Positions 1 to 41,066 of a DNA stretch of 41,066 bases are shown here, in pieces. The translations under genes and the position numbers were made by a program. Source of the DNA: a virus. The notes beneath the pieces are model-generated. The model saw nothing but the letters and a program-made list of their open reading frames with translations, searched no databases and had not been told where the DNA came from. The DNA lies in the IMG/VR virus record IMGVR_UViG_3300038441_000589, positions 1-41,066 of that record; one strand, 5' to 3'. Numbering within the stretch: position 1 is the stretch's first letter; the number at the start of each line of letters is the position of its first letter.

Positions 1-2
1 AG

Positions 3-140
3 CACTATCCAGACGGCTACGAAATGGAGTTTGTGCCAGCCGATGAAGTGGATTCGCACGACGGATTGAATCTTGCATTCCAGCGCAACAAAGCCGCCGC
101 CCCCTCCCAATCAGATAGCGGGAGCAATCATGAAACTTAA
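3..140 (+). CDS. C-terminal part of a small phage hypothetical protein (cut by the window start)
   Basis: An open frame runs from base 3 to a TAA stop at 138-140 and encodes 45 residues, beginning HYPDGYEMEFVP and ending with a Ser/Asn-rich tail. The motif resembles the C-terminus of a small phage family, known to me only as hypothetical, whose N-terminus carries a GDGIALAEDG-like motif. Exactly such an N-terminus is cut off by the other window edge at 41011-41066. The stop overlaps the next start, as elsewhere in the rightward early operon. Function unknown; the family link is from memory. Confidence 0.7.
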   Translation, partial: HYPDGYEMEFVPADEVDSHDGLNLAFQRNKAAAPSQSDSGSNHET

Positions 141-330
141 AGCACTCCCCTCGATAAACCGGCCCTGCAAAGAGGCTGCGGTAACATTCGCGCTCGCATT
201 AATGGATGATATTAAAAACCATGACAATAACGCAGATAACCAGGGCGGCGCTCTACCTCCGGAGCAGCAAAGACCGAAGCGACGTATCAATCGACGCACA
301 GCGGAGGCAGTTGCAGCAACTAGCATCTGA
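130..330 (+). CDS. Small hypothetical protein overlapping the integrase start
   Basis: The 66-residue frame starts at ATG 130 behind a good ribosome binding site (GGGAG, five bases before the start) and overlaps the end of the preceding gene by 11 bases. The first half (MKLKALPSINRPCKEAAVTF) looks protein-like; the second half is charged and overlaps the integrase by 110 bases in another frame. The integrase start has no clear ribosome binding site of its own, so translation here may be coupled to integrase. I do not recognise a function. Confidence 0.5.
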   Translation: MKLKALPSINRPCKEAAVTFALALMDDIKNHDNNADNQGGALPPEQQRPKRRINRRTAEAVAATSI

Positions 331-1783
331 TCGCGGCTTTACCATCGTTGCCGAGTTCGCCGACGCGGTTGAATCCGGCAAAGACGAATTACGGGAAGGT
401 TTCCAAAAGTTACTTACTGCCATGCGCAACAAGCGGCGCGGGTGGGACACTCTCCTGATTCTCGACACATCGCGGCTTGCACGACGTCGGCATATCTCCC
501 TCGTCTTCGAAGAGGTCGAGGCTAAAAAGCATGGTGTACGGGTGGTGTACAAGTCCCTGCCTGACTCCGACCCGATTACCGAAATGCTTCTGAAATCCAT
601 TCTTCAGGCAATGGACGAATGGCACAGTCTCACCAGCAAACAAAAGGGCTTGGCCGGAATGGCTGAGAACGTGCGGCAAGGCTGGCGTGCTGGCGGGCGG
701 GCGCCGATCGGCTACCAGCTCGAACACGTCGAGACAGGAGCAATGCGGGAAGGTGCGCCGGTACGCAAAAGCAAGCTGGTTCCGTCCGAAGACGCCGGCA
801 TGATGAAAACCTATCTGACGTTGCGAGCCAAGGGCGTGAACCGACCGAATGCGGCGGGTAAGGTAGGGCTGAAGGCATCGCCGAGCACCTTGGTCGGCAT
901 CGAGTGGAACGCCCTCACCTATGCCGGGCATACCGCTTGGAATGTCAGACATGAGCATGGACCGAGCGGGTATGCCGGAGGCGTCAAGCGGCGACCGCGC
1001 TCAGAATGGGTCATCCAGAAGAATACCCACGAGGCACTGATTACCGACGAGGAAGCCGAAATACTGCTGGTGCGGCTTGAATCGTTCGATCGTGGGCACC
1101 ACTCGCATGCCGACTACCTGCTGACCGGATTGCTGAAATGCCCCACAGGAAACAACTGGCGCGGCTCGGACGGTGGCGACGGCGGTTATTACCGGCTCGG
1201 GAAGGGGAAGCGGGTCAAAGCCAATACGGTGGAATCCGCGGTGCTCACCCAGGTTGTAGAGGACATGCGCACACCGGATTTCATCGAAGAACTGACGGCA
1301 GCGGCGCGCCAGCAGTTTGACGATCGACGCAAGGATGACGCCCTGCCAGCAATGAAAAGGGATGCCGCCGACCTGGAGCGCCGCATCAAACGGCTTACCG
1401 AAATGCTGTCAGACACCGCAAGGCCGGAACCGCTCCTGCGCCAGATCGAGGATTACGACGGGCAGCGCACGGCAATGCTGGTCGAGATCGAAAAGCGGGA
1501 AGAAGAAGCAAAGCAGGTTGCCAAAGTGAAAGCCTTAGCCGCGCCCCAAGTCGCGCGCATGCTAAACCTGATTGCTGAAGAATTCGATGAACTGGATAGG
1601 GAAAAACTTCGTGATCTTTTGAAAGGATTGGTTGAACAGGTCGTTTTAGACGACACTGCTCAAACTTTCCAGATCACTTACCGGTTAGCTGCTGCTACCG
1701 GTCTTAGAATGGCGTCCCCACGGAAAGACGAATCTATGACCGGGATTTTCACACATAAGCGGCGCATGCTGAAGCGAGCGTAG
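221..1783 (+). CDS. int: Large serine recombinase (phage integrase)
   Basis: This 520-residue protein should integrate and excise the phage by serine-mediated strand exchange. The N-terminal resolvase domain shows the Y-x-R-x-S motif as YLRSS, with Ser16 the predicted nucleophile, followed by LDTSRLARRR (residues 81-90), the usual Asp/Arg active-site strand. The central recombinase domain contains GWRAGGRAPIGY near residue 154. A zinc-ribbon segment (residues 303-345) keeps its YYR core but has only one cysteine (Cys307), so metal binding is probably lost. A coiled coil follows at about residues 380-435. I chose ATG 221 because the family consensus begins a few residues later; ATG 206 is also in frame. 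It lies at the end of the rightward early operon. Confidence 0.92.
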   Translation: MTITQITRAALYLRSSKDRSDVSIDAQRRQLQQLASDRGFTIVAEFADAVESGKDELREGFQKLLTAMRNKRRGWDTLLILDTSRLARRRHISLVFEEVEAKKHGVRVVYKSLPDSDPITEMLLKSILQAMDEWHSLTSKQKGLAGMAENVRQGWRAGGRAPIGYQLEHVETGAMREGAPVRKSKLVPSEDAGMMKTYLTLRAKGVNRPNAAGKVGLKASPSTLVGIEWNALTYAGHTAWNVRHEHGPSGYAGGVKRRPRSEWVIQKNTHEALITDEEAEILLVRLESFDRGHHSHADYLLTGLLKCPTGNNWRGSDGGDGGYYRLGKGKRVKANTVESAVLTQVVEDMRTPDFIEELTAAARQQFDDRRKDDALPAMKRDAADLERRIKRLTEMLSDTARPEPLLRQIEDYDGQRTAMLVEIEKREEEAKQVAKVKALAAPQVARMLNLIAEEFDELDREKLRDLLKGLVEQVVLDDTAQTFQITYRLAAATGLRMASPRKDESMTGIFTHKRRMLKRA

Positions 1784-1813
1784 AATTCTATCACTACCAA
1801 AATGGAGCGAAAA

Positions 1814-2035
1814 ATGACCGAAGACCAAGCCAACCGAATAACCGCCCTCGCAATTGATGTCGAGAGAAAGCGGAATAGGTACGAATTGTTGGCGGGAAGA
1901 AACGCCGCCAATATGAACAGGGAGGAGCGAGAAAGGGCGACGGCAGCCTACCATCTCACACATGCTGAATATATTGAGGCAGAAGCATTGCTGATGAGCG
2001 CAAAGCTATCGGTTATCGACGCCCCTGCCGTCTGA
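1814..2035 (+). CDS. Small charged hypothetical protein after integrase
   Basis: A 73-residue, Glu/Arg/Ala-rich and probably helical protein. The start at 1814 is preferred over 1802 because GGAG lies six bases upstream of it. It follows the integrase by 30 bases and its 3' end overlaps the convergent nuclease gene by 23 bases, so this is the point where rightward early and leftward late transcription collide. No motif is recognised. A role as an integrase accessory factor is possible from position only. Confidence 0.55.
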   Translation: MTEDQANRITALAIDVERKRNRYELLAGRNAANMNREERERATAAYHLTHAEYIEAEALLMSAKLSVIDAPAV

Positions 2036-2459
2036 ATTCCCAAGGCGGCACCGGCTCAGCATCAGCCCACAGACCGCGCCGCCCTTCCCTTGCTTGATCC
2101 TGCAGTGCTGACAACGCCCGGTCCTTATTGTATTTCTTGTACACCCAGGCAAAGCCGCGCTCGACCTGGGCGCGGTTCACGTCGACGCCGTTGCAGGTGA
2201 CAACCGCCACAGTTCGCCCGTATCGGTCGACATCCTGAACGCGGTAATCAGCATCCTTTTTCCAGCAGAGGTCAGACAGGGATTGCTTTGAGCGCTGGCC
2301 GAACGCCTGGGCTTTCTCCGGTGCATCAATGTTGGCAAGCCGGACCTTCAGCGGCTTTTGGTCGACCAGGAGAGTAAGGGTATCGCCGTCGGCAATCCCG
2401 ATGACTTGGTGAGCTTGAGCAGGGATTGCGATGGTTAGGGCGAGGAGGAAATATTTCAT
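2013..2459 (-). CDS. Secreted staphylococcal-nuclease-like thermonuclease
   Basis: A 148-residue SNase-family protein. Residues 1-16 form a signal peptide ending in AQA, so it should act in the periplasm or outside the cell. The catalytic set is present: the DGDT calcium-binding motif (Asp24, Asp26), VRLANIDAPE with Arg40, Asp45 and Glu48, and DRYGRT with Arg82. These enzymes cut DNA and RNA using calcium. It is the last gene of the leftward late operon, ten bases after Rz1, so it would be made at the time of lysis. Digesting DNA released by lysis is a plausible role, but this is inference. Confidence 0.88.
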   Translation of the reverse strand: MKYFLLALTIAIPAQAHQVIGIADGDTLTLLVDQKPLKVRLANIDAPEKAQAFGQRSKQSLSDLCWKKDADYRVQDVDRYGRTVAVVTCNGVDVNRAQVERGFAWVYKKYNKDRALSALQDQAREGRRGLWADAEPVPPWEFRRQGRR

Positions 2460-2468
2460 GCGGGGATT

Positions 2469-2720
2469 TTACTTCGGCCAAGCCTCCACAGTTCGCGCAT
2501 GACGGATTTTGCAATCAGCGTATGCTGGCAGAACCTCGTCAATGATCCAATCCAGCCAAGCGTCATAATCCGCCGTTTCAGGGTTTTCTAGCGTTCGACA
2601 CGGTGCCGACAGTCCCGAGTCCAGCGGCGGCTTTGTTGGTGGCGTCAACAGCGGCGGCGAGGCTGCGCACGCGGACAGTATCAGGGCGGCAATCAGGAGG
2701 GAGAGGCTTTGCGTTCGCAT
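2469..2720 (-). CDS. Rz1-like outer-membrane spanin lipoprotein
   Basis: An 83-residue lipoprotein. The N-terminus is a lipoprotein signal with lipobox LSAC, making Cys18 the lipidated residue, followed by a Pro-rich stretch typical of Rz1. It starts inside the Rz gene in another reading frame and runs about 110 bases past the Rz stop, an overlapping rather than fully nested Rz/Rz1 pair. With Rz it should span the periplasm and fuse inner and outer membranes in the last step of lysis. Its presence indicates a Gram-negative host. Confidence 0.85.
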   Translation of the reverse strand: MRTQSLSLLIAALILSACAASPPLLTPPTKPPLDSGLSAPCRTLENPETADYDAWLDWIIDEVLPAYADCKIRHARTVEAWPK

Positions 2721-3000
2721 TTTTCAGATCCTTTTTAATATCGGCGAGCTGAGTATTCACAGCGAAGAATTCAATCCCCGCGCCGTCGGCAGCATCCTTG
2801 ATCTTCTTCGCGGCTTCGGCCAGGTCGGTGAGCGCGGCTTGTGCCTGGTCTGCGCGATCGCTTGCCCGATCAGCCTTGATACTCGAAATCTCGGCATCGA
2901 GTCGCCAGCCGTTTGCAGTCCAACCACTACCGAAGCCGATAGCCACAGCGAGCGCGCCGCCGACGAGCAGCGCCAGCGGGTTGAGTGTCAGCGGACTCAT
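2578..3000 (-). CDS. Rz-like inner-membrane spanin
   Basis: A 140-residue protein with one N-terminal membrane anchor (about residues 8-30), then an Ala/Lys/Asp-rich coiled coil (residues 35-100), the layout of i-spanins. Its start overlaps the endolysin stop by four bases (ATGA) and the Rz1 gene begins within it in a different frame. It should be the inner-membrane partner of the Rz1 lipoprotein in disrupting the outer membrane. The call rests on topology and position, as spanins diverge strongly in sequence. Confidence 0.85.
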   Translation of the reverse strand: MSPLTLNPLALLVGGALAVAIGFGSGWTANGWRLDAEISSIKADRASDRADQAQAALTDLAEAAKKIKDAADGAGIEFFAVNTQLADIKKDLKNANAKPLPPDCRPDTVRVRSLAAAVDATNKAAAGLGTVGTVSNARKP

Positions 3001-3494
3001 GACTCACCCCGCGCCGCGCTATCGGCGGCAGTCCAGTTTGCCGCCCAAGTCTGGGGATGTGGCTTTCCCGGACGCCATGCGCTGATGTACTGCTGCCAGC
3101 CTTGATCGGCAGTAACCGGGAGCGATGACGGCAAGGTATAGATCAGCAGCCGCGCCGCTGTAGCCGCCACGATGTCTTGATAGCGCATCGCTTCCCACAA
3201 TCCGGCGTCGGTCGGCACCACGTTGTAGTCGGCGCATACCCGCTTCATGTGGTTTGTGGTGCTGCGATTGGTCAGCACCTCACGACAACCTCCAGCGCGC
3301 TCGAACTGCCAGAACGATGATGCAGGGCCGGATTCAGTCCCGCCGACAACCTGACGTCGATGCCGCAGTCCGGATTCCTGCAGCGCGATGGCCAGGAGAA
3401 AACGCCGCGCCTCGAACGAATCCTTGATACCCGATCCGGCTAGATCAGCCAGCGCCGGCACAATCGCTGTCTTGAGTAAGCGTAGAGGCGTCAT
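2997..3494 (-). CDS. Lytic-transglycosylase-like endolysin
   Basis: A 165-residue protein that probably cleaves peptidoglycan glycan strands. The segment IALQESGLRHR places a catalytic glutamate at residue 40 in the E-S-G context of lysozyme-like transglycosylases, followed by a GPASSFWQFE segment like the second conserved block. There is no cleavable signal peptide; residues 6-22 are only mildly hydrophobic, so export should depend on the holin. It overlaps the holin stop and the Rz start by four bases each. Confidence 0.8.
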   Translation of the reverse strand: MTPLRLLKTAIVPALADLAGSGIKDSFEARRFLLAIALQESGLRHRRQVVGGTESGPASSFWQFERAGGCREVLTNRSTTNHMKRVCADYNVVPTDAGLWEAMRYQDIVAATAARLLIYTLPSSLPVTADQGWQQYISAWRPGKPHPQTWAANWTAADSAARGES

Positions 3495-3841
3495 GACTTG
3501 CCCTCCTCGTCCGAGTTCTTACCGCTGTCCGAGCGCGGAAACTTCGTCTCAAAGAACCCTTCGAGCTGGAACAGTGCGCGGCTTCCCATATGACCGGCTA
3601 TGCCGACGAATGCAGCGGTAGCCAACGGCGCGAACCCCGACCACTCGCACAGGTAGAACGTCAGCACGCCGGCGAAAGCGGACGTGAATAGCTCTCCGAA
3701 CAATTCGGCTACGTTGAATGCCCGCGCATGCCCATCCTTGACCTTTCGGATAAACGACACGGCGCCGCCCAAGGCAGACAGGCCGAACACCCACAGGTAA
3801 GTCAGGACCGAGTAGGTTTCTGGTGATTTTTCTGGCGGCAT
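3491..3841 (-). CDS. Holin (LydA/superfamily III-like)
   Basis: A small membrane protein of 116 residues with three hydrophobic segments (about residues 12-30, 46-66 and 70-90) and a charged C-terminal tail (PRSDSGKNSDEEGKS), a typical holin layout. The pattern SALGGAVSFIRKV...GELFTSAFAGVLTFYLCEW resembles the LydA holin family. I place the start at ATG 3841 because GGAG lies five bases upstream; an upstream in-frame ATG at 3853 sits in the T-tract of a terminator. It should form the inner-membrane lesions that release the endolysin. Confidence 0.85.
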   Translation of the reverse strand: MPPEKSPETYSVLTYLWVFGLSALGGAVSFIRKVKDGHARAFNVAELFGELFTSAFAGVLTFYLCEWSGFAPLATAAFVGIAGHMGSRALFQLEGFFETKFPRSDSGKNSDEEGKS

Positions 3842-3853
3842 CTTCACTCCCAT

Positions 3854-3878
3854 AAAGAAAAACCCGCTCGCGGCGGGT
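3854..3878 (-). terminator. Intrinsic terminator between the ejection-protein genes and the lysis cassette
   Basis: On the minus strand ACCCGC pairs with GCGGGT around a five-base loop and is followed by TTTTTCTTT. It separates the last virion gene from the holin, so lysis expression would need read-through or antitermination. Confidence 0.7.
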
Positions 3879-3909
3879 GTGTTGTTCTGACTTGTATAAT
3901 GCGAAGACT

Positions 3910-3996
3910 ATGCGCGAATACGGAATCGATCCCATACAGCTCGGCGCGGTCATCGCTGGCATCGTGACCGCGTGGCTCAACTCACGGAAAAAGTAG
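3910..3996 (+). CDS. Possible 28-residue membrane peptide, antisense to the late operon
   Basis: A short frame reads MREYGIDPIQLG followed by a hydrophobic stretch and ends NSRKK, like a single-helix membrane peptide with a basic tail. A perfect TATAAT lies at 3895-3900, ten bases before the ATG, but no -35 hexamer or ribosome binding site is visible, so it could only be a leaderless transcript. It occupies most of the only sizeable gap in the late operon and overlaps the end of the 727-residue gene by 15 bases. It may be chance. Confidence 0.3.
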   Translation: MREYGIDPIQLGAVIAGIVTAWLNSRKK

Positions 3997-6165
3997 CCCT
4001 CTTTGCTCCCGCTCGTCTGGCTGCATGAATGCTGCTGGCGACATCAACAGGCCAGCCGGCGGCCTTGGCCCAAGCGGGATTTGAGACAGAAGCCCGCGCG
4101 GGACATCCATTGCCCTGTTTGCCTGCATCCCCACCGATATGTTTTGCGCTGGTCCAGAGATGTAGTTCCCAAAGGGTATCTTGCTCAACAGGGGGCTATT
4201 TGCGATCCGATCAAGCACCCCGGTAAGCGCCGCCGTGGTGTTTGAGTTGTTCACCGCCGAGCCGCGCGGCTGGAACTGCTCATAGCTGGCAACACGTCCG
4301 ATTGCTTTCAATTGCTGAATTTCCTGCGGATCGAACAGCAGCTCCAATTTTTGGTCGCCGATGCGCCTCAGGGCCTTATTAAGCGCCGACTGGCTAATGT
4401 TGGCCGCTTCGTCGGCAGCCCCATTAACTGCCTCGGACTTCAGATAACCAAGTACTTCCGACCTAATGGAATTACGCACGCCCTGGTTGTTACCAACAAC
4501 ATCAAGCGTCGCCCGCAAGTCGCGCACGTTGGCATTCAGCACATGCTTTTGAAAGAACGCATCCGGCGCAGCGTCATCGATCGCGGCAGCCAAAGAGGGG
4601 GTTCTCTCGACCTGCTGCATGAAGCTGCGATTCGCCCCGCGCGCGGCGTTGAATGCGTCGATTGCCTCTTGGCCGATGTTCGGCCGTAGCTCTGCGGAGA
4701 CGCCGCCGGCCGGCTTGAGTTGAAACCCACCGTTGACGGCCGCAGGCGGTACGGCCGTATCTGCAATCAGCGGAGCATTATCCAGCGCCTGACGAATGAA
4801 CCCGAGCGCAGCACGCGCATTGCCATCGGTAGCGCCGCGCTGCGCATTGCCGATGATGGTTTTGAACTGCTCTGCAGTGTGGACATTCAACGGCACCCTG
4901 CCCGAGGCGAAATCGTTCATCATCGTGCGAATATTGTCCGGCACAAACGCACCTTTCAGATTGAAGTCGAGCAGGTTATTCGCCGTCGTGGAGAAGGCTT
5001 GCGGATCGAGCCTTGCGGCCCTTCCCTGTGAATCCTTGGCCGCGTTATAGAGGTTCGTGATTTCGCCCTGCTGCCGGGTGGCGTAACCGCCAAGCGTGTC
5101 GCGCAGCGTCTGGCCGGTCGCATATTGCCCTTGTGCTTGACCCGCGCCCAAGTCATTCAACCCGGAAATCAGTTGCCGATTGTTGGCATTCTCAACCTGG
5201 GCCAACTGCTGCGCTGCCGCATCCTTGCTGTTGGCGCCGATCTTCGCCAGATTCTTTTCTTGGGTGAGAGTTACCGGGTCAAGCGTCAGCGTACCGACGC
5301 GCGGCGTTGCGCCGGTCAGACGGTAATCGGCAAGTCTGCGGATTGCATCAGGAGACAGAACGCCATCCGAGCGCATTGCTTGCTGCACGTCGGTACGGAT
5401 GCTGTTGCGAACATTGGCCGGCAGATCGGCAAACGACACGCCGCTATCTCTCAGCGCGTTATTGATCGTGACATCGACCTGCACATTTTGCGGCGCGACA
5501 CGATTGCGGAAAGCGTTTGCTGCGCTGGTGCCGACCTGCTGCACCTTGCTCAATGCCATAGGCGCGGTAATGCCAGCGGCGAGGGATGCGGCGAGCTGAG
5601 AACCGTCATTGCCGCCAGTTTCGCGGGTGTAACCGCCGGCACCACCGGCAGCGGCTGCAGATGTCAACTGCGAACCAGGATTGCTTGCCAGTCCCTGAAG
5701 CGTCGCCTTCGTGACTCCCTCCGCACCCTGCGCCAGTCTCCCGGCGCCAGCAACCGGGACCATCGATCCAGCCATCAATCGCGCAGCATCGCCGACGACG
5801 CGCTCCGTCGAGTTCTGTGGAGTCGGCAGCCCGATCTTGTCTGCGGCATATTTGCCGATACCCGGCTTGATAGCCATCGAGTCAGGCAAGACGGCATTCA
5901 GGCCGGCACGAATCGGACTTGAGACAAACTCAAGTGCATCGCCGACGCCCTCGACAGCATGCCGCGCAGTCAATCCGACCTGACGCGGAATGTCCGCAAT
6001 CTCGCGGTTCACGCGCTGGCCGAATGGTTCCTCCGGCTTTGGCGCTGCCTGCTGGCTGCCGAGTTGCGATTGCAGCATCTGGAACGCCTGCTCTTTGGTT
6101 GAGCCGTCCGGTCCGGTAACGCTGTATGTCTTGCCTTCCGGCGAAGTGAATTCGAAAGTGGGCAT
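3982..6165 (-). CDS. Large internal virion/ejection protein (727 residues)
   Basis: The N-terminus (FEFTSPEGKTYSVTGPDGST) resembles a short domain common at the front of large podovirus internal proteins. The rest is Ala/Gln/Asn-rich and mostly helical, with Gly/Ala-rich hydrophobic stretches around residues 130-200 and no enzymatic motif seen. It is the last of three consecutive large genes after the tail genes, the position of ejection proteins in P22- and T7-like phages. Its start overlaps the previous stop by one base. A DNA-ejection role is inferred from position and composition. Confidence 0.7.
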   Translation of the reverse strand: MPTFEFTSPEGKTYSVTGPDGSTKEQAFQMLQSQLGSQQAAPKPEEPFGQRVNREIADIPRQVGLTARHAVEGVGDALEFVSSPIRAGLNAVLPDSMAIKPGIGKYAADKIGLPTPQNSTERVVGDAARLMAGSMVPVAGAGRLAQGAEGVTKATLQGLASNPGSQLTSAAAAGGAGGYTRETGGNDGSQLAASLAAGITAPMALSKVQQVGTSAANAFRNRVAPQNVQVDVTINNALRDSGVSFADLPANVRNSIRTDVQQAMRSDGVLSPDAIRRLADYRLTGATPRVGTLTLDPVTLTQEKNLAKIGANSKDAAAQQLAQVENANNRQLISGLNDLGAGQAQGQYATGQTLRDTLGGYATRQQGEITNLYNAAKDSQGRAARLDPQAFSTTANNLLDFNLKGAFVPDNIRTMMNDFASGRVPLNVHTAEQFKTIIGNAQRGATDGNARAALGFIRQALDNAPLIADTAVPPAAVNGGFQLKPAGGVSAELRPNIGQEAIDAFNAARGANRSFMQQVERTPSLAAAIDDAAPDAFFQKHVLNANVRDLRATLDVVGNNQGVRNSIRSEVLGYLKSEAVNGAADEAANISQSALNKALRRIGDQKLELLFDPQEIQQLKAIGRVASYEQFQPRGSAVNNSNTTAALTGVLDRIANSPLLSKIPFGNYISGPAQNISVGMQANRAMDVPRGLLSQIPLGPRPPAGLLMSPAAFMQPDEREQRGLLFP

Positions 6166-7520
6166 TAAGGCTTCTCCGTTACGGTCCAGCCATTGGGTAG
6201 ATTGTTAGCAGCCGGCGGCGGGGCGATGCGCGAGCCTCCAGGGACGCCAGCCAAGGTTCCGTGGATCGCAGTTTGGCGATTTCGGCGCTTCTGCTCGATG
6301 ACCGCATCCGAGTCGCCCGGTTGTGGGAAGTATTGCTTATCCCCGTTAGCAAATTCAGCCGGCGAAATGACAGCGCCTGATTCTTTACGCAAGGCGGCAT
6401 TAAGAAAGTTGCGCTTTGCCTGCTCGACCTTTTGTTGATTCGCCGATTGCGTCCAGTTGGTGGCGGTTCCGAAAACATCGGATAGTGTCCCACCCAGGCT
6501 TTCCGTCCCGAGTCCAAGCACGCGCCCGGCTCCCTCCGCGAAAGATTTGATGTTCCCGGATCGAAGAACACCTTGATCTTCTAGTGTGCTCAAGGTTTTG
6601 TCAGCCTCCTGCATGCGCGTACCAAACAGATTGTCTTTCGACTGCGCCTCTGTCAGCGGCTTGTCCGTCCTTGGAAGTGGGGCGCCGCCGGGACCAACAC
6701 CGGGCGCATATTGCCCTGTCCTTGGATTGAAGGTGAACGGCTGGCCGTCTACCGTGACATGCTGGACGCGATCAGCGTTTTGCTGCGCCCTTTCCGCGTT
6801 CTGCTTGGACAGGTTGTAATTTGCCCACCCCAAGCTGTTGGATGCAATCGAATCCGGGGATCGCGTGTGCTGAAGCGTTACGCCCGTTTGCCCTGTGTAG
6901 GGATTCACGCCGACCGTCTGGCCGTTCAGATTCTGGAAGTCCAGCTTGTCACGCGGCAGATTGTTATCAAGGCGCTTGATGGTGCCGTTCTTCCCCACAA
7001 GGTAGGTAAATGGCTGGCCGGTTGTCGGATCGACCCCAACCTGTGGACTTGTGCCGAATTCTTCCTGCTGCTTCGCTAAAGTCCGCTGCAGTTCCAGCCC
7101 CTTGAGCGGGTCAATCCCCATCAGGGAAGACACAAAGCCCTGCGTGTCAAAGCTGGGCTGCATGCCTGGAATCCTGTCTGCATTGGCCTGCGTTGGCCCC
7201 TGCCCGTTGCTCAATGCCATTTGTTCGGGTGTGCGCATCGCATCCCGCCCGGCCTGCCTGATTGCCTCTGTTTCGCCGATTTGCCGTTCCATTTCGCCCA
7301 AGCGCATGTTGTTCACTCTGCGCTGAAAGGCGCTGTCCTGCGCGTTCTGCATCCCCTGCACGCCAGCCAGCAGCCCGCCCCCAAGAATCTGCCCAAGCGA
7401 CGAGGGCCGCGTCGAGGGCCCCGAACGGTCGAGAATAGCCGCCGCTGCCGACAGCAAGCCCATGTTCTGCGGATCGGCAAAGCCACCGAGTAAGCCGCCT
7501 TGATAGTCGAGTTTTGCCAT
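6165..7520 (-). CDS. Internal virion/ejection-type protein (451 residues)
   Basis: Starts MAKLDYQGGLLGGFADPQNM, followed by a Gly/Ser/Leu-rich hydrophobic segment (about residues 8-55), a Gln/Arg-rich helical part, and a middle region with short Thr-Gly-Gln-rich repeats (PTTGQPFTY, PYTGQTG, PRTGQYAPG). This type of protein is often found between tail and lysis genes in temperate podoviruses. No catalytic motif is visible. It probably enters the virion and is ejected with DNA; inference from neighbours. Confidence 0.65.
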   Translation of the reverse strand: MAKLDYQGGLLGGFADPQNMGLLSAAAAILDRSGPSTRPSSLGQILGGGLLAGVQGMQNAQDSAFQRRVNNMRLGEMERQIGETEAIRQAGRDAMRTPEQMALSNGQGPTQANADRIPGMQPSFDTQGFVSSLMGIDPLKGLELQRTLAKQQEEFGTSPQVGVDPTTGQPFTYLVGKNGTIKRLDNNLPRDKLDFQNLNGQTVGVNPYTGQTGVTLQHTRSPDSIASNSLGWANYNLSKQNAERAQQNADRVQHVTVDGQPFTFNPRTGQYAPGVGPGGAPLPRTDKPLTEAQSKDNLFGTRMQEADKTLSTLEDQGVLRSGNIKSFAEGAGRVLGLGTESLGGTLSDVFGTATNWTQSANQQKVEQAKRNFLNAALRKESGAVISPAEFANGDKQYFPQPGDSDAVIEQKRRNRQTAIHGTLAGVPGGSRIAPPPAANNLPNGWTVTEKP

Positions 7521-7523
7521 GTC

Positions 7524-9290
7524 TTACCTCGTCGGTTGGTTAAATGCATTCCACAGCCCGAGCCCTGCCATCGCCCCGCCGAGCACGTTGCCCGTCTGGT
7601 TCTGGTAAAGCGGCTGGCTCTGCGTATTCGAGTTGTTCAGCCCCGTGTATTGGGACAACAAACCGCTTACATCCTTCAGGTTCCCCATCGAATACTGATC
7701 CTGTTGTTGCCCGATTCCATACGCTTGCCCCAGCAGCCCATTGGACAGACCTATGCCGGCAATCTGGTTCTGACTGTTGAGCCGGTTCGTATCAGCCTGC
7801 AGTTGCGCGTTCGTGATCGCGGTTTGATACTGCTGCCCGCCGAGCCCTGTCATCGCGGACAGTGCGCGGTTGCGGTCGGCGTCGTACGCACCGGCCTGTG
7901 CTGATACGGCCGCATCGGTGTTGTTCTGGCCGAACTGTGTCGCCGCCCTGGTCAAGTTGCTGGACAGGTCAGACAGTGCCCGGCCTTCCGCGATGCCCTG
8001 CCGGTTGCCTCCGAGGGTGTTGTTCATCACCGCGCCACCACGGATGTTCCCGAGAAGGTCCGTGGTCGCCTTCGTCGCATCCGTCATGTAGTTGCCGAAT
8101 GCGTTCGTGGACTGGTTAATGCCCTTCTGGATCGCGCCTGTCAGATAGGGGTTTGCGCCGGCCTGACCGTAAATCATGTCCTGATAGGCAGGCGAGAGAT
8201 TGAGATTGTTCTGACTCGGTGCGTTGACCTGGGGCGCGCTGATGTTGCTGCCCTGCAGCCCCTGCGCGGCCTGCTGATTTTTGCGGAACGTGTCCGGTCC
8301 CCAATCGTTCAGGTAGTCATCGATATTGGCGCCGAAGTTCGCCATACCCGGCGCTTGCTGCTTTCCGGACTGTGCCATGATCTGATTCAGGATTCCACCC
8401 TGCCCATAAACGTATGGGTCCATGCGCGGGTCCATCTTATTCTGACTTGTGGACGTGAGATTGTCCGGACCGCTGCTGCTGCCGCCGAGCAGGCCGCCAA
8501 GTAGGGCGCTGCCGCCCTTGCTGGTTGCGAAGTCGAGCGCCTTGCCCCACATGTCGCCGCCAGAGCCAAATAAACTATCCAAACCAAACATAGAACCTCC
8601 TGTTGTTCCAAGTCCTGCAGTTGTTGCGCCTGCCAATCCAGTGCCAAGCGCACCACCGCCGCCAGCCGTTCCCATAAGGGAGCCGACACCCGCCGTTGTC
8701 GCGCCATAGGTGCCGCTGCCCAAAGTGCCAAGGCCGCCCGCTGACGTTGCCCATGGCGCTGCTGTACCTGTTGCGGTCATGCCGCCAGCAGGAAGCGCGG
8801 CGAACCCTCCGGCGCCCTCTGCCGCCCCTGCCGCTGCTCCTGCGCCTGCACTACCTGCGCCCATAGCCGCAGCACCGCCAAACATCGCCATCAGCGCCGG
8901 CACAACGACCGGCAATTTCCCGCCGATCTTGTCCGTCAGCCCATTGTGAAAAATGGACTGCTTTTGTGTCGTGCCGTCTTTCGATATTTCGGTGTAGTTC
9001 TGGCCGCTGCTGCCGGGGTTGTACATCCCGGTACTGCCGTTTCGGTTTTCAAACTGGTTGAAGGTCTGCCGCGTGGGGTCGAACTGAAAGCGGCCAGCGC
9101 CCGGAATGTCGTAGGTGCGGTAGGTAGTTTGGTTACTGTTGAGAAGGCCGCTTAGAGGTCCGTACTCATTGGCGCCGTAACCATATACGCCGCCTTGCGA
9201 CGATAAGCCGCCCTCGTCCGTGTAGAACCGATCTTCAAGCGACTTGTTGGAGCCAATGTAGTTCAGCAGATCGTCGTAACTCAGTGCCAT
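7524..9290 (-). CDS. Gly/Ala-rich internal virion protein (588 residues)
   Basis: The protein has an N-terminal Tyr/Asn-rich part, a long Gly/Ala-rich hydrophobic centre (about residues 130-275) and a Gln/Asn-rich helical C-terminal half. Such composition is typical of ejected internal proteins that insert in the host envelope. It is followed three bases later by the 451-residue gene. No enzymatic domain is visible. Several plus-strand frames opposite this gene are composition shadows. Confidence 0.65.
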   Translation of the reverse strand: MALSYDDLLNYIGSNKSLEDRFYTDEGGLSSQGGVYGYGANEYGPLSGLLNSNQTTYRTYDIPGAGRFQFDPTRQTFNQFENRNGSTGMYNPGSSGQNYTEISKDGTTQKQSIFHNGLTDKIGGKLPVVVPALMAMFGGAAAMGAGSAGAGAAAGAAEGAGGFAALPAGGMTATGTAAPWATSAGGLGTLGSGTYGATTAGVGSLMGTAGGGGALGTGLAGATTAGLGTTGGSMFGLDSLFGSGGDMWGKALDFATSKGGSALLGGLLGGSSSGPDNLTSTSQNKMDPRMDPYVYGQGGILNQIMAQSGKQQAPGMANFGANIDDYLNDWGPDTFRKNQQAAQGLQGSNISAPQVNAPSQNNLNLSPAYQDMIYGQAGANPYLTGAIQKGINQSTNAFGNYMTDATKATTDLLGNIRGGAVMNNTLGGNRQGIAEGRALSDLSSNLTRAATQFGQNNTDAAVSAQAGAYDADRNRALSAMTGLGGQQYQTAITNAQLQADTNRLNSQNQIAGIGLSNGLLGQAYGIGQQQDQYSMGNLKDVSGLLSQYTGLNNSNTQSQPLYQNQTGNVLGGAMAGLGLWNAFNQPTR

Positions 9291-9299
9291 GTCGATTCC

Positions 9300-9548
9300 T
9301 TATGCGATGAATACCCAGGCGTTATCCCTGCGGTGGTACAGGCCGCGCCCACTTCCCGGATTCCAATCTGTGCCGTCTGCATAGACAGCCATCCCGTTAC
9401 GTGGCTTCTTCGGCTCTACGTGCAGCTCGCGCAGCCACATGAACGACTGCTGACCGCTCAACACCTCTTGCAGCCGCTGCAGTTCGGCCAATAAAAAAGC
9501 CGGCAAATTCGCCGGCTCCTGGGGAACAATCCCTGCTTGATAGTCCAT
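9300..9548 (-). CDS. Small virion-region hypothetical protein (82 residues)
   Basis: The frame begins MDYQAGIVPQEPANLPAFLL at 9548, overlapping the previous stop as TGATG, and ends with YHRRDNAWVFIA. The opening pattern of Pro-x-Leu-Pro-x-Phe-Leu followed by an amphipathic helix is familiar from small phage proteins encoded after tail genes. An intrinsic-terminator-like hairpin with a T6 tract lies inside its first 20 codons. Function unknown; it may be a tail accessory or chaperone. Confidence 0.65.
   Translation of the reverse strand: MDYQAGIVPQEPANLPAFLLAELQRLQEVLSGQQSFMWLRELHVEPKKPRNGMAVYADGTDWNPGSGRGLYHRRDNAWVFIA
9493..9517 (-). terminator. Intragenic intrinsic terminator-like hairpin
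   Basis: On the minus strand AGCCGGC pairs with GCCGGCT around a six-base loop and the stem runs into TTTTTT. It sits about 30 bases into the 82-residue coding sequence, just after the nozzle-like gene. The same bases encode EPANLPAFL, so signal and coding sequence are superimposed. Confidence 0.65.
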
Positions 9549-11098
9549 CACCACATCCCTGTTTTCTGATACTCCAATAGATAGCTTTTCAGCCGCCATG
9601 TGGCTTGCTGCACCGTCTCGAACTTGATAGCGATGTACCGCCACTCTTCCGTTACATCCACTTTCGTGTCGGTTCCGATTACGAAATTGCGCGGCGTGCT
9701 CCATGTCACCGGCTTGCCGATGTCGTTATAACCGCCCACATACACACGCACTACATTGCCCGCCGCTCCTTCGATGCGCGGATAGACTGCGGAAACCAAT
9801 TTGAAGTATTGAGGGTCGCCCAGGTCGAGACCAGTCCGCGCAACATAGGATTGAAAGTTCGTCTCATCGAACAGGCGCGAAGCATCAGCCAAGTAGAGCT
9901 TTCTCGCTGCGCTGGCGATCACCATGCGCTGTGATGCCTGGGTGTACTCGTTGTAATCGAACGGGTCGGTGTAACTGTCGAAGGGGTCAAGGCGCGAATC
10001 GAAGGAGTTCGTCACGATTGTGTCGATCACGCCGGAAGCCGCGTAATGGGCGCGGGGGAGATCGCGAATCGTCCAAACGTTATCTTTGTAATTCCACACC
10101 AGGGCGACATTCGGAACGCTCGCACCAAGGCGCGGGATGCATACCCACACCTCGTTCCGTGTTGGGTTCGTCGCCAGAAAAGAGCGGTCGTAATTGCTCG
10201 CATCCATCGACGTTTGCAGCCAGCGGCGCATTTTCTGGTTAAGGATGCTTTCGATCCTCGATCCAGTATTCAGGAAAACATCCCCTTGGCCGAGCACGGC
10301 ATGCCCGAGGTCGAAGCGCGCAATACAGTTCACCGCCAGCGCCCCGGCCTGCTCGGAAATCGGTTCTGAGAACGCCCATATATCATTCCCGCCGACGTAG
10401 CTCATGCGGTAGATGGACGATTCCTTGTATAGATAGAAATGGTCGCCGATGGAAGCGCCATCGACCAAGCGCCCCTCTGTTTTCGACAGGTCTTGCACGA
10501 CGACATCTTTTGTTGCGTCCGCCGTGTCCCACGATGCAGGCACGGTTCCAGGCTCAGCAGGATGAGAAACCAGCACTCGATGCGGCTTATCGACGCCGGA
10601 TTCGATCAGGTTCATCGCCACCAAACTGAACTTGTGCTTGCGCATTGCCTTGCATCGCAGGCCATTCGTCCAATCTGGAAGATTGACGGCCCGGCCAGTC
10701 CCTGCCCATACCTGCGGCACGTCGACGCCATTGTTCAGAACGGCGACGCCGCCGATGTCCGTTCCCGTCCAGACATTTCCCGGCGTGGCCGAGTAATCCA
10801 CATCGACACCGCCAGTTTGCCGCGTGATATTGGAATGGGTGTCGACCGAAACCGCGTACATCTTTTGAGCGCCGGCATAAATCCAGTTGCGCGCACCGGC
10901 CATGCTGTACGGCAGGAGGAAATAAGGCTCGATTGGCGGTGCACCATAGATGACCTGATGTCCCCGCATGCGCTCGACGTAGCCATCGGCAAAGCGTACG
11001 TTCTTGCCGTCGCTCCATGCATTGGGCGGCAACTCATGCGGGGCGGCGTCACGAATGATGCCGATCGTTCCCAAGCCATCGACGGGGTAGGTAGCCAT
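9548..11098 (-). CDS. Tail nozzle-like/DNA-stabilisation protein
   Basis: A 516-residue beta-rich protein starting MATYPVDGLGTIGIIRDAAP. I chose ATG 11098 because it overlaps the previous stop as TAATG and the further-upstream frame is low-complexity shadow. The sequence has propeller-like features (WIYAGAQKMYAV, HFYLYKESSIYRMSYVGG, VWVCIPRLG, ALVWNYKDNVWTIRDLP). Size, position between fibre and ejection genes, and this pattern fit a P22 gp10-type nozzle protein that closes the short tail. The assignment is by analogy, not a recognised family match. Confidence 0.6.
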   Translation of the reverse strand: MATYPVDGLGTIGIIRDAAPHELPPNAWSDGKNVRFADGYVERMRGHQVIYGAPPIEPYFLLPYSMAGARNWIYAGAQKMYAVSVDTHSNITRQTGGVDVDYSATPGNVWTGTDIGGVAVLNNGVDVPQVWAGTGRAVNLPDWTNGLRCKAMRKHKFSLVAMNLIESGVDKPHRVLVSHPAEPGTVPASWDTADATKDVVVQDLSKTEGRLVDGASIGDHFYLYKESSIYRMSYVGGNDIWAFSEPISEQAGALAVNCIARFDLGHAVLGQGDVFLNTGSRIESILNQKMRRWLQTSMDASNYDRSFLATNPTRNEVWVCIPRLGASVPNVALVWNYKDNVWTIRDLPRAHYAASGVIDTIVTNSFDSRLDPFDSYTDPFDYNEYTQASQRMVIASAARKLYLADASRLFDETNFQSYVARTGLDLGDPQYFKLVSAVYPRIEGAAGNVVRVYVGGYNDIGKPVTWSTPRNFVIGTDTKVDVTEEWRYIAIKFETVQQATWRLKSYLLEYQKTGMW

Positions 11099-13461
11099 TA
11101 CTGCGCAATCTCCACGTTCACAACCCGTAACTGCGGGGTAGTGGGGCCAACTGTTGTGCCGTAGGTGCTGCCGAGTAGGATCACGCGATTTCCGACGATT
11201 GCAGGCGGAAAGCCTGCCGGCGTCATATTTGGAACAGGGATGGTTCCGCGCACGCTTGCCGCGTCGCCACTGCAACGGATCACCGGCAATCCATAGCCGC
11301 GAGTACCGGGGTTCACCACATAGTCACCGCCCGGCAAGCGCGCCGCCATCCCGGTGCCGCCGCTCGTGATGGATGTCGCCATCGATGTGCCAAGCAGACG
11401 CGGGGAAGACGATCCGTAAGTAACGGCCGTTCCGCTAATCTTGTGCGGGATTGCCTTTAGCGACAGCGAAGACGATGTGCCTTCCTGCTGCACCGCAAGG
11501 AATTCGGTGGTGCCTTGCGCCGCCACCATGCCCAAGCCATCACCGGACGAGGCCGAAGAAAAACTGTTGAACAGGATGCCCCCCGGAGTCAACACACCGC
11601 TGCTTTCGCTCAGGACGACAGCGCGGGAAATGCCGTTCTCGCCCGCATACCAGAGCAGGGCGGTATTAGCCGACAGCGGGAACAGGTGCGGATTGTGGCG
11701 GGTGGCGAGCGAGTCCGAGTAATCGAGGATTGGTTCTGCCGTGGCTTCAAGTTGAATATTCGTCCCCCACGTCACCGTCGTGCTTGCAATCGTAATTGCC
11801 ACGGCATTGGGGCCGGATTCATTCTCTGGCATGCCAGCCACAAGCACCTTTGTCGCGGACAACCGGCACGATGATTTCGGGCCTGATGTTCCATAATCAG
11901 ATGACAATCCCGATGCGGCAGGCGTCCCGATAGTGCAAGTCGTTCCGGCCACACTTACAACGACAGCATTCACCTGGTACGGGCTTGATGCCCCACTGTT
12001 GTAGATCACCAGGGCCGTGGAAGCCGTCAGCGGGTAGGTGGCCGTGCTTCCGGCAACGCTGTTTGACGTGATGATGTTGGCGGCAGTGCCGATCGTAATC
12101 GTCGCCCCGCTCACCGATAGCGCGATTGCCTTGGTGTTCGTGGAATTGATATAGCTGGCAACGTACAGCGAGCCGGTCAGTTGCGCGATTTTGGGCGAAC
12201 CCTTGAAGTCTTCCCCACCCCATGCGGCTGCGATGGTGTCAGTCGTGGCAACAGGCGTGCCCACCGCGAGCGAGAACGCCCCAGCAGAGCCGGAAAGCGT
12301 CAGGACAACAGCCTTGCTTGTCGCGGAATTCTGACCATAAAAACAGATCGCGTGCGTGGCATCGACCTTGAACGCCTGGACGGGAACATCTCCGCTGGTC
12401 GAACTGACCGTGACTGGCGTCGTTACCGCCTTCCCTGTGTTGTCCACGACGAATGCAGCAAACCCGCTCGAACGCTTTGCGAAGTGGATCGATGTGTTGT
12501 CATCCAGCGCGACATAAGACGCCAAGGCATCGCCCGAATACGTGCTGCTCAGTGTGGTGTCGATCGTGGTCGAACCCGGCTGCAGGTTCGTTCCCTCGAT
12601 GCGCCACTTGCCGGCAGCGGTCGAATTGTCCTGCAGGTAGACGTGGGCGATGCCACCAGGAGCAACGCAGTTCTTACCGACAAGTGCGCCGGTGGAGTCG
12701 CGCCAGCCGACCGCGTAACCTCCCTCTGTGTTGTCGATGATTGCGAGCAAGCCCAGTGCTGTGGACGTCGTGACAATCGGGGCGGTCAGGCATTTGCCCG
12801 CTGCAGTCGTGGCGCACGGCCAGATTTTTGGGACAAAATCCGTCAGCGTCAGGTTGTCGGTTACGGTCGCGCCGAGAACCGAGACGTTCGCATATTCCCA
12901 ACTTGGCTGATTGCCGTTTGTCTTGAGAAACTTCCCCGCTTGGCCGGTCTGATCCGCCTCCCATGACGCTACCGTGCCGTTCGTGACCAGGATTTTGCGC
13001 CCGGATTGCGCAGGCAGCGCCGAACTGAATGCCAGTTGATCGATATAGTTTTTCGTGGCGTAAACCAAGCGGTATTCGGTGCCGGTATCGACCATTAAGA
13101 CCGGACAGCCGGCGATGATGTCACCATAGGCCAGCGCAGCACCGGAAACACTCTTGACAGCACGCGCACCGAGATTGGAAATGTTCATCGTGCAAGCGCC
13201 GGTATTCGTGCTCGACGGCAACCATAAGACGCCTGTACTCGCGCCATAAGCTGGAAGCGGCTCAGACGGATTCAGCGCGTAGGCGTTTTCCGTTCCTTGA
13301 TCGATGCCGCCAACCAGGACAGAGCCAGTAAAGCCGGGAAACGCCTTTTTCTGGACATCCTTGAGCAGCCGGATAAAGTCATCCGCCTCATATGCCGGGT
13401 CGGATCCATCCGGCAAATTCTGGTCGAGTCCGCTGATATAGTAAGTTTGCTCAACTGGCAT
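11098..13461 (-). CDS. Large tail fibre/receptor-binding protein with propeller-like repeats
   Basis: A 787-residue protein. The N-terminus (YYISGLDQNLPDGSDPAYEA followed by an acidic/basic helix) resembles the virion-anchoring region of phage tail fibres. The remainder is rich in Ser/Thr/Gly/Val with many short repeated beta motifs (ALVIYNSGASSPYQ, ALLWYAGENGISRAVVL, AICFYGQNSATSKAVVL), suggesting a multi-bladed propeller built from about 50-60 residue units. It sits between the adaptor and nozzle genes. Receptor binding is the likely role; the receptor cannot be inferred. Confidence 0.7.
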   Translation of the reverse strand: MPVEQTYYISGLDQNLPDGSDPAYEADDFIRLLKDVQKKAFPGFTGSVLVGGIDQGTENAYALNPSEPLPAYGASTGVLWLPSSTNTGACTMNISNLGARAVKSVSGAALAYGDIIAGCPVLMVDTGTEYRLVYATKNYIDQLAFSSALPAQSGRKILVTNGTVASWEADQTGQAGKFLKTNGNQPSWEYANVSVLGATVTDNLTLTDFVPKIWPCATTAAGKCLTAPIVTTSTALGLLAIIDNTEGGYAVGWRDSTGALVGKNCVAPGGIAHVYLQDNSTAAGKWRIEGTNLQPGSTTIDTTLSSTYSGDALASYVALDDNTSIHFAKRSSGFAAFVVDNTGKAVTTPVTVSSTSGDVPVQAFKVDATHAICFYGQNSATSKAVVLTLSGSAGAFSLAVGTPVATTDTIAAAWGGEDFKGSPKIAQLTGSLYVASYINSTNTKAIALSVSGATITIGTAANIITSNSVAGSTATYPLTASTALVIYNSGASSPYQVNAVVVSVAGTTCTIGTPAASGLSSDYGTSGPKSSCRLSATKVLVAGMPENESGPNAVAITIASTTVTWGTNIQLEATAEPILDYSDSLATRHNPHLFPLSANTALLWYAGENGISRAVVLSESSGVLTPGGILFNSFSSASSGDGLGMVAAQGTTEFLAVQQEGTSSSLSLKAIPHKISGTAVTYGSSSPRLLGTSMATSITSGGTGMAARLPGGDYVVNPGTRGYGLPVIRCSGDAASVRGTIPVPNMTPAGFPPAIVGNRVILLGSTYGTTVGPTTPQLRVVNVEIAQ

Positions 13462-13463
13462 GT

Positions 13464-14075
13464 TTATCTCGCTGTCATTGAGAGTGGGGAGCCGCTGAAC
13501 GCTTCCCTGTTGTCTTCAGACTGGACTTGATCTTTCACGGAACCATACTTTGCTTCCCAGAGCTGCACGCGGGCGTCGTTCTTCATGAACGGCTCTGTTT
13601 CGCACAGTGCGGCGAATAGCAACAGATCGGGGGCATTGGTCGTGAACCAGTTGAACGTGTTGTCATCCGATAGCGGATCAAGACGACGGTAATAGGTGCC
13701 TTTCACCGTATAGCCGCTATCCGGGTAGGGGCCAAAAATGAAGCTGTTCGTCTCGCGCGCGATGAACTTCGGAAATCCGTCGCCGGAGCGCATGGGATAG
13801 TTCGCATATATCCACTCAGCGTCCTTTCTGACCAATGTCCGAACCGGAGCGAGTTCGATGCGTGCGTTCTTCAGTTCGACATAGCCAGCCGGGACCGCAA
13901 TCACACCCCCGGAAATGGTCGCGTTCAGGGCTGTTTCCATCGCCCTGATGCGCAAATCACGATAGATGCGCGCCTCTCCCATAGCGATGAAATCAGGGAT
14001 GAATTCGGCGAGGTCCGTTCGCTTCATCCAGCGCGCAACGGCGGCTTTCAGGTCTGAATAATTCGCAAGGCTCAT
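13464..14075 (-). CDS. Head-tail adaptor protein (SU10 adaptor-like)
   Basis: A 203-residue protein whose start (YSDLKAAVARWMKRTDLAEFIPDFIAMGEARIYRDLR, residues 6-42) matches the helical opening of phage adaptor proteins that sit under the portal. A conserved-looking GYVELKNARIEL segment and an aromatic C-terminal half follow. It lies between head genes and tail fibre, the usual place. It should form the ring joining portal and nozzle. Confidence 0.75.
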   Translation of the reverse strand: MSLANYSDLKAAVARWMKRTDLAEFIPDFIAMGEARIYRDLRIRAMETALNATISGGVIAVPAGYVELKNARIELAPVRTLVRKDAEWIYANYPMRSGDGFPKFIARETNSFIFGPYPDSGYTVKGTYYRRLDPLSDDNTFNWFTTNAPDLLLFAALCETEPFMKNDARVQLWEAKYGSVKDQVQSEDNREAFSGSPLSMTAR

Positions 14076-14076
14076 G

Positions 14077-14409
14077 TCATACCCATTTCGATCTGACTTT
14101 GGCGAACGGCTTGCCCGGCACCGTCAACAGATGCGGTTCGTTCGACTGGATATAGAGCAGCGCACGGCGCACCTCGTCAACGTCCGGGGACAAGAGGTTG
14201 TAGCCGAGATTTTTCAATCTCACGATGTCACCCTCGTGAACGCTGCCGACATGAATCAGGCGATCGCCCCCCATGTAACGCCCGATCGAAGGCGAATCGT
14301 TCTGCGCACGCTTGTTGTCCTCAATGACGTCGGTGTTGTCATAGCGGGTGCGGACAATCAGCTTGTCGCTCTGCTCGTCGTAATGCGACGTTTGAACGAT
14401 GTCGCTCAT
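14077..14409 (-). CDS. Small head-region hypothetical protein (110 residues)
   Basis: Begins MSDIVQTSHYDEQSDKLIVR and contains YMGGDRLIHVGSVHEGDIVRLKN, ending RKSKWV-like. ATG 14409 overlaps the preceding stop as ATGA, which fixes the start; the longer open frame upstream is a shadow of the preceding gene. It lies in the capsid-to-adaptor interval, so a minor head or connector role is likely, but no domain is recognised. Confidence 0.7.
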   Translation of the reverse strand: MSDIVQTSHYDEQSDKLIVRTRYDNTDVIEDNKRAQNDSPSIGRYMGGDRLIHVGSVHEGDIVRLKNLGYNLLSPDVDEVRRALLYIQSNEPHLLTVPGKPFAKVRSKWV

Positions 14410-14693
14410 TGCGTCAGTTCCGTGACGTGGAGGCTTCCACCGGCTGATGCTTGAACTGCCGACACCTTCTCGCCGGCGCCGATGCGGAACACCTCGGGAA
14501 TCCCTGCCGGAACATACACATCGCTGGTTGTGGCGGTTGGATTCTTGCCGATCTTGATATACGCGGCGCTGGTACAGATGACGCGCACGGTCTTGGTTTC
14601 CGCGCCCACGGCATTGGTAATCGTGCCGGCTGTTCCGGTATAGGCAACACTCTGATGCGTGCTTAGCCGGAAACTGGTTTCTTGACCTCGCAT
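14406..14693 (-). CDS. Small beta-rich head protein (95 residues)
   Basis: The sequence (TAGTITNAVGAETKTVRVICT, AYIKIGKNPTAT, YVPAGIPEVFRIGAGEKVSA) is that of a small all-beta protein. A clear GGAG site precedes ATG 14693. It is encoded just after the decoration-type protein and before a 110-residue head protein. Head fibre, cement or stabilising roles are possible; no specific family is recognised. Confidence 0.7.
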   Translation of the reverse strand: MRGQETSFRLSTHQSVAYTGTAGTITNAVGAETKTVRVICTSAAYIKIGKNPTATTSDVYVPAGIPEVFRIGAGEKVSAVQASAGGSLHVTELTQ

Positions 14694-14713
14694 ATTCTTC
14701 TCCTGATGTGAGA

Positions 14714-14731
14714 AAGGGGCCGAAGCCCCTT
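14714..14731 (-). terminator. Short stable hairpin, possible terminator
   Basis: AAGGGGC pairs with GCCCCTT around a TTCG tetraloop on the minus strand, followed by TCTC; the plus-strand reading runs into TTCTTTT. It lies between two head genes and may terminate weakly or protect mRNA ends. Confidence 0.5.
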
Positions 14732-14734
14732 CTT

Positions 14735-15322
14735 TTAGTAATCGCCCAGATTGATCCAGGTGATCGTGATGGTTCCGGAAATGGTCTGAGTGGCGTTTGC
14801 GTCCACATCCGTGGTTGTTGCATACGCCGTATTCAGGAACACATCTTTCGCCGTGCCGGTGCCGTCGAACTGCGCCGATGCCGCCAGTGCCGCAGTAACC
14901 GCCGCACCTGGAACATTGATCGTTGCTGACGATGTGAAGGCGGTAGACGGCAACAGGTCCACCATCGTGCTGCTCAGCGTGGTTGACGATGCTGCCGCCG
15001 TACCGAGCGAGATAGCGCCGGTAACGCTGGCATTCAACGTGCTGGCAAGCGCGCTGGTCGTTTTCTGCTGCAGTCTTCCGATTGCCCCGAGAACGAGAAT
15101 TCGCCCCTCTGGAAAGTCATAAATCTGGGTGCTCTGATACTCGGTGCCGTTGACGACGGTTTGACCAACGTTATCGAGCGTCAGAGTGGTTTTACAGATC
15201 GGGCCGAACTGTTCATGCTTGGCAGTCACCGAGCCGCTTGCCGGCTGTTTCGGTGCGCCGACGCTGGACTTGTTGTCCGTGAACTGAATCGACCCGTTGT
15301 TCTGATGGATTTGATGAGACAT
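14735..15322 (-). CDS. Capsid decoration/cement-like protein (195 residues)
   Basis: Starts MSHQIHQNNGSIQFTDNKSS at 15322, six bases after GGAG; the open frame runs nine codons further up but without a site. The body is Ala/Ser/Thr/Val-rich and probably beta. It is encoded directly after the major capsid gene, behind a terminator hairpin that would lower its level relative to capsid. Small beta proteins in this position usually bind the outside of the shell. No sequence family is recognised. Confidence 0.65.
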   Translation of the reverse strand: MSHQIHQNNGSIQFTDNKSSVGAPKQPASGSVTAKHEQFGPICKTTLTLDNVGQTVVNGTEYQSTQIYDFPEGRILVLGAIGRLQQKTTSALASTLNASVTGAISLGTAAASSTTLSSTMVDLLPSTAFTSSATINVPGAAVTAALAASAQFDGTGTAKDVFLNTAYATTTDVDANATQTISGTITITWINLGDY

Positions 15323-15332
15323 TTGATTCTCC

Positions 15333-15359
15333 AAAAGAAAGGGCCGCACGCGGCGGCCC
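15333..15359 (-). terminator. Intrinsic terminator after the major capsid gene
   Basis: On the minus strand GGGCCGC pairs with GCGGCCC around five bases, followed by TTTCTTTT. It lies just after the capsid stop and immediately upstream of the ribosome binding site of the decoration gene. Confidence 0.7.
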
Positions 15360-15379
15360 CTGGTGGTGGGTTAGGTCGA

Positions 15380-16327
15380 TCAGCTTGTGGTCAGGTCGTA
15401 GATACCAGCATGCGCGGCTTCGTTGCACATCTCAAGCGTGTATTCCACGAGGATTTGCTTGCGGATCGAGTCGCCGGTTTTCGCCAGATCGGAAGTGCTG
15501 AAGTCTCGCAGGGTGGAGAACTTCACATACTCCGGATCGAAGAAGTAGCACACATCGGTCGGCGCTTGACGGCACGGAACGAGACGGACCTCGTTGCCCA
15601 GCGGGTCGATATAGATGTCCACGCTGTTCACGACCTTCTTTTTGTCGCCGTCCGATGTCTTGGTAGACGAGCCGGAGAAGGTGGCGAACTTGCGCTTTTG
15701 GAACGCGTTCAGGATGCCCAGGGTTGGCGATCCACCGTTTGCCCAAGCCGAAGCAAGAACGGCCTCCACAAACGATTCCTGGAACACGCGTGCCGTGCCG
15801 TCGGTGTGGGCATCGCTGCCGTTACCAGCCGAAGCAGTCGCATCACCTGCAATGCTGGTATTGGTCTTGATCCACGCCTGTGCGCCTGCCACTTCGCGCG
15901 CCGTGCTGTCATTGCCGGCCACAAACGCATTGTTTTCAAGCAGGGCCGCCTCAACGTCCCGCTTGAGTTCCTTCATGCGCTTTTCCATCTGGTAGGCCAT
16001 TTCAGAACGGCGTCCAGCCTTCGATACGCCCTCTTGCGTACCAGTCACACGCGCAACCTTGTCAGAAATCGCGGTGTAGTTGTAGATGCGGGCGGTAGGC
16101 GAGCTAGCATCGGTGGTCGCGTCGTCACCTTCGATCACGAAGTTCGCGCTATTCGGCGCGGCCAGCGAGTCCTTCTGCCATTCGTGCTTGGTGCCGGTGG
16201 ACTTGGTGCGGCCAATAGCCGTTAGAAACGGTGTTTCGGTCGGTGAGATGTCATAGATGATGTCGGACAAGTCCTCGCGGTTGCCAACGGCGTCATATGA
16301 GGAAAAGGTATCTGCGGGCTGACCCAT
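15380..16327 (-). CDS. Major capsid protein (SU10/DUF5309 family)
   Basis: A 315-residue capsid protein that forms the icosahedral shell. The N-terminal block NREDLSDIIYDISPTETPFL, then GTKHEWQKDSLAAP, VTGTQEGVSKAGR and SEMAYQMEKRMKELKRDVE, is the pattern of the SU10-type capsid family (HK97 fold). AGGAG lies upstream of ATG 16327. It is preceded by the scaffold gene and followed by a terminator and a decoration-type gene. A long plus-strand frame (15161-16225) is its antisense shadow. Confidence 0.92.
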   Translation of the reverse strand: MGQPADTFSSYDAVGNREDLSDIIYDISPTETPFLTAIGRTKSTGTKHEWQKDSLAAPNSANFVIEGDDATTDASSPTARIYNYTAISDKVARVTGTQEGVSKAGRRSEMAYQMEKRMKELKRDVEAALLENNAFVAGNDSTAREVAGAQAWIKTNTSIAGDATASAGNGSDAHTDGTARVFQESFVEAVLASAWANGGSPTLGILNAFQKRKFATFSGSSTKTSDGDKKKVVNSVDIYIDPLGNEVRLVPCRQAPTDVCYFFDPEYVKFSTLRDFSTSDLAKTGDSIRKQILVEYTLEMCNEAAHAGIYDLTTS

Positions 16328-16351
16328 GATAAAACTCCTATTAGTTAAGAT

Positions 16352-17410
16352 TTAAACTTTGTTGGTAGCGAGCAGGTAATCTCTAATGCCCTGTTTGCCA
16401 CCTGATTTGACGATCTTGGTTTTGAGGTTGCGGACGGTCTGCTGCTCGCGGTTCGACTCTGGGGCCTGTCCGGGTTTAACCAGCTTTGGCGCAGTGCGAA
16501 CCTTGTTTTCAACGACCTTTTTCGACTCCTGCAGTCGGTCGTACAGCATGGCTTTGCGCAATGCAGCAACGTGAGCACTGCGAGCGATGGAATCCAGTTC
16601 ATGCGGCTCAAAACCTGCCTTGAGACCCCACTCTTTGATTTCCTTGCGCTCCTTCTCCGCAGCTTCTGCGCTCTTCCACTCGGGAATGACTTGCACGAGC
16701 TTTTCGCGCTCTGCCGCTAGAAACTCCTGCAATTGCGCTTGTCGCTGCTGCTGTTGCTGCTCGCGCTCGGCTTGAACGGTCTGCGCGGCCTGTTGAAGGC
16801 TGGCCTTGCGTGCATTCAGGTCGGTCAGCCGCGCCGAGTATTCGCCAGGGTTTTCAGCCCGCAGACGTTGCCAGTCGATCGATTGAAACTCGCGGGTAAG
16901 CTCCTGGTCAGCCATACCAATCAGCCTATCCAGATGCTCGACGCGAGCCGTAGCAGCCTGATCGACCTCAGCCATGCGCTGCTGTAGCGCCCGCTTTTGC
17001 TCTGCAACACTTCGTGATTCGTTATCGACATGCCCCCGGAGCTGGTAGGACTTGATGAGGTCATCGAACTTGGCAGTGCCGTCCTTGCCGTCGATCTTCG
17101 TTTTGATGACTGCATTGCCGTCGTCGTCAACGTCAAAAGCGGACTCATCAACACCGAAGAGCTTTGCAAGCTCGTTGGTTGTCATCTGCGGTTCGTCGAC
17201 CTCACCCGGTGCATCAACTTGCGGGTCGTCGTCGTCTTGCTCTGCAGGTTCCGCAGGGTTGGGCGACTCTTGCGGCGTATCGTCATTGCCGCTTTCATCT
17301 GCCCTTGCTTGCGGTTGTGGTTGTGCTGGGGCTTCCTCTGCAGCTAGGAAATTCTCCAGCCGCTCGGAGATACTTGCGCCGGCATCGCCGGTAGGGTTCT
17401 CAACGGGCAT
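16352..17410 (-). CDS. Capsid scaffolding protein
   Basis: A 352-residue protein directly upstream of the capsid gene. The N-terminus is acidic, with Pro/Glu/Asp-rich disorder (residues 20-90). A DELAKLFGV-like segment is followed by a DDDGNAVIKTKIDGK element, then long Gln/Glu/Arg/Ala coiled coils (residues 140-270) with a run of glutamines. The basic C-terminus (about residues 315-352) probably contacts capsid. This matches phage scaffolds that guide shell assembly and leave before DNA packaging. Confidence 0.82.
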   Translation of the reverse strand: MPVENPTGDAGASISERLENFLAAEEAPAQPQPQARADESGNDDTPQESPNPAEPAEQDDDDPQVDAPGEVDEPQMTTNELAKLFGVDESAFDVDDDGNAVIKTKIDGKDGTAKFDDLIKSYQLRGHVDNESRSVAEQKRALQQRMAEVDQAATARVEHLDRLIGMADQELTREFQSIDWQRLRAENPGEYSARLTDLNARKASLQQAAQTVQAEREQQQQQRQAQLQEFLAAEREKLVQVIPEWKSAEAAEKERKEIKEWGLKAGFEPHELDSIARSAHVAALRKAMLYDRLQESKKVVENKVRTAPKLVKPGQAPESNREQQTVRNLKTKIVKSGGKQGIRDYLLATNKV

Positions 17411-17421
17411 CTCACTACTCC

Positions 17422-17449
17422 AAAAAATGAAGCCCGCTCAATGGCGGGC
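17422..17449 (-). terminator. Intrinsic terminator before the scaffold gene
   Basis: Minus strand: GCCCGC pairs with GCGGGC around six bases, then TTCATTTTTT. It lies between the 95-residue gene and the scaffold gene inside the late operon. Confidence 0.7.
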
Positions 17450-17475
17450 CTCGGGTTGAAAATCGGTGTGGTTTT

Positions 17476-17763
17476 CTATCGGATAAAGCGGCGCAATCCG
17501 CGCGCCTTTTCCAACTCTTTGATCTGGATATCTGCAACCTCTCCGTCCTCTACCTTGCGCGTGACTTCACGCTTAACGGCCTGAAGCAGCTGCTTGGAAA
17601 TGATGATGCGCTGCGCCTTCACCGGATCGTCAGGACTGCAGGAAAGCGTGGCTTGATTCAGGTATTCATCCACCGCATCGAATGCTTCCTTAAACAAGGG
17701 ATTCTCAAGCAGTGCCCGCGCATCCTGTCCGCGCAACTTTCTATGTTCTGGTGTCTGTGTCAT
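17476..17763 (-). CDS. Small helical hypothetical protein (95 residues)
   Basis: A charged, probably all-helical protein (RKLRGQDARALLENPLFKEA, then KQLLQAVKREVTRKVEDGE). The start overlaps the previous stop by four bases (ATGA). Small helical proteins at this point before the scaffold are common in podovirus head modules, but I do not recognise a family. Confidence 0.7.
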   Translation of the reverse strand: MTQTPEHRKLRGQDARALLENPLFKEAFDAVDEYLNQATLSCSPDDPVKAQRIIISKQLLQAVKREVTRKVEDGEVADIQIKELEKARGLRRFIR

Positions 17764-18521
17764 AGGGCCATCAATAACAGTTCGATATCATCATCTTCCG
17801 GCGCGGCCTGCTGTTCCAACCACTTGATCAGCGGGCCAATCCGGTCCTCTTTAATCATCGTGCGTGCGCGCTTCTGTGCTTCCTTGTTGTCAGGGACTTG
17901 CTTCATCAATGCGCTGACGGAGTAAGTTGCTACGGGCTCCGGCTTGATCAACGCCCACTTGCGCGGCTTCGTGCTCTTCTTCGGCTCTGGCCCCTCTTCC
18001 TCGCGGATAGCCTCAAGAAAGTCTTGCGCCTCGCTCAGTGTGTCGAAGAAATGCAGCAGATCACCGCGACGGACATGGAAGCGCCGGCGACGGTGCGGGC
18101 GGCCAACGGCAGTGCCTTTTATCTGCCCTGCGATGCTGATCGTTTCTGCTGCCTCAGTCCATGACGCCACGCCGGTTACAGGAGGCGCGCCTTCTCCTAC
18201 CGTAATGTCTGAGGTCGTGGAGCCGCGCAGGACCGCATTAACGAGCAGCCGATAATCGAACTCGTAATAACCATCCGGCGCATCGGTGAACGACAGAGCG
18301 CCGGTTTCGTATGGTTTAAAGTTGCCGGCGCTCGGCTTCCTGGTGACCTGCCACAGCAGTTCCTTGTCTTCATCACCGGGCAGCAGGTCATTCAGCAGAG
18401 GGCTATCTTCTTCGCCGGTCAGCGCCAGAATTTCTGATCCGAGCACGCCACGGCCACCGCGCCCCCAATGGAATCGGTTCTCGCGGTTCGGGAGCTTCCC
18501 ACCGTATGCGAACGTTTTCAT
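17760..18521 (-). CDS. Virion-region hypothetical protein with one WTEAA repeat
   Basis: A 253-residue protein starting MKTFAYGGKLPNRENRFHWG. The first half is beta-like and includes one copy (residues 115-134) of a repeat, VTGVASWTEAAETISIAG, that occurs twice in the upstream gene. Residues 142-175 are basic, with an Arg run, and the C-terminus is helical with an acidic tail. It overlaps genes on both sides by four bases. The shared repeat suggests it works with, or recombined with, the upstream protein. Confidence 0.65.
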   Translation of the reverse strand: MKTFAYGGKLPNRENRFHWGRGGRGVLGSEILALTGEEDSPLLNDLLPGDEDKELLWQVTRKPSAGNFKPYETGALSFTDAPDGYYEFDYRLLVNAVLRGSTTSDITVGEGAPPVTGVASWTEAAETISIAGQIKGTAVGRPHRRRRFHVRRGDLLHFFDTLSEAQDFLEAIREEEGPEPKKSTKPRKWALIKPEPVATYSVSALMKQVPDNKEAQKRARTMIKEDRIGPLIKWLEQQAAPEDDDIELLLMAL

Positions 18522-18913
18522 TGCGCTTGGTACCTATCGATGCCGCGAATGGTGCCGTCTTCGTTGAAGCAGGCCACTATGTACCATTCGCCGAATTCAA
18601 GCGCCGCGTCACTGATGGCGAGCCGCCCGGTGCTCGCATCCGTCACTTGATCGGCCAGACTCAGAACCACCGTCCGATCGAGCGCAACAACCATCACGTT
18701 AGGAATCGTCTCGCTGGTAATCGCAGCCTCATCCACCCAATTTGCAAACGGATCGGTCGTGATCGTCGCCACGTCGCTGGCAACGTTGCCCGTCACAGAA
18801 ACCGTATCTGCCGCCTCGGTCCAGGCGATCGTTCCAATCACGCCGCTGATTTCAACCTCACCGGTTGCCGCAACGGTGTCGGCAGCTTCTGTCCAGGAGA
18901 TTGTGCCGGTTAC
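18120..18913 (-). repeat. Three copies of a WTEAA(D/E)T repeat across two genes
   Basis: A roughly 20-residue unit, consensus VTG-x2-(S/A)WTEAA(D/E)T-x4-G, is encoded at 18854-18913 and 18782-18841 (residues 228-247 and 252-271 of the 358-residue protein, period 24 residues) and at 18120-18179 (residues 115-134 of the 253-residue protein). The intervening sequence is unrelated. Confidence 0.7.
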
Positions 18914-19594
18914 GGCAGCAGGGGCATCAAGCAAACCGCGCAGATTATCGGCACCGGGCGCACATTCGGAATTTGGCTTCTGATCACTCCATATAACGAT
19001 GTCCTCGATGTCTTGCACGAGACTGTTTTGACCACCGACCAGCAGCCTATCAAGCGTAGTGTTTAGCGTTGCGTTATTTGCCGTCCAGTCTGGATCAGTG
19101 TTAAGCCGACCGACTTTTTCCTTCCAAACGTCGAGAACTTCGTTGCCAGAGCCGTTCGTACTGATCCGCAGAATGTACGTTGTCATGGCAGTGCCAAACG
19201 CACCTATCGGTATATTTGCAATCCCCGAGGATGCATATCGAGCGCGAATATTGCCCGTGCCGCTTTGGGTCAATCCGAAGTTGGTATTCGCGTCCCCGTT
19301 TTTGTACATCTGGACAAAAGGAACGAAACCGGTACCACCAGACGGCGCGGTTACAATCTTGAGCCGGATTGCAATCGTGAAGCCGCCGCTGGCATTTGCC
19401 ACGGTGATGGCCTTCGATATGCCTGTTGCAATCGAATCCGCGCCGGAGTTTCGCCAATTCGCAAGGCCGCTATCGCCGGTCACGATGCTCAGCGTGCCAC
19501 CGGTCAGGATGTCGCTGTTGTTCAGCTCATTGTGCGCAGTGGTATCGCCGAAATTTGGCTTCAAACGATAGATAATGTTGTCGGAGAACGCCAT
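18518..19594 (-). CDS. Lectin-like (LamG-type) virion protein with two WTEAA repeats
   Basis: A 358-residue protein. Residues 1-205 look like a concanavalin/LamG-type beta sandwich (GGFTIAIRLKI, FVPFVQMYKNGDANTNFGL, VQDIEDIVIWSDQ near its end). Two tandem repeats follow (residues 228-271), then a small beta domain ending EWYIVACFNEDGTIRGIDRY. Such folds bind sugars or other proteins on virion surfaces. Its location between portal and scaffold is unusual for a receptor-binding protein. The fold call is from pattern only. Confidence 0.55.
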   Translation of the reverse strand: MAFSDNIIYRLKPNFGDTTAHNELNNSDILTGGTLSIVTGDSGLANWRNSGADSIATGISKAITVANASGGFTIAIRLKIVTAPSGGTGFVPFVQMYKNGDANTNFGLTQSGTGNIRARYASSGIANIPIGAFGTAMTTYILRISTNGSGNEVLDVWKEKVGRLNTDPDWTANNATLNTTLDRLLVGGQNSLVQDIEDIVIWSDQKPNSECAPGADNLRGLLDAPAAVTGTISWTEAADTVAATGEVEISGVIGTIAWTEAADTVSVTGNVASDVATITTDPFANWVDEAAITSETIPNVMVVALDRTVVLSLADQVTDASTGRLAISDAALEFGEWYIVACFNEDGTIRGIDRYQAQ

Positions 19595-20737
19595 TTATGC
19601 ACACCTCAAGGCTTGCAAAGCACTTGTCCAATTTGCCAACGAAACAACAACATCCAAGGCGGGAATATATTGAACCCGGCCCCACCAGTTATTTGTAGGC
19701 GTATGCAGGGAATCGCCAGTCGGCGTGACTTGAGTAACGGAGAAATCCGATAGATCAACGCGGAAAATCGTGGAGGCGTTCGTGTATAGGTACACGACAT
19801 TTCTTGTCGTATCGTGAGCGCGGCCCCAACCTGGTTGCGTGCCGCTCATTGCGCTGGTGAGCGCAGATGCTCCCGATCCCGAAAGTGTGGCCGTGGTTTT
19901 GCTGCCACCACCAAGCGGGTAATACACGACGCCGCCAGATGCTCTACCAGCAAACCGAACCAATCGATTGTTGACCGCATCAACCACAAGCGCGGCGCCT
20001 TGACCTTCCGTGCCGGACAGATCAACTACATCGCTTGCCGTCTTGGTCGTGACATTGAAAATGCTTATTCGATTGTCCGTGTCCCAGACGTAGATATTCC
20101 CCGTTTCAGGATGCTGAGCAGAGGCGGTTTCCGATCCGGTTATTCTCGGCATCGGCCCATATTCCTCAGGCTCCCATTCGCGGCCTTCCATGGTGAAAGC
20201 ATCAATTGCCGTTGTCCGGACATCAGCAGAACCACCAAACGGAGCGCCGTTATATGCGAACCCCATGTTTCCATTCAGCCGGAGAAACTTGTCCTGTCCG
20301 TCTATGTTTGCGACGAACATGGCGTAGTAGGTGTGACGGCTGGTAGGCATGCCATCGGCGTAGTAGTTAGAGCCACCCAATACGTTTGCTGCCAAAGTGC
20401 GTTCTATCAGCAAATCCCAAGATGGTGAGTCGGCGGCTAGATCGGTATCGCCAATTTCATTCCCGCCATAGCCATCATGCCCGCCGCCGTGGATGCCAAA
20501 CCTCGTTCTATATCGAAAACCGCCACACCACGCATTTACCATATCCCGTTGGTTTCCCATCGATCCAGAAACAGCCGGAACAAGACCGGCTGCGGAACTT
20601 GGAGCAGTTCCCGAAATGGTGATGAGCTGGTGAGGCGCAGCGCCAGCAAGCCACGCTGGTGGTGGCGGCGAAGGCGGCAACATCCCCGCGGACAGCGCCC
20701 CGCCGCTCGGAATAACGTAGTGATCAGCTACCGGCAT
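19595..20737 (-). CDS. Kelch/galactose-oxidase-like beta-propeller protein
   Basis: A 380-residue protein beginning with a Pro-rich segment, then propeller-like blades: WCGGFRYRTRFGIHGGGHDGYGGNE, then SRHTYYAMFV, HPETGNIYVWDTDNRISIFN, VDAVNNRLVRFAGR, HDTTRNVVYLYTNASTIFRVD and WWGRVQYIPALDVVVSL. Similar phage proteins are annotated as kelch-like. It abuts the lectin-like gene within one base. It may be a head or tail appendage that binds glycans; enzyme activity is not supported because no metal-binding residues are evident. Confidence 0.65.
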   Translation of the reverse strand: MPVADHYVIPSGGALSAGMLPPSPPPPAWLAGAAPHQLITISGTAPSSAAGLVPAVSGSMGNQRDMVNAWCGGFRYRTRFGIHGGGHDGYGGNEIGDTDLAADSPSWDLLIERTLAANVLGGSNYYADGMPTSRHTYYAMFVANIDGQDKFLRLNGNMGFAYNGAPFGGSADVRTTAIDAFTMEGREWEPEEYGPMPRITGSETASAQHPETGNIYVWDTDNRISIFNVTTKTASDVVDLSGTEGQGAALVVDAVNNRLVRFAGRASGGVVYYPLGGGSKTTATLSGSGASALTSAMSGTQPGWGRAHDTTRNVVYLYTNASTIFRVDLSDFSVTQVTPTGDSLHTPTNNWWGRVQYIPALDVVVSLANWTSALQALRCA

Positions 20738-20741
20738 GTCG

Positions 20742-21137
20742 TTACGTGTTGCCGTCCGTGATCGTGAAATCGGTGATGCTTACGTCACCGCCCGATGTGA
20801 TCGAGGTCGTGTTGAGGATGACATTGGCGGCAGATGTCCCGACTGTCACATCGATGCAGGCCGTCGTTCCGTCTGCTTTGAGGATGCGGCCCCAGGTTGC
20901 CGTGCCACTAGCAAGGCCGGTTACATCGGCGGGAAGTGTCACGTCCTGCACCCCATTGTCTGCAGCAGGCGCAAACGGGCTTCCAAGGGTGAATTCCGCG
21001 AGCTTGGTTTGCGTCGAGATTGCACCGCCGCCCGAAGGCTTTGTGCCGTTATAGATGCGCAGTAGCCCCGCGTTGCCAATAATCGTCGCGTTCGCGTCCA
21101 ACTTCGCATTGCGCATTTCTTCTGAGTACCAAGGCAT
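20742..21137 (-). CDS. Small beta-rich phage structural protein (131 residues)
   Basis: The sequence starts MPWYSEEMRNAKLDANATII and continues with GLLRIYNGTKPSGGG, FTLGSPFAPAADNG, GTATWGRILKADGTT and NLNTTSI-like motifs. I recognise this as a frequent small phage protein whose function is unknown, often found among head or neck genes. A ribosome binding site (GGGAG) precedes ATG 21137, just after the terminator that follows the portal gene. Confidence 0.65.
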   Translation of the reverse strand: MPWYSEEMRNAKLDANATIIGNAGLLRIYNGTKPSGGGAISTQTKLAEFTLGSPFAPAADNGVQDVTLPADVTGLASGTATWGRILKADGTTACIDVTVGTSAANVILNTTSITSGGDVSITDFTITDGNT

Positions 21138-21155
21138 GTTTGCTCCCTACAAATG

Positions 21156-21177
21156 AAAACGGCACCCGAAGGTGCCG
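21156..21177 (-). terminator. Intrinsic terminator after the portal gene
   Basis: Minus strand: CGGCACC pairs with GGTGCCG around a TTCG tetraloop and runs into TTTTCATTTG. It is a compact, convincing terminator between portal and the next virion gene. Confidence 0.78.
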
Positions 21178-21196
21178 ACTGTGGTGTGTTTAAGGT

Positions 21197-23500
21197 TTAT
21201 CCGAGTCCGGTTGCCCTGCCGCTCTGATCGCGGACCACAGGACGCCCATTGACGTGCGTAACGCGCCCGTCTGGACCGCGCTGCAACTGGATTTGTCGCG
21301 GGCCGGCCATCATCTGCTTGATTTCGTCGTGACGTTGGCTCAATACCTGCTGCTGCTCGAACATCTGCTGCAGGCCGGTGTTGACCTCGGCCATCAGGTC
21401 GGCAAGGGTCTGCCTCGGGCGGAGGTTGCCATCGTCGCCGTACTCTGTCGGGCTGTCCGGGCTGATGTTTTGGTTGAGCGTGAGCGAGGTTTGCTTGAGC
21501 GATGTCTTTGCCTGCATTTCGGCCTCGGCCAGCTTCGTCCGCTGCTCCATTTCGGTTTGCCAGCGGTCGAACTCCAACTGCTTTTCTTGCTTCTGCATCT
21601 CGACGTTTGCATCGAGTTGCGCCTTTTGCAGCGTGACTTGCCCCTTTGCCTGCTCGACCTCGACCATAGGATTCGGCGGCGGCTTGCGGTTCGCCATCAT
21701 CTGCTGGAACTCTGGGCTGTCGGGCGACATGGCATACTTCTCTGGCATATCGAAACCGAGCGTGTTGCAGATGTCTTCGAACATCTCGAACGCCTGTTTC
21801 GGGCCGACCAAGTTCATCGCGGCAAGTTTGTCTTGCAGTCCGGACAGCAGTAGCAGCTTCTGGCGCTTCTCTTCCTCGTTGCCGGTGCCAAGGCCGACAC
21901 GCGCCGTCAAATCGGTACGCTCGCGCCATTCCTGCGGATTCACCGGCACCCAATTGCCCCGCATCTTGACGACGCGCGCCTTGTCCTGGTGCTGGATCAG
22001 CAGCGCATGTACTTGGAGCATGAGTTCCTTGATGCCTGTTTCCGCGATCAACCGAACGATCATTTCGATTTTCTGTGTAGCGCGGTTCAGGTTTTCAAGG
22101 AAAGCGCCCTTCGTGCTCTGCTTCAGAATGTCAGGATCAAGTCCGGTCGAGGCGCGGGAAATACCTGTGCGGCTTTCCTTCACGCCGTTGAAGAAGTCCA
22201 CCACCGGCAGGATTTGGTCAACGATCGGCGTCGTAATCAGCGGCATAACGGCGTCACCAACCGGCCCCTCACCCTTGATGCGCTTGATCCCACCCGGCAG
22301 GGACTGCATGAAGTCCACCAGATTGGCGCGCTCGTTGACCATGATCTGCTGATTGTTGGTCAGATAGATGTTGTCGAGCAGTTGCCGCAGCAGGACGGTC
22401 TTGATTTCCTGCAGGTCGGCCAGCTCATCATCGAGCGATTCACCAACGTGTCGATGCGGCATGCGTTTCGCCACAAATCCGGTCATCGGCATTGCCGTCA
22501 ATGTTTCGTTCCACTCTTCACCGGGCGGCAACTTGTCCGCGACGGTCACCACCTTGCGCAGCTCTGCAATGCCGTCACCATCCCAATCGACGCGCAAATA
22601 AGCCTCGCAATACTCGATTTCATCCATGGAGCGATCGACAATCGCGGCGCCCGATACATCGCGCTCATCAGATACAGAATCCCGCGCTATCGTCTCTTGT
22701 GTATTGTCCGCCTCGTTGTATGCCGGCAAGCTATAGGCGAAATCGGCGTCCATGCCCATCTCGATAAGCTCGGAACGGGTCTTGCGGGTCACATGCTCGT
22801 TGAATGGTGAGCCTTGGAGCGATCCTCGGCATTTCTTGGATATCCGCACCTCTTCCGCTGGAACCGCCTCGATGCACACCTTGCCCGTTTTGCGCTTGAT
22901 CTGCAGTTTGATGTCGAAGACTTCCAGCGGGACTTCTCCCATCGGCCCGGCCACCATCGCCATGCTTGGCGTAGCTGCTTTTACATCAACTTCCGCGCCA
23001 TCGGCCTGCAGCTCCGTCATGAGTCGCGTGATGTCATCCATCGTCAGGCCGGAATACTCCTCGTCGCTGATCTTTGTTGACTCATCCCAATAGTGCTTCA
23101 CGTAGCCATTGCGCAGCAGCAGCGTGTCCTTGATAGCGTCGTGCAGGATCATGAAGCCCGGATTGTCTTTCATGATCACTTGGTTGGTGTAATCCGACTC
23201 CTGCTGTGCAAGCTCCTCATCCTCGGGACCAACAGGATCAAACTCGCCCAGGCTTCCGGACTGCACAAACACGCGCATGATCGCCGGCATAGCCCAATCC
23301 ACGGCCTCGGCAAGATCGCGGCTCACAACCTGCGAGCGGCCTTCCTGCTCGTTGCCGTAGGGCCGGCCATGGTAGTGATCCATGGCGCGAGCACGATCGT
23401 TCGACAGGTCGCCATCCTCGGCGCCCAGCGAATCACGCCTGTGCGATCGGATGATCGACAGCAGATCGTTGCTTGTGAGCTTTTGAACGGTCTTTTTCAC
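21197..23500 (-). CDS. Portal protein
   Basis: A 767-residue portal that should form the dodecameric DNA gateway. Features include an early WAMPAIMRVF segment, KHYWDES, DWDGDGIAELRKVV, NRATQKIEMIVRLIAETGIKELMLQ and a long Gln/Lys/Glu helical C-terminal part (about residues 600-720), like the C-terminal barrel/coiled region of P22-type portals. The sequence type is that of portals next to SU10-like capsids. It starts four bases inside the end of the Ala/Glu-rich gene that follows large terminase. Confidence 0.87.
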   Translation of the reverse strand: MKKTVQKLTSNDLLSIIRSHRRDSLGAEDGDLSNDRARAMDHYHGRPYGNEQEGRSQVVSRDLAEAVDWAMPAIMRVFVQSGSLGEFDPVGPEDEELAQQESDYTNQVIMKDNPGFMILHDAIKDTLLLRNGYVKHYWDESTKISDEEYSGLTMDDITRLMTELQADGAEVDVKAATPSMAMVAGPMGEVPLEVFDIKLQIKRKTGKVCIEAVPAEEVRISKKCRGSLQGSPFNEHVTRKTRSELIEMGMDADFAYSLPAYNEADNTQETIARDSVSDERDVSGAAIVDRSMDEIEYCEAYLRVDWDGDGIAELRKVVTVADKLPPGEEWNETLTAMPMTGFVAKRMPHRHVGESLDDELADLQEIKTVLLRQLLDNIYLTNNQQIMVNERANLVDFMQSLPGGIKRIKGEGPVGDAVMPLITTPIVDQILPVVDFFNGVKESRTGISRASTGLDPDILKQSTKGAFLENLNRATQKIEMIVRLIAETGIKELMLQVHALLIQHQDKARVVKMRGNWVPVNPQEWRERTDLTARVGLGTGNEEEKRQKLLLLSGLQDKLAAMNLVGPKQAFEMFEDICNTLGFDMPEKYAMSPDSPEFQQMMANRKPPPNPMVEVEQAKGQVTLQKAQLDANVEMQKQEKQLEFDRWQTEMEQRTKLAEAEMQAKTSLKQTSLTLNQNISPDSPTEYGDDGNLRPRQTLADLMAEVNTGLQQMFEQQQVLSQRHDEIKQMMAGPRQIQLQRGPDGRVTHVNGRPVVRDQSGRATGLG

Positions 23501-23859
23501 AGGTATTTCTCGAAGCCGTCAGCAGGGAGCGAGAGGGAACCGAGATAGTCTTGATAGCCGTGATGAATCAGCGCGGCCTTGATGCGTGTGACGCGATCGA
23601 CTAGCGGCAAGCTGATGGACTGGCCGTCCCAAATGCGCAGCGCGAGTGCGTTCATCGTTGCGGCGGCTGATTCTTCGGCCTCGCGGCGAGCGGCTTCCTT
23701 GGCCTTTGCTTCGGCCTCGGCCTGCTCCTGCGCTGCGCGTTCCTCTTCGGCCTTTTTCGCTGCCTCGGCTTGCGCAGCAACTACGGCCGCATCAGCTTCC
23801 GGTTGCGCAACCACCTCTTGCGCCGGCTGCTCTTCGACCTTCTTTTTGCCCTTGGTCAT
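23497..23859 (-). CDS. Ala/Glu-rich coiled-coil protein between terminase and portal
   Basis: A 120-residue protein. Residues 1-65 are a low-complexity Ala/Glu/Lys/Gln coiled coil; residues 66-120 form a compact segment (MNALALRIWDGQSISLPLVD, then YQDYLGSLSLPADGFEKYL). It overlaps large terminase and portal by four bases each. It could be a packaging or connector accessory protein, but there is no recognised domain. Its composition gives long false frames on the opposite strand. Confidence 0.65.
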   Translation of the reverse strand: MTKGKKKVEEQPAQEVVAQPEADAAVVAAQAEAAKKAEEERAAQEQAEAEAKAKEAARREAEESAAATMNALALRIWDGQSISLPLVDRVTRIKAALIHHGYQDYLGSLSLPADGFEKYL

Positions 23860-25268
23860 ACGATTCCTCTGTTGTTGATTGGAACTGGTTTATCCCATCC
23901 AGCCGGCTTGTTTGTTCCGGCTCTGTCACTTGCAAATGTCAGCAACCACGCATCGGCCAGATTGGGACTCTTCACGCCGCGCGCTTTCATCTCATCCTTG
24001 CCTTCGACCTTGATCAGCCCGTTCGACATCACCTTGTAGGTTGGCGTTGTTAGCTCGCCTATCAACTCGTCGTCGTCACACAGATGACAGTCCATCGATT
24101 CAAGCCACTCGCGGCCCTTCCACCACAGTTCATCGCGCAATCGGGAGAACTGTCGTTCGCCAGCATTCACCGCTGCAGCCTCGGCAACGTTGACGCCATA
24201 AACCGGCAGGTTGAGTTCCGTCAGGCGGTCCACCACGCCAGCGCCAATGCCGATCACATCGATGTTGATCGAGGCGGGCCGCTTCTTCTCTGGCGTTGCA
24301 TCCCACTCAGCCTTAATCAATCCGGCTGTCTGCATCGTGTCCTTGCCGTACCATTCGCGGGCTTTTTCAATCTGGTGATTACCCTGACGCTTCGCCAGCG
24401 CGGTAGAGTCATCGCCGAAGCGCGCCACATCCAGCCCCCAGATGATCGGAGCCTTGGCATTCAATGCCACCTCGCGAATCTTCGCGGCCTCGCACAATTC
24501 GAGCGAAATAACGCCGTCAACAGCGGCTGCAAAATCGCCTCTCACACGGACCTTGTAGATGGATGATTCGACGCCATACTTTTTCCTCATGCTTGCAACG
24601 TAGGCTTTCGACACGCGCTTGCATGTCTCGCCGTTTACATGGAGCGCCCCCCATTCAGCACGCATCTTGTGATGACTGTCGAAGAAGTAGCCGCTTTGCC
24701 GCGTGGGGTTTGCAGCCATGACCACAAAAGCGCCGTCCGTCGATAAGGCGCCCTCGGCAACCTCGAACACGTTGTCTGAGACGCCCGATGCTTCATCAAT
24801 CAGGAACAGGATGTTTTCAGAGTGGAAGCCTTGCAGCGCTTCCGGCTTTTCCGGCCTGGATGTTCGAGCAACCGCGAATGATTCACTTGGGTTCGACTTC
24901 AACTTGAATGAACCCGCCGACCATTCAAATTCACTACCAAGCGCCGGCAAGTTATCCGACAGAATGCGATGCCACTTCGCTAGCTCTGCCCACAGCACGT
25001 CTTCCAACTGGTGGCCCGTCGGCGCAGTCGCAGGCACCTTGCACGGGAAATAGCAGATGCAGAACCACAGAATGCACCACGCCATGAACGTGGACTTGCC
25101 AACGCCGTGGCCGGATCGGATGGACAGCTTGCGGCGCTCGACAAGTATCTTGCTCGCCGTCCATTGCCATTCATCTGGCTCAGCCCTCAGCGCTTCCTTT
25201 GCAAACTGTGCCGGTCCACCTTCACGCCAGCGTTTAATGGCCTTTTGCGTCGGCGTCAGCGGCTTCAT
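23856..25268 (-). CDS. terL: Terminase large subunit
   Basis: A 470-residue packaging motor. The N-terminal ATPase has Walker A SGHGVGKST (residues 52-60) and Walker B ILFLIDEA (Asp158, Glu159), followed by the coupling motif AANPTR near residue 186. The C-terminal RNase-H-like nuclease has its expected acids in IIWGLDVARFGDD (Asp280), INIDVIGIGAG (Asp337) and SPNLADAWLL (Asp439). It overlaps the small subunit by 35 bases and the next gene by four. Packaging by a headful mechanism is likely but not shown. Confidence 0.95.
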   Translation of the reverse strand: MKPLTPTQKAIKRWREGGPAQFAKEALRAEPDEWQWTASKILVERRKLSIRSGHGVGKSTFMAWCILWFCICYFPCKVPATAPTGHQLEDVLWAELAKWHRILSDNLPALGSEFEWSAGSFKLKSNPSESFAVARTSRPEKPEALQGFHSENILFLIDEASGVSDNVFEVAEGALSTDGAFVVMAANPTRQSGYFFDSHHKMRAEWGALHVNGETCKRVSKAYVASMRKKYGVESSIYKVRVRGDFAAAVDGVISLELCEAAKIREVALNAKAPIIWGLDVARFGDDSTALAKRQGNHQIEKAREWYGKDTMQTAGLIKAEWDATPEKKRPASINIDVIGIGAGVVDRLTELNLPVYGVNVAEAAAVNAGERQFSRLRDELWWKGREWLESMDCHLCDDDELIGELTTPTYKVMSNGLIKVEGKDEMKARGVKSPNLADAWLLTFASDRAGTNKPAGWDKPVPINNRGIV

Positions 25269-25569
25269 TCAGCTCGTTCAACTCTTCAGCCAACGTTCGC
25301 GTGGTGACGTTTGCATTCATCTCCACCGCCGACAGCTTCGGATGCACATACGGCGCCGCAGCCTTTGCCGCCTCGAATCTCATCGCATGGAATGCAATCT
25401 TCTGCGCCGGATCGGCACCATCCGGGCATGCTTCATCCCGCATGATTTGCAACATGAATTCGAGCGGCGTCAGACCTTCACTGGCAGCCCTGTCCGCGAT
25501 CTCTCGCGTTCTCGTATTGGCGCTGCCTGCCCTGCGGCCTGCGCCATCGCGCTTTCCACCACGAGGCAT
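25234..25569 (-). CDS. terS: Terminase small subunit
   Basis: A 111-residue DNA-binding subunit that should select the packaging site. The basic start MPRGGKRDGAGRRAGSANTR is typical of phage small terminases, followed by helices including LTPLEFMLQIMRDEACPDGA and AKAAAPYVHPKLSAVE. I place the start at ATG 25569; the open frame continues upstream through a terminator and is not coding there. Three 10-base direct repeats lie immediately upstream of the start. Confidence 0.88.
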   Translation of the reverse strand: MPRGGKRDGAGRRAGSANTRTREIADRAASEGLTPLEFMLQIMRDEACPDGADPAQKIAFHAMRFEAAKAAAPYVHPKLSAVEMNANVTTRTLAEELNELNEAADADAKGH

Positions 25570-25570
25570 T

Positions 25571-25600
25571 TTTGATTTCCTTTGATTTTCTTTGATTCTT
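25571..25600. repeat. Three tandem 10-base repeats just upstream of terS (packaging-site candidate)
   Basis: Plus-strand units TTTGATTTCC, TTTGATTTTC and TTTGATTCTT lie back to back, sharing TTTGATT at a 10-base period (one helical turn). They lie between a terminator and the terS start. Terminase recognition sites often sit in or next to terS, so this is a candidate binding site or bent segment. Confidence 0.5.
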
Positions 25601-25606
25601 TTCAAT

Positions 25607-25638
25607 AAAAAAGCCCGAACACCTTTCGATGTCCGGGC
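25607..25638 (-). terminator. Intrinsic terminator upstream of the terminase genes
   Basis: Minus strand: GCCCGGACA pairs with TGTTCGGGC (one G-U pair), followed by TTTTTTATT. Positioned before terS, it would block late transcription unless antiterminated. Confidence 0.75.
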
Positions 25639-25672
25639 GAGGTCCACGCTGGTGGCGTGAAGGAGACTCTGT

Positions 25673-25840
25673 TCAGTAAAACCCAATCTTGCGCGGTGCC
25701 GGCTGCTCAACCGGCTTGCCTGTCACTTCCTCGATAACCTTGTGCAGCTGGTCGATCACGCTTTCTTCCGGCGTGCGGTCGCTGATCGCATGCGCCGAAC
25801 CTGTTGCCCACGGCGTCCAGAACTCGCCCCAGTCATCCAT
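25673..25840 (-). CDS. Small hypothetical protein at the head of the late operon (55 residues)
   Basis: Starts MDDWGEFWTPWATGSAHAIS at 25840, nine bases after GAGG; a longer GTG-started version from 25870 has no site. The preceding 22-residue frame stops two bases before this ATG, so translation may be coupled. The C-terminal part (ESVIDQLHKVIEEVTGKPVEQPAPRKIGFY, residues 26-55) is helical then basic. No function is recognised. Confidence 0.6.
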   Translation of the reverse strand: MDDWGEFWTPWATGSAHAISDRTPEESVIDQLHKVIEEVTGKPVEQPAPRKIGFY

Positions 25841-25842
25841 CG

Positions 25843-25911
25843 TTACCGGCCTCGTGGAATGAGATTCCACCCAAGGCGTTCACGCACCCGCTGATTCTCT
25901 TCGTGGCTCAT
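25843..25911 (-). CDS. Possible 22-residue leader peptide
   Basis: A short frame MSHEENQRVRERLGWNLIPR (22 residues in all) has a good ribosome binding site (GGAG, six bases upstream) and ends two bases before the next start. The charged, well-formed sequence suggests a real tiny gene or translational leader at the start of the late operon. Confidence 0.5.
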   Translation of the reverse strand: MSHEENQRVRERLGWNLIPRGR

Positions 25912-25929
25912 GTTCGGCTCCAGAATGCA

Positions 25930-25963
25930 AAAGCCCCTCGCCAATCACTCAGCAAGGGGCTTT
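25930..25963. terminator. Bidirectional hairpin at the 3' end of the antiterminator gene
   Basis: AAAGCCCCT pairs with AGGGGCTTT, a nine-base stem with a 16-base loop and short T runs on both strands. It covers the end of the Q-like gene, the position expected for a terminator governed by a Q protein. Confidence 0.6.
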
Positions 25964-26491
25964 CTCGCTCCCTCCGGAGACAGCGACGCCCTCCCTCTGG
26001 GCATCGCTCGTCGTACCGGACGGAATCAAGTTGTTGAACGGAATTGTAGTGCTACGGGAAACAGTGTCAAGAAGTTTCTCAATCGCACTCTCAGCCGCGA
26101 ACAGCTCAGCCTTGAAATGCGACGCCGGCCACTGCCTGATGCCCATCTTCCGGCAGATGACAGCGGGTTGAGCGTTCATGACGTAGCACCACCGCAGGAT
26201 TGATTGCTGGCGCGCTGGCAGGCGAATGAATGCAGATGTGACGGCCTTGGCGTCCTCGATTTCGCTGCTCGTCATTGAGCGCATGCCGCCGCTTGTCTCA
26301 CGCCAACCGGCAGGCCCGGTTGCCGACGTAGCCAGCACGTTGCAGATCACGCCAGTCATGCACTTGTAGCCTTGGCCGCCATACGGCGATGCCGATCGCG
26401 TTTCCTTCGCGCGCATGCCTCCACCGCCAGGACGATTGCCGCCGCGCTGGTAGCGCCCCCAGTTTTCCAGGCGGTCGCGGATGTTCGTCAA
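25949..26491 (-). CDS. Q-like late antiterminator (putative)
   Basis: A 180-residue protein starting at TTG 26491, which overlaps the previous stop as TTGA with GAGGAG eight bases upstream. It opens with RDRLENWGRYQRGG, a pattern seen at the start of many phage Q-type antiterminators. Residues 115-165 (QQSILRWCYVMNAQPAVICR and onwards) resemble a sigma-region-4-like HTH. It is the last gene before a series of terminators and the terminase genes, as expected for a regulator letting RNA polymerase into the late operon. The call combines pattern and position. Confidence 0.65.
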   Translation of the reverse strand: MTNIRDRLENWGRYQRGGNRPGGGGMRAKETRSASPYGGQGYKCMTGVICNVLATSATGPAGWRETSGGMRSMTSSEIEDAKAVTSAFIRLPARQQSILRWCYVMNAQPAVICRKMGIRQWPASHFKAELFAAESAIEKLLDTVSRSTTIPFNNLIPSGTTSDAQREGVAVSGGSEKAPC

Positions 26492-26967
26492 AACGCGCAC
26501 TCCTCAAGCGGCTGCTCCTGCTCCCGCGCATAGCTCAGCAGCGCCAGCGCGTCGGCGTGGTTGTCATCGATCGGGTGGAATCCCTTTGCCTTCGCCACTT
26601 CGATCATGTCTGCCTTTTTCGCATTGCCCTTGCCGGTCCAATGCTTCTTGATCGTCGCCGGCTGTATGCCCACCATCCGCACGCGGTTGACCTCGCACCA
26701 GACCTGCAGCATTGCCAGAAAGCCGCCGAACACTAATGCGGCCTGATGCTGCCCCGGCCCTTGTGTTGCGTGCTCGTAGTAGACGACGTGAATGCCGCCG
26801 TGCTGCTCTCGCGTGTCGCTCAGAAACTGCCGAAACTTGAGCCAGCGCTGTGCATATGCCTCGCCGCGCTTCGGGGCAAACGATTCGCTGCCACCGGTTA
26901 TGCGTCCACCTCGTTGCAGGACGGTCCAGCCGGTTTGCGTGGCGATGTCGAGTGCAAGGATGTTCAA
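26488..26967 (-). CDS. RuvC-like Holliday junction resolvase
   Basis: A 159-residue RNase-H-fold nuclease. MNILALDIATQTGW carries the first catalytic Asp, VVYYEHATQGP the Glu, and DDNHADALALL the closing His/Asp residues of RuvC-type enzymes. It should cut branched DNA made during replication and recombination before packaging. I place the start at TTG 26967, six bases after GGAG, because the family begins there; a GTG at 27051 would add 28 atypical residues. The 150 bases upstream hold only very short frames (20 residues or so) of doubtful status. Confidence 0.82.
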   Translation of the reverse strand: MNILALDIATQTGWTVLQRGGRITGGSESFAPKRGEAYAQRWLKFRQFLSDTREQHGGIHVVYYEHATQGPGQHQAALVFGGFLAMLQVWCEVNRVRMVGIQPATIKKHWTGKGNAKKADMIEVAKAKGFHPIDDNHADALALLSYAREQEQPLEECAF

Positions 26968-27118
26968 TGTCTTCTCCCTCGTTGTTGTTGGAAACAGCGG
27001 CCTATCCTCTCGGAAGCGAAGCGCTCGCTTATCGGCCCCTGGCACGGTCACGCAGGTTAAGGTTGTCCCGCGCTCGTGCTGCCGGAGTTTTTGCCCACAC
27101 CCGGCTCGGACTCTGACA

Positions 27119-27388
27119 TCAATACCGTAGGAGATTCGCGATCTCGTCAGCCTTCATGTCCAGCATGTTTGCCTTGTCGAACTTCGCGCGCGTCGCTTCC
27201 AGGCGCGCAATCTCCTTCTGCGCGCTCGCAATCTCTTCCCGGCAGTGCTGCAAGCGCCTTTCGATGTTCTCGCCAAGTGTGGGCACTGTCCTTGTGGCGT
27301 TTTGCAAACCGATGGCTTGATTCGATGCGTAAGCCGCGTCGCTGTTGTTCCAGCCCATCCCAGCAATTCCACCAATGCGACCTTCCAT
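27119..27388 (-). CDS. Coiled-coil hypothetical protein (89 residues)
   Basis: Begins MEGRIGGIAGMGWNNSDAAY and has a helical coiled-coil second half (ENIERRLQHCREEIASAQKE, residues 40-59, and on). A very strong ribosome binding site (GGAGG, five bases before the ATG) supports the start. It lies between helicase and resolvase genes, so a replication accessory role is possible. No family is recognised. Confidence 0.65.
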   Translation of the reverse strand: MEGRIGGIAGMGWNNSDAAYASNQAIGLQNATRTVPTLGENIERRLQHCREEIASAQKEIARLEATRAKFDKANMLDMKADEIANLLRY

Positions 27389-27428
27389 TTCCTCCTCCTT
27401 TCGTTGGTTGTCACTACGTCAAAAAACC

Positions 27429-27494
27429 CTAAACCGGCATCTCAAGCCTTACCCTCTGCGGTCCAGCTTCGGGCAGCTCTTTGCTGAACTTCAT
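27429..27494 (-). CDS. Possible 21-residue peptide after the helicase gene
   Basis: A short frame, MKFSKELPEAGPQRVRLEMP plus one residue, starts with an ATGA overlap of the helicase stop behind AGGGG. The overlap and charged sequence suggest a tiny gene. The rest of the 100-base gap to the next gene is empty except for its ribosome binding site. Confidence 0.35.
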   Translation of the reverse strand: MKFSKELPEAGPQRVRLEMPV

Positions 27495-28408
27495 AGGCCC
27501 CTTGCAATGCCCCTGCGGGCGTTCTTGTTGAAGTCCGAGAACTTGAGTGCAGCGCGGTCGTACCAGAGCTTTACGCGGCCTTCCCAATCGCCATTACGGT
27601 TCTTGTCGCAAATCAGCAAAGCGTCTGCCGTGTTCTCGTCCACCTCTTTCCCGGCATCCCGGTCACGCTCTTTGCGTTTGTTTCTCCAAACCAACAGAAC
27701 GTTGTCCACCAGATCGGAAATTGCTGCGGTGCCAGAAATGTCCATCCTGGTTGGCATGCGCTCGTCGCCCTCGCCCTTCTTGAGGTGAACGACCAGGTGA
27801 ATGTGGATGTTGTAGTCGCGTGCACAGGAGGTCAGCATGTCCACGAAATCCTTTTGGCTGTTGTAGTCGTCGGTGCCGCGTACGCATTTCATGAGGCTGT
27901 CGATGGCGATGTGCTTCACCTTCAGCTTTTCCGCGCAGTGCTTGATGACCGCGATCATGCGTTCCGATTTGATGGTGCCCTGCTGGTCGTAGAGCCAGAT
28001 TTTCCCGTCCGTCTGCTTCATGAACGACGAAACCTGATCCTTTGTCGGTGTCGCATATCCGAATTCCTGCCGCATGATTCGGGCGAGCGTCTTGGCTGGC
28101 GTCATCTCGAAACTGGCGATGCAAACCGTCTGGCCTGCTTTGGCGATGCCGGTCATCACCTGCCCTTGCAGTGCGGATTTACCGGAACCATTGAACCCAC
28201 CCCATACCGTCACTTCTCCCGGAGCGAATTCAAGCCATGCATCTGCAAACGGCAGCTTTGGATTTTTCGATTTCTCAGGAGCGTCAGCAGGCGCCAGGAT
28301 GTGCATCACCTCGTTCAGGTAGGCGCTGGCTGGCCGAACCTTTTCCGCCGGCTCTGTCTCGGCCATGTACTTTTCAAAATCGATATCGTCTGGTGTCAGG
28401 ACTTCCAT
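27491..28408 (-). CDS. DnaB-type replicative helicase (RecA-fold ATPase)
   Basis: A 305-residue SF4 helicase lacking the usual N-terminal domain. Walker A is VWGGFNGSGKSAL near residue 70; Walker B is KHIAIDSLM near residue 168. A third motif, IHLVVHLKKGEGDE, and the late segment LLICDKNRNGDWEGRV match ring helicases of the DnaB/T7 gp4 class. With the DUF1376 protein it probably forms the phage replication initiation pair. ATG 28408 is preferred to GTG 28417 because the ribosome binding site is correctly spaced to it. Confidence 0.85.
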   Translation of the reverse strand: MEVLTPDDIDFEKYMAETEPAEKVRPASAYLNEVMHILAPADAPEKSKNPKLPFADAWLEFAPGEVTVWGGFNGSGKSALQGQVMTGIAKAGQTVCIASFEMTPAKTLARIMRQEFGYATPTKDQVSSFMKQTDGKIWLYDQQGTIKSERMIAVIKHCAEKLKVKHIAIDSLMKCVRGTDDYNSQKDFVDMLTSCARDYNIHIHLVVHLKKGEGDERMPTRMDISGTAAISDLVDNVLLVWRNKRKERDRDAGKEVDENTADALLICDKNRNGDWEGRVKLWYDRAALKFSDFNKNARRGIARGL

Positions 28409-28758
28409 GCTTTCCACTCTCCTCTTTCGTATTCGATGACTTCCCCGTTGTTCAACGCCATGGCAATGACGTGTGTCGCTCCTGCATTTGCCGCTGTTTC
28501 TGCCAGCGTTATCGCTTCGTCCGTCAGCTCTTGGGCTTGCAGATGAACCCGAATTCCTGCCAGGAATCGCAGGTCAAGATGCCCTCCGAGTTCTTCCGGA
28601 AGCACGTACACGCTCGGCAAAATCTTGTGATCCAAGGCTCGTTCCGGGTCTTCAAAAACGAACCTGTGTGGTGTCGGACTCATGCCAGCAAGCAGGAAAA
28701 CCGCTGTCGGTTTCCACCCGTTCTTCCGTGCTTCGATGATTTGCATGTGTCCGATCAT
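28396..28758 (-). CDS. Hypothetical replication-region protein (120 residues)
   Basis: A mixed alpha/beta protein (QIIEARKNGWKPTAVFLLAG, LPEELGGHLDLRFLAGIRVH, then an Ala-rich helix). It begins five bases after the initiator gene and overlaps the helicase start by 13 bases. Because it lies between initiator and helicase, it could be a helicase loader in position, but it has no ATP-binding motif and is small. Function unknown. Confidence 0.65.
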   Translation of the reverse strand: MIGHMQIIEARKNGWKPTAVFLLAGMSPTPHRFVFEDPERALDHKILPSVYVLPEELGGHLDLRFLAGIRVHLQAQELTDEAITLAETAANAGATHVIAMALNNGEVIEYERGEWKAWKS

Positions 28759-28762
28759 GTCG

Positions 28763-29656
28763 CTACCCGAAAGGATTCAGATCGCTGCCTGGACGTCCTT
28801 CAGGATCGCCATCAAGCCACCGCTGTTGGTTGATGTACGTGATCGGTGCAGGCTCGAAGCCTTCAGCCCAGGACTTCGTTTGCTTCATCTTTTCGACGTG
28901 TTCAACGATGCGAGTAGCGATGTTCTCCAAGCCCTTGCCTTTCCACTTTTTCAAGCAATCGGCTTTCGCAACCTTCCGATCGCTTTTCGGCCAGACCTCC
29001 CAGAACTCGGCGAAGCCGGGGGGGATGTCGTGCGACTTGTCGCACATATGTTTTTCTTTATATCCCTGTCCCTTCCCTTTACTGTCCCTTGTACCCTTTG
29101 TCCCTGGGGACATTTCGGGGGACAATTCCGAGACAACTCCGGGACTAACTTCATTTGTCCCCGGGGACAAACCGCGTTCGTCCCCTTTGGTCGGATCGAC
29201 ATAATTAGGGGACATGAACTCATCGAACGTGGGATATGGGATGCTGGTGTTGTGGCGCTGGTTGTGTTTTTTGATGCGGCCGCACTCTGATCGCCAACGC
29301 TGTTCGTGCTTTGCCTGCCAGGCGTCGCGGGCCTTCTCAGCAACGACCGGATGATAGAGCCTGCCGTCGGCGCACTTGATCCAACCATAGAGCGCGCCGT
29401 CCTTGACCTTCTTCCACTCCTTCACGACGAAGCCAAAGCCGGCAAGGCGCGCAAGCTCGATATCATCGTCAGGTAAAGAAGCAGCGGGGACTTGGTGCCA
29501 CGAAGCGCACCACAAGATCACGGCGAAGAAACATTGCGCCGGGGGCACATGCGAAACCAGCTTGCTATCGCGCAGGCGACCAACATCCAGCGGCATGAAC
29601 TGGAAATCGCGCAGATCGCAATCCGCCGGCGTCAGGGGCGATGGCAATTCATTCAC
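28763..29656 (-). CDS. DUF1376-type replication initiator-like protein
   Basis: A 297-residue protein. The N-terminal domain matches DUF1376 (FQFMPLDVGRLRDSKLVSH, VILWCASWHQVPAASLPDDD, DGRLYHPVVAEKARDAW). A Ser-Pro-Gly-Thr-rich linker (about residues 160-200) follows, then a C-terminal domain (FAEFWEVWPKSDRKVAKADC, AEGFEPAPITYINQQRWLDG) common in phage replication proteins. The start is GTG 29656, overlapping the previous stop as GTGA. The linker DNA is packed with GTCCC/GGGAC repeats, a candidate origin, as in lambda O. It probably recruits the helicase encoded nearby. Confidence 0.8.
   Translation of the reverse strand: MNELPSPLTPADCDLRDFQFMPLDVGRLRDSKLVSHVPPAQCFFAVILWCASWHQVPAASLPDDDIELARLAGFGFVVKEWKKVKDGALYGWIKCADGRLYHPVVAEKARDAWQAKHEQRWRSECGRIKKHNQRHNTSIPYPTFDEFMSPNYVDPTKGDERGLSPGTNEVSPGVVSELSPEMSPGTKGTRDSKGKGQGYKEKHMCDKSHDIPPGFAEFWEVWPKSDRKVAKADCLKKWKGKGLENIATRIVEHVEKMKQTKSWAEGFEPAPITYINQQRWLDGDPEGRPGSDLNPFG
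29044..29214. other. Candidate replication origin inside the initiator gene
   Basis: Repeats of TGTCCC(C) occur on both strands. Three direct copies lie at 29067, 29083 and 29099 (exactly 16 bases apart); inverted copies GGGGACA lie at 29106, 29118 and 29208; a perfect 16-base palindrome TTGTCCCCGGGGACAA lies at 29155-29170. A T-rich stretch borders them at 29044-29065. Iterons beside an AT-rich segment within the initiator gene is the lambda origin layout. Confidence 0.6.
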
Positions 29657-29826
29657 ACCGCCCCCACCGTCATCAACTGCGACACCCGGATATAGAAAGC
29701 GTCTTTCCAGGTCCGCTCAGCATCGGTCCCCGGCAAATACGGACACTCACCCGGCCCAAACCCACGCTCAGCCGCGGCAATCGCCTCGTTCTTGATCTTG
29801 TCGATCGGAATGATTTGGTCTGTCAT
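29653..29826 (-). CDS. Small hypothetical protein upstream of the initiator (57 residues)
   Basis: Starts MTDQIIPIDKIKNEAIAAAE at 29826, five bases after GAGG. It contains RGFGPGECPYLPGTDAERTW and ends by overlapping the initiator GTG start by four bases. An upstream start at 29895 is in frame but has no site. It is one of the first genes of the leftward early operon. No function is recognised. Confidence 0.6.
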   Translation of the reverse strand: MTDQIIPIDKIKNEAIAAAERGFGPGECPYLPGTDAERTWKDAFYIRVSQLMTVGAV

Positions 29827-29851
29827 GTCTTCCTCAAAATCTCTCAACTTC

Positions 29852-29980
29852 TCATCGTTTCTCAACAGCCGAACCGCTCTGCTTTTCTGCGCCACTCATC
29901 AAATTCCACGCCGCAAGTCCCTTGATATTTCTCAAACTTTGAAATTTGGGCGCACGAATGCGCCGGGGTTGACCGGTCAT
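29852..29980 (-). CDS. Doubtful 42-residue frame after the Cro-like gene
   Basis: ATG 29980 lies seven bases after the Cro stop but has no ribosome binding site. The basic start (MTGQPRRIRAPKFQ) is followed by a Ser/Gly-rich part that looks like a shadow of another frame (29862-29945). Kept at low confidence because re-initiation after Cro is possible. Confidence 0.25.
   Translation of the reverse strand: MTGQPRRIRAPKFQSLRNIKGLAAWNLMSGAEKQSGSAVEKR
29862..29945 (-). CDS. Possible 27-residue protein with a non-standard ATT start
   Basis: This frame encodes SKFEKYQGTCGVEFDEWRRK and ends ERFGC. It looks more protein-like than the overlapping ATG frame and its pattern is familiar from short phage early proteins. 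No ATG, GTG or TTG is available; the only candidate start is ATT 29945, and the frame is the Cro frame after its stop. Confidence 0.3.
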   Translation of the reverse strand: MSKFEKYQGTCGVEFDEWRRKAERFGC

Positions 29981-29987
29981 GGTTTTG

Positions 29988-30227
29988 TCAGTGGGTGGCG
30001 TCGGGTTTGGGGTCGGGGTCGATGCCCTCGAATACATCGGGGCGAGTCAGCCGGAGGATTTTCAACTTGTCCTTGGGGATGCCGGAATGCCGCCAATCGG
30101 AAACGGAGGGCGGCTTTACCTCGCAGAGGCGTGCAGTGGCGGACGTACCGCCAAGCCGGTCAATAACGATGTTTGCGATCTTCGCCGCATCGGGTAGATC
30201 GGCGTATTGGGGTGTTTGAGTGTCCAT
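29988..30227 (-). CDS. Cro-like repressor
   Basis: A 79-residue protein with a YdaS/Cro-type HTH: AKIANIVIDRLGGTSATARL, CEVKPPSVSDWRHSGIPKDK, then RPDVFEG. It is the first gene of the leftward operon and faces the CI-like gene. Its ATG is six bases after the -10 of its promoter, so the mRNA is probably leaderless or nearly so (GGGGA directly precedes the ATG). It should bind the palindromic operators beside it and turn down repressor synthesis. Confidence 0.8.
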   Translation of the reverse strand: MDTQTPQYADLPDAAKIANIVIDRLGGTSATARLCEVKPPSVSDWRHSGIPKDKLKILRLTRPDVFEGIDPDPKPDATH

Positions 30228-30233
30228 TCCCCA

Positions 30234-30262
30234 ATTTTAGGCATGCCTAAAACGAATTGCAA
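30234..30262 (-). promoter_or_regulatory. Leftward early promoter (Cro promoter) with embedded operator
   Basis: Minus strand: TTGCAA at 30262-30257, a 17-base spacer, and TAAAAT at 30239-30234. The operator palindrome fills the 3' part of the spacer and the -10. The predicted start point falls at the Cro ATG. Confidence 0.75.
30235..30252. promoter_or_regulatory. Operator, perfect 18-base palindrome
   Basis: TTTTAGGCATGCCTAAAA overlaps the -10 of the leftward promoter. The same core recurs at 32447-32462 and, with changes, at 30271-30286 and 32412-32429, so it is the likely CI/Cro binding site. Confidence 0.8.
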
Positions 30263-30284
30263 GACATAAATTTAGGCTTATCTA
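30257..30284 (+). promoter_or_regulatory. Repressor promoter sharing the -35 with the Cro promoter
   Basis: Plus strand: the palindromic TTGCAA at 30257-30262 reads as a -35 in both directions; a 16-base spacer leads to TATCTA at 30279-30284. The second operator covers this -10. Confidence 0.6.
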
Positions 30285-30286
30285 AA
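30271..30286. promoter_or_regulatory. Second operator of the immunity region
   Basis: TTTAGGCTTATCTAAA is an imperfect palindrome with the same TTTAG/CTAAA arms. Its centre is 35 bases from the first operator and it overlaps the repressor -10, fitting autoregulation or Cro repression. Confidence 0.65.
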
Positions 30287-30309
30287 TGCAAACCGAATAC
30301 GATTTGCGC

Positions 30310-30693
30310 ATGAAATGGAACGATCGATTAAAGCAGGCCTTTGAGGCCGCAGCCGCAGCCAAGGGGATCACTCAGACTGATCTTGCCGCCGCATGCAGCG
30401 TTAAACCTGCGTCGGTAACGGATTGGCTCAACGGGGAAACCAAGAGCATCGAGGCAAAAAATCTCCTGCCTGCCTGCAAGTTGCTGGGCGTGTCGCCGTT
30501 TTGGGTGATGTTTGGTGATGGCAATCAGTACGAGTTTGCCAAGATGTCGGAGGCAGAGCCGATTGAGCCAAGCGACGCTATAAGCCTGCTTGCGTCGCTT
30601 GCTCAATCTAGCGATGAGGGGCGGAAATTGATAGTTGAATCCGCCGAGAAAACAATGCGCTCATTCCCTCGTGGCGGGCCGGCTAAGGATTAG
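30310..30693 (+). CDS. CI-like phage repressor lacking a protease domain
   Basis: A 127-residue Xre-type regulator. The HTH covers residues 3-65 (MKWNDRLKQAFEAAAAAKGI, TQTDLAAACSVKPASVTDWL, then LGVSPFWVMFGDG). The remainder is a short helical tail with no S24/LexA-like peptidase. ATG 30310 is chosen over ATG 30286 because the latter lies inside the operator and before the predicted transcript start. It should hold the lysogenic state by binding the TTTAGGCATGCCTAAA-type sites at both early promoters. Induction by RecA-driven self-cleavage looks unlikely. Confidence 0.8.
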   Translation: MKWNDRLKQAFEAAAAAKGITQTDLAAACSVKPASVTDWLNGETKSIEAKNLLPACKLLGVSPFWVMFGDGNQYEFAKMSEAEPIEPSDAISLLASLAQSSDEGRKLIVESAEKTMRSFPRGGPAKD

Positions 30694-30825
30694 GACGGTT
30701 GCGATCTTTTCGTCCTCATCCTTGCCAGCGGCAAGATCGGACATGTCCACCAGCCATTGCTTTTTCTTGTCAGTCATCGACTGAAAATTATCAAGCAAGT
30801 GTTTCTCCATATCTTGCTGCTGCAT
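30661..30825 (-). CDS. Small divergent hypothetical protein (54 residues)
   Basis: Read leftward against the surrounding genes and overlapping the 3' end of the repressor by 33 bases. The start MQQQDMEKHLLDNFQSMTDK at 30825 has GGAGG four bases upstream. It has a charged helical body ending ILSRPATRE. A promoter-like pair (TTGTTT, 16 bases, TATACT) lies about 60 bases upstream. An antisense overlap with the repressor mRNA could let its transcription affect repressor level; this is inference. Confidence 0.6.
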   Translation of the reverse strand: MQQQDMEKHLLDNFQSMTDKKKQWLVDMSDLAAGKDEDEKIATVLILSRPATRE

Positions 30826-30883
30826 GTCTCCTCCCGGTCGCCATTTCAACGCTACATGTTACGAGTTCGTTACAGGAAAACTT

Positions 30884-30911
30884 AGTATAGCTACCGAATT
30901 TAGAAAAACAA
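30884..30911 (-). promoter_or_regulatory. Promoter-like sequence for the divergent small gene
   Basis: Minus strand TTGTTT (30911-30906), 16 bases, TATACT (30889-30884), facing the 54-residue gene. Confidence 0.5.
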
Positions 30912-30965
30912 TTACGCACGAAAAATAACCGAGCACATCGGACTATTGATTTTCAGGGAGAAGTG

Positions 30966-31466
30966 ATGAAAACAATTCTTGCTGCCATGCTTATAGCCGC
31001 TGCATTGCCAGCGGCAGCTCAAAAGGAAAAGAAATTCGGGGACTGGATAACTGATTACTCCCTCAAAGGATTCCAAATCGCAAGCACTTCCAATCCGTCC
31101 GGCTCAACCACTGGAATAATTTGCAACCTCGAAAAAGAGGGGTGCGATGCATTTATTGTGATGGGGTTGGACTGCGATAACGGAGAGGCATATCCGATGA
31201 TGCTCAGCACCGCTGTCGGGGCAGCCTCCCTTTCCAGCAAATGCCTACATATCGGGAAGATGCAAATCCTTGTTATTGACGAATTCAGCGCAATGGTTGG
31301 CGCATTTGAGAGCGGTAGCGAAATAGGGTTCGCCCTCCCAATGAAAGGCGGTCAATTTCGTGTAAGCCGGTTCAGCACTGCCGGCGCCGTCCCTGCCCTC
31401 AAAGAGGCAAGAACGCCGCCGCCCAGCAAAAACAAAAAATCCAAACTCGGTGACCAAACTCTATAG
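30966..31466 (+). CDS. Exported cysteine-containing protein (accessory/moron)
   Basis: A 166-residue protein with a clear signal peptide (MKTILAAMLIAAALPAAAQ, residues 1-19). The mature part starts KEKKFGDWITDY and has four cysteines (IICNLEKEGC, GLDC, SSKC), suggesting disulfides in the periplasm. It contains EIGFALPMKGGQFRVSRFS, then a Lys/Pro-rich tail. The FGDW opening recalls exported IalB-like proteins, but I cannot assign it. GGAG lies five bases before ATG 30966. It sits in a block likely expressed in lysogens, so altering the host envelope or blocking superinfection is possible. Confidence 0.65.
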   Translation: MKTILAAMLIAAALPAAAQKEKKFGDWITDYSLKGFQIASTSNPSGSTTGIICNLEKEGCDAFIVMGLDCDNGEAYPMMLSTAVGAASLSSKCLHIGKMQILVIDEFSAMVGAFESGSEIGFALPMKGGQFRVSRFSTAGAVPALKEARTPPPSKNKKSKLGDQTL

Positions 31467-31487
31467 TTTTTCCAGCAAGGAGTACGT

Positions 31488-31667
31488 ATGCGTAGCGCTT
31501 TTCGCTTTTGCATAGGATTTGGATTTGTTCTGTTGGCCGCTTATGTTTCTACCAGGCCGTATCTCGATTGCGTGCTGGAACCGAGTGTCGCGCGAGCCTT
31601 CGGAAGCATTGGAACGACATTTCTCATCTGGTACTGGATTGATCGTAGCTTGAGAAATCAGAAGTAA
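31488..31667 (+). CDS. Two-helix membrane peptide (59 residues)
   Basis: Starts at ATG 31488 with AGGAG five bases upstream. Two hydrophobic segments (RFCIGFGFVLLAAYV and GSIGTTFLIWYWI) flank a short loop, and the C-terminus is basic (DRSLRNQK). It follows the exported protein by 21 bases and probably acts in the same accessory block. Small two-helix proteins of this kind are often superinfection-exclusion or toxin-like peptides, but nothing specific supports either. Confidence 0.6.
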   Translation: MRSAFRFCIGFGFVLLAAYVSTRPYLDCVLEPSVARAFGSIGTTFLIWYWIDRSLRNQK

Positions 31668-31712
31668 CACCCTCGGCCCGCCTCTGGCCGGTTTTCAAAG
31701 GACGTTCATTCC

Positions 31713-31955
31713 ATGCTTTCCTCTTTAGAAAAAATAACAGTCCCCGAGTTGACCGAATTTCTCGATGCAATTGGGGCAAAACCGATCTGTCCGTTTTGCA
31801 ACTGCGACACATGGCATGTTCTAACGGACATGTCGGAAAGCGGCTTCGTTCTTATAACCAATAAAAAGTGGTCCGCCGCTTGTGGGCGCTGCGGCTTTAT
31901 TCGCAACCACCACGTTGAGCTCTTCAGGCAATGGAGGGCGCAAAAAAATGGCTGA
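31713..31955 (+). CDS. Zinc-ribbon protein (80 residues)
   Basis: Two Cys pairs, ICPFCNC at residues 25-31 and ACGRCGF near residues 56-62, form a predicted zinc ribbon. The HVLTDMSESGFVLITNKKWS segment lies between them and the C-terminus is HHVELFRQWRAQK. The arrangement is common in small phage proteins encoded directly before a coiled-coil membrane protein, as here, where the genes overlap by eight bases. The pairing suggests a joint function, which is unknown to me. Confidence 0.65.
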   Translation: MLSSLEKITVPELTEFLDAIGAKPICPFCNCDTWHVLTDMSESGFVLITNKKWSAACGRCGFIRNHHVELFRQWRAQKNG

Positions 31956-32346
31956 CAAGACCAAGCTGATTCCCTTCCCCAACGGTGGAGGCGCCGCAGC
32001 AAGAGGCGGCGGCGTTGACAACGGTGGCGGCCCGCCCCATGATAAGGACATGGAACCCCGAATCGCCAAGCTGGAAGAGTTTGCCACCGATGCGCGCGAG
32101 CGTTTGGTGAGGATAGAAACTCGTCTTGACCAGACCGCAACTAAGGCCGATCTTCAGGAGGGCTTGCTTAGCGTGATCAAGTGGATCGTCGGCACCGCCG
32201 CCGTTCTGGTTGCCATGGCAATCACGGTAATGACCTTCGTTCTAAACAACGCGGTCCCGAAGGCACCAGCCGCCCAGCCCGCCCCAATCATCATCCAGGT
32301 TCCAGCCGCACCAGCGGCCACTGTAGCGCCACCGCCGCAGAAATAG
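31948..32346 (+). CDS. Coiled-coil single-pass membrane protein (132 residues)
   Basis: The order is: Gly-rich flexible N-terminus; a coiled coil (RIAKLEEFATDARERLVRIE and on, about residues 36-70); one transmembrane helix (VIKWIVGTAAVLVAMAITVM, about residues 77-100); and a Pro/Ala-rich tail (APAAQPAPIIIQVP). The start at 31948 is inside the end of the zinc-ribbon gene. It is the last gene before a strong terminator. The cytoplasmic coiled coil probably oligomerises or contacts the zinc-ribbon partner. Confidence 0.65.
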   Translation: MADKTKLIPFPNGGGAAARGGGVDNGGGPPHDKDMEPRIAKLEEFATDARERLVRIETRLDQTATKADLQEGLLSVIKWIVGTAAVLVAMAITVMTFVLNNAVPKAPAAQPAPIIIQVPAAPAATVAPPPQK

Positions 32347-32365
32347 CCTAAGCCCTTCCACACCA

Positions 32366-32391
32366 AACCCGCCCGCCCCGGCGGGTTTTTT
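32366..32391 (+). terminator. Strong intrinsic terminator closing the repressor/accessory transcript
   Basis: Plus strand: AACCCGCC pairs perfectly with GGCGGGTT around six bases and runs into TTTTTT. It separates genes that can be expressed with the repressor from the repressed early operon downstream. Confidence 0.85.
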
Positions 32392-32411
32392 GTTGCCCTC
32401 ATTTTGGCATG

Positions 32412-32429
32412 TTTTAGGCATGGCTAAAA
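32412..32429. promoter_or_regulatory. Upstream operator of the rightward early promoter
   Basis: TTTTAGGCATGGCTAAAA differs by one base from the perfect immunity-region operator. Its centre is 34 bases from the next operator. A degenerate TTTTGGCATG half-site lies 11 bases further upstream. Confidence 0.7.
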
Positions 32430-32435
32430 TAATTC

Positions 32436-32464
32436 TTGACTTCATCTTTAGGCATGCCTAATAT
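32436..32464 (+). promoter_or_regulatory. Rightward early promoter with embedded operator
   Basis: TTGACT (32436-32441), a 17-base spacer and TAATAT (32459-32464). The operator TTTAGGCATGCCTAAT (32447-32462) lies across spacer and -10, in the same register as at the Cro promoter. It drives the recombination operon. Confidence 0.8.
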
Positions 32465-32505
32465 ATCCATCAAGACGCACCCAACACCAACCAGGAGGGC
32501 GACAG

Positions 32506-32631
32506 ATGGAAACGAAGCCGACAGCGAAGCAAATAGACCTCATCGACTACGCCATTTTCGGCGGCTTCTGCTGGCTGGTCTATCAGGCATACAGCGTCTA
32601 TCTGCCCTTCCTCTGGAATCTCTTGCCGTGA
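32506..32631 (+). CDS. Single-helix membrane peptide, first gene of the rightward early operon (41 residues)
   Basis: Begins METKPTAKQIDLIDYAIFGG with GGAGG seven bases upstream and continues with an aromatic hydrophobic segment (FCWLVYQAYSVYLPFLW). It starts about 35 bases after the predicted transcript start. The short polar N-terminus and one membrane helix suggest an inner-membrane peptide made very early. Function unknown. Confidence 0.6.
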   Translation: METKPTAKQIDLIDYAIFGGFCWLVYQAYSVYLPFLWNLLP

Positions 32632-32819
32632 TCAAGATTCCCGCCCCGATTTTCTCGCGTGTTGAGCGTGAGTCCGGTAGCCAGTTTGGCCGCGAGGAAC
32701 GCGAGAGCCGGAAGCCGGAGGAGCCGCCCGAAGGGGCGCATGTGATTCGCAGTACGAAGTTTGTCACCTTACCGACGCCGAAACATCCCGCTGATGGCGA
32801 TCAAAAGACCAGCGGCTGA
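32628..32819 (+). CDS. Small basic hypothetical protein (63 residues)
   Basis: A GTG start at 32628 overlaps the previous stop as GTGA. The sequence (IKIPAPIFSRVERESGSQFG, residues 2-21, then Arg/Glu/Pro-rich, ending KHPADGDQKTSG) looks disordered. The overlap and codon context support it; no function is recognised. Confidence 0.5.
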   Translation: MIKIPAPIFSRVERESGSQFGREERESRKPEEPPEGAHVIRSTKFVTLPTPKHPADGDQKTSG

Positions 32820-32871
32820 ATAGACGGTAGCCGGCACGGAAAACCGGCAATTTCTAACAAGGGAGAACGCA

Positions 32872-33288
32872 ATGCAGCACAACCTAAACCAAGTCATAGA
32901 AATTCTGCTGATAGCAAAGAAGCATGGCGTCAACCTTGCCGAAGCATTTGGACCACGGTACGCGCTTAGGTTGCATGACCACGATACAGGCACACACGTG
33001 AAAATTACCGCGCTTCTTGGCGACGAGGAATTGTGCGTTTATGAACACCATCGTTGGAAGTCCTCGCAATACGACTTCAACAACCGGGACAAGATTCTTG
33101 GCCTTCAGATCGCGGGGCCGTGGTCGGATGAAATCGACAGCATTCTTGACGACATTCGCATGGACACGCACAACAAGATTGTCGAAGAGAGGCAAGCGGA
33201 ACTTGCAAAGGAACGGGCCGCCCAGCGTACCTACGATGAGAAAGTAGCCCGGTTCCGTGCTGCGTTTGCGAAGGCAGAAGCAGCATGA
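32872..33288 (+). CDS. Hypothetical early protein (138 residues)
   Basis: Starts MQHNLNQVIEILLIAKKHGV after GGGAG. A central alpha/beta part (YALRLHDHDTGTHVKITALL, GDEELCVYEHHRWKSSQYDF) is followed by a charged C-terminal helix (residues 95-138). It precedes the membrane protein and RecT genes in the same operon with four-base overlaps from here onward. No family is recognised. Confidence 0.65.
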   Translation: MQHNLNQVIEILLIAKKHGVNLAEAFGPRYALRLHDHDTGTHVKITALLGDEELCVYEHHRWKSSQYDFNNRDKILGLQIAGPWSDEIDSILDDIRMDTHNKIVEERQAELAKERAAQRTYDEKVARFRAAFAKAEAA

Positions 33289-33533
33289 TCGCCCGCATCC
33301 GCCTATTCCTAATCGCGCGCAACAACGAAGCACGCATCCGCAGAGAGTGCCGCCCGCACGTCCCGAGCGTCCACATGACCAGCTACCCGACGCAGCCGGA
33401 AGAAATGCGCCTTGGCCCGTTCTATGTCGCCGTCCTTCTGTCGATTATCGGCGTTGTCGCAGCGGTCAACTATTACACCGAGTCCGAGCCGCAGACGCGG
33501 GCTTGTACGCCGGTTTTGAGGAAGATGACATGA
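33285..33533 (+). CDS. Small single-pass membrane protein (82 residues)
   Basis: A basic N-terminus (MIARIRLFLIARNNEARIRR) is followed by one hydrophobic helix (FYVAVLLSIIGVVAAVNYY, about residues 46-64) and a short polar tail. It overlaps the genes before and after by four bases. Position directly ahead of recT is typical for small early membrane proteins; function unknown. Confidence 0.65.
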   Translation: MIARIRLFLIARNNEARIRRECRPHVPSVHMTSYPTQPEEMRLGPFYVAVLLSIIGVVAAVNYYTESEPQTRACTPVLRKMT

Positions 33534-34576
33534 GCAACGCATTAGCAATCGTAACCGGCGCTATTCAGGAAGCGCGTGATGACTTTTCCCGGGTGCTGGT
33601 TGATCGGTCACTCAATTTTGAGCGTGAATCTGGATTCGCGATTCAGCAGCTACAGAAAAATGAATTCACGATGAAGGTGGCGACGCAGAATCGCCAGTCT
33701 GTAATCAATGCAGTGACCAACGTCGCGGCGATCGGCGTCAGCCTGAATCCAGCCCGAAAGCAAGCGTATCTTGTTCCACGCAAGGTGAGCGGGCAAATGG
33801 AAATCTGCCTTGACCTGAGCTATATCGGCTTGCTTGATTTGGCCGTTGCCTCTGGCTCGATCCTGTGGGGCCAAGCTGAATTGGTGCGCGAGAACGATGC
33901 ATTCCGTCGCAACGGCATGGACAAGTTGCCGACGCATGATTTCGAGCCGTTCGGTAAAAATCGCGGCGACATCGTGGGCGTGTACGTTGTTGTCAAGCTG
34001 CACAACGGCGATTACCTGACCACCACGATGGACATAGACGAGGTGCATGGAATCCGGGATCGCTCGGAGGCGTGGAAGTCATATGTCGCCAAGAAAATCA
34101 GCACATGCCCATGGCTGACGGACGAAGGTGAAATGGTCAAAAAGACCGTCATCAAGCGTGCGTACAAGACTTGGCCTAAGACTGAGAGGATGGATGAAGC
34201 CATGCGCCGGCTGAATGAAGACAATGGCGAAGGTCTCGCGGTAGAAGTCCCCGATGGCTGGATCGACGTCGCACCCATGATCGCCGAAGCGCTGCGCACC
34301 ACGACCGACGCCGAAGCCCTCGCCTACTGGAAGGCGAATAACGGCAAGTTGGCAAAGCAGCGGCAAGATCATCAACGCCTGAAAGAGGCGATCAGCACGC
34401 ACCGGGCGAAGCTGCGCGAGCAAGCGAAACAGGCAGATGAAGCGCGCACGGTTGAGATGCCAACGCCCGAGGCAGCAGGAAAGACTGCTGACAAAATCGA
34501 AAAAATCCTCGATGAAGGCGTTGATGATTTCGTGCGGAGGCTGGATGCCGCGCAAGATACTTACACGCCGGAGTAG
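33530..34576 (+). CDS. recT: RecT-family single-strand annealing protein
   Basis: A 348-residue annealase that pairs complementary single strands. The RecT domain includes FAIQQLQKNEFTMKVATQNR, AIGVSLNPARKQAYLVPRKV and ICLDLSYIGLLDLAVASGSI, followed by the typical EMVKKTVIKRAYKTWPKTER. The C-terminal tail is helical and charged. ATG 33530 overlaps the previous stop as ATGA with GAGG eight bases upstream. It is followed three bases later by the exonuclease gene, forming a Red/RecET-type pair. Confidence 0.93.
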   Translation: MSNALAIVTGAIQEARDDFSRVLVDRSLNFERESGFAIQQLQKNEFTMKVATQNRQSVINAVTNVAAIGVSLNPARKQAYLVPRKVSGQMEICLDLSYIGLLDLAVASGSILWGQAELVRENDAFRRNGMDKLPTHDFEPFGKNRGDIVGVYVVVKLHNGDYLTTTMDIDEVHGIRDRSEAWKSYVAKKISTCPWLTDEGEMVKKTVIKRAYKTWPKTERMDEAMRRLNEDNGEGLAVEVPDGWIDVAPMIAEALRTTTDAEALAYWKANNGKLAKQRQDHQRLKEAISTHRAKLREQAKQADEARTVEMPTPEAAGKTADKIEKILDEGVDDFVRRLDAAQDTYTPE

Positions 34577-34579
34577 ATC

Positions 34580-35233
34580 ATGATCTTGATCGAGTGCAGG
34601 CAAGGCACCCCCGAATGGTTGCAGGCACGATCCGGCGCTTGCACCGCCTCTCGCTTCGCTGATGCCGTTTCGAAACTCACGCGCGCGTCTGGCGATAAGA
34701 AGGCCGGAGACCGCAGCGGCGTATCGGATCGGTATGCCGCAGACATCGCAATAGAACGCATCAGCGGCATTCCCTACGGCGAGCCGCCGAAGACATGGCT
34801 GCTTGATCGGGGTCACGAACTGGAAGACCTTGCGCGCATCGCCTACGAGGCCCGTGCCGGCTTCCTGGTCGAAGAAACCGGCGTTGTCCTCACTGACGAT
34901 AGAAAGTTTGGCTACTCGACAGATGGCATGCCGGAAGACGGCCTTATCGAAATCAAGTGCCCGATCGACAGCATCAAGATTGCCACCATGTGGCGCACCG
35001 GAGATGTGTCCGAGTACATGCACCAGATGCAGGGCGGCATGTGGATCACTGGCCGCAAGTGGTGCGATTTCATCATGTTCGTTCCTGATCTGGCGAGCGT
35101 GGGCAAAGACCTGTATGTGAAGCGCATCCATCGAGACGATGCGTTTATCGATGCGATGGTAGAGGAGCTACTCGCCTTTGATCATCGTGTGCAGGATTTC
35201 GAGGCGATTTTTCGCATGAGGGAGGCCGCGTAA
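34580..35233 (+). CDS. YqaJ/lambda-exonuclease-type nuclease
   Basis: A 217-residue 5'-3' exonuclease that should resect double-stranded ends to feed RecT. It begins MILIECRQGTPEWLQARSGA. Core motifs are RGHELEDLARIAYEARAG (Glu), YSTDGMPED (Asp) and LIEIKCPIDS (Glu-x-Lys), followed by HQMQGGMWITGRKWCDFIMF, all typical of the YqaJ fold. It directly follows recT and its stop overlaps the next ATG. A long minus-strand frame across it is a shadow. Confidence 0.92.
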   Translation: MILIECRQGTPEWLQARSGACTASRFADAVSKLTRASGDKKAGDRSGVSDRYAADIAIERISGIPYGEPPKTWLLDRGHELEDLARIAYEARAGFLVEETGVVLTDDRKFGYSTDGMPEDGLIEIKCPIDSIKIATMWRTGDVSEYMHQMQGGMWITGRKWCDFIMFVPDLASVGKDLYVKRIHRDDAFIDAMVEELLAFDHRVQDFEAIFRMREAA

Positions 35234-35454
35234 TGGGCGCCCAACGCTTATCTACCTGGGTAGCCCTGCGCTGCCGCGAACCAGAGTTTCAGCGCTTCCT
35301 GTGCGTTCCCGATGCCGACACAGCAGCCCACTCAGTGCGCGCGATCTGCGAAGTCAAAAGCCGCGCAGAGATCGACACGAATCCAGAAGCAGAGAAGCGG
35401 TTTCATCAGTATGTCCGTCTTCCCTATTCGCAGTACCTGAAAGACCATCAATAA
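35233..35454 (+). CDS. Small early hypothetical protein (73 residues)
   Basis: Begins MGAQRLSTWVALRCREPEFQ and ends VRLPYSQYLKDHQ. The ATG overlaps the exonuclease stop (TAATG). This short type of protein is common after phage exonuclease genes, with a conserved feel to EPEFQRFL and AAHSVRAIC. Function unknown. Confidence 0.65.
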   Translation: MGAQRLSTWVALRCREPEFQRFLCVPDADTAAHSVRAICEVKSRAEIDTNPEAEKRFHQYVRLPYSQYLKDHQ

Positions 35455-35466
35455 CCTGGAGAACTC

Positions 35467-35988
35467 ATGCTTGATTTACAAAACTGCATCCTCAAAATGT
35501 CCTCTGTGAACTTCCGCCAGGAGCTGCACGGCGAAGATCATGTGCGCGCCTGCGACCTCAAGTTCGAGGGTGTCGTGGGCAACGATGTGCTGATCGCCTT
35601 TCATCCTGAATTACGTTCGATGCTGTTCAAGAAGAACGATCAACCTGATCTAGTTGACCAAGCCGATCCAGAAGCATTAAGCGCCCTCCGCTTCCCGCGT
35701 CTCGGTACGCTGAAATATGACTGGGAAGGTACCGGCTACACGCTGACGATTGACCACGGCTTAGGCGACAAGAGCAACATCGTCTTAGGCGACTGCAAGC
35801 TGGACGGCATCCGCATCGACCCAATGCAAGGCGGCTCTGTGCGTCTCGCATTCCGCGTGATCTGTCACCCGGACGGCAAGCACGTTGATCCGCTGACCGA
35901 GAAACTTCAGAGCGATGTGGAAATTAGCGTCACGCCACCGGCACCCACCACCGTGCAAGAACTCTTCAACGAATCCAGCGCGGCATAA
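35467..35988 (+). CDS. Recombination-operon protein, possible ssDNA-binding protein (173 residues)
   Basis: Starts MLDLQNCILKMSSVNFRQEL. A repeated beta pattern (DLKFEGVVGNDVLIAFHPEL, then LKYDWEGTGYTLTIDHGLGD, GGSVRLAFRVICHPDG) is followed by an acidic, Pro-rich tail ending VQELFNESSAA. An acidic C-terminal tail plus the place after recT/exonuclease suggests a single-strand-binding role. I recognise the family from Burkholderia-type phages only as hypothetical. A weak terminator follows. Confidence 0.65.
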   Translation: MLDLQNCILKMSSVNFRQELHGEDHVRACDLKFEGVVGNDVLIAFHPELRSMLFKKNDQPDLVDQADPEALSALRFPRLGTLKYDWEGTGYTLTIDHGLGDKSNIVLGDCKLDGIRIDPMQGGSVRLAFRVICHPDGKHVDPLTEKLQSDVEISVTPPAPTTVQELFNESSAA

Positions 35989-35994
35989 AGGCTT

Positions 35995-36015
35995 CCCTAC
36001 CGGTCGGGGTTTTTT
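35995..36015 (+). terminator. Weak terminator-like hairpin
   Basis: CCC and GGG arms around TACCGGTC are followed by TTTTTT. The stem is short, so termination would be partial; it separates the recombination genes from the second HTH regulator. Confidence 0.4.
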
Positions 36016-36065
36016 CATGTCGGCGGCCGCAACGTGACTGGGGCGGCAAGAATTCAGGAGACGTC

Positions 36066-36473
36066 ATGCCTACAGCAGAAAAAATAACAAGCGCAATTGA
36101 GAGAGAAGAATTCTCGCAGCGCCTGAAGCAAGCACTTCGGAACGCTGAATTCGATGAGGACAGCCCGACGCAGTTGCAGCGTCAATTCAACGCTCAATGG
36201 AACGGGGACCGGATAACAGTTCATGCAGTCCGAAAATGGCTCGTGGGTGAAGCGATTCCTACACAGGAAAAATTGCGCGCACTGGCAAAGATGCTGGGCG
36301 TCTCTGCCGAATGGCTCCGATTCGGCGACACCGAAATGGCAGCAACAAAGCCCAATGGTGCGCTTCCCTCTGCAGATGTGCTGCTGTTCGACGCGTTTCG
36401 ACGGCTCGACGCAAAAACACAGCAGGCCGTCAGAGATTTTATCCGCACGATGGCTGTGGCGAGCAGGAGCTAA
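36066..36473 (+). CDS. Second HTH regulator in the rightward operon (135 residues)
   Basis: An Xre-type DNA-binding domain covers about residues 15-85 (FSQRLKQALRNAEFDEDSPT, ITVHAVRKWLVGEAIPTQEK, LRALAKMLGVSAEWLRFG). A short helical C-terminal region follows (LFDAFRRLDAKTQQAVRDFI). GGAG precedes ATG 36066. It resembles the CI-like protein in size and layout but is a different lineage. It could modulate early expression or target host genes; no operator was identified next to it. Confidence 0.72.
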   Translation: MPTAEKITSAIEREEFSQRLKQALRNAEFDEDSPTQLQRQFNAQWNGDRITVHAVRKWLVGEAIPTQEKLRALAKMLGVSAEWLRFGDTEMAATKPNGALPSADVLLFDAFRRLDAKTQQAVRDFIRTMAVASRS

Positions 36474-36475
36474 AA

Positions 36476-36910
36476 GTGACCGACATCATCAAACCAAAGC
36501 GTCCAACTGGCCCAGGCTGGTGTCAAGTTCCAATGCCTCCGCAGTTCAACAACATGGGCTTTCCAGCGGCGTTCTGGTTCCATGCCGCGAATCTGCTTTC
36601 CGTCATCAGCGCGGTCGAAGTGGCGAATGATGGCGACGGCATCGACAAAGGCCCTGAATACCACATCAGCATCAGTAAGTCAGGCGCAAATGGCACCGAG
36701 CGCTGCACAAGCGCAGACGTGCTTTGGGTGCTTGCCCAATTCGAACTCGACGGTGCCGAAGAAGATAACCACGTTCCGAACGGGAAGGTACGCAATTTCT
36801 GGCGTCCGGTAGCGGATCGCCTCGTCGGTCTGGAGTGCGCTTGCAAGGATCAAGAGCCTGTCATGCGTGAAGAAAAGGGCGATTTCGTATGGCGCGGCAT
36901 TTCAAAGTGA
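36476..36910 (+). CDS. Phage hypothetical protein (144 residues)
   Basis: A GTG start at 36476 has AGGAG six bases upstream; the longer frame above it is a shadow of the regulator. Motifs are PGWCQVPMPPQFNNMGFPAA, GPEYHISISK, VLWVLAQFELDGAEEDNHVP and GKVRNFWRPVADRLVGLECA. I recognise this as a widespread small phage protein of unknown function (tentatively the DUF7694 type). It follows the regulator by two bases. Confidence 0.7.
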   Translation: MTDIIKPKRPTGPGWCQVPMPPQFNNMGFPAAFWFHAANLLSVISAVEVANDGDGIDKGPEYHISISKSGANGTERCTSADVLWVLAQFELDGAEEDNHVPNGKVRNFWRPVADRLVGLECACKDQEPVMREEKGDFVWRGISK

Positions 36911-36922
36911 ACAGGGCAAACA

Positions 36923-38191
36923 ATGACTGACAAACTCAACCGCGAAGAACTGATTGAACTGGCGAAGAATTTCAAATTGCCATACCCCGGCGCTATCAAC
37001 TCAAACCTAGATACCGGCAATGTCGAGTTGTCGCCAGCGCATTTCAGAAATTATCTTGAATCTTATGCTCGCAATGCGCTTGTGGTGTTCTGCAAGTCCC
37101 TCTCCGCCCGTCAAGAGCAGGCAGAGCCGGGATGGAATGAGGCGATTGAGACTATCGCAACTTCGTTCGTACATTCGTTCCGAGAAGATGACCGGCTAGA
37201 CCCTGCTTATATCGCTGAATGCATTCTTTCGCACAAGCGTCCATCACAACCTCAAGAGCCTATTAAAGCATCTGCGAATGATCTCCAGCGCATTGAAGCA
37301 GAGCTACGCGAACAAGCGCACGAATATCGGCAAGCCGATGCATCGGTAGGAATGTTTGCTGATCCAGAGACGGCAGACATGTTTGATGAGTTCGCGGATC
37401 GCATTAAAGCCCTCTTCATCGCACAGCCAGCGGCACTCAATAATCCGGTGGAAGTTGAGTTCGCGAAGAAGGAAGCTATTGCGAACATCATCAAACAGAT
37501 TTCCGAACTTCCAGAAAAGACGGGGCCACTTGGCTGTCCTGGTGCAATGCTCGTCACCGCCAATGAGTTACGCGACATTCTTGAAGATGTTCTTGTGCCA
37601 GTTGCGCAGCCAGCGGCACCTGAAGAACAATCGCGCATTGTGGCGTACCTGGAAAGAACTATGCGTTGCGGCGTTCCGGCAGTTGAGGCGGCGGCACGTA
37701 TCTGCTATGCCTTCTATGAAGGCGCAGAGATTTCCGAGCCAGCGGCACAGACGGTAGTGCCGGAAGGGTTAATTCAGGTTTCTGTAGAACGCATACAAAA
37801 TGCTGCCGCACATGCAAAACTTGCAGCCGACTGCATCGTTGGCATGGCAAAAGCAAAGCCGGGGAATATGTGCGGTTGGCTGGACGATGCCTGTACAAGT
37901 GCAGATATAGCGCATGACGTTTTGCGCAAGCTACTCGCTGACGCCGCTCCACAGCCAGTAGCGACACAGGCTGGCGAATTACTAGGGTGGGCGATTGGCC
38001 GGTGGACGGACGAAGTGGCAAACAGGCCGCTTATCAACGTGCACCGGCGTACATTGGACAGCACATGGCGACAAGTCATCAAGTACGCAGGCGGCGATGA
38101 CGTCTTGCTTATAGGGCCTCGGCACGATGATCTAGTGGCATCTGCCGCCGATCCCCAAGCCGCGCAAGCCAACAAGGACCAAAGCAAATGA
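36923..38191 (+). CDS. Modular Ea22-like accessory protein (422 residues)
   Basis: The protein is a chain of helical modules joined by short Pro/Ala linkers: a first module (residues 1-112), AQPAALNNP, a helical AKKEAIANIIKQISELPEKT module, AQPAAPEEQ, an ARICYAFYEG module, EPAAQTVVPEGL, a Cys-containing module, and APQPVATQAGELLGWAIGRW leading into a C-terminal module (TWRQVIKYAGGDDVLLIGPR). Such shuffled ORFs are common at the ends of phage early operons. Function unknown. Confidence 0.65.
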   Translation: MTDKLNREELIELAKNFKLPYPGAINSNLDTGNVELSPAHFRNYLESYARNALVVFCKSLSARQEQAEPGWNEAIETIATSFVHSFREDDRLDPAYIAECILSHKRPSQPQEPIKASANDLQRIEAELREQAHEYRQADASVGMFADPETADMFDEFADRIKALFIAQPAALNNPVEVEFAKKEAIANIIKQISELPEKTGPLGCPGAMLVTANELRDILEDVLVPVAQPAAPEEQSRIVAYLERTMRCGVPAVEAAARICYAFYEGAEISEPAAQTVVPEGLIQVSVERIQNAAAHAKLAADCIVGMAKAKPGNMCGWLDDACTSADIAHDVLRKLLADAAPQPVATQAGELLGWAIGRWTDEVANRPLINVHRRTLDSTWRQVIKYAGGDDVLLIGPRHDDLVASAADPQAAQANKDQSK

Positions 38192-38634
38192 GCCAAGACA
38201 CAAAATGCGCAACATGTCAGCACATAGGTGCCATGTACCACACGGACGGGCTCTATTTCAATCATCTCTGTCGCAAATCGAGGGAGCGCCGCGAGGAATC
38301 CATGCCAAGGAACGCCGATTTCTTTGACCATTTTCGCGCATTCTTCGACGCAAGAGCAGATCAGCGTGCATGCAAGCATTACATTGAGCGGCCAATTGCC
38401 GATGATAAGACGATTGCACTTCTGCAAGGCATGGCCGCAAAGAACGGGCACGGTGAGTTTGGATTCTTCAGTGACGAAAACAGGCTCGCCGAAAAGCTCG
38501 ACGACAAGTTTATTCGCTGCGATATGCATGCGATAAGAGCGGCCCCCGGTAATCGCGTTTTCTATTTGCTGCCACTGGGCGAAGCAGAGGTAAAGCGAGT
38601 TGATACTGCCGCGCAAGCCAAGGGAGGCGAGTAA
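38188..38634 (+). CDS. Cysteine-containing hypothetical protein (148 residues)
   Basis: Starts MSQDTKCATCQHIGAMYHTD and contains HLC and ACKHYIERP, so four cysteines could bind one metal in the N-terminal half. The C-terminal half reads LAEKLDDKFIRCDMHAIRAA then VFYLLPLGEAEVKRV. It overlaps both neighbours (ATGA; TAATG). No family is recognised. A long minus-strand frame here is a shadow. Confidence 0.62.
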   Translation: MSQDTKCATCQHIGAMYHTDGLYFNHLCRKSRERREESMPRNADFFDHFRAFFDARADQRACKHYIERPIADDKTIALLQGMAAKNGHGEFGFFSDENRLAEKLDDKFIRCDMHAIRAAPGNRVFYLLPLGEAEVKRVDTAAQAKGGE

Positions 38635-38936
38635 TGGGCAAATTACTAGCAAGCTTCTTGCGGCTACCCATCGATGCGCAAGAACGGATGTTCGATCGCC
38701 TGATTGCAGCGCAAGATCGAGTGAGTGAACTCGAACGCCAGCTAGCCGCAGCTCAGACAACAGCACAGCAGGTAGATGAATGTGGTTTCGTCGCTGTTCG
38801 CCGCGATGCCATCGAGTGGCTGAAAATGCACTATCCGGCCTTGTGTGAAAAATCTGGATTGTGCGAGCGAATCGGAGGGAGGCTTTACACAATAACTCGT
38901 CTCTCCGCCCTGCAAGCTGGGAAGGAGCGGAGATGA
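38634..38936 (+). CDS. Helical hypothetical protein (100 residues)
   Basis: A coiled-coil-like first half (MFDRLIAAQDRVSELERQLA) is followed by a second part VAVRRDAIEWLKMHYPALCE and a basic end. Its start overlaps the previous stop by one base and its stop overlaps the next start by four. Function unknown. Confidence 0.6.
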   Translation: MGKLLASFLRLPIDAQERMFDRLIAAQDRVSELERQLAAAQTTAQQVDECGFVAVRRDAIEWLKMHYPALCEKSGLCERIGGRLYTITRLSALQAGKERR

Positions 38937-39181
38937 TTCCGACAGCCGAACAAGCGACGGTCTATCGCGGTGGCGGGCGGCGCTGGCTTACGAAGCGCGC
39001 AGCCTGTCGAGCCGAAGCAAGGGCCAAATTACGAAAACGGTGCGAGTGTGAACGCGGCGATCACATAACGCCACCCGTCACATGCTGGCACCACGACGAG
39101 CGCAATTACCAGCGGCTAGTGCGAAGACTCACAAGAATATACGAGAAAGCAATGCAATCCGCAAAGGAAGGTAAGTCATGA
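38933..39181 (+). CDS. Basic hypothetical protein (82 residues)
   Basis: Starts MIPTAEQATVYRGGGRRWLT at 38933, inside the previous stop (ATGA) and behind AAGGAG. It is very Arg/Lys-rich, with a CECERGDHITPPVTCWHHDE segment that could hold a metal, and ends LTRIYEKAMQSAKEGKS. This short type is common in Burkholderiales phages. A nucleic-acid-binding role is possible from composition only. Confidence 0.6.
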   Translation: MIPTAEQATVYRGGGRRWLTKRAACRAEARAKLRKRCECERGDHITPPVTCWHHDERNYQRLVRRLTRIYEKAMQSAKEGKS

Positions 39182-39951
39182 CCAGCCACACCGATAACGC
39201 AGCGCTCGACGCATACGACGCGGGGCATCTCAACGACTTCGGGGGCGGAAACGTCGAATGGTGGCAGGACTATATCCGCGCAGAACTCGGACGTGCTCAT
39301 GAGTTCTATCAATCGCAGGTAGATTCCATGATCGTCTCTCCCGCACCAGCGGAAGCGCCAGAGCTGACGGATGAGCAGATCATCGACAAGATGGAACGGG
39401 CCGGATTCATTCATGTACATGTGCTTGATGCAGTGAATAAGCACTTTGTTGGAACTGTGACTGATGTCCGCGCCCTGCTTCGCCGTCAGCCATCCAAAGA
39501 GCAGCCGAAGCTAACACACGACGAAGCATTACAGGAGCTTGTCGATATAGCCCAAGAAAACGATATGGGTTATGGGACGCAGCCGGTAGCCGGACAACCT
39601 GCGCCGGTAGCAGCGGTATCGGCAGATGTGCTGAAAGATAAAGATCGGTTGGACTGGCTCATTGAGGCTGGATTCCAGGTGTGGGAAACCAGAGACCAAT
39701 ATTTTATCCACAGAGCATTCGACCATTATCCAATTTCCGATGGATATATGACTGCTCGTGAAGCCATAGATGCTTTCATGTTAAAGATGCCGATGTCGCC
39801 GCCAACATCAAACCCAAGCGGCTGCCGCTCCCCTATCGTGGATGACTGGTGGAACTTCTGTGGCGAAACGGACATGGGGCAGACAGCGCCTGTTCTATGC
39901 ACTGCATGCGGCGGTACGTTCGCTCGGAAGCCTACCGAGAACAAGCCATGA
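39178..39951 (+). CDS. Modular accessory protein (257 residues)
   Basis: A mosaic ORF: an N-terminal module on Asn/Asp/Tyr-rich sequence, the linker SPAPAEAPELTDEQI, a helical module (DKMERAGFIHVHVLDAVNKH), the linker PVAGQPAPVAAVSADVL, a module with DRLDWLIEAGFQVWETRDQY, and a C-terminal Cys-containing end (VLCTACGGTFARKP) that could bind zinc. Linker style matches the 422- and roughly 193-residue ORFs of the same operon. Function unknown. Confidence 0.62.
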   Translation: MTSHTDNAALDAYDAGHLNDFGGGNVEWWQDYIRAELGRAHEFYQSQVDSMIVSPAPAEAPELTDEQIIDKMERAGFIHVHVLDAVNKHFVGTVTDVRALLRRQPSKEQPKLTHDEALQELVDIAQENDMGYGTQPVAGQPAPVAAVSADVLKDKDRLDWLIEAGFQVWETRDQYFIHRAFDHYPISDGYMTAREAIDAFMLKMPMSPPTSNPSGCRSPIVDDWWNFCGETDMGQTAPVLCTACGGTFARKPTENKP

Positions 39952-40058
39952 CCAAGATACTCACATTTCTGATCGGCGGCACATGGGTGTTCCTGCAAGT
40001 GATTCGCGAGCGATCTATTCAGTTGTGGAAGTGGGTTAAGCGGAGGGTGAAGGGATGA
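39948..40058 (+). CDS. Small membrane peptide (36 residues)
   Basis: Starts MTKILTFLIGGTWVFLQVIR at 39948 in an ATGA overlap and ends with a Lys/Arg-rich tail (KWVKRRVKG). One hydrophobic helix plus basic tail suggests an inner-membrane peptide. The four-base overlaps on both sides support it as a real gene despite its size. Confidence 0.55.
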   Translation: MTKILTFLIGGTWVFLQVIRERSIQLWKWVKRRVKG

Positions 40059-40246
40059 GAAATGATGAAAGATTCGCTCTCACCATTGGAATTTTGTTCG
40101 GCGCGGTTTTGATGGTCTTGTTTTTCCACATAACGACACACAACGTCTCGAAAGTTAATTGGTCTTGCACGAAGGTTAGCCAGCCACAGAAATTAGGTGA
40201 AGCGGTTGACTGTTTGCAATATACGAAGGATTACGGCCATGAATGA
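40055..40246 (+). CDS. Small membrane protein (63 residues)
   Basis: A short polar start (MRNDERF), one hydrophobic helix (ALTIGILFGAVLMVLFFHIT) and a soluble C-terminus with two cysteines (NWSC, VDCLQY). The start overlaps the previous stop by four bases and its end overlaps the next start by eight. The cysteines may form a disulfide outside the membrane. Confidence 0.6.
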   Translation: MRNDERFALTIGILFGAVLMVLFFHITTHNVSKVNWSCTKVSQPQKLGEAVDCLQYTKDYGHE

Positions 40247-40436
40247 CACCCCAAAAGACAAAGCAAAGCGTCACGGCGTTCCGGTTATTCCGCGTAGAGC
40301 GGAGTCAACGAAGCAAGCGCCACGAGACCCAAACCCCGTTGTTGCTGTTTGCGGTGAATGCGGTTTGGAAATCCGGCAAACGATGGGCTATTACTGCCCA
40401 AAAGCCAACTGTCCGACCGGTTTGGGAGGTCAATGA
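40239..40436 (+). CDS. Small zinc-ribbon protein (65 residues)
   Basis: Begins MNDTPKDKAKRHGVPVIPRR and has the Cys pattern CGECGLEIRQTMGYYCPKANC, two pairs that should bind one zinc ion. This small type is frequent in phage early operons. It overlaps both neighbours. Function unknown; nucleic-acid or protein binding is possible. Confidence 0.6.
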   Translation: MNDTPKDKAKRHGVPVIPRRAESTKQAPRDPNPVVAVCGECGLEIRQTMGYYCPKANCPTGLGGQ

Positions 40437-41014
40437 CCATGACTGACACATCAATAGAGGCGCTGCGAGAAGCGGCGATAGCACTGTACAAGCCGCCGTT
40501 CAGATTCGATAGCGGTTATATCTTCGACGCTGAAAATCAGATGGTGGCCGACCAACACGAAACCAGCATTTGCCGGGTGCGCGGGTGGGGCCGCATCGGT
40601 TACATGGGAAACGCTGAGGCGCTACAGAACAAGGTAGGCGAGCTAATCGCGGAGGCATTGACGAATCTTTGGAATGCCGCCCCTGCTGTCAGTCAGCAAG
40701 AGCCAATCGGGTACATCACTGAGGACGATCTTGCAGACCTGAAGAAAAGCGGCGTTTCGACCATATACGAAAAAAAGCAGAAAAGAACGTTCGGATGCCA
40801 ATGGACGCATTACGGGCTTTATCTCGCCCCACTACAGGCAGCACAGCCGGGATATGTGATGGTGCCGGTTGAGCTAACTGACGAAATGATTGAGGCCGGC
40901 ATGGAGGCGGACTGCGCCGGTCGCCCCAGCGTGGACGATGACCGTCACGTGCGGTCGATCTGGACCGCCATGATCAAAGCCGCTCCCGGGCAAGTCGATG
41001 GGGGCAAGGGATGA
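40433..41014 (+). CDS. Modular accessory protein (about 193 residues)
   Basis: ATG 40433 overlaps the previous stop; a second ATG at 40439 is better spaced from GGAGG, so the start is uncertain by two codons. Modules are SIEALREAAIALYKPPFRFD, a NAEALQNKVGELIAEALTNL helix, the linker APAVSQQEPIGYITEDDLAD, a small beta part (TFGCQWTHYGLYLAPL), the linker AAQPGYVMVPVELTDEMIEA, and a C-terminal helix (SIWTAMIKAAP). It has the same mosaic style as the 422-residue ORF. Confidence 0.65.
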   Translation: MTMTDTSIEALREAAIALYKPPFRFDSGYIFDAENQMVADQHETSICRVRGWGRIGYMGNAEALQNKVGELIAEALTNLWNAAPAVSQQEPIGYITEDDLADLKKSGVSTIYEKKQKRTFGCQWTHYGLYLAPLQAAQPGYVMVPVELTDEMIEAGMEADCAGRPSVDDDRHVRSIWTAMIKAAPGQVDGGKG

Positions 41015-41066
41015 AGCCGAAAATCTACTGCTTTTCAGATACGCCAGACGGCGGCGACGGGATTGC
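41011..41066 (+). CDS. N-terminal part of a small phage hypothetical protein (cut by the window end)
   Basis: The frame starts in an ATGA overlap and reads MKPKIYCFSDTPDGGDGI before the window ends. It resembles the N-terminus of the family whose C-terminus appears at bases 3-140. Joining the ends directly gives the wrong frame, so part of the gene appears to be missing. Confidence 0.65.
   Translation, partial: MKPKIYCFSDTPDGGDGI

Follow-up and report, generated by a model that had tools for sequence, protein, structure and literature searches.

The iteron origin of this phage very probably lies at 29030-29214, inside the linker-coding part of the phage's own initiator gene, and would be bound by the initiator encoded there. 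This candidate-origin reading, put forward in an initial annotation, is strongly supported by comparison with related genes, in which the repeats are scrambled among reading frames, switch to other words at a fixed place and persist in non-coding DNA. The same features bear out the accompanying claim that the DNA repeats shape the protein, and the protein sequence of the linker would most likely be a by-product of the DNA elements. The window, that is, the whole stretch of DNA analysed, is itself a virus record of 41,066 bases.

The initiator gene (28763-29656, minus strand) encodes a DUF1376-family putative replication initiator of 297 aa. A Pfam profile scan placed it in PF07120 (35.0 bits against a cut-off of 30.1, E 2e-8) and returned DUF1376 only, with no match to Phage_rep_O (lambda O) or to RepA_N (PF06970). 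In the PHROG search, the protein matched phrog_22470 'replication protein' (E 1.6e-40), and its C-terminal part matched phrog_9474 'replication initiation protein'. It consists of a winged-helix-like N-terminal domain (residues ~1-150), a linker (~161-213) that is predicted to be disordered and is low in complexity, and a C-terminal domain (~215-285). The AlphaFold2 model, built with 84 relatives (an earlier prediction from eight sequences was poor, with a pLDDT of 52.6), gives a pLDDT of 93-98 for residues 1-150 and mostly below 60 for the linker. The initiator has no sequence relatives in the PDB, and fold searches with the N-terminal domain placed the staphylococcal plasmid initiators 4pql, 5kbj, 4pt7 and 4pta on top, although these matches are weak (Foldseek E 0.38; Z 4.0-4.7). 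In the A1 alignment, the half of the protein after residue ~215 is of different types even in close relatives, and since the C-terminal domains behind the linker vary in this way, the linker may represent a junction for module exchange. Two genes after the initiator, in the same operon, follows a DnaB-like helicase that would presumably be the one loaded there (27491-28417, minus strand; PF03796 DnaB_C, E 3e-14; phrog_239 DNA primase/helicase, E 1.7e-52). The 120-aa protein encoded between them (28396-28758, minus strand) has no match in Pfam, PHROG or NCBIfam.

The iteron array (29099-29214) is composed of TGTCCC/GGGACA words in both orientations. Exact words start at 29067, 29083, 29099, 29107, 29119, 29156, 29164 and 29209, and one-mismatch variants are found besides these eight at 29141 (GGGACT) and 29179 (CGTCCC). 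Inverted pairs form the two 14-bp palindromes that had been described, TGTCCCTGGGGACA at 29099-29112 and TGTCCCCGGGGACA at 29156-29169. At least eight TGTCCC elements had been claimed for about 150 bases; eight of the 20 words of the window indeed fall within 148 bp (29067-29214), which is beyond chance. Over the window as a whole, the word shows no enrichment (20 against 17.5 expected), and it is the clustering that represents the anomaly: among 20,000 uniform placements, the maximum was four words per 155 bp, compared with the eight observed, and GGGACA ranks first for clustering among all hexamers of the window. Likewise, none of 20,000 synonymous-codon shuffles of the initiator gene gave eight words (mean 1.5). 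The words in this gene occupy all three frames and both orientations. The array lies more than 440 bp inside the gene, within the DNA encoding the disordered linker; the initial annotation, too, had placed the repeats in the linker-coding part. The 16-base spacing that it reported is real for the words at 29067, 29083 and 29099, but the first two belong to a G-rich tract and not to the iteron array, and 16 bp is rejected as the iteron period, the phase of the family being 11.3 bp and the main repeats 22-23 bp. GC skew along the window shows no clean switch at the repeat site, and the orientation of the operon confounds its reading.

Relatives were gathered from viral contigs, a motif-only DNA scan and genomes, leaving 146 non-redundant genes, 85 of which carry the same kind of array, made up of four or more words when tandem tracts are left uncounted. 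For the GGGACA-type genes, 57 representatives less than 80% identical in the DUF1376 domain were compared with an expectation derived from their own proteins and codon usage, and they contain 394 words against 78 +/- 7 expected after synonymous shuffling. As in the initiator gene of the window, these words occur in every frame and in either orientation. Distances between words of the same orientation show a phase of 11.3 bp (vector strength 0.71, n=565), and taken modulo 3 they are distributed almost evenly. Most often, the words are arranged as the 14-bp palindrome TGTCCCNNGGGACA, with half-sites 8 bp apart (122 pairs), recurring at 22-23 bp, and the word spacings found in relatives are 22-23, 45, 57 and 8 bp. 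Neither 22 nor 23 is divisible by three, so that the encoded peptide changes from one repeat unit to the next. Judged from these sequence comparisons, the repeats inside the initiator gene are selected as DNA and not as protein.

Two natural situations extend this picture. In prophages of Paraburkholderia solitsugae and P. haematera (L174, L175), the DUF1376 ORF ends after the domain, yet both the TGTCCC units and the GGGANA tract, which is rich in purines, carry on into DNA where every forward frame contains stops. The two prophages differ by a 22-bp indel, exactly one repeat unit. Since repeats and tract are kept here in non-coding DNA, the function of the DNA is separated from that of the protein. 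Other relatives carry different words at the same place, namely CGGAAA (Comamonadaceae and others), GTGACA and CGTTAC (mostly alphaproteobacteria). Iteron classes were assigned by the authors from the top clustered hexamer, and on a DUF1376-domain tree of 101 genes, based on a short alignment and with many forks not settled, the four word classes need seven changes, a number never as low in label shuffles for the large classes. Such tracking of the domain tree by the words is expected if the DUF1376 domain reads them. In 22 of the 101 genes, from Pseudomonas and Methylobacterium groups, there is no clear word, and most of them keep the G-rich tract. Conservation of the repeats in relatives thus holds in that no close relative keeps the protein without them, but distant ones swap the word, and this Pseudomonas/Methylobacterium-type subset departs from it.

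Directly after the iterons on the coding strand, a GGGANAGGGANAGGGA-like tract is present in all word classes. In the window, this G-rich tract is GGGTACAAGGGACAGTAAAGGGAAGGGACAGGGA (29063-29096, minus strand), and it holds the words at 29067 and 29083. Within the tracts of relatives, glycine is encoded by GGA in 378 of 404 codons, compared with 439 of 2621 elsewhere. The translation is GQGQGQ in most genes, GTGTGT in L167 and L219, and RDRDRD in L258, L061 and L161; the last of these is the closest relative (domain 92% identical), with RDRDRD where the window has GKGQG. In L217 and L218, the period of the tract is 5 bp. Among viral contigs, 24 contain the pattern TTAAGGGANAGGGANAGGGANAGGGA; in 21 of them, a DUF1376-type domain lies in the same ORF, and a further two, truncated by the contig end, have the same linker. 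The reversed pattern was dropped as a control, all five of its matches being again DUF1376 genes. A tentative proposal, to which slightly less than even chances are given, is that the (GGGANA)n tract constitutes an origin element in its own right, near-universal in DUF1376 replicons and not tied to the iteron word. On the coding side of the A+T-rich segment, it would provide a single strand rich in G, either holding the origin open (as a G-quadruplex, or as an R-loop from early transcription) or directing helicase loading. If so, the KGQGQGQ, RDRDRD and GTGTGT linkers of phage replication proteins would be a translated origin signal.

The tract is followed by an A+T-rich segment (TATAAAGAAAAACATAT on the coding strand, 29046-29062), which is a candidate unwinding element. 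Among 122 relatives, the A+T content reaches 65% and then 53% in the successive 10-bp bins after the tract, compared with ~35% elsewhere, a sharp peak at a fixed place adjoining the repeats. The T-rich segment of the initial annotation (A-rich on the coding strand) is present beside the repeats, and no other part of the gene is as rich in A+T, but it is short and ordinary for the window. Next to it, the perfect inverted repeat GTGCGACTTGTCGCAC (29030-29045) is a hairpin candidate. Of 120 relatives, 27% have a hairpin with a stem of at least 7 bp in this position, compared with 5.8% of synonymous shuffles and 1.2% of other gene windows. The stems vary among about 30 relatives, in which the fold is kept, and the tetraloops are often TNNC (TAAC, TGAC, TAGC). 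A C-run after the A+T-rich segment was also considered as a separate element (C5 in 29 of 123 genes against a background of 3.6%), but it was discarded, as proline codons show no strong CCC bias.

Taken in sequence, these elements suggest how initiation might proceed. The N-terminal winged-helix-like domain would bind the TGTCCC/GGGACA half-sites, which the 11.3-bp phasing would place on one face of the helix, and build a nucleoprotein complex. The resulting strain may open the neighbouring A+T-rich segment of 20 bp. The G-rich tract, in which the strand rich in G is the non-template (coding) one of the leftward early operon, may help to hold the opening as a single strand, a G-quadruplex or an R-loop. 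The C-terminal domain would then recruit the DnaB-like helicase encoded nearby, and the downstream hairpin could perhaps serve as a loading or priming site.

Phased arrays of palindromic half-sites are also typical of operators, and this one sits inside the operon. The words could accordingly be sites through which the DUF1376 protein or another regulator controls the replication operon, with no role in an origin. This is nevertheless unlikely, given that the array lies more than 440 bp within the gene, that the G-rich tract and the A+T-rich segment nearly always come next and that the word travels with the DUF1376 domain. It is possible that one array doubles as origin and autoregulation site. 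The variable C-terminal domains behind the linker, which would make it a recombination joint, could also point to some other cis site, involved in packaging, partition or recombination for the swapping of initiator modules. The probability of this is very low: packaging genes are located elsewhere (terminase large subunit at 23856-25268 in the PHROG search, away from the array), and class-specific words follow the adjacent, putatively DNA-binding domain, as fits a site bound by that domain.

That the repeats are meaningless as DNA, having arisen from the low complexity of the protein linker or through microsatellite slippage, has next to no probability. The linker is disordered and of low complexity, and its GQGQGQ tracts do resemble 6-bp slippage, but the words appear in every frame and both orientations, the tract is read in different frames, the signal is lost on synonymous shuffling and the array and tract persist without coding in L174 and L175. 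A source of the repeats at the level of the protein or in slippage was rejected on this non-coding persistence, the frame changes and the 394 words against 78.

The distribution of the motif beyond this gene was surveyed in 2.9 million viral contigs with a scan for TGTCCCNNGGGACA accompanied by a third word, which yielded at least 80 loci; in 53 of the 80 loci listed, which are not a random sample, the cluster lies inside the linker of this DUF1376 family. The reversed motif gave 15 stretches in all in the same scan. The remaining loci listed include a YdaU-like gene (L064), and one non-family ORF of the set matches PF07120. GGGACA clusters are also present in other putative initiator genes, one of Lin1244_N type (L066:892-940) and one encoding another winged-helix-like protein (L103:6328-6466). 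Clusters of the TGTCCCTAGGGACA type occur in or near intergenic DNA beside a large gene (L067:7921-8091, L068:3523-3695, L070:615-809, L077:258-439 and L115:67-225), and PriCT_2/AAA_25 primase-helicase matches are found in the set holding these loci. Intergenic clusters beside large genes of primase-helicase type are plausibly iteron origins of unrelated replicons that share the word. The high-GC loci L079, L107, L109, L110 and L120 contain 53-68 GGGACA words in 9-14 kb, with 13-18 in 200 bp, and could represent a transfer or other repeat-binding system. The ORFs scanned in loci other than those of DUF1376 include DUF2637 and FtsK/SpoIIIE-like matches.

The literature searched contained no origin for the DUF1376 family and no GGGACA iterons. 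With this proposal, DUF1376, filed as a domain of unknown function, would gain a role as an origin-specific initiator, and an origin place and word are proposed for about a hundred phages and prophages. As the word has switched several times in nature next to a conserved, putatively DNA-binding domain, the recognition rules of this domain become open to testing. Additionally, the linker offers an example of a low-complexity protein segment dictated by overlapping DNA signals and visible from sequence data alone.

Among known systems, the Francisella phage KIRK has a putative iteron origin inside a phage replication gene, known from prediction only (PMC7924643), with another protein family and other repeats. 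The Rac prophage of E. coli has an active origin, oriJ (PMC3945230). Its YdaU resembles the initiator of the window in being encoded by a DUF1376 gene whose linker contains repeats, although of a different word, TGTTCA/TGAACA. In E. coli K-12, the ydaU linker (L270:3978-4077) holds four such words against 1.1 expected, a moderate excess reached by 38 of 5000 synonymous shuffles. This linker is a candidate position for oriJ; no open text was found that places oriJ in ydaU. In lambda, several short iterons lie in the middle of gene O, where the initiator complex forms and the helicase is then recruited (PMC3985674). The parallel with the lambda origin within O, drawn in the initial annotation, holds for the architecture, with iterons in the middle of the initiator gene in both. 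It does not extend to the protein, which belongs to DUF1376 and has no Pfam match to the O family. Moreover, the lambda iterons are four 19-bp repeats, whereas here 6-bp words form 14-bp palindromes that recur at 22-23 bp, accompanied by a G-rich tract, and lambda has the P loader where the window phage encodes a DnaB-like helicase instead. In pSK41 Rep, the Rep boxes bound by the N-terminal winged helix lie in the central part of the rep gene; the linker that this origin encodes is dispensable, and contacts with the replication machinery are made by the C-terminal domain (PMC5703833). Although the window protein lacks PF06970, and hosts, word and G-rich tract set it apart, it shares with these staphylococcal RepA_N plasmids, with a weak fold match, the arrangement of an N-terminal domain (winged-helix-like in the window protein), an origin-encoding linker and a C-terminal partner domain.
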